Part shown: positions 1 to 13,980 of the stretch, piece after piece
How positions within the stretch are numbered: the first letter of the stretch is position 1
Layout of the letters: each line of letters begins with the position of its first letter
Assembly (NCBI GenBank): GCA_024278555.1
Contig: JAJRSX010000061.1
Span: forward strand, 1-13,980
Reading direction: 5' to 3'
DNA: 13,980 nucleotides
DNA from: a bacterium
GTDB lineage: Bacteria; CG2-30-53-67; CG2-30-70-394
Position numbers and translations under genes: made by a program
Notes under the pieces: model-generated
Databases searched by the model: none
Seen by the model: the letters and a program-made list of their open reading frames with translations, nothing else
Told to the model about the DNA's origin: nothing

Positions 1-66
1 ACCTACCCGGTCATCGCCGAACGGTGGCGCGACTTCCTCGCCGCCACCTTCGACCTCCACCCGTGA
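1..66 (+). CDS. C-terminal end of an unidentified gene (partial)
   Basis: The window opens inside a plus-strand reading frame of 22 codons ending in TGA at 64-66. The visible residues include the stretch VIAERWRDFLAATF before the final DLHP. This is too little to name a family. The frame converges on the glycosyltransferase gene at 135-899, with about 70 bases between the two stop codons. It might belong to the neighbouring surface-glycan locus, but that is only position-based inference. That it is coding rests on codon composition and on the frame being open from the window edge. Confidence 0.5.
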   Translation, partial: TYPVIAERWRDFLAATFDLHP

Positions 67-98
67 CGGCAGAGAGCGCCCTCAGCGACAAGCCGAAA

Positions 99-129
99 GC
101 TGGAGGCTGGAGGCTGGAGGCTGGAGGCT
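99..129. repeat. 7-bp tandem array (gctggag, four copies)
   Basis: Four consecutive perfect copies of the 7-mer gctggag occupy 99-126, followed by a partial gct. The array sits between the two convergent stop codons, ending 5 bases before the TAG stop of the minus-strand glycosyltransferase. It is just downstream of the words cagcga and aagccgaaag, which resemble the agctgaaagc words at 10041-10064. No function is evident. Confidence 0.85.
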
Positions 130-134
130 AACAA

Positions 135-899
135 CTACCCACGCCGCCACATCTCCCACAGCTTCGCCTCCCGCAGGCAGACGTACCAGGCGGTGGAGCA
201 GGCGATCATGAAGCCGGGCACCCCGTCCAGCAGCCCGAGCTGAAAAAAGTAGCCGCGGATGAAGCGGAAGAGGCTGTTGCCCACCATCCGCCGGAGCGAC
301 GGCCGCCTGCCGGCCTCGAAGGCCTCCTTGGCGGCGATGGTGGAGTAGAGGTTCGCCTTCTCCTGCTGGTGGGTGAGGGAGTCGCCCTCGGGGAAGCTGT
401 AGTGGAGGATCAACCCCGGGAGGGTCTGCTCACCGCCGCTGCCGCCGCCGAGGGTGGAGTGGAGGCCGGGGGTGAAGTGGGCCTCTTCGCGCCGGGCCAC
501 CCTGAGCTCCGAGTCCTTGGCCCATGGGCCGTGGTGGATCCACCGCCCCATGTAGCGCACCCGCCGGTTGACCCGGTAGGCACCGACGCCTGGGTCGCCG
601 TCGCGCGCCACCACCGCCTCGATGGCGCCGCGCAGCTCGTCGTCGACCACCTCGTCCGCGTCGAGGAACATCACCCAGTCGCCGCTCGCCATGGCGACGC
701 AGTCGTTGTACTGCTGCTGAAAGCCGGCAAAGGGCTGCTGGGCGAAGCGGTCGGCGTACCGCTTGGCGATCTCCACCGTGGTGTCGGTGGAGAAGGAGTC
801 GAGGATGCAGATCTCGTCGGCGAAGCGGGCCGCCTCCAGGGCCCGCTCGACGACCCGCTCGTTGTTGTAGGTGATCATGCAGATCGACAGTCGCGCCAT
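135..899 (-). CDS. Family 2 glycosyltransferase, WaaE/LpsE-like
   Basis: This 254-residue protein probably transfers a sugar from a nucleotide donor onto LPS core or a related surface glycan at the inner face of the cytoplasmic membrane. It opens with the GT-A nucleotide-binding pattern SICMITYNNE, continues with ILDSFSTDTT (residues 32-41), and has a metal-binding DADE motif at residues 80-83. The C-terminal third (RGYFFQLGLLDGVPGF and onward) is hydrophobic and aromatic, as in WaaE/LpsE-type core glucosyltransferases of similar length. The ATG at 899 is chosen because the family N-terminus starts there. The reading frame extends upstream into the preceding gene, which is a shadow. It starts one base after the TGA of the upstream GT4 gene (TGA-G-ATG), so the two are probably translationally coupled. 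Family assignment is firm; donor and acceptor are unknown. Confidence 0.88.
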   Translation of the reverse strand: MARLSICMITYNNERVVERALEAARFADEICILDSFSTDTTVEIAKRYADRFAQQPFAGFQQQYNDCVAMASGDWVMFLDADEVVDDELRGAIEAVVARDGDPGVGAYRVNRRVRYMGRWIHHGPWAKDSELRVARREEAHFTPGLHSTLGGGSGGEQTLPGLILHYSFPEGDSLTHQQEKANLYSTIAAKEAFEAGRRPSLRRMVGNSLFRFIRGYFFQLGLLDGVPGFMIACSTAWYVCLREAKLWEMWRRG

Positions 900-900
900 C

Positions 901-2019
901 TCACCCGCCCTCCACCAACCGTTCATAGACCACTTCATACCCCGGCAGGACCCGCTGCCAATCGTACGCCGCCGCACGCGCCGACGCGCCGGCGGCAAGG
1001 CGCGTGCGCAAAGCATCGTCGGCCAACAGCCGCGCCAGGGCCGCCGCCAGACCGTCCGGCGCTTCCGGCGCCACCAGGAGCCCCTCCACCCCGTCGCGGA
1101 CCATGTCGCAGATCCCCCCCACCCGGCTCGCCACCACCGGCCGCCCGGCGGCCATGGCCTCGGCCACCACCAGGCCGAAGGGCTCGCGCCGCGACGGCAC
1201 CGCCACCACCTCGGCGTGGGCGAGCCACGCCGCCTTCGCCTCGTCGCGCACCATGCCGGGAAAAAAGATCGACCCCTCCAACCCCGCCTCCGCCACCTGC
1301 TGCTGGAGGGCCGCCTCCCCCCGGCCGCCGCCGGCAATCACCAGGTCGACCCGCGCGCGCAGGGCCGGGTCGAGCCGCCGCCACGCCTCGATGAGCACGT
1401 CGAACCCCTTCTTCTCGAAGAAGATCCCTATGGCGAGGCAGTAGGGGCGCGGGTGGGGAGACGACGGTGGGTCGCGGAAGGCGGCCACCTCGACGCCGTT
1501 GGAGATATCGACGATCCGCTCCTCCGCCACCCCGAGCTCACGATAGCGGTGGTGGATGGCGGTGGAGATGGCGGTGACCGCATCGGCCCGCCGCAAGGCC
1601 GCAACGACACGGCGGTTCAAGAGGGGATGGAGACATATATCTTCGTTCGCGGCGACATCGCCGCCGTGGGCGGTGAGGACCAGGGGCACCGGCCAGAGGC
1701 GGGCGAACTGGCTGGCCACGAAGCCGGCGGGGTAGAGGCCGTGGGCGTGGAGCACATCCATCCCCCAGCGCAGGCGCAGCCACGCCAGGTGCACCGCCAC
1801 CTGGCTCACCCCATACCGCTTGGAGGTGGGCTTGGCGAAGCGGACGATGCAAAACGGCCGCTCCAGCCGGTTGTCGTGGTGGCGCACAAAGGGGGCGAGG
1901 AGGACCACCCGGTGGCCGCGCTCGTGAAGAAAGCGTGCCTGGCGATCCACCACCTCCTCCTGCCCCCCCACCGTGGGGTAGTAGGTGGAGGTGTAGAGAC
2001 AGATCCGCAACCGCCTCAC
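901..2019 (-). CDS. Family 4 glycosyltransferase (GT-B fold)
   Basis: A 372-residue GT-B retaining glycosyltransferase, probably acting in LPS or exopolysaccharide assembly at the cytoplasmic face. The N-terminal acceptor domain has the glycine-rich loop YYPTVGGQEE (residues 13-22) and LTAHGGDV (115-122). The C-terminal donor domain carries SNGVE, IGIFFEKKGFDVLIEA (196-211) and the EX7E motif E279-PFGLVVA-E287, followed by AAGRPVVAS. The start is a GTG at 2019 that overlaps the TGA of the upstream gene (GTGA, bases 2016-2019). A clear GGAGGG Shine-Dalgarno lies 6 bases upstream. An in-frame extension to 3318 exists, but it reads the neighbouring gene in the wrong frame and is rejected. It is the third gene of a run of glycosyltransferases. 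The sugar specificity cannot be read from sequence. Confidence 0.92.
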   Translation of the reverse strand: MRRLRICLYTSTYYPTVGGQEEVVDRQARFLHERGHRVVLLAPFVRHHDNRLERPFCIVRFAKPTSKRYGVSQVAVHLAWLRLRWGMDVLHAHGLYPAGFVASQFARLWPVPLVLTAHGGDVAANEDICLHPLLNRRVVAALRRADAVTAISTAIHHRYRELGVAEERIVDISNGVEVAAFRDPPSSPHPRPYCLAIGIFFEKKGFDVLIEAWRRLDPALRARVDLVIAGGGRGEAALQQQVAEAGLEGSIFFPGMVRDEAKAAWLAHAEVVAVPSRREPFGLVVAEAMAAGRPVVASRVGGICDMVRDGVEGLLVAPEAPDGLAAALARLLADDALRTRLAAGASARAAAYDWQRVLPGYEVVYERLVEGG

Positions 2020-3167
2020 TGTTTTCCCTCCGCCAGCCCCTCCAAGAGCGACTCCCACGTCGCCATATACCCCTCCAGGGTGTGGCCGGCGGCGATCTCC
2101 CGCGCCCGTGCCCCGTGGCGCGCCCGCCACTCCCCATCCGCCATCTCGGTGATCGCCGCGGCGAGGCCGGCCACGTCCTCCGCGTCCGCCAACACCGCGC
2201 CGCCGCCTTCGGCAAGCCGCTCGGCCACCCCGTTGGCGGCGGTGGTAATCACCGGCAGCCCCGCGGCGAGGGCCTCCAGGCAGGCGTTGGAGAAGGGCTC
2301 GTAGCGGGTCGGGAAGCAGAAGCCGTCGCACCCCAGGAGCAGCTCGTCCACCTCCCCCAGCGGCCCGGTGAAGGTGACCCGGTCGCCGATCCCGAGGCGG
2401 GCGGCGAGGCTGCGATAACGGGCGAGACGCGGCTCCTTGCCCACCACCAGGAGGTGGAGGGTGTCGCGCACCACCGGCTCCACCCGGGCGAGACCGCGCA
2501 GGAGGGTGTCGACCCCCTTGCGGCGGAAGCCGGAGCCCACGTAGAGCAGCCGCACCCGGCCGGCCACCTCGGGAAAGCGGGTGGCCACCGCGGCGCGCGC
2601 CGCCGCGCGGCGGGCGGGGTCGAAGCGGGCGAGGTCGATGCCGTTGTAGACCACCGCCACCCGTTCGCGGGCGACGCCGTAGCGGCTGCACACCTCCCGC
2701 CTCACCCGCGCGCTGTTCACCACCACCTGGCGGGCGGAGAGAAAGCAGCGCCGCTCCACCGCCGTCATCCACCGGTGGCGCGGCCGGATCGCCTCCCAGA
2801 GCCGCCGCGCGGTCGACTCGGCGGGGGCCATCGCCGCCCGGTAGGCCGGGTGGCAACCACCACCGGCGCGAAAGAGGTCCACCGGGCCGAGGATCGCGTC
2901 GTGGGCGTAGAGGAGATCGACCGGGTGGCGCGCCACCACCCGCGCCGCCGCCCAGCCAAAGCCCCAGAAGCGGCCCCACGGCAGCCAGCCAAACGCCGGA
3001 ACCCGGTGGTGGACCCACGGCCCCTCCGGCGGCCTGCCGGTGGTGAAGAGGTGGAGCTCGAACCGCTCCTCCGGCAGGGCCTCCAGGAGGCGCCCGAGGA
3101 ACCGCTCGCCGCCGCCGTACGGATGGAAGCGGCGCACCGCCACCCCGAGGCGCAGACGGTGACTCAT
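2016..3167 (-). CDS. Family 4 glycosyltransferase, WaaG-like
   Basis: A 383-residue GT-B glycosyltransferase that probably adds a hexose to LPS core. The N-terminus RLGVAVRRFHPYGGGERFLGR has the glycine-rich acceptor loop typical of WaaG-type enzymes. The donor domain contains VVYNGID (residues 172-178), LLYVGSGFRRKGVDTLL, and the EX7E motif E290-PFSNACL-E298, followed by ALAAGLPVITT. The ATG at 3167 is chosen for family fit. In-frame ATGs at 3185 and 3206 would add 6 or 13 residues, and none of the three has a convincing Shine-Dalgarno. The gene lies 61 bases downstream of the left arm of the GxxExxY cassette, which separates it from the GT2 gene at 3688-4506, so its expression may depend on readthrough across the cassette. 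It ends in a GTGA overlap with the next GT4. WaaG identity is a likeness, not proven. Confidence 0.88.
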   Translation of the reverse strand: MSHRLRLGVAVRRFHPYGGGERFLGRLLEALPEERFELHLFTTGRPPEGPWVHHRVPAFGWLPWGRFWGFGWAAARVVARHPVDLLYAHDAILGPVDLFRAGGGCHPAYRAAMAPAESTARRLWEAIRPRHRWMTAVERRCFLSARQVVVNSARVRREVCSRYGVARERVAVVYNGIDLARFDPARRAAARAAVATRFPEVAGRVRLLYVGSGFRRKGVDTLLRGLARVEPVVRDTLHLLVVGKEPRLARYRSLAARLGIGDRVTFTGPLGEVDELLLGCDGFCFPTRYEPFSNACLEALAAGLPVITTAANGVAERLAEGGGAVLADAEDVAGLAAAITEMADGEWRARHGARAREIAAGHTLEGYMATWESLLEGLAEGKQ

Positions 3168-3227
3168 GGGGGACGCGGTAGCCATGAGGGATGGTAGAGG
3201 CTCCATTGCGCCGCGCGCAGCAGGATC

Positions 3228-3258
3228 TCACCGCAGAGACGCAGAGGACGCAGAGGGA
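3228..3258 (+). repeat. Left arm of 31-bp inverted repeat
   Basis: The arm reads tcaccgcagagacgcagagg and continues to the end of cgcagaggga at 3258. It is the exact reverse complement of 3654-3684. It lies just past the TAG stop (3263-3265) of the enclosed gene. Confidence 0.95.
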
Positions 3259-3262
3259 TGAT

Positions 3263-3646
3263 CTACTCCTCCAAGCCGAGCACCCGTCGTCTGATGCCGT
3301 CTTTGAGTAAGGGTACATTGAAGTTGATGAGGAGCCCGACTTGCCAGCCGCCCAATTTTAGATAGGTGAGAAGCTGGGCATCGTGAACTGGAAGCAGCTC
3401 CTCCACCGTCTTGATCTCCACGACCACAGCCTGCTCCACAAGCATGTCGAGACAATACCCACAATCGAGTTGGACCCCCTTGTAAAGCACCGGGAGCTGT
3501 TTCTGCCGCTCGAAGGAAAGCTCTCGTGAGGCCAGCTCACGGCAGAGACACACCTCATACGCAGATTCGAGCAACCCTGGTCCCAAGACCCGGTGCACCT
3601 CGATCGCCGAGCCGATGATGGCGCTCGTCACCTCTGCCAACTCCAT
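3263..3646 (-). CDS. GxxExxY family protein (PD-(D/E)XK nuclease-like)
   Basis: A complete 127-residue member of the GxxExxY family, normal length about 125. The naming motif is G24-LL-E27-SA-Y30, within [18 protein letters not shown]. It is followed by a PD-(D/E)XK-like core: D67 in CLDMLV, E77-I-K79 in VVVEIKTVE, and [11 protein letters not shown] with Q91. The family is grouped with PD-(D/E)XK folds, but its cellular role is not established, so nuclease activity is a structural inference. The ATG at 3646 follows GGGAGGG with 5 bases between, and part of this ribosome-binding site is supplied by the edge of the flanking inverted repeat. Its base composition is visibly less GC-rich than its neighbours, consistent with transfer. 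It separates two glycosyltransferase genes and probably has no part in glycan synthesis. Confidence 0.93.
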
Positions 3647-3653
3647 CGATCCC

Positions 3654-3684
3654 TCCCTCTGCGTCCTCTGCGTCTCTGCGGTGA
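3654..3684 (-). repeat. Right arm of 31-bp inverted repeat
   Basis: Exact reverse complement of 3228-3258. It starts 7 bases upstream of the enclosed gene's ATG and ends 3 bases before the TGA (3688-3690) of the upstream glycosyltransferase. Read on the minus strand, its last bases plus the following aggg form the Shine-Dalgarno of the GxxExxY gene. Confidence 0.95.
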
Positions 3685-3687
3685 CCC

Positions 3688-4506
3688 TCAGGCGGACTCG
3701 CTCTGCCCCCCCTCAAGATAGCGATCCAGCCCCTGCTCGCACCACGTCGCCCCGGAGGCCTGGGCCTCCTCCAGCATGCGGATGTTGCGCTCCAGCAGGC
3801 CGCGGTCGAACTCCGGGTGGTAGAGGTGGAAGACCGCCGCCTGAAAACGGATGTCCTTGCGCGCGATGCCGTGGTGGAAGAGGCGCACCACCAGCTCGCT
3901 GTCCTCCTTGCCCCACCCCTCGAAGGCCTCGTTGAAGCCGTTCACCGCCAGCAGGTCGCCGCGCCACACCGCCAGGTTGCACGAGCGCACCCCGACCAGC
4001 GACCGGGAGCGGCGCACCACCGGGACCGGCAGGTGGAGGCAGTGCTTGGGGTTGTCCAGACCGCCGGTGGCGGTGAGCCAGGCGAGACGCCAGGGGGCCA
4101 GGTCGCGGTGGCTGAAGGTCGGGGTGAGCCGCGGCCCCACCAGGACCCGGTGGCCCTGGACGAAGAAGCCCGGCTCGGCCGCGGTCCGGTGGTCGGCGAT
4201 GAGGCGCGGCGCCGGGATGCAGTCGTCGTCGGTGAAGAGGATGTAGTCGGCCTCGGTGGAGGCCACCCCCCGGTTGCGGATCGCCGCGGCGCGAAAGCCG
4301 CGGTCCTCGTGCCACACGTGGCGGACCGGAAAGGGGGCAACGGCCCCGATCTCCGCCACCAGGGCGGCGGTCTCCGGACCGGAGCCGTCGTCCGCCACCA
4401 CCACCTCGTCGGGGAGCACGCGCTGGCGGAGATACCCCTCCAGGCAGCGGCGCAGGAAGTGGGGCCGGTTGTAGGTGGGGACCACCACCGCGAGCCTTAC
4501 CCCCAT
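3688..4506 (-). CDS. Family 2 glycosyltransferase with galactosyltransferase-like C-terminus
   Basis: A 272-residue GT-A glycosyltransferase. The N-terminus [17 protein letters not shown] and VVVADDGSG (residues 36-43) are classic GT2 donor-binding elements. FTDDDCIP (91-98) supplies the metal-binding aspartates. The segment [16 protein letters not shown] (190-205) matches the GWGxEDxDL element of the Glyco_transf_7C/galactosyltransferase-type C-terminal domain, where the ED pair is thought to be catalytic. The ATG at 4506 begins at the family N-terminus and lies 10 bases inside the 3' end of yacG, so the two are probably translationally coupled. Upstream in-frame codons are low-complexity Gly/Ala and belong to a shadow of yacG. 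It is probably the first glycosyltransferase of the surface-glycan operon. The sugar transferred is unknown. Confidence 0.9.
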
Positions 4507-4724
4507 GGCTCCCGTCCCCCCTGCCCCTCCGCCGATGGCACCTGCCGCTCCGCCTCCACCTCCAGGGGGTCGGCCGCCGGTCCGGGGATGGCGTAGCTCC
4601 CGTCGACCCAACGACCGAGGTCGATCAGACGACACCGCTCGCTACAAAAGGGGCGGTCCGGATTTGCCTCCCACGGAGCGGGAGACTTGCAGACGGGGCA
4701 GGGGGTCGGGGGGCGGGTAGACAT
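4497..4724 (-). CDS. yacG: DNA gyrase inhibitor / zinc-ribbon protein YacG
   Basis: A 75-residue YacG. The family binds one zinc ion and, in E. coli, binds GyrB and inhibits DNA gyrase. The four zinc cysteines are C9 and C12 (CPVC) and C27 and C31 (FCSERC). They are followed by the signature [18 protein letters not shown]. coli YacG is 65 residues, and the extra length here is a Glu/Gly-rich tail. The ATG at 4724 places the first CXXC at the usual distance from the start. An in-frame extension to 4835 adds 37 unrelated residues and is rejected. The stop overlaps the start of the downstream glycosyltransferase by 10 bases. yacG usually sits near coaE or pilD-type genes, and leading a glycosyltransferase operon is not its usual place. 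Confidence 0.93.
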
Positions 4725-4845
4725 GGAACTCACTTCGTTCGCAGGGGTGAGGGGTGGGGGCTGGTATCGGCCGACAACCGACCCATTGTTCAGATATTTC
4801 TCTCCCCTGGCGACCCCGAAAGCCCAAAAGGCCAACCTCCCCCTC

Positions 4846-4890
4846 CTGTCTACTTACCTACTGTCTACTACCTACTACCCACTACCTACC
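4846..4890. repeat. Degenerate ctac/tacctac short-word array
   Basis: About 45 bases are built almost wholly from ctac, tacctac and ctgtctact words, for example tacctactgtctactacc. It lies just 3' of rimO and contains its TAG stop (CTA at 4886-4888 on the plus strand). It is pyrimidine-rich on the plus strand and far less GC-rich than its surroundings. Function unknown. Confidence 0.8.
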
Positions 4891-6244
4891 GCCCCTCCAC
4901 CACCCGCCCCTCCAGGTCGTGGTCGTGGGAGCGGGTGATCTCGACCTGGACGATCTCGCCGGCGGCGGGCGGCTCCCCCTCCTCGGCGTCGGTGAGGTAG
5001 ACGACACCGTCGATCTCCGGCGCCATCCAGCGGGTGCGGCCGGCGAGCAGCAGGTCGCTCTCCGCGCTCTCCCCCTCCACCAGGACCGCCTCCACCGTGC
5101 CGACGCGGGTGGCCAGGCGCGCCCGGGAGATGTCGCCCTGGATCTCCATCAGCCGCTCGGCGCGCGCCGCCGCCACCGCGGGCTCCACGGCGCCGTCGAG
5201 GGCGAGCGCTGCGGTCCCCTCCTCCGGCGAGTAGGTGAAGCAGCCGAGCCAGTCGAAGTGGCCCTCGGCGACAAAGGCGGCAAGCCGCGCAAACTCCGCC
5301 TCGGTCTCGCCGGGAAAGCCGGTAATAAAGGTCGTACGCAGGGTCACACCTGCCTCACGCAGCCTGGCCACCACCGCCCGCGTCTCCTCCTCGGAGGCGC
5401 GGCGGCCCATGCGCCGGAGGATCCGCTCGTCGATGTGCTGGAGGGGCAGGTCGAGGTAGGGGAGGAGGTGGCGACCGGTGGCCAACAGCTCCACCACCTC
5501 GTCGGTGAGCCGGCCGGGGTAGGCGTAGAGCAGGCGGATCCACGGGACCGCCCCTTGGGATTCGAGGGCGCGCAGCAGGGTGGCGAGCTCCTCCCCCGCC
5601 TCCGGCCGGTCACAGCCGTAGGCGGTGGTGTCCTGGGCGATGAGGGTGATCTCTTGGACCCCCTGGGCCGCGAGCCCCTCCACCTCTCGGAGGAGGTTGT
5701 CCACCGGGCGGCTGGCAAAGCGGCCGCGCATCAGGGGGATCGAGCAGAAGGTGCAGCCGTTGGCACACCCCTCGCCGATCTTCAGGTAGCGGACGTGGGC
5801 GGCGGTGAGGGGCTCACGCGGCAGCTCCGCCGGGTAGAGGCGCCCCCCCCCTGGCGTCTCGGCCGCCTCGACCGAACCGTCCCCGGCGAGGCGCTTCAGC
5901 AACACCGGCAGCCGCTGGTACTCGGTGGTCCCGAGGATCGCGTCCACCTCCGGCAGGCTCTCCGCGAGCTCTTGCGCGTACCGCTCGCCAAGGCAGCCGG
6001 TGACCACCAGCCCCCGGCATCGCCCCTGCTCCTTGTAGCGCGCCATCTCCAGGATCGTATCGATCGACTCGGCGCGGGCAGATTCGAGGAAGCCGCAGGT
6101 GTTGACCACCAGACAGTCCGCCTCCTCCGGGCTCGCGGTGAGCTCGAACCCGGCGGCCTTGGCGAGGCCGAGGGCGACCTCCGAGTCGGCGAGGTTCTTT
6201 GGACAGCCGAGGGAGACGAGGCCGAGCTTGAGGGGAGAGGCCAT
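4886..6244 (-). CDS. rimO: Ribosomal protein S12 methylthiotransferase RimO
   Basis: RimO is a radical-SAM enzyme with two [4Fe-4S] clusters that adds a methylthio group to an aspartate of ribosomal protein S12. The 452-residue protein (E. coli 441) has the expected layout. The N-terminal MTTase domain carries cluster cysteines C14 (SLGCPKN), C50 (VNTCGF) and C84 (VTGCLGERY). The radical-SAM CxxxCxxC is C160, C164 and C167 (GEGCANGCTFCSIP), followed by RGRFASRP. A TRAM domain (roughly residues 385-452) ends with VEITRSHDHDLEGRVV. SLGCPKNLADSE and RYLKIGEGCANGCTFC favour RimO over MiaB. The ATG at 6244 gives the usual short N-terminus. The in-frame ATG at 6262 would add 6 residues, and neither has a good Shine-Dalgarno. 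About 220 bases separate it from lolA upstream. Confidence 0.97.
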   Translation of the reverse strand: MASPLKLGLVSLGCPKNLADSEVALGLAKAAGFELTASPEEADCLVVNTCGFLESARAESIDTILEMARYKEQGRCRGLVVTGCLGERYAQELAESLPEVDAILGTTEYQRLPVLLKRLAGDGSVEAAETPGGGRLYPAELPREPLTAAHVRYLKIGEGCANGCTFCSIPLMRGRFASRPVDNLLREVEGLAAQGVQEITLIAQDTTAYGCDRPEAGEELATLLRALESQGAVPWIRLLYAYPGRLTDEVVELLATGRHLLPYLDLPLQHIDERILRRMGRRASEEETRAVVARLREAGVTLRTTFITGFPGETEAEFARLAAFVAEGHFDWLGCFTYSPEEGTAALALDGAVEPAVAAARAERLMEIQGDISRARLATRVGTVEAVLVEGESAESDLLLAGRTRWMAPEIDGVVYLTDAEEGEPPAAGEIVQVEITRSHDHDLEGRVVEGR

Positions 6245-6296
6245 CGCGGAAGGATCCGCCATCGCGGGGGAGAGGCCAAGGGAGATTCTAGATCGG

Positions 6297-6363
6297 TAGG
6301 AGCGAGCTCCCGCCCGCGAGCCACGGCCGTTGGCCGCGCCAGGTGCGTCAGATCTGGCTCGCG
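6297..6363. repeat. Nested palindrome, REP-like
   Basis: The element begins taggagcgagctcccgcc, which resembles the gtaggagcgagctt words of pseudomonad REP sequences. It contains a perfect 9-bp inverted repeat, cgcgagcca at 6315-6323 and tggctcgcg at 6355-6363. Inside that is a second stem, cggcc-gtt-ggccg, at 6324-6336. It lies upstream of rimO and downstream of lolA. It could shape or end the lolA transcript, but there is no T-run on either side. Confidence 0.6.
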
Positions 6364-6443
6364 CGCGCGGCCGGGGACCGGAGGCGTACCGGTTGTACGG
6401 TAAGGATCCCCGGACGTGCGCGCGAGGCGAAGATGGCGTGCAT

Positions 6444-6460
6444 GGCGCCGCCGTCACCCC
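6444..6460. repeat. 17-bp dispersed intergenic word, copy 1
   Basis: The word ggcgccgccgtcacccc lies 4 bases past the lolA stop. It recurs exactly at 8158-8174, and 14 of its bases recur at 8448-8461 across the stop codon of the HD-domain gene. Confidence 0.75.
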
Positions 6461-6464
6461 GTCA

Positions 6465-7094
6465 CTACTGTTCGATGCGCTGGGTCCCCTTGGGCAAGTT
6501 CAGGGCAAAGTGCGCCGGGTCGACCGGCCGGTTCACCTTCAGGCCGTGGAAGGCGATGGCGGTGAGGTTGCCGACGGTGTCGACCACCTCCATGCCGAGG
6601 AGGGTGAGGTCGTCACGTTTCAGCCTGAGGGAGACGGACTGGAAGCGCGCCTCCTTCTCCTTCGGGGTGAGGAGCAGCCGCAGCTCCTCCGGGTGGTCGC
6701 CGGTGGGCAGGACCTCCGCCCGGTAGAGGTCGTCGAGGGAGGCGAGGCCGGCGAGGAAGGCGAGCGGGGTACGGGCCAGCTCACCCGGCGCCAGCCGCCG
6801 GATCACCACCTGCTCCAGCTCCTTCGAGTAGACCCACATGCGCTCGCCGTCGATGAGCACGTCCTGCGCCGCCGGCCGGGTGTAGTGCCACCGCACCCGC
6901 GCCGGCCGCTCGATCCACACGGAACCCAGGGCCTCCTGGGTGGTGTGGGTGGCACGGTTGGTGGCGTGCTGGACGAACTCACCCTGGATGGACTCCAGGG
7001 TGGTGAGGAAGTGGCGTACCCGCGAGAGGTCATCGGCCGCCGCCGGGCGGACCACGGCGAGGGCGAGGAGCAGGGGGAGGAGGCAACGGCTCAT
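6465..7094 (-). CDS. lolA: Outer-membrane lipoprotein carrier LolA
   Basis: LolA is the periplasmic chaperone that takes lipoproteins from the LolCDE ABC transporter and hands them to LolB or the outer membrane. The 209-residue precursor (E. coli 203) has a clear signal peptide: MSRC, then the hydrophobic core LLPLLLALAVV, then a likely cut after RPAAA (residue 20). The mature part has GSVWIERPARVRWHY and VLIDGERMWVYSKELEQVVIRR, the usual LolA strand pattern with RW and the DG..W.Y element, and ends in LPKGTQRIEQ. The ATG at 7094 overlaps the TGA of the upstream deacetylase gene (ATGA, 7091-7094). A GTG at 7112 has a better Shine-Dalgarno (GGGGAGG, 4 bases away) and would add 6 residues before the signal peptide. 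Both are plausible. Confidence 0.93.
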   Translation of the reverse strand: MSRCLLPLLLALAVVRPAAADDLSRVRHFLTTLESIQGEFVQHATNRATHTTQEALGSVWIERPARVRWHYTRPAAQDVLIDGERMWVYSKELEQVVIRRLAPGELARTPLAFLAGLASLDDLYRAEVLPTGDHPEELRLLLTPKEKEARFQSVSLRLKRDDLTLLGMEVVDTVGNLTAIAFHGLKVNRPVDPAHFALNLPKGTQRIEQ

Positions 7095-7990
7095 GGGGAG
7101 GAAGGAGACCACATCGCCTCCCCGCGCGGAAGGAGGTCGGCGAGGGGCACGACGGCGATCCCCGCCTCGTGCAGGCGAGGTAGGGCCGCCTCCAGGGCGT
7201 CGAGGGTGGCCGGGTGGGGGTGACCGATGGCGATGGCGTGGCCGCGGGTGAGCGCCAGGTCGATGAGCTTGTCGAACTGGGCGGCGATCGCCTCCGGGTG
7301 CTGGTCGTTGTCGAGGAAGAGGTCACGCACCAGCCACGGGACCCCCGCCCGCTCCGCCGCCTCAACCGCCACCGAGTGGGGGGTGGTGCGGCTGTCGAGG
7401 AAGAAGAGGTGGCGCGCGGCGAGCGCCTCCATCACCACCGCCATGGGCGTGGCCTCCTCGGTGAGGCGCGAGCCCATGTGGTTGTTCACGCCGTCGATGA
7501 AGGGAACCGCCGCGAGATCTTCGTCGAGCTGGCCCCGCAGGGTCGCCTCGTCCATGGCGACCAACAGACCGCCGCGGCCGGGGCGCAGGCGCGGGTACGC
7601 CTGCGGCTCCATGGGCAGATGCAGCAGGACCCCCTCGCCCGCCGCGTGGACCCGCTCGGCGGTCTCTTGCGAGTGGGGGAGGAAGGGGAGGACGGAGAAG
7701 GTGATCGCCTCGCCGGTGGCGAGCAGCCGGTCGGCGGCGGCGAGGTCGCGGCCGAGGTCGTCGAAGACGATCGCCACCCGGGGCGGCGGCTCCTCGGTAG
7801 CGTCGAAAGACGCACTCGGCACCGGCCCACCACCCGCCACCGCCGGTGGCGCCTCCCCCCCACCGGCCCCCATACCGACCGGTGCCACCGGCGGCCACAC
7901 CAGGGCGACGACCACCGCCAACACCGCCACCGCGGCGAGGAGGAAGAGGGCGAGGCGCGGCGAGAGACGGTTGGGGGGACGGGAGGCCAT
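7091..7990 (-). CDS. Divergent polysaccharide deacetylase family protein (YibQ-like), membrane-anchored
   Basis: A 299-residue protein of the divergent polysaccharide deacetylase family (YibQ-type, Pfam PF04748, related to NodB-fold deacetylases). Residues 13-32 form one transmembrane segment near the N-terminus, so the enzyme domain faces the periplasm after a Pro/Gly/Ala-rich linker (33-70). Family motifs in order are VAIVFDDLGRD (72-82, acidic pair D77/D78), LLHLPMEP (122-129), GVNNHMGSRLT (167-177), FFLDSRTT (196-203) and IAIGHPHP (253-260). These match the metal-ligand and active-site positions of the fold. The natural substrate is not settled for the family. The ATG at 7990 is chosen because the hydrophobic anchor follows it directly. 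An in-frame GTG at 8050 adds only a Pro-rich stretch. It is translationally coupled to lolA by an ATGA overlap. Confidence 0.92.
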   Translation of the reverse strand: MASRPPNRLSPRLALFLLAAVAVLAVVVALVWPPVAPVGMGAGGGEAPPAVAGGGPVPSASFDATEEPPPRVAIVFDDLGRDLAAADRLLATGEAITFSVLPFLPHSQETAERVHAAGEGVLLHLPMEPQAYPRLRPGRGGLLVAMDEATLRGQLDEDLAAVPFIDGVNNHMGSRLTEEATPMAVVMEALAARHLFFLDSRTTPHSVAVEAAERAGVPWLVRDLFLDNDQHPEAIAAQFDKLIDLALTRGHAIAIGHPHPATLDALEAALPRLHEAGIAVVPLADLLPRGEAMWSPSSP

Positions 7991-8051
7991 GGGAGGGGGG
8001 CGCGAGGGTGACACAGGTGAAGGATGGGGTGGAGGCGCAGGGTGCAGCACC

Positions 8052-8136
8052 GATCGGGGGCATGGCCCCCTCCTACCGGTGTACCGGAGCTCCGCTGAAA
8101 CGGGGTTGGAGGTTGGGGGGGGCCATGCCCCCGATC
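8052..8136. repeat. Perfect 18-bp inverted repeat (hairpin)
   Basis: The arms are gatcgggggcatggcccc at 8052-8069 and its exact complement ggggccatgcccccgatc at 8119-8136, 49 bases apart. The spacer holds a smaller repeat (taccggtgtaccgg). It lies upstream of the deacetylase and could fold in RNA. There is no U-tract, so it looks more like a REP/BIME unit than an intrinsic terminator. Confidence 0.85.
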
Positions 8137-8157
8137 CAATCCGACAGTGGCGTGCCC

Positions 8158-8174
8158 GGCGCCGCCGTCACCCC
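8158..8174. repeat. 17-bp dispersed intergenic word, copy 2
   Basis: Same 17 bases as 6444-6460. Its core cgccgccgtcaccc (8160-8173) is repeated directly at 8448-8461, so the two copies bracket the repeat cluster of 8180-8431. Confidence 0.75.
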
Positions 8175-8179
8175 CCGTC

Positions 8180-8274
8180 GGGCCGTGGGGTCACGGGCCG
8201 TGGGGTCAGAAGTGCGGGCCGCGGGCCGTGGGGTCAGGTCTTGTCTTGCCACATTTCTTGGGGCCGTGGGGTCA
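8180..8274. repeat. gggccgtggggtca repeats, four copies
   Basis: The 14-mer gggccgtggggtca occurs exactly at 8180-8193, 8195-8208, 8223-8236 and 8261-8274. The third copy runs into the longer gtcaggtcttgtcttgcc unit, so the two families are nested: the shared ggggtca appears to be the seed of both. Confidence 0.9.
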
Positions 8275-8431
8275 TGAAGAAACTGGGGTCAGGTCTTGTC
8301 TTGCCACATTTCTTGCATGAAGAAACTGGGGTCAGGTCTTGTCTTGCCACATTTCTTGAAGCAAGAGTCTGCCCATTCGGCTTGGGTTGCCGAAGAAATG
8401 TGGCAAGACAAGACCTGACCCCAGTTTCTTC
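8230..8431. repeat. REP-type cluster: direct and inverted copies of a ggggtcaggtcttg unit
   Basis: Three direct copies of a 31-bp unit starting ggggtcaggtcttgtcttgc occur at 8230-8260, 8285-8315 and 8328-8358. The last two are part of a perfect 43-bp tandem duplication, 8273-8315 and 8316-8358. A 39-bp exact inverted copy of most of that unit is at 8393-8431, 34 bases after the third copy, so copies three and four could form a very long hairpin or cruciform. A short extra duplication of cagtttcttcc follows to 8442. The ggggtcaggtct word resembles sequences I associate with REP-associated tyrosine transposases. No such gene is in the window, so the link is inference. Confidence 0.9.
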
Positions 8432-8447
8432 CCAGTTTCTTCCATGA

Positions 8448-8461
8448 CGCCGCCGTCACCC
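8448..8461. repeat. 14-bp dispersed word over the HD gene stop codon
   Basis: The word cgccgccgtcaccc is identical to 8160-8173. It contains the TGA stop (8456-8458) of the HD-domain gene. With its preceding catga it also matches 6441-6459 at 18 of 19 positions. Confidence 0.7.
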
Positions 8462-9826
8462 AAGGCCGTACAGAACCTGCGCCGCCAGTTTTCCGAGAAC
8501 CGCGTCATGGTCGTGGTCGAGGGCAAACAGCCGGCAGTGGAGGATCTTTGCCGGGATGTAGTCGAACTGGTCGTGCAGCGCCGCGGTGGAGACGCGGCCG
8601 GTGGTGGGGTCGAAGACGTAGATCTGCCGGTCACCCATCTGTAGGGGGTTGAGCGGCCGGGTGTCCTTGGTGGCGAGGTCGATGCGAAAGGGGAGGCCGT
8701 GGAGGGCGGCGGGGAGGCGATCGCGGATCTGCACCTCCATCTTCGCCGGGTCGAGCGGCGGCGTCGCGGCGGTGAGGTCGCGGCTGGAGACGATGGTGTC
8801 GTAGGCCATCTTCCACTTCACGTCGCGACCGAGGATCCGCCCCCACTCGCGGCCGAGGCCGCGCCGTACGCCGCTCTCCGATCCGCTCCACCGCCGCACC
8901 TCCTCGATGAGCGACCACTCGGTGATCCGCAGATAGCCGTCGAGATCGTCCGCCGGGCTGGAGAGCCAGATCTCCTCCATGGTGGCGGGAAAGACCTCGC
9001 GCAGGTGGAGGTCGATGGCCCGCGTGGTGCGGTGGAAGTAGACGTTGGAGTAGAGGTAGAGGCGGGCGTTGAGGAACATGTTGAGCGCCGCCAGCCCGGC
9101 CCGGTGCAGGGTCAGCCCCGCCTCGGAGAAGAAGAGGTAGTGGATCAACCGGTCGACGTCCACCGGCCCGATGGCGACGCCGCACATGTAGGAGTCGCGC
9201 AGGACGTAGTCCATGTTGTCGGCGGTGAAGACGCCGGCGAGCAGCGGCTTCAGCGCCACCACCCACGGCGGGATCCGCTCGCCGCCCCCCGCCTCCTTGG
9301 CGATGAGGAAGGCGACCCACGCCGGGTCGAGCTCCTCGCCCGGGTCGAAGTCGCCGTTCTGGCTGCGGCGCAGCTCGGCGATCACCGGCGCCAGGGGGCC
9401 GGTGATGATCATCCCGCCGACCTGCTCGTGGGTGAGGGAGAAGCGGGCGAGGTGGTTCTCCTCGAAGAAGTGGGCGAAGGGGCCGTGACCGATGTCGTGG
9501 AGCATCCCCGCCACCCGCAGGAGCTCCTCCACCAGGGCGCTCGAGGGGCAGTCGGCGTGATGGCGGGCGAGGGTCGGGTAGAGGTGGCGGGCGAGGCGGC
9601 CGGCGAGGTGCATCGCCCCGAGGGAGTGCTGGAAGCGCGAGTGCTCCGCCCCGGGGAAGACCCAGCGCGCCGACTGGAGCTGGTAGATGTAGCGCAGCCG
9701 CTGCATCCACGGGGTGTCCAGCAGGGTCTGCTCGCACGCCTCCCCGGGCCGATCCGGCACGGTGAGCTGGATGTACCGGTGGATCGGATCGGCGATCAGG
9801 GAGACGCCGTGGTACGGGTGGGGCAT
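8456..9826 (-). CDS. HD-domain phosphohydrolase (dGTPase/SAMHD1-like, COG1078 type)
   Basis: A 456-residue HD-superfamily metal-dependent phosphohydrolase. Metal and active-site residues are visible in order: H67 in RFQHSLG, the H110-D111 doublet in GMLHDIGHGPFAH (with H114 and H119), and D206 in TADNMDYVLRDS. This is the pattern of COG1078 proteins, relatives of bacterial dGTP triphosphohydrolases and SAMHD1. The N-terminal DPIHRYIQLT and TPWMQRLRYIYQLQSARWVFPGAEHSR is also characteristic of the group. Substrates are known for few members; dNTP hydrolysis is a family-based guess. The ATG at 9826 is the natural start of the family; no good Shine-Dalgarno is visible. It is a lone gene with gaps on both sides, and its 3' end abuts the REP-type cluster. 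Confidence 0.92.
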   Translation of the reverse strand: MPHPYHGVSLIADPIHRYIQLTVPDRPGEACEQTLLDTPWMQRLRYIYQLQSARWVFPGAEHSRFQHSLGAMHLAGRLARHLYPTLARHHADCPSSALVEELLRVAGMLHDIGHGPFAHFFEENHLARFSLTHEQVGGMIITGPLAPVIAELRRSQNGDFDPGEELDPAWVAFLIAKEAGGGERIPPWVVALKPLLAGVFTADNMDYVLRDSYMCGVAIGPVDVDRLIHYLFFSEAGLTLHRAGLAALNMFLNARLYLYSNVYFHRTTRAIDLHLREVFPATMEEIWLSSPADDLDGYLRITEWSLIEEVRRWSGSESGVRRGLGREWGRILGRDVKWKMAYDTIVSSRDLTAATPPLDPAKMEVQIRDRLPAALHGLPFRIDLATKDTRPLNPLQMGDRQIYVFDPTTGRVSTAALHDQFDYIPAKILHCRLFALDHDHDAVLGKLAAQVLYGLG

Positions 9827-9938
9827 GGGGAGACCGCGGTAGGCAGAGGGCAGGAGGCCGCCGGTGGCGACACCAACGCCGACGATGAGACCACGCCGCC
9901 CCCGAGGACGCCAGGGTGGCGATGCAATCCGCGATCGG

Positions 9939-10065
9939 CTATCAGCGATCAGCCCTCAGCAACCCCTCTCCCGCGGCCATGGCGCGAGGCCACGGACCAC
10001 CGGCAGGAGCCGGCTCCAACCAAGGTACCGAGAGCTATTCGCTGAAAGCTGTTAGCTGAAAGCTA
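9939..10065. repeat. Degenerate gatcag / gctgaaagct word repeats
   Basis: Near the left end is a run of gcgatc and cagcgatcag words (cggctatcagcgatcagc). At the right end gctgaaagct is repeated exactly at 10041-10050 and 10055-10064, with gtta between. The second copy overlaps the TAG stop of the response-regulator gene (CTA at 10063-10065). The roughly 236-base gap between the two genes shows no open frame I can support. Confidence 0.65.
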
Positions 10066-11361
10066 CCCCTCCAGCTTCCGCCGCAGCCGCTGGCGGCTCA
10101 CCTCCAGCAGCCGGGCGGCCGCCGACTTGTTGTACTTCACGTGGCGCAGGACCGCCTGGGAGTAGGCGCGGTCCATCTCCTTGAGGGTGACGAAGCGGTG
10201 CACGGTGAGGATCTGGGTGGAGTCGTCCTCGGGCGGGTTGTGGAGCTCGGGCGGCAGGTCCTTGAGCCCCACCTCGCCGTCACCGTGGAGGATGACGGTG
10301 CGCTCCACCAGGTTACGCAGCTCGCGCACGTTGCCCTGCCAGCGGTACTCGGAGATGTGCGACAGGGCGCGCTTGCTGAACGGCCCCACCTTGCGGCTGT
10401 CGCGCCGGTTGAACTCGGCGAGAAAGGCATTGATCAGCAAGGGGATGTCGTCGCGCCGCTCCCGTAACGGCGGCAACAGGAGGTGGCCGCCGGCGAGCTT
10501 GTAGGAGAGCTCCTCGGAGAGCTTGCCCTCGGCCACGGCGAGCTGCAGCCGCATGCGCGAGCTGGCGATCACCCGCACCCCGTCGGGGACGACGTTCGGG
10601 TCGCCGAGGACGGTGACCAGCCGGTCCTGGAGGGCCGGGGGCAGGGCGGTGATACCGTCGATGAACAGGGTGCCGCCGTTGGCCTCGCTCACCATCCCGG
10701 CGGTGCCGTTGTCGGTCCCGAAGAGGGTGGCCGCGAGACAGCCGGCATCGTAGGCGGCGACGCGCAGGGAGATGAAGGGACGGTCCCCGTCGGCGGTGGC
10801 GAGGTGGATGGCGTGGGCGAGGTGGTGCTTGCCGGTGCCGCTCTCCCCCTCGATGAAGGTCGGCAGGGTGGGATCGGCCGCCAGCCGCTTCGCCGCCTCG
10901 ATCACCTTGCAAAACGCCGGGTCGGCGCCTACCAGGGTGTCGAAGCCGTAGCGCGCCACGTCCTCGCGGTACCGCTGCATCACCCGCTGGCGCAGATTGT
11001 GCGCCTCCACCGCGGTGAGCAGGGCCGCCTGTACCTTGTCGATGTCGACCGGCTTGTTGAGGTAGTCGAAGGCGCCGTGCTTCAGCGCCTGCACCGCGGT
11101 CGCCGAGTCGCCGGCACCGGTGAGGATGATCACCGGGATCTGCCGGTGGCCTTTCTGGAGCTGCGCGAGGACCTCTTCACCGGTCATCCCGGGCATCCGC
11201 CAGTCGAGGAGGATGACATCGGGCGGCGACTCCTCCACCGCGGCCAGCGCTGCCTTGCCTGACTCCTCGGTGCGGACGCGAAAGCCGAGGTCCTCCAGGA
11301 GGTAGGAGAGGCTGGAGAGGATGAGCGGCTGGTGGTCGACGAGCAGGACTTGCGGTTTCAT
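10063..11361 (-). CDS. NtrC-type response regulator with degenerate AAA+ domain, no GAFTGA
   Basis: A 432-residue receiver, AAA+ and Fis-HTH protein. The receiver (about 4-115) keeps the phosphoacceptor D53 (LLDWRMPGM), T81 and K103, but the acidic pair is D9-H10 instead of two acidic residues. The AAA+ domain (about 143-370) keeps Walker A GESGTGK (172-178), PPLRERRDDIPLL and WQGNVRELRNLVER. It differs from true sigma-54 activators where it matters. LFG is followed directly by TDNGTAGMVSEAN and GGTLF, some 8 residues short and without GAFTGA. Walker B reads TLFIDG, with G236 in place of Glu. The usual FREDLYYRL reads LSEELSYKL. The C-terminal HTH (NKSAAARLLEVSRQRLRRKL, 411-430) is intact. 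Sigma-54 activation is therefore unlikely; it may repress, or act on sigma-70 promoters, as HupR and TyrR do. The ATG at 11361 overlaps the kinase stop (ATGA). Sequence assignment is firm, mechanism inferred. Confidence 0.93.
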   Translation of the reverse strand: MKPQVLLVDHQPLILSSLSYLLEDLGFRVRTEESGKAALAAVEESPPDVILLDWRMPGMTGEEVLAQLQKGHRQIPVIILTGAGDSATAVQALKHGAFDYLNKPVDIDKVQAALLTAVEAHNLRQRVMQRYREDVARYGFDTLVGADPAFCKVIEAAKRLAADPTLPTFIEGESGTGKHHLAHAIHLATADGDRPFISLRVAAYDAGCLAATLFGTDNGTAGMVSEANGGTLFIDGITALPPALQDRLVTVLGDPNVVPDGVRVIASSRMRLQLAVAEGKLSEELSYKLAGGHLLLPPLRERRDDIPLLINAFLAEFNRRDSRKVGPFSKRALSHISEYRWQGNVRELRNLVERTVILHGDGEVGLKDLPPELHNPPEDDSTQILTVHRFVTLKEMDRAYSQAVLRHVKYNKSAAARLLEVSRQRLRRKLEG

Positions 11362-12860
11362 GAGGTGACCTCGCGGATGGAAGTGTGAACAGGAGTGGGG
11401 AGGTGGATGGAGAAGGTCGTACCGCGACCCGGCGCGCTCTCCACCGCGACCTCGCCGTGGTGGTCTTGGACGATCCGTTGCACCAGGGCGAGGCCGAGCC
11501 CGCTGCCCTCGCCCCGGTGTTTGGTGGTGAAAAAAGGCTGAAAGATGTGCGGCTGGTCCTCGGCGGCGATGCCGCTCCCGGTGTCGCGGACCTCGATCCG
11601 CACCCCACCGGGGAGGCGCCTGGCGACGAGGTTCAGCACCCCGCCCCCCGCCATCGCCTGCACGGCGTTGAGGCAGAGGTTGAGGAGGACCTGCTCGAAC
11701 TGGTGGGGATCGATGACCGCGGTGAGCCCCTCCGGCTCGACCGAGATCGACAGGGTGACCCTGGCCTCTCCGAGCTGCGCCTCGATGAACGACGCCACCT
11801 GGCTGAAGAGGTCGCGGATGGCGACCTCCTGGTGGTGCGGCGCCCGCGGCCGGGCGTAATCGAGGAGGCTGTTGAGGAGCTCTTCCACCCGGGTCGTCTC
11901 GACCAGCATCCGCGCCACCGCCTCCTGCCGCTTGGGCGACAGGTCGCCCTGGTGCTGCCAGTGGCTGAGGGTGGCGACGATCCCGGTGAGGGGGTTGCGG
12001 ATCTCGTGGACCAGCCCCGAGGCGAGCTCGCCGATCGCCTGGAGCCGGTCGGCGCGACGCAGCCCCTCCTCCAGGGCGAGGCGCTCGCGGATGTCGCGGG
12101 CGAGGATGAGGAGCTCGCCGCCGAGGAGGGAGGCGCTCACCTCCACCGAGATCGCCTCCTGCCCGGCCCCACGCACCTTGCAGCAAAACTCCACCGTGCC
12201 CCGCCGCTGGAGCTCGCTGACCACCCGGCCACGCAGGGACGCGTACTCCTCAGAGACGAGAAAATCGACCGCCCGACGGGAGAGGAGCGCCTCTCTGTCG
12301 CAACCGAGGAGCCGGCAGGTCTGGCGGTTCGCCTCGGTGAAGCGGCCGCGCTTGTCGATCAGGCAGATGGCGTCGGCGGCGTGCTCCACCACCTCGCGAA
12401 AGCGGCGCTCGGAGTGGAGCAGAGCGGTCGCCTTCGCCTCCACCTCCTCGGTCAGCCCCACGGTCCGCTGCCGCAGGGCGATGCGCTCGGACCCCTGCGA
12501 GGCCACCGACGCCACCCGCGCCACCAGCTCGGCGGCATTGAACGGCTTGGCCAGGTAGTCGTTCGCCCCAAGGCGCAACCCCTGCGCCATGGAGACATCG
12601 TCGTGGTACTTGGCGGTGATAAAGAGGATCGGGACGTCCGCCAGGGCCGGCTGGCTGCGGATCCGCCGACACACCTCGAACCCATCCATCCCCGGCATAT
12701 GGACATCGAGGATGATGAGATCGGGGATCTCCTCATCGAGCCGCTGCAACGCCGCCTCCCCCGACGCCGCCACCGTCACCCGGTAGCCGGCGGACTCAAG
12801 GTTGCGGCGGTAGATCTCACGGTTGAGCTCGTCATCATCGACGACCAGGAGCTCGCTCAC
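11358..12860 (-). CDS. Receiver-PAS sensor histidine kinase
   Basis: A 500-residue soluble histidine kinase with no transmembrane segment. The N-terminal receiver (about 3-118) has acidic residues D8-D10, phosphoacceptor D52 (ILDVHMPGM), T82 and K105. A charged helical linker (about 125-150) leads to a PAS domain (about 151-258: FREVVEHAADAICLIDKRG to ILARDIRERL). The dimerisation/phosphotransfer domain has H285 in LVHEIRNPL. The ATPase domain has the N box (N394, N398), the G1 box DTGSGI (426-431) and G2 GSGLGLALV (452-460), so it should be active. The start is GTG at 12860 within a GTGA overlap with the queD stop, and it ends in an ATGA overlap with the response regulator. That regulator is its obvious partner. 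A receiver on the N-terminus implies input from another kinase or phosphotransfer protein. The signal is unknown; a cytoplasmic cue is likely. Confidence 0.95.
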   Translation of the reverse strand: MSELLVVDDDELNREIYRRNLESAGYRVTVAASGEAALQRLDEEIPDLIILDVHMPGMDGFEVCRRIRSQPALADVPILFITAKYHDDVSMAQGLRLGANDYLAKPFNAAELVARVASVASQGSERIALRQRTVGLTEEVEAKATALLHSERRFREVVEHAADAICLIDKRGRFTEANRQTCRLLGCDREALLSRRAVDFLVSEEYASLRGRVVSELQRRGTVEFCCKVRGAGQEAISVEVSASLLGGELLILARDIRERLALEEGLRRADRLQAIGELASGLVHEIRNPLTGIVATLSHWQHQGDLSPKRQEAVARMLVETTRVEELLNSLLDYARPRAPHHQEVAIRDLFSQVASFIEAQLGEARVTLSISVEPEGLTAVIDPHQFEQVLLNLCLNAVQAMAGGGVLNLVARRLPGGVRIEVRDTGSGIAAEDQPHIFQPFFTTKHRGEGSGLGLALVQRIVQDHHGEVAVESAPGRGTTFSIHLPTPVHTSIREVTS

Positions 12861-13228
12861 GGCGCACCTCCCCGGTAGACACAGCGGGTCGTGCAGGTCT
12901 CGGCGATCTCCACCGCGGCGAGGCCCGGCAGGCGCGGGGCGAGCCGCTCCCACACCCACATCGCCAGGACCTCCGAGGTGGGGTTCTCCAGGCCGGGGAT
13001 CTCGTTGAGGTAGCGGTGGTCGAGGGCATCAAAGAGCGGCGCGAACGCCCGCTTGATCTCCGCGTAGTCGACCACCCAGCCGAGCTCCGGATCCACCTCG
13101 CCCGCCACCCGTACGGTCAGCCGGAAGCTGTGGCCGTGCAGCCGCGAGCACTTGTGGTCCGCGGGCAGGCGCGACAGACGGTGCGCCGCCTCGATCCGGA
13201 AGCTCTTTTCGATCTCCATCTTCGCCAT
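12857..13228 (-). CDS. queD: 6-carboxy-5,6,7,8-tetrahydropterin synthase QueD
   Basis: QueD converts 7,8-dihydroneopterin triphosphate to 6-carboxytetrahydropterin, the second step towards preQ0 and queuosine. The 123-residue protein has the full set of family residues: zinc-binding H16 (FRIEAAHRLSRLP), H31 and H33 (LHGHSF), catalytic C27 (DHKCSRLHGH), D70-H71 in DALDHRYLN, and E110 in EIAETCTTRCVY. LENPTSEVLAMWVWERL is also typical. The ATG at 13228 is preferred; an in-frame ATG at 13219 would remove three residues. It is the first gene of the trio with the histidine kinase and response regulator, overlapping the kinase by 4 bases. No other queuosine genes (queC, queE, queF) are in the window. 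Confidence 0.95.
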   Translation of the reverse strand: MAKMEIEKSFRIEAAHRLSRLPADHKCSRLHGHSFRLTVRVAGEVDPELGWVVDYAEIKRAFAPLFDALDHRYLNEIPGLENPTSEVLAMWVWERLAPRLPGLAAVEIAETCTTRCVYRGGAP

Positions 13229-13235
13229 GGTTCAT

Positions 13236-13263
13236 ACTGTACCTGAAATTGACTCTGTAACAA
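13236..13263 (-). promoter_or_regulatory. Possible promoter of the queD operon
   Basis: In the AT-richer stretch before queD, the minus strand has TTGTTA (13263-13258), a 16-base spacer and TACAGT (13241-13236). These match the sigma-70 hexamers at 4 of 6 positions each. The transcript would begin almost at the ATG, giving a nearly leaderless message. Other pairings are possible further upstream (TTATAA near 13300). Weak evidence. Confidence 0.25.
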
Positions 13264-13531
13264 AAGGTACCATTCAACTTTTCACGCAACCCCTTATAAA
13301 CACGCAATATCGCCACCCATTTCGAGGCCGGATTGGGGTGGACGCCCTCGCCCCCCCGGAGGAGCCCCTTCGCCCCTGCCGACGGGAGGGGCGCCGACAG
13401 CCCCCCCTGTGGAAAGAAATTCGGTTACCTGAAAGATTGGGGTAGCCCTAGATCGTCGGCGCCGATCTCCGCGCCGGGGGCAGAGGGCTTGAAGAATGAG
13501 GAAGATCGAGGAACCCGACCGGCGTGGCCTC

Positions 13532-13548
13532 TTCACCCGCAGGGTGAA
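13532..13548. repeat. Short hairpin ttcaccc-gca-gggtgaa
   Basis: A perfect 7-bp stem with a 3-base loop. It is flanked by gtggcctc on the left and aggtggcc on the right, which are partly similar. No U-tract, so a terminator call is not supported. Confidence 0.7.
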
Positions 13549-13619
13549 ATTAGGTGGCCCCGGCGTCGCGGGCAAACGCACGAAAAAGCTATTCATGGCT
13601 GGAAGACCGATTTCGCGCA

Positions 13620-13750
13620 AAGCCGCCAAGACGCAAAGGCTCGCTCGGCGGCCCCGGCGGCGTGGGGCTCTTCCCGGCCGCGGTCCGTGGCCGGCAGCGG
13701 GATGGATGGGTCGCGGAGGGGAGACGCAGCTCTTTGTGCCTTGGCGGCTT
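13620..13750. repeat. Pair of 19-bp inverted arms, no gene inside
   Basis: The left arm aagccgccaagacgcaaag (13620-13638) and the reverse complement of the right arm (13732-13750), aagccgccaaggcacaaag, agree at 17 of 19 positions. They face each other across 93 bases. The arms share the gacgca(g/a)ag style of the 31-bp repeat around the GxxExxY gene, and the interior has no gene. It may be an empty or decayed relative of that cassette. Confidence 0.7.
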
Positions 13751-13827
13751 CGCGCCTTTGCATTGACCTCTTCACCTTCGAGGATCAACGGAAATAGCAA
13801 TGCAGACCAAGATGGGACCGTCCGTAG

Positions 13828-13845
13828 GGCGGGCTTCAGCCCGCC
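13828..13845. repeat. REP-like hairpin ggcgggcttcagcccgcc
   Basis: A perfect palindromic stem around ttca, preceded by ccgta. It resembles the gtagggcgggcttcagcccgcc words scattered in intergenic regions of many proteobacteria. It is a different family from the cluster at 8230-8431. Confidence 0.75.
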
Positions 13846-13980
13846 GAGCACCGTAACTTCTTGAGAACTCCCTATCCCCCTTGCCCATGACGGACAGCGT
13901 GGTTCGTCCTGAACGCAAGAGGTCGAGGATGGCGAGTGGCATCCTATCCACCAGGGAGGGGGGAGCCGTTTTCAGGTACG

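Follow-up and report, generated by a model that had tools for sequence, protein, structure and literature searches.

What does a response regulator built like a sigma-54 activator do once the parts that touch sigma-54 and hydrolyse ATP are missing? The question is raised by a gene in the window (the whole stretch of DNA analysed here, 13,980 nt), which an earlier note had described as an NtrC-type regulator that has lost GAFTGA, the Walker B glutamate and the arginine-finger segment. The open reading frame, its coordinates and every motif quoted there are present in the sequence. Pfam and fold both place the protein, by descent, among the NtrC-type response regulators of the PF00158 family, with a receiver (REC), a sigma-54-activator AAA+ domain, a lid and a Fis-type helix-turn-helix (HTH) that all score above the Pfam cut-offs. 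The domain limits listed here come from Pfam and from helices in the predicted model.

10063..11361, minus strand: degenerate NtrC-type response regulator, 432 aa (open reading frame and Pfam PF00072, PF00158, PF25601, PF02954); REC, residues 5–114; linker helix, 107–138; AAA+ core, 143–299; lid, 300–381; Fis-type HTH, 393–431
10825..10848, minus strand: intact Walker A GESGTGK (residues 172–178), then H179 replacing Glu
10654..10722, minus strand: residues 214–236, with loop 1 (216–228, 13 residues, without GAFTGA) followed by GGTLFIDG, in which G236 stands at the Walker B Glu
10576..10629, minus strand: shortened loop 2, residues 245–262 (18 versus 26 residues)
10495..10569, minus strand: residues 265–289, with sensor I IASSR, where R269 replaces Asn, and finger segment LSEELSYKL, with Ser for R282 and Lys for R288

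Our motif census is based on an alignment of 157 activator-like proteins, with Aquifex NtrC1 and Brucella NtrX as reference sequences and with HupR, TyrR and E. coli NtrC and ZraR left out. Loop 1, counted from LFG to GGTLF, has 13 residues in the regulator and its ortholog, as against 21 in 148 of the 157 proteins and 22 in three; only four other short loops occur (two of 12 residues, one of 16, and that of Brucella NtrX with 17). This agrees with the shortening from about 21 residues first reported, and the loop reads TDNGTAGMVSEAN, without the GAFTGA expected of a functional sigma-54-dependent bacterial enhancer-binding protein. Loop 2, absent from the earlier list of losses, is eight residues short as well (18, Q245 to V262, versus 26–27 in 155/157). 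Both loops contact sigma-54 and promoter DNA (PMC7175178) and, because both are truncated, the regulator would be expected to exert no push on sigma-54.

The determinants of ATP hydrolysis are missing too. At Walker B, the reported change of LDE to IDG is seen as G236; D-G is found only in the regulator and its ortholog, and D-E in 155 of the 157 proteins. The Walker B glutamate forms the glutamate switch together with a switch asparagine (PMC7175178), which here is R200, and the sensor I asparagine is R269; arginine at either place is confined to the same pair, and both changes go beyond those first listed. R282, a finger arginine, is serine in this pair only. The other finger arginine, which contacts the gamma-phosphate (R299 in NtrC1, R168 in PspF; PMC7175178), corresponds to residue 288 by NtrC1 numbering, and is lysine in the window yet arginine in the sister species. 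The claim of a lost finger segment was therefore half right, and on these residues a complete loss of the arginine fingers would be an overstatement. Two further changes had escaped the first description: the glutamate that neighbours Walker A, E179, is His or Cys, and the ESE preceding LFG is gone. G236, R200, R269 and S282 together break the set of Walker B DE, switch Asn, sensor I and fingers associated with hydrolysis. Across the AAA core, the regulator keeps 27 of 51 strongly conserved columns (F281 and R282 of the finger segment being among those lost), whereas every other protein keeps at least 76% (median 96%). The 157-protein alignment thus bears out a loss of both sigma-54-contact and ATP-hydrolysis residues, and the extent of the losses, judged on sequence, is far beyond chance or sequencing error. 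A protein of these families without GAFTGA, a full loop 2, the Walker B Glu, the switch Asn and the sensor I Asn is expected neither to hydrolyse ATP nor to remodel the sigma-54 polymerase.

The sole ortholog found is that of Nitrospirae bacterium CG2_30_70_394, the sister species, with 84% identity, the same losses and the same neighbours. As this is an independent assembly, a sequence error or local mutation is ruled out. Outside their own genome, the regulator and its kinase turned up in this genus mate alone (the name CG2-30-70-394 also serves as a phylum placeholder in GTDB, PMC8728215); the conservation record is shallow because the gene is carried by two species of one genus. Relatives' orthologs with all motifs intact, which the earlier note had named as evidence against its reading, were sought and not found in other genomes of the class, 386 genomes, 84,980 species genomes or viral contigs; the scan of the 84,980 relied on two receiver-domain peptide patterns and so could miss distant orthologs, and one ortholog search scored the best four candidates per genome. 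At the DNA level, the pattern GGTLF[ILM]DG matches in 6 of the 386 genomes, with AAA activators at only two sites, namely the regulator and its ortholog; GGTLF[ILM]DE matches in 226 of the same genomes.

The order queD, kinase, regulator, HD protein is the same in both species (blastn synteny), with 84% nucleotide identity across the queD–kinase–regulator stretch.

13229..13268, minus strand: conserved leader directly before the queD start, with a -10-like CAGGTACA(G/A)TATGAACC (alignment with the sister species)
12857..13228, minus strand: gene of the QueD / 6-pyruvoyl tetrahydropterin synthase family that opens the same-strand set (PF01242, blastn synteny)
11358..12860, minus strand: soluble sensor kinase REC-PAS-HisKA-HATPase, upstream of the regulator (Pfam)
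8456..9826, minus strand: HD-domain protein, downstream of the regulator, a conserved neighbour (PF01966, synteny)

The kinase stop overlaps the regulator start (ATGA), and the kinase is 82–83% identical to its counterpart. This partner (window 11358–12860) also has a receiver domain, at its N terminus, and may therefore itself be switched by another kinase. The leader at 13229–13268 could conceivably be a housekeeping-type promoter, perhaps near-leaderless; a scan for the consensus sigma-70 promoter gave no match, the leader included. The HD-domain gene may or may not be co-transcribed with the regulator. A sigma-54-type promoter pattern is no commoner in the window than chance predicts (16 matches with up to two mismatches, 11.9 expected), a count that has no bearing on the regulator's own targets. 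Elsewhere in the window, a GxxExxY-type PD-(D/E)XK open reading frame (3263–3646) lies within a perfect 31-nt inverted repeat TCACCGCAGAGACGCAGAGGACGCAGAGGGA at 3228–3684, resembling a small mobile element. A repeat of about 39–43 nt (GAAGAAACTGGGGTCAGGTCTTGTCTTGCCACATTTCTT) is present three times in direct and once in inverted orientation at 8218–8431, between the deacetylase and HD genes, and these repeats could form hairpins.

The host genome retains rpoN and more than 20 strong PF00158 matches. Among 20 other activator loci read there, Walker B D-E is present in 20/20 and most have GAFTGA or a close variant. With sigma-54 and many normal activators in place, the loss is specific to this regulator gene. 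Such company offers potential partners, and the regulator could be pictured as a dead subunit that joins mixed rings with a normal sigma-54 activator of the same genome, tuning or blocking it; in favour of such a role are the preserved AAA fold and lid together with one finger position, which is R288 in the sister species. We regard this as highly improbable: F281 and R282, core columns of the finger segment, are among those lost, and the protein comes with its own kinase and its own HTH.

Other departures from the canonical sequence occur in this genome and class. Another activator of the same genome (L202, G000:C162:24500-25900) has an odd loop 1 (GDPRGGRSGHRADLPTGGAIGRAR) and an intact Walker B. 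In another family of the class, tandem GAFTGA-less activators (L203:5051-7476, genome G003; related L204/L021 in G006) are flanked by biosynthetic genes and a nicotinate phosphoribosyltransferase-like gene. The first protein of the tandem is REC-AAA-HTH with a 12-residue loop 1, sensor II Arg changed to Thr and Walker B DE kept, and the second has AAA and HTH but no receiver, its Walker B reading LFLQE with Gln for Asp.

In the tree, the regulator and its ortholog form a branch of their own (length 1.59) apart from NtrX, which is placed elsewhere with 97% support. The regulator does not group with NtrX. Nor does the tree support a common origin with the other GAFTGA-less pair of the class (L142, L021), which keeps the Walker B Glu and both fingers. 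A grouping with L192 is weak (support 85, below the 95 mark, on a long branch) and is not relied on.

A gene so altered might simply be in slow decay, with the operon losing its regulator and the AAA core drifting. Nei–Gojobori comparison of the window with the sister species gives a whole-gene dN/dS of 0.090/0.42, about 0.21, with 0.09 for REC, 0.21 for the HTH and 0.31 for the AAA core; the regulator is under purifying selection. Its AAA core evolves fastest of 16 ortholog pairs shared by the two genomes, as drift would have it, at 79.0% identity (84.9–95.7% in the others) and a dN of 0.135 (0.027–0.099 in the other 15 pairs, where this is usually the best-conserved part and not, as here, the worst). 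Against this, dN/dS lies well below 1 in all domains, REC (91.5% identity) ranks on the better-conserved side of the set, neither species has a frameshift or stop in the regulator, the kinase is conserved too and gene order is kept. Taken together, these points leave decay highly improbable. By domain, dN is 0.043 for REC, 0.097 for the lid and 0.069 for the HTH, and the contrast with the core indicates that receiver and HTH are held and the AAA core relaxed but not free.

An AlphaFold2 model (22 sequences, mean pLDDT 84) retains the AAA fold. Its best whole-chain matches are NtrC4, NtrC1 and NtrX (Z 32–33); it superposes on the FleQ AAA domain with an rmsd of 1.8 Å over 236 residues and matches VpsR (7v2b) with a Z of 26, fold matches that do not amount to proof of activity. 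Within the AAA+ domain, the Walker A P-loop, the Walker B aspartate D235 and sensor II R346 are kept, as are 12/12 conserved lid columns. The receiver keeps 7/7 conserved columns and its Asp/Thr/Lys, and the HTH is retained; this combination of a loop 1 deletion with REC and HTH in place is shared with the GAFTGA-less, sigma-54-independent NtrC-type regulators (R. capsulatus NtrC, HupR, VpsR). One change falls in the receiver: the second acidic pocket residue is H10, a histidine seen there only in the window/sister pair among the 157 proteins, and it may weaken Mg2+ and phosphoryl handling. The initial view that the protein is not decaying at random fits these results, with losses common to the only ortholog, purifying selection and a predicted AAA fold.

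Why should the nucleotide site persist? The P-loop may still be a sensor, with ATP (or another nucleotide) acting as a ligand required for DNA binding or activation. The two species do not differ in Walker A, the Walker B Asp, the sensor II Arg or the lid columns, which is harder to explain if binding is useless, and there are reported precedents in R. capsulatus NtrC, with ATP binding but not hydrolysis, and in VpsR with c-di-GMP (PMC10274813). However, the E179 position beside Walker A is not constant (His or Cys), and folding alone may account for the retention of P-loop and lid. In FleQ and VfmH, which bind c-di-GMP, the motifs described are RxxxR, E/NxxxR and an arginine that directly follows Walker A (PMC10714721); read by eye from these descriptions, the regulator has NLVER and appears to have H183 in place of the post-Walker A arginine. 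We consider nucleotide sensing unlikely, if conceivable. A broader and equally doubtful proposal is that the AAA+ domain has become a wholly non-hydrolysing module with a new regulatory job, whether with ATP as sensed ligand or as an inactive member of rings formed jointly with a normal activator; it starts from the loss of both sigma-54 loops and four hydrolysis determinants in a protein whose P-loop, lid, receiver and HTH are under selection.

The reading that we favour, and hold to be probable on the sequence evidence, is that of a kinase-controlled, sigma-54-independent DNA-binding regulator in which the AAA+ domain serves as a non-hydrolysing oligomerisation scaffold, perhaps still binding ATP. 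Descended from a sigma-54 activator, such a protein would no longer remodel sigma-54 RNA polymerase. The linked kinase would phosphorylate D53 of the receiver, phosphorylation, acting by way of the linker helix and AAA+ domain, would alter how the protein dimerises or oligomerises, and DNA would then be bound by the Fis-type HTH, either repressing or recruiting the housekeeping polymerase. The scaffold probably still binds ATP, given the P-loop, the Walker B Asp, the sensor II Arg and the lid, and, with G236, R200, R269 and S282 in place of the hydrolysis residues, should not hydrolyse it. If true, the regulator is a separation-of-function protein produced by natural evolution: the motor has been removed from a sigma-54 activator, and the genome around it keeps sigma-54 and more than twenty further activator genes. 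Such a protein would show which AAA+ parts (P-loop, lid, receiver link) selection maintains after contact with sigma-54 and ATP hydrolysis have both been given up. It is also a caution for annotation, in that a PF00158 match alone leads to proteins of this type being wrongly labelled sigma-54 activators.

Known systems share parts of this pattern. Brucella NtrX (PDB 5M7N-5M7P) likewise has a short loop 1 without GAFTGA and matches the whole-chain fold (Z 32), but keeps the Walker B Glu, the switch Asn, both finger arginines and a full loop 2, and has a separate place in the tree. The canonical activators Aquifex NtrC1 and NtrC4 have the same domain order and are the best full-length structural matches (Z 33), whereas in NtrC1 every catalytic and sigma-54 motif is intact. 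TyrR and DhaR have no receiver domain. Compared by description, HupR, TyrR and DhaR are activators of the sigma-54 type without GAFTGA that work with sigma-70, a dependence that has been shown for all three (PMC3162934); the precedents first named, TyrR, HupR and Rhodobacter NtrC, are indeed documented (PMC3162934, PMC10274813). VpsR of Vibrio, a similar deletion case (PMC3162934) that acts with sigma-70 and is said to need no ATP (PMC10274813), has the same response-regulator architecture without GAFTGA; its identity in the structural alignment is only 25%. The NtrC proteins of R. capsulatus and Caulobacter are also REC-AAA-HTH proteins with a kinase partner and a loop 1 deletion, of eight residues in Caulobacter too. 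R. capsulatus NtrC, which acts with sigma-70, needs ATP binding and not hydrolysis, and Caulobacter NtrC needs its Walker A and B residues (PMC10274813). Both keep the nucleotide site that they need, whereas the regulator has lost the Walker B Glu and R282 along with the asparagines of the switch and of sensor I, and is also short in loop 2. The regulator takes a known trend unusually far, with many determinants gone together and the rest of the protein held by selection.
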